This document shows, piece by piece, positions 1-7,208 of a stretch of DNA of 7,208 nt (position 1 is its first letter; each line of letters starts with the position of its first letter). The position numbers and the translations under genes were made by a program. The DNA lies in NCBI GenBank assembly GCA_016928495.1, contig JAFGKQ010000015.1, positions 1 through 7,208 of the forward strand. The letters run 5' to 3'. The notes beneath the pieces were generated by a model, which was given only the letters and a program-made list of their open reading frames with translations, had not been told where the DNA came from and searched no databases. The stretch comes from Candidatus Fermentibacterales bacterium (GTDB taxonomy: Bacteria; Fermentibacterota; Fermentibacteria; Fermentibacterales; JAFGKQ01).

Positions 1-2
1 CG

Positions 3-1409
3 ACCTTCCCTGTGGAGCCATCCGGGGAGCTGCCGGAGCCCGGGCCCCCTGCCGGGGCACTGGACGCGCAGCCGGTCCTCGAGGAACAGCCGGAGCCCCC
101 ACCTCCCATCGAGGAGGACGAGGACCTCGATCTCCTGCTGCCGGAGGGAGAAGAGGAGGACGAAGAGCAGGCGGAGCCGGAGCAGGAAACCCGACGCCCC
201 GAGCCCCGGCCATCGCTCGAGTCGCGGCCTTCGCTCCGGCCCGAGCCCCGGGTCTCGAGGCCCGGTCCCTCGTCAGATGTCCTCGAGGCTCTCGTGCAGC
301 GGGAGCCCGCTCCGGTTTCCGAAGAGGATGCGTTCGTCCCCTCGGGCAGGATGATCCGCCTCTTCGACTATTCGACCTGCGCCGGTTGAGCCAGCAAGGT
401 CAGCTCTGCCAGGCTGGCGGGGCTTCTCAGAGAGATAGATCTACCGGGGTCGGAGAACCTGATAGTGAGCATCGAGACGATGGACGATGCCGGCGTCTAC
501 AGGCTGGACGACGAGTCTGCCCTCGTGCAGACCGTGGATTTCTTCCCGCCCGTGGTGGACGATGCGCTGGCCTACGGCAGGATCGCCGCCGCCAACTGCC
601 TCTCGGATATCTGGGCGATGGGAGCCAAGCCCCTCACAGCCATGAACCTGCTCTGCTATCCCAGCTCCCAGATCCCGGAAGAGGTCGTGGCGGACATCCT
701 CAGGGGCGGAATAGAGAAGCTCCGCGAGGCCGGAGTATGCCTTCTCGGAGGCCACACCGCCGAGCAGAAGGAGATCCTCTTCGGAATGAGCGTGACGGGG
801 GTGATGGACCCGGCCAGGGCGCTGACCAATGCGTCGGCCAGACCGGGGGACAAGCTCATCCTCACCAAGCCGCTGGGATCGGGGGTGCTCTCGACCGCCC
901 TGAGGGCGGACCGGGTCTCCCCGGACGACTACCAGACCCTCGTGAAGAGCCTGGAGCGTCTCAACCTCTATGCCTCCCGGGCGGCGACCGCGTTCGATGT
1001 CAGCGCCATGACCGACATCACCGGCTACGGGCTGATGGGGCACAGCTTGCCGATGGCGCGGAATGCGGGAGTCAGCATGGTCTTCTGGGCGGCCGCACTC
1101 CCCCTGCTCCCCGGCGCGGCCGATCTGGCCGCCGAGTTCATGCCCGGCGGCTCCGTTCTCAACAGGCAGCAGACCGAGCCGTTCTGCTACGTCGACGATC
1201 TGGTCGACCAGGCCGTTGCCGACCTGGCCTTCGATGCACAGACATCGGGAGGCCTGCTCTTCGCCGTCAGGCCGGATCAGGCGGAAGAGGCCCTCGCGGC
1301 TGTGGTGGAGGCAGGTGACGTCAGCGCGGCGATAGTCGGAGAGGTCTTCAGCCTTCCTGAAGCTGCAAGCGCTCAGACCGCCCATCCTCTGCTCTCGCTC
1401 ATCCCCTGA
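3..1409 (+). CDS. selD: Selenide, water dikinase (SelD copy 1), Sec-containing, with N-terminal extension; 5' partial
   Basis: Makes selenophosphate from selenide and ATP, the selenium donor for Sec-tRNA(Sec) synthesis (and selenouridine where present); cytoplasmic. Seen: an open frame from base 3, interrupted only by TGA at 387-389, continues in the same frame to TGA 1407-1409. The TGA lies exactly at the catalytic Cys/Sec of SelD: IRLFDYSTCAG-Sec-ASK, with the conserved Lys three residues later. Downstream are SelD hallmarks: DDAGVYR (from 483), TVDFF, AANCLSDIWAMG, LLGGHT, MTDITGYGLMGH and DAQTSGGLL. From ATG 351 the protein would be 352 residues, the usual SelD length. However, the residues just before it (VPSGR) match copy 2 (VPTGR), ATG 351 has no well-placed Shine-Dalgarno, and the frame runs upstream to the window edge. 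A longer fused protein is therefore favoured. The extension (about 3-335) is Pro/Glu rich: an acidic patch (EEDEDLDLLLPEGEEEDEE), then Arg-Pro-Glu pseudo-repeats, probably a disordered tether. GTG 12 is the first in-frame start candidate. Not a pseudogene: the frame and all active-site motifs are intact. Confidence 0.9.
387..389 (+). other. In-frame UGA read as selenocysteine, SelD copy 1
   Basis: The codon sits in tgc gcc ggt TGA gcc agc aag (C-A-G-Sec-A-S-K), aligned with Cys17 of E. coli SelD (AGCGCK), a position occupied by Sec in many SelD proteins. SelD sequence is conserved on both sides of it in one frame. UGA also terminates this same gene at 1407-1409, so readthrough must be site-specific. 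The alternative is translation restarting at ATG 465 or 480, which would lose the catalytic loop. Confidence 0.88.
402..424 (+). promoter_or_regulatory. Candidate bacterial SECIS hairpin, SelD copy 1
   Basis: AGCTCTGCCA (402-411) pairs with TGGCGGGGCT (415-424) as ten continuous pairs, two of them G-U, closed by the triloop GGC at 412-414. The loop lies 23-25 bases after the UGA. Bacterial SECIS elements are stem-loops inside the coding region shortly after the UGA, with guanine in the apical loop, and they recruit SelB with Sec-tRNA. The same loop, 3' arm and spacing recur in copy 2. A competing 6-bp stem (390-395 with 413-418) could also form. Folding was judged by eye. Confidence 0.62.
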
Positions 1410-1428
1410 TTCCTGATCGCGAAAGCAG

Positions 1429-1444
1429 AGCCCGCGGCCGGGCT
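1429..1444 (+). terminator. GC-rich intergenic hairpin (possible weak terminator)
   Basis: AGCCCG (1429-1434) and CGGGCT (1439-1444) form a perfect 6-bp stem around a CGGC loop, 20 bases after the stop of selD copy 1. No T-run follows, so it is not a standard Rho-independent terminator. It could act as a Rho-type end, a pause site or a 3'-end stabiliser. Confidence 0.3.
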
Positions 1445-1452
1445 GCGGGGGA

Positions 1453-1483
1453 CTGACGCCCCGGTGTAGCACCCGGCTATAAT
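1453..1483 (+). promoter_or_regulatory. Candidate sigma70-type promoter for selD copy 2
   Basis: A perfect TATAAT at 1478-1483 stands out in GC-rich sequence. The best -35 match is CTGACG at 1453-1458 (four of six against TTGACA), with a long 19-bp spacer. It lies 47 bases before the TTG start of selD copy 2 and follows the hairpin at 1429-1444. This suggests copy 2 can be transcribed separately from copy 1. The weak -35 and long spacer limit confidence. Confidence 0.4.
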
Positions 1484-1520
1484 GCCTGCTGACCCTGGCA
1501 AGACACTGCCACCGGAGAAC

Positions 1521-1525
1521 AGGAG
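1521..1525 (+). promoter_or_regulatory. Ribosome binding site deciding the TTG start of selD copy 2
   Basis: AGGAG lies five bases before TTG 1531. No ATG or GTG is in frame in the preceding stretch back to the promoter candidate. The later in-frame candidates (GTG 1552, GTG 1708, ATG 1732) lack an equally good site. This supports translation of the cysteine-rich domain as part of the SelD protein. Confidence 0.6.
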
Positions 1526-1530
1526 CGCTC

Positions 1531-2772
1531 TTGAGCAGACCCCGGCTCTATGTGGGCCGTGATTGCCCCTGCCCCAGCGACTGCACCAGGCGCACGAAGT
1601 GCAAGGAGTGCATAGCTTTCCACAGGAAGAGGGGCGAGATGACCTACTGCGAGTACAGAGCGGACCCCGACAGCTCGAGGACACACCTCGGCCGGCCCCA
1701 GGACTCGGTGCCCACCGGGCGTCAGATCCGCATGCTCGAGTATGCCCCCTGTGCCGGTTGAGCAGGCAAGCTCAACCCCACCAGGCTGGCGGGGATGATG
1801 GACAGACTCCCCTCGACGGAGACACCGGATGTCGTCGTCGGCATCAGGGAAATGGACGACGCCGGAGTCTACCGGGTCTCGGACGGGCTCTCGCTCGTTC
1901 AGACCGTGGACTTCTTCTACCCGCCGCTGAACGATCCCGCGGGATGCGGACGCGTCGTGGCCGCCAACTGCCTTTCCGACGTCTGGGCCATGGGCGCCAG
2001 GCCGATCACTGCGATGAACATCCTGGCCTACCCCGCCGGGAGGATACCCCCCGAAGCCATCGAGGCCATGCTTGCCGGTGCCTGCGAGAAGCTCCGCGAG
2101 GCCGGAGTGGCGCTGCTCGGCGGACACACCCTCGAACAGGAGGAGCTGGTCTACGGTCTCAGCGTTACCGGGCTGGCCTCTGCCGACGGTCTCTTCAGGA
2201 ACGAGGGGGCAAGGCCGGGAGACCTGCTCATCCTGACCAAGCCGATCGGTACCGGGGTATACTGCAACGCCCTCCAGAAGGATACTCTCACACCCGCGCA
2301 GTACGAAGCCTTCGCTGGATCTATGGAGCGCTTGAACATGTATGCAGCCGATGCGCTGCGCGGCTCTCATCCTCACTGCGTGACCGATGTTACGGGCTTC
2401 GGCCTTCTCGGACACGCGCTTCCGATGGCCCGAGGCTCCGGCCTGGTCTTCAGGTTCGAGGCATCGAAGGTGCCGCTGCTGCCCGATGCGCTAGAGATGC
2501 TCCGGGAGTTCTCCTCTAAAGGGGTCTGCAAGTGCAGGGACCTGGTCGATCCGCACCTCGAGATCGGGAAGCACGTGGACGAGCGCTACGTTACCGCCTT
2601 CTCGGAGTCGCAGACTTCCGGAGGGCTTCTCGCCGCGGTCGATCCCGGCATCGCGCAGGATGCTCTTCGAGCTGTGAGGCACGCCGGAGACCAGTCGGCG
2701 GAGATCGTCGGCAGCGTCGTCGAAAGGCCGCCGGGATTGTCCGACGAGGTCTACCTCGAGATAGAGCCCTGA
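1531..2772 (+). CDS. selD: Selenide, water dikinase (SelD copy 2), Sec-containing, with N-terminal cysteine-rich domain
   Basis: Second selenophosphate synthetase, 413 residues counting Sec77 (TGA 1759-1761). Seen: residues 1-45 hold a Cys-rich module with C12, C14, C18, C24, C27, H31 and C40. The pattern is CxCx3Cx5CxxCx3H followed by RGEMTYC, probably a Zn or other metal site, and resembling from memory small proteins of the DUF6485 type. A short linker leads to VPTGRQIRMLEYAPCAG-Sec-AGK. SelD motifs follow: MDDAGVYR, TVDFF, AANCLSDVWAMGA, LLGGHT, VTDVTGFGLLGH and SQTSGGLL. By eye about half the residues match copy 1. Differences: the PGGSVLN segment of copy 1 (PGGTERN in E. coli) is replaced by a KGVCKCRD segment, and the Asp before QTSGG is Glu here. 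TTG 1531 is chosen for its AGGAG site. The gene is 121 bases after copy 1 and 7 bases before the peptidase gene. The N-terminal domain could sense or handle metal or selenium, but that is a guess. Confidence 0.9.
1756..1777 (+). other. Hairpin enclosing the Sec UGA of SelD copy 2
   Basis: GGTTGAGC (1756-1763) and GCTCAACC (1770-1777) are perfect 8-base complements around the loop AGGCAA. The UGA codon lies within the 5' arm. It shares only bases 1776-1777 with the SECIS candidate, so the two could alternate or stack. Copy 1 has no equivalent: only four of these pairs remain (388-391 with 403-406). No function is known to me. Confidence 0.4.
1759..1761 (+). other. In-frame UGA read as selenocysteine, SelD copy 2
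   Basis: Context tgt gcc ggt TGA gca ggc aag encodes C-A-G-Sec-A-G-K. It is nearly identical to copy 1 around the UGA and sits at the same catalytic position. The frame continues without a stop to 2772. Restart at ATG 1795 would remove the active-site loop. Confidence 0.88.
1776..1794 (+). promoter_or_regulatory. Candidate bacterial SECIS hairpin, SelD copy 2
   Basis: CCCC (1776-1779) pairs with GGGG (1791-1794). After an A-C mismatch, CCA (1781-1783) pairs with TGG (1787-1789) around the triloop GGC (1784-1786). The loop is 23-25 bases after the UGA, exactly as in copy 1. The 14 bases CCAGGCTGGCGGGG are identical in both copies. Two U-G pairs of copy 1 are C-G here, a half-compensatory change that keeps the stem. 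Confidence 0.58.
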
Positions 2773-2779
2773 TCCGGGA

Positions 2780-5626
2780 GTGAGGATCATGTGGGCATTG
2801 CTGCTCGCCATCTTCCTGTCGGCTCCCGCATCCGCCGGTGCTCCCGGTCACCCCGGCCCTGAGTGCACCGCGGACTACGAGTTGGACGTCCGGCTGGAGC
2901 CGGACAGCTCCCTTGTCTCGGGAAGAGTGACCATTCTCTTCACCAACGGCGTCTCGACCCTCGTGGACACGCTCTGGCTGCACCTCTACCCGAATGCCTA
3001 CAGGGACGAGACCACGGCTTTCGGACGTGACATGGATGCCAGGGCCTCCTACTCCTTCCGGGCCTCACCGCCGGACGAGAAGGGCTTCATCCTGCTCAGG
3101 GACTGGACCGCCGACGGCCAGCCGGTGGAGATGACAGTCGACGAGACACTGGCATTCACCCTTCTGCCCCAGCCGCTCCTGGAGGGCGACAGCGTGGAGC
3201 TGGCAGGGGAGTTCACGGTTCACGTCCCGGAGGTCTGGAGCAGGATGGGAAGGGTCGGCGAGAGCTATGCCATGACCCAGTGGTACCCCAAGGTCTGTGT
3301 CCTCGATGAGAGGGGCTGGCACCTATCCAGATACCGCGCCGAGGGCGAGTTCTATGGTGACTTCGGTCAGTACACCGTGAGGATCGAGCTTCCCGTGGAC
3401 TACGTGGTCGCCGCCACAGGGCGCTGCGACTCCGTCCTGCTGTCCCCCGACTCCGCCACCAGAATCGAGACCTGGGCCGCCGGCCCCGTTCATGACTTCG
3501 CCTGGATGGCCGGACCGGATGCTACGGTCAGGGACCACCTGTTCGTCTATCCCGACAGCATGGGAGGCTGCTCCATAAGCGTCCACCTGGTGCTGCTGGA
3601 CGACTCGCCCGACTACTGGAGCGAGGTCCCCGCGATAGTCGACTCCACGCTGCTCTACTACGGGCAGTGGTACGCTCCCTATCCATACGGGGATCTCTGG
3701 GTGGCCGACTGCAGCATGATAGGTTTCGCGGGCATGGAGTACCCGCAGCTCGTGCAGGTCGGGAGAGGCGTGCCGTTCCTCAGAGTCCTCGAGATGGTCC
3801 TGATGCACGAGATAGGCCATCAGTGGTTCTACGGCATGCTGGCCAACGACGAGGTGGATGAGGCCTGGCTGGACGAGGGCATGAACACCTTCAGCGAGCT
3901 GAGGTACTTCGAGAGGAAGTACGGCCCCGAAGGCAACCTGACCTCGACGCCCTCCTGGCTGGCGGAGCTCAGCGATACCGAGCAGACGGTCATGGTCTAC
4001 TCGGGGAGTGCGGTCGAAGGCGAGTCCAGGCCAGTCCTGAGCACTGCGACCGATGCGGGGGACGGCAGCTATTCGACCGGCGCCACCTACTACTCGAAGC
4101 CGGCGCTCTTCCTGAGGCTGCTGCAGCAGCAGGCGGGCCCGGAGCTCTTCGACCTGGCGATGAGGCTCTACTTCGAGAGGTTCACCTTCCATCACCCTCA
4201 CAGCGACGACTTCCAGGCCATCCTCGAGGAGGTTTCTGGAAGGTCCTGGCAGGAGGAGTTCGATTTCTGGCTGCGGGGCAGGTCGAGCATAGACGTGCTC
4301 GTCAGCGACCTGCGGGCCCTTCCGGGGGATTCCACGATGGTTGTCGTGCGCTGCGATGATCCGCTGCCTCACGAGCTCTCGGCGGATCTGCTGCTGACCG
4401 GTTCCCGGGGCGACTCACTGCTGATGAGAGCAACGCTGTCGCCGGAGCAACCCCGGGACACCCTGGTGGTCGAGGGAGCCTGGGCAAGGGCGACCTTCGA
4501 TCCCTTCTACAGGGTGCCGGACAGGGTGCCGCTGAACAACTCGCGGCCCTTCGAGCACGAGATCAGGCCTCTTCTCCTGCCCATTCCCCGACCGAGAGTC
4601 CTGAGCACCTACATCATCGCTCTGCCTCTCTGGTCCGGAAGCAGCCTCAGACTCGGCGCTATGGCCACCTCCTGTGCCATGCCCGTGTCCATGGGAGGCT
4701 CCGGTTCCTGGTCGGGCTTCGCCTCCGCCCCTCTGGAGGATGCATCCGAGCGGGGCTACTGGTCGCTTCAGTCGGTCGTCGCCGTATCGAGGTCGAGCCG
4801 ACATCTCCTCCGCACCCGCGCACTGGCCACGAGCTGCAACGGGATGCAGGCTCTCCGCTTCGGCCTTGATGTCGATCGGACCGGCGAGCTCAGGCGGAGT
4901 CCCCGACTGCGTGGATCGCTGTCCCTGGGATACCTCAGGGTCAGGCCATGGACCTCCTACGGCGAAGAGGACGTGGAGCCAGGCGACGGGTTCGAGCTGG
5001 GTCTCGGCATCGAGCTTAGCGATCCCGGATACTCCATCTGGTGGAACGGAGGGGCCCGCTTCACCGCATCGCCGGGCTGGAGCGGCCGAGCAGCCTACTC
5101 CAGAACGGAGGCGGAGATCGGCCTGGCCACCAGGGTCGGGCAGAGGTACCTGCTGCACACGAGGCTCTACGCAGGCGGCGTTTGCGGCGAGGCGCCCGTT
5201 CAGGCTCTCCTCAGGCCGGGAGGAGGCCTCATAGCCGAGGCCGTGGAGGACATGATGCTCCCGGTCAGGGGCTGCCTCTCCACCTCGGGGAACTACTACA
5301 TCAGGTCCGGTCCGGCTCTGCCGGGATACGGCGAGTCAGGGGAGAGGTTCCGTATCGGGGCAGCCCTCGAGCAGAGGCTCTTCGTGCCGGCTGAGCTTCC
5401 GCTTGGCGGTGATGCCTTCCTGTTCGGGGGGATCGGCCTGCTCGGGGACGACCTTCATACCGCACTGAGCACCGAAGGTCTGCTTGCCGACGCCGGAGCG
5501 GGTCTTCGGCTGCTCTTCCTCGAGGGGCTCTTCCCGTTCTGGGTATCCGACCCAGCTTCGGGAGAGGACCAGCTCGCGTTCCGCTGGCGCGTGAGGTTCC
5601 GTCCGGAAGGCCTTCAGCTCTTCTAG
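2780..5626 (+). CDS. Secreted M1-family zinc metallopeptidase with C-terminal outer-membrane-barrel-like region
   Basis: Likely an exported aminopeptidase-like enzyme of 948 residues. Seen: signal peptide (residues 1-19, MRIMWALLLAIFLSAPASA, AxA-type cleavage), then an M1-like N-terminal beta domain (about 25-230). The zinc motif is HEIGH (343-347) with the distal ligand Glu366 in WLDEG, giving HExxH-x18-E. AGMEYP (317-322) stands where M1 enzymes have GAMEN, and Tyr438 in TYYSKPALF fits the M1 catalytic Tyr. After a beta-rich linker, about 590-948 alternates polar and hydrophobic residues (SLSLGYLRVRP, RFRIGAALEQRLF, LAFRWRVRF) and ends in Phe, as outer-membrane barrels do. I infer anchoring in the outer membrane. 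The substitution of Asn by Tyr in GAMEN may alter N-terminal recognition. Start: GTG 2780 keeps Arg2 in the signal peptide, but ATG 2789 has the better GGGAG spacing. The short gap suggests cotranscription with selD copy 2. The catalytic assignment is firm; the barrel is inferred from pattern. Confidence 0.88.
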   Translation: MRIMWALLLAIFLSAPASAGAPGHPGPECTADYELDVRLEPDSSLVSGRVTILFTNGVSTLVDTLWLHLYPNAYRDETTAFGRDMDARASYSFRASPPDEKGFILLRDWTADGQPVEMTVDETLAFTLLPQPLLEGDSVELAGEFTVHVPEVWSRMGRVGESYAMTQWYPKVCVLDERGWHLSRYRAEGEFYGDFGQYTVRIELPVDYVVAATGRCDSVLLSPDSATRIETWAAGPVHDFAWMAGPDATVRDHLFVYPDSMGGCSISVHLVLLDDSPDYWSEVPAIVDSTLLYYGQWYAPYPYGDLWVADCSMIGFAGMEYPQLVQVGRGVPFLRVLEMVLMHEIGHQWFYGMLANDEVDEAWLDEGMNTFSELRYFERKYGPEGNLTSTPSWLAELSDTEQTVMVYSGSAVEGESRPVLSTATDAGDGSYSTGATYYSKPALFLRLLQQQAGPELFDLAMRLYFERFTFHHPHSDDFQAILEEVSGRSWQEEFDFWLRGRSSIDVLVSDLRALPGDSTMVVVRCDDPLPHELSADLLLTGSRGDSLLMRATLSPEQPRDTLVVEGAWARATFDPFYRVPDRVPLNNSRPFEHEIRPLLLPIPRPRVLSTYIIALPLWSGSSLRLGAMATSCAMPVSMGGSGSWSGFASAPLEDASERGYWSLQSVVAVSRSSRHLLRTRALATSCNGMQALRFGLDVDRTGELRRSPRLRGSLSLGYLRVRPWTSYGEEDVEPGDGFELGLGIELSDPGYSIWWNGGARFTASPGWSGRAAYSRTEAEIGLATRVGQRYLLHTRLYAGGVCGEAPVQALLRPGGGLIAEAVEDMMLPVRGCLSTSGNYYIRSGPALPGYGESGERFRIGAALEQRLFVPAELPLGGDAFLFGGIGLLGDDLHTALSTEGLLADAGAGLRLLFLEGLFPFWVSDPASGEDQLAFRWRVRFRPEGLQLF

Positions 5627-5630
5627 AAAC

Positions 5631-5672
5631 CCGGAGACCGTTCGGCCAGCACGAGCCGGCCCCGGTCCCCGG
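5631..5672 (+). terminator. Strong GC hairpin after the peptidase gene
   Basis: Nested stems follow the TAG at 5624-5626: CCGG 5631-5634 with 5669-5672, GACCG 5636-5640 with CGGTC 5663-5667, and GGCC 5644-5647 with 5658-5661. This is about 13 pairs with small interruptions. There is no T-run behind it, so it is at best a non-canonical terminator or an mRNA-end stabiliser. The rest of 5627-5761 holds only the ribosome binding site of the next gene. Confidence 0.35.
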
Positions 5673-5761
5673 AGAGCCATGGCGAGCCAGACCGGGCCTT
5701 CGTATGGAGGCAGGGCTGAAGTGTGCCCATATTCAGTCCCGCACGGAAAGGGGGGCTAGAC

Positions 5762-6196
5762 ATGCCTGACGAGACCGAGATCCTGAGAAAGGAGCTCGAT
5801 CACTACAGGACCGAACGGGAAAAGGTCAGGAGGATCATCGGACAGATCGGCGGGCAGAGCTCCGCGGGAAGGGACAGGGCGATCAACGCGGTGTTCCTGA
5901 GCGTTGTTCTGGCTGTCTTCCTCTTCGATATCGTCAGGCACATCGCCGGACTGCAGATACCTGCCATACCTCCCGTGCTGACCCTGGAGGTCGCGGTGCT
6001 GCTGGTTTCGCTGAAGATCGTCTGGATGATCCACAGGCAGCAGAAAATAGACCACTTCCAGTTCTGGATGCTCAACTCGATCGAGTTCCAGATGAACGCC
6101 ATGTCCGGGAGGATGAGGGAGATGGAGCAGGCCCTGGAGCGCCGGCCAGGAGGTCAGGCCACAGGCGAGCCCCCGGGGCAGGACCTGCAGAGCTGA
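5762..6196 (+). CDS. Small membrane protein with two helices flanked by coiled-coil segments, function unknown
   Basis: I do not recognise a named family. The 144-residue protein has a charged, heptad-like N-terminal helix (about 4-30). Transmembrane helix 1 is about 41-57 (INAVFLSVVLAVFLF) and helix 2 about 71-90 (PVLTLEVAVLLVSLKIVWMI). A second amphipathic helix (about 92-126) is rich in Gln, Met and Glu, and a Gly/Pro/Gln tail ends the chain. Both soluble helices probably lie on the same side of the membrane, most likely cytoplasmic because basic residues flank the helices (RDR before helix 1, HRQQK after helix 2). This could suit an oligomeric scaffold. The ATG is chosen because GGAAAGGGGGG at 5745-5755 lies six bases upstream; an in-frame GTG at 5723 would add 13 residues but lacks such a site. 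The gene converges on tRNA-Phe, its stop lying only four bases from the tRNA 3' end. Confidence 0.75.
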   Translation: MPDETEILRKELDHYRTEREKVRRIIGQIGGQSSAGRDRAINAVFLSVVLAVFLFDIVRHIAGLQIPAIPPVLTLEVAVLLVSLKIVWMIHRQQKIDHFQFWMLNSIEFQMNAMSGRMREMEQALERRPGGQATGEPPGQDLQS

Positions 6197-6200
6197 GTGG

Positions 6201-6276
<76 letters not shown>

Positions 6277-6290
6277 ACCCTGAGCGGGCC

Positions 6291-6319
6291 AATGTAAACA
6301 CAGTCACACGTAGGGTCAA
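6291..6319 (-). promoter_or_regulatory. Sigma70-type promoter of tRNA-Phe
   Basis: On the minus strand, TTGACC (6319-6314, five of six to consensus) and TACATT (6296-6291, four of six) are separated by exactly 17 bp. The -10 ends 14 bases before the tRNA 5' end, which leaves a leader of about 7-8 nt for RNase P to remove. The -35 overlaps the stop codon of the TIGR02757-family gene, so the tRNA can be transcribed independently of it. Confidence 0.6.
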
Positions 6320-7086
6320 GACGATGCCTGCGTCCGCAGGCCAGCCTCCCTGATCGCGCGCTCCAGGTCCTCCAGACGGGGACCGTCGGGCCGTATTCCA
6401 AGCCTGGTGAGGGCGAAGTCGTATCGCACTGGGTCCTCGGGCGATAGACTCCTGAAGCCCTCGGTTATATCGAGTGCGCACCTCATGTCGGCAGAGCTTC
6501 GGCAGGTGAAGCCGAGGAGCCTTCCCGCCCTGAACATGTGCGTGTCCAGAGGAACCACCAGCATCCCGGGAGAGGCGAACTCCCACCCGCCCGGATCCAC
6601 CTCGTCCCTCCTGATCATCCATCTGAGCATCAGGTTCAGCCTCTTGCAGGCGCTGCCCATGCTGGGGCGCGGCAACAGGTAGCTGCAGGAGAGCCCGGCA
6701 TGGCCCAGGATCGACCCGACCATGCTCTCCAACGCCGGAAGGAGCGTCCTCGACTCTGCGTTGCAGGAGGTCAGGCTCAGCTTCAGGCACTCGCCGAGCG
6801 AGCCGAAGCGGGCGATCACCCCGGCAGCGCCCAGGAGCACCGAGGCGAGCTCCTGTCCCGTGGTGAACCTGTGCCTGAAGGCCGACAGCTCGCGTCTTAG
6901 AGATGCGGGCTCCACCGCCGCAAGGTAGTCCCTCGGAGACGGGCCGAGGACATCGAGAACGGCACGCACGCTAGAGAGTATCTGGGCTACCCTGCCGTAG
7001 GCCAGACAGGAGGCGAGCAGCGCAACGATCTCCCTGTCGCCCGGCTCCGGGTATAGGTAGAGGAACTCCAGGGGATCCGGATGCAC
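6316..7086 (-). CDS. TIGR02757 / DUF2400 family protein
   Basis: A conserved bacterial family without an established function. Seen in the 256 residues from GTG 7084-7086: HPDPLEFLY (2-10), DREIVALLASCLAYGRVAQI (17-36), FRHRFTTG (70-77), GSACKRLNLMLRWMIRRDEV (144-163), LDTHMFRAGRLLGFT (180-194) and SPEDPVRYDFALTRLGI (215-231), all typical of the family. The LDTH segment resembles VDTHVxRxxxRLG of the endonuclease III (HhH-GPD) superfamily, whose Asp is catalytic; a DNA-related role is therefore conceivable but inferred. GTG 7084 is the only standard start in frame before the conserved core. Yet upstream codons encode LLEDLYLALNHRRF, which looks like the normal family N terminus, and the frame is open to the window edge. 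The true start is therefore probably further upstream or non-standard. The gene ends 39 bases before tRNA-Phe on the same strand. Confidence 0.88.
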   Translation of the reverse strand: MHPDPLEFLYLYPEPGDREIVALLASCLAYGRVAQILSSVRAVLDVLGPSPRDYLAAVEPASLRRELSAFRHRFTTGQELASVLLGAAGVIARFGSLGECLKLSLTSCNAESRTLLPALESMVGSILGHAGLSCSYLLPRPSMGSACKRLNLMLRWMIRRDEVDPGGWEFASPGMLVVPLDTHMFRAGRLLGFTCRSSADMRCALDITEGFRSLSPEDPVRYDFALTRLGIRPDGPRLEDLERAIREAGLRTQASS

Positions 7087-7162
7087 GAATCGGCGGTGGT
7101 TCAGGGCGAGATAGAGGTCCTCGAGAAGATCCCCGATGCCGCCGGAGGGTCTGCCGGGGATG

Positions 7163-7208
7163 TCAGTCCTCGCTGGGGCTGAAGTCCTCCTTGCCGGCTC
7201 CGCAAACC
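7163..7208 (-). CDS. 3' end of an unidentified minus-strand gene (partial)
   Basis: One frame of the last 46 bases reads VCGAGKEDFSPSED followed by TGA at 7165-7163. The acidic, Ser-containing ending looks like a natural C terminus, and it would lie just upstream of the TIGR02757-family gene in the same orientation. Only 14 codons are visible, so neither function nor reality is certain. The competing frame (the extended TIGR02757 frame) reads as Arg/Pro/Ala-rich sequence here, more like non-coding translation. Confidence 0.35.
   Translation of the reverse strand, partial: VCGAGKEDFSPSED

Follow-up and report, generated by a model that had tools for sequence, protein, structure and literature searches.

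Selenophosphate synthetases (SelDs) with a catalytic selenocysteine (Sec) are already well known (Zhang, 2006) and account for 19% of SelDs (Mariotti et al., 2015, PMC4561486). SelDs with N-terminal fusions to NADH-dehydrogenase-like or NifS-like domains have also been reported, and all but one of these are Cys-type (Mariotti et al., 2015, PMC4561486). In the SPS1/SPS2 duplications of metazoans, one copy usually loses the Sec or Cys residue together with selenophosphate activity (Mariotti et al., 2015, PMC4561486). Literature searches turned up no relevant account of bacteria with two selD genes or a tandem pair, or of selenium in Fermentibacterota.

The window analyzed here is the entire contig C329 (7208 bp) of a Fermentibacterota MAG (G000; 2.3 Mb in 337 contigs, about 81% complete), the single member of its family among the 42 Fermentibacterota genomes compared. 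The window carries, in order, SelD1, SelD2, an M1-type peptidase, a small membrane protein, tRNA-Phe, and a DUF2400 gene, the last two on the reverse strand. Its SelDs share with the Sec-type bacterial SelD (SPS2 type) a single catalytic Sec, a downstream bacterial SECIS, and the accompanying SelA, SelB, and tRNA-Sec, but differ in being two diverged, adjacent Sec copies, in the presence of a DUF6485-like domain, and in a C-x-x-U active site in which the second Cys of GCGCK is replaced by Ser or Gly. An extra N-terminal-side domain is a feature common to the NADH-dehydrogenase-like and NifS-like fusions, whereas in Fermentibacterota the added domain is small, with six Cys and one His, and the SelD is Sec-type across the phylum. 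As in metazoan SPS1/SPS2, both duplicates are retained; however, neither copy in the window has lost Sec or the catalytic residues. From these sequences, both genes very probably encode working selenophosphate synthetases with a catalytic Sec.

Sec Codons and Active Sites of SelD1 and SelD2

The selenophosphate synthetase core of SelD1 spans positions 351–1409 of the forward strand (352 codons, Sec at codon 13), and the N-terminally extended SelD2 spans positions 1531–2772 of the same strand (413 codons, Sec at codon 77). Each frame is interrupted by one internal TGA (387–389 in SelD1 and 1759–1761 in SelD2) and is otherwise open. When TGA is read as Sec (U), SelD1 and SelD2 match the whole TIGR00476 profile with 348 and 307 bits, respectively (cut-off 125). 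In alignments, the U of both proteins falls on the catalytic Cys17 of E. coli SelD (3U0O; GAGC-GCK), and the Lys next to it is conserved. Together with the catalytic Cys/Sec and Lys, the catalytic Asp and TSGG motifs are present in both proteins, as judged from alignments to 3U0O and 2YYE and from conserved columns. SelD1 aligns to the E. coli and Aquifex SelD structures, and an AlphaFold model of SelD2 has the SelD fold and matches the same two proteins, its N-terminal domain being of low confidence. The active site of both reads C-A-G-U-A-(S/G)-K, a CxxU motif without a second Cys afterwards. The two proteins are 49% identical over 339 residues.

The catalytic codon is TGA in all SelD genes extracted from the phylum except two, which have TGC (G003 and G004); Cys thus occupies the UGA position in these Cys-type SelDs, as it does in E. 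coli SelD. Both genes also end in TGA (1407–1409 and 2770–2772), and therefore UGA carries two meanings in each. The claims of an earlier note on this DNA that each gene has an in-frame UGA at the catalytic position, and that UGA is also the normal stop of both, are confirmed by these scores, alignments, and stop codons. The two genes are almost certainly real Sec-dependent SelDs, as far as sequence comparison can tell.

The start of SelD2 lies at about 1531 (TTG) and not near 1700, as had previously been given. A Shine–Dalgarno sequence (AGGAG, 1521–1525, forward strand) can be read five bases before this TTG, and the first ~60 residues of SelD2 are conserved in relatives. The start of SelD1 is less clearly placed: its frame is open from base 3, and hence 351 may not be the start. 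This upstream frame (3–350, forward strand) is rich in Pro and Glu, is continuous with SelD1 without a stop, and runs off the contig edge. It comprises at least 116 codons with a GC content of 0.86/0.50/0.80 at the three codon positions, and the best coding score is that of the SelD1 frame. Pfam and NCBIfam searches of positions 3–350 gave no matches; the segment probably either extends SelD1 at its N-terminus or belongs to a partner fused to it, and is cut off by the end of the contig. A promoter scan of positions 1–2900 detected no sigma-70 sites over threshold. The open frame upstream of SelD1 had been missed previously, as had the SECIS elements and the Cys-rich domain of SelD2 (see below).

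Just 3′ of each UGA lies a bacterial SECIS hairpin on the forward strand: that of SelD1 (402–424) has a 10 bp stem with a GGC loop at 412–414, and that of SelD2 (1776–1794) has eight paired positions, including one A–C mismatch, and a GGC loop. Across the SelD genes compared, the apical loop is GGC or GGU. Single-gene folds are moderately stronger than those of synonymous recodings (z of about −1.9 and −0.9 for the two window genes). As the hairpin energies in the window are moderate, the case for SECIS depends on covariation, which was assessed in 43 sequences (42 from Fermentibacterota and one from a Planctomycetota-labelled MAG). In this set, 92.7% of cells are paired, compared with 74.9% in shuffles; double-change cells number 54, compared with 20 in shuffles and at most seven in controls with slid partners; and the covariation score is 0.40, compared with 0.09 in shuffles. 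An Rfam scan of the window matched tRNA-Phe alone and did not find SECIS.

The DUF6485-Like Domain

SelD2 begins with a DUF6485-like Cys-rich domain (1564–1650, forward strand) with the pattern C-x-C-x3-C-x5-C-x2-C-x3-H-x8-C, of which the six Cys residues and one His are invariant in 17 SelDs. An N-terminal C-x-C-x(3–4)-C-x5-C-x2-C-x3-H-x8-C pattern occurs in nearly all SelDs of the phylum, including the types termed here A, B, and f2. SelD1 has no such domain adjoining its core and has the Pro/Glu-rich frame there instead. DUF6485 (PF20095) proteins are small and free-standing, in contrast to the fusion seen here, and share the ligand spacing bar one extra residue between the second and third Cys. 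No single SelD N-terminus matched PF20095 over the cut-off, and single-sequence Pfam searches returned spurious weak matches to Integrin_B_tail and Somatomedin_B, for which reason profile–profile comparison was needed. In such a comparison with hhalign, the SelD N-terminal domain matched the DUF6485 proteins that occur on their own in the same genomes (96.9%, E 1.7e-10). Pfam and NCBIfam scans of SelD2 found no NADH-dehydrogenase-like or NifS-like domain. Because the fusions described by Mariotti et al. (2015) differ from this one and are almost always Cys-type, the DUF6485-like SelD fusion is new with respect to the literature searched. In SelD2, the domain would probably serve to bind a metal or to bring selenium to the active site.

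SelD Types in Fermentibacterota and the Origin of the Pair

A search of the 42 Fermentibacterota genomes identified SelD over the cut-off in 35, and 33 of these 35 have Sec-type SelD only; G003 and G004 each encode their Cys-type SelD beside a Sec-type copy. Two Sec-type SelDs are present in 10 of the 42 genomes. Eight of these (G000, G028, G029, and G032–G036) have the paralogues A and B, and the other two (G008 and G021) have B with a third, YedF-linked SelD type. Both genes lie on one contig in G000 only; in G028, each is located 30 kb inside a separate 140 kb contig. The reading in the earlier note therefore stands as regards the selenoprotein nature of both genes, but the possession of two Sec-type SelDs, which it had considered special to this cell, is shared by other genomes of the phylum, in most cases as the same paralogue pair. 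What sets G000 apart is the adjacency alone, and the tandem arrangement, also described there as unusual, is indeed unique among the 42 genomes.

Homologues of SelD2 were found in Candidatus Aegiribacteria, Sabulitectum, and Fermentibacter. In the tree, SelD2 and 26 B-type SelDs from other genera form a clade with 100/100 support, and SelD1 lies outside it. A sister pair of SelD1 and SelD2 is rejected (p-AU 0.033), with both genes being long branches. The position of SelD1 is ambiguous by sequence, since the tests accept its grouping with A and f2 (p-AU 0.186) as well as with the B group (p-AU 0.561), and SelD1 is better placed by its neighborhood. An arrangement in which selD stands with tRNA-Phe and with DUF2400, the small membrane protein, or both is found again around the A-type genes of g7 and g8 and around the single Sec-type SelD of the f2 family. 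In the window, the corresponding members are the small membrane protein gene (5723–6196, forward strand), which has tblastn homologues downstream of selD in five relatives, tRNA-Phe(GAA) (6201–6276, reverse strand), and the DUF2400/TIGR02757 gene (6316–7206, reverse strand). SelD2 and the peptidase gene directly after it (2780–5626) sit within this conserved A-type block. SelD1 thus occupies the locus at which relatives keep an A- or f2-type SelD, and it retains the PGGSxxN loop of those types. On sequence grounds, SelD1 and SelD2 are old paralogues and not a fresh tandem copy; their present proximity reflects either a move of B or the preservation of an ancestral order.

Selenium Use and the Roles of Two SelDs

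The genome encodes tRNA-Sec with a UCA anticodon (74 bits), SelB (306 bits), and, adjoining SelB, the C-terminal part of a SelA that is cut by a contig end. Every one of the 24 Fermentibacterota genomes of good quality contains SelA. The earlier note had named the absence of selA, selB, and selC as the outcome that would speak against its reading; all three are represented. The note had also proposed looking for a Cys-type SelD; none was found in G000, although one could be missing from a genome that is about 81% complete.

Several candidate uses of selenium gave negative results. No SelU over the cut-off was found in the 42 genomes, and the selenouridine trait is thereby ruled out as the reason for a second SelD. 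Formate dehydrogenase gained no support as a Sec consumer, as the Fdh-alpha matches in the phylum lack TGA and G000 has a weak partial match only; nor did peroxiredoxin, with no TGA in G000. When 1.2 Mb of another genome of the phylum (G039) was scanned for read-through, the genes recovered were SelD and a secreted thioredoxin-like family whose members have an EYFTQTG-U-x-x-C motif and a T9SS-type tail, to which the NCBIfam ‘Omp28-related selenoprotein’ model is a weak match. TGA-containing members were found in most genomes of the phylum. That of G000 (contig C98; FEEFTQTG-U-SSC, hairpin loop GGUC) is a third selenoprotein gene, whose product is predicted to be secreted, and the selenium loop is thus not closed on SelD alone. 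The closed positive loop that had been proposed for this cell consequently holds insofar as only Sec-type SelD was found; such dependence is general to organisms with Sec-type SelD only, and the third selenoprotein provides an outlet.

In the proposed scheme, SelB and Sec-tRNA would read UGA as Sec, each SelD would convert selenide and ATP to selenophosphate, and SelA would turn selenophosphate into Sec-tRNA. Both SelDs would then receive Sec in turn, as would one or more secreted selenoproteins of the thioredoxin-like kind. B is the sole SelD in many g5 genomes, which nonetheless contain SelA, and it must therefore be capable of supplying selenophosphate there. More generally, the existence of genomes with SelA and only an A/f2-type or only a B-type SelD indicates that each type can suffice alone.

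Four other explanations were weighed. That UGA is a true stop, leaving pseudogenes or short peptides followed by internal-start fragments, is what standard annotation would be expected to report, and internal start codons do occur at 465 and 1795; retention of the TGA codon by every SelD gene extracted apart from two, Cys in the Cys-type homologues, SECIS covariation, the Sec machinery, and the absence of other stops from both frames make it extremely improbable. An assembly artifact joining two distinct selD loci into a chimera is also a most unlikely source of the adjacency. Although the MAG is fragmented and A and B lie apart in other genomes, parts of the A-type locus flank SelD2 and the peptidase on both sides (SelD1 on the left; the small protein, tRNA-Phe, and DUF2400 on the right), so that a chimera would need two joins.

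The view that a single Sec-type selD was recently duplicated in tandem within the G000 lineage would account for two adjacent genes of the same orientation that occur together only in this genome, but it is very unlikely in light of the low identity of the two proteins, the rejected sister pair (long branches notwithstanding), the firm placement of SelD2 among B-type SelDs, the synteny of the SelD1 locus, and the differing loops (KGVCKC in SelD2, PGGSxxN in SelD1). The same loops bear on the possibility that one copy, most likely SelD2, has become a selenium-binding, regulatory, or other kinase-like protein that no longer makes selenophosphate for Sec. B-type SelDs have lost the A-type PGG(S/T)xxN loop, so that activity of SelD2 equal to that of the A type is not assured; they have gained KGVCKC and carry the extra Cys-rich domain, and the lack of SelU removes a second selenium branch as a reason for two enzymes. 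Such specialization is nevertheless unlikely, given that B-type SelDs keep Sec and the Lys, Asp, and TSGG motifs, that the g5 genomes rely on B with SelA, and that the B-type selD of G041 lies ~700 bp from tRNA-Sec.

The preferred reading is thus that of two functional Sec-type SelDs, and we infer that they may divide or share the work. A broader proposal, that two ancient Sec-dependent SelDs share work across Fermentibacterota with DUF6485 as a new selenium- or metal-relay domain, is put forward tentatively and is rather doubtful at present; for example, one SelD might be fed by a dedicated selenium carrier via its DUF6485-like domain while the other provides a basal supply.

What extends beyond this genome is the occurrence across the phylum of paired Sec-type SelDs and of the DUF6485-like fusion, the singularity of G000 being limited to adjacency. 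Standard annotation would split nearly all of these selD genes at UGA. The conserved fusion to SelD ties the uncharacterized DUF6485 to selenium metabolism. Selenium activation in this phylum would rest on Sec-type SelD, often as two old paralogues, which would make the Sec supply doubly self-dependent, and how such cells restart after selenium starvation is a testable question.

Regions flanking SelD1 and SelD2

A Pro/Glu-rich coding frame (window positions 3–350) is fused in frame upstream of SelD1 and is interrupted by the contig edge. This frame has no family match; it may act as a linker leading to an N-terminal domain that is missing here. The interval between SelD1 and SelD2 contains a perfect TATAAT (window positions 1478–1483), for which an acceptable −35 box was not found; SelD2 may have a promoter of its own.

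SelD types in Fermentibacterota and on a Planctomycetota-labelled contig

A third, distant Sec-type SelD (AVGUAAKMG or SVGUAAKMG, where U is selenocysteine) is present in three Fermentibacterota genomes (L082, L084, and L089 in G008, G013, and G021), where it lacks the Cys-rich N-terminal domain and adjoins a YedF-like gene. Cys-type SelDs also co-occur with Sec-type SelDs (L064 in G003; L091 in G004). The L091 gene is split across two frames, and its N-terminus has a Cys-rich stretch of another kind, GHCVCDPRKHCPCPLFKEKNICTC. Outside the phylum label, a contig labelled Phycisphaerae (Planctomycetota) MAG24 (L053) carries a B-type Sec SelD gene with the same Cys-rich N-terminal domain as SelD2, reflecting either a mislabelled bin or transfer between phyla.

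Other genes with in-frame TGA codons

The window's genome encodes a secreted thioredoxin-like protein (L228; G000 contig C98, minus strand, about 1696–2400), whose family includes L178, L193, L210–L229, and others. Family members carry Sec in a UxxC motif, a T9SS sorting tail, and a SECIS with a GGUC loop, and match NCBIfam Omp28_seleno only weakly. The Sec form occurs in most Fermentibacterota genomes and the Cys form in others.

A Sortilin/BNR-repeat protein gene (L157, plus strand, around base 17726) has a single in-frame TGA (LEGSG-U-GGVELYK) with a hairpin downstream; this codon could specify Sec or else represent a TGG-to-TGA change. On the minus strand of G039 contig C1, genes for two paralogous FG-GAP repeat proteins (L201 and L200) each have a SECIS-like hairpin and an in-frame TGA within one shared motif, YG-U-CTG[CA]TNPQVVDWNNDG. 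These proteins possibly constitute a new selenoprotein family.
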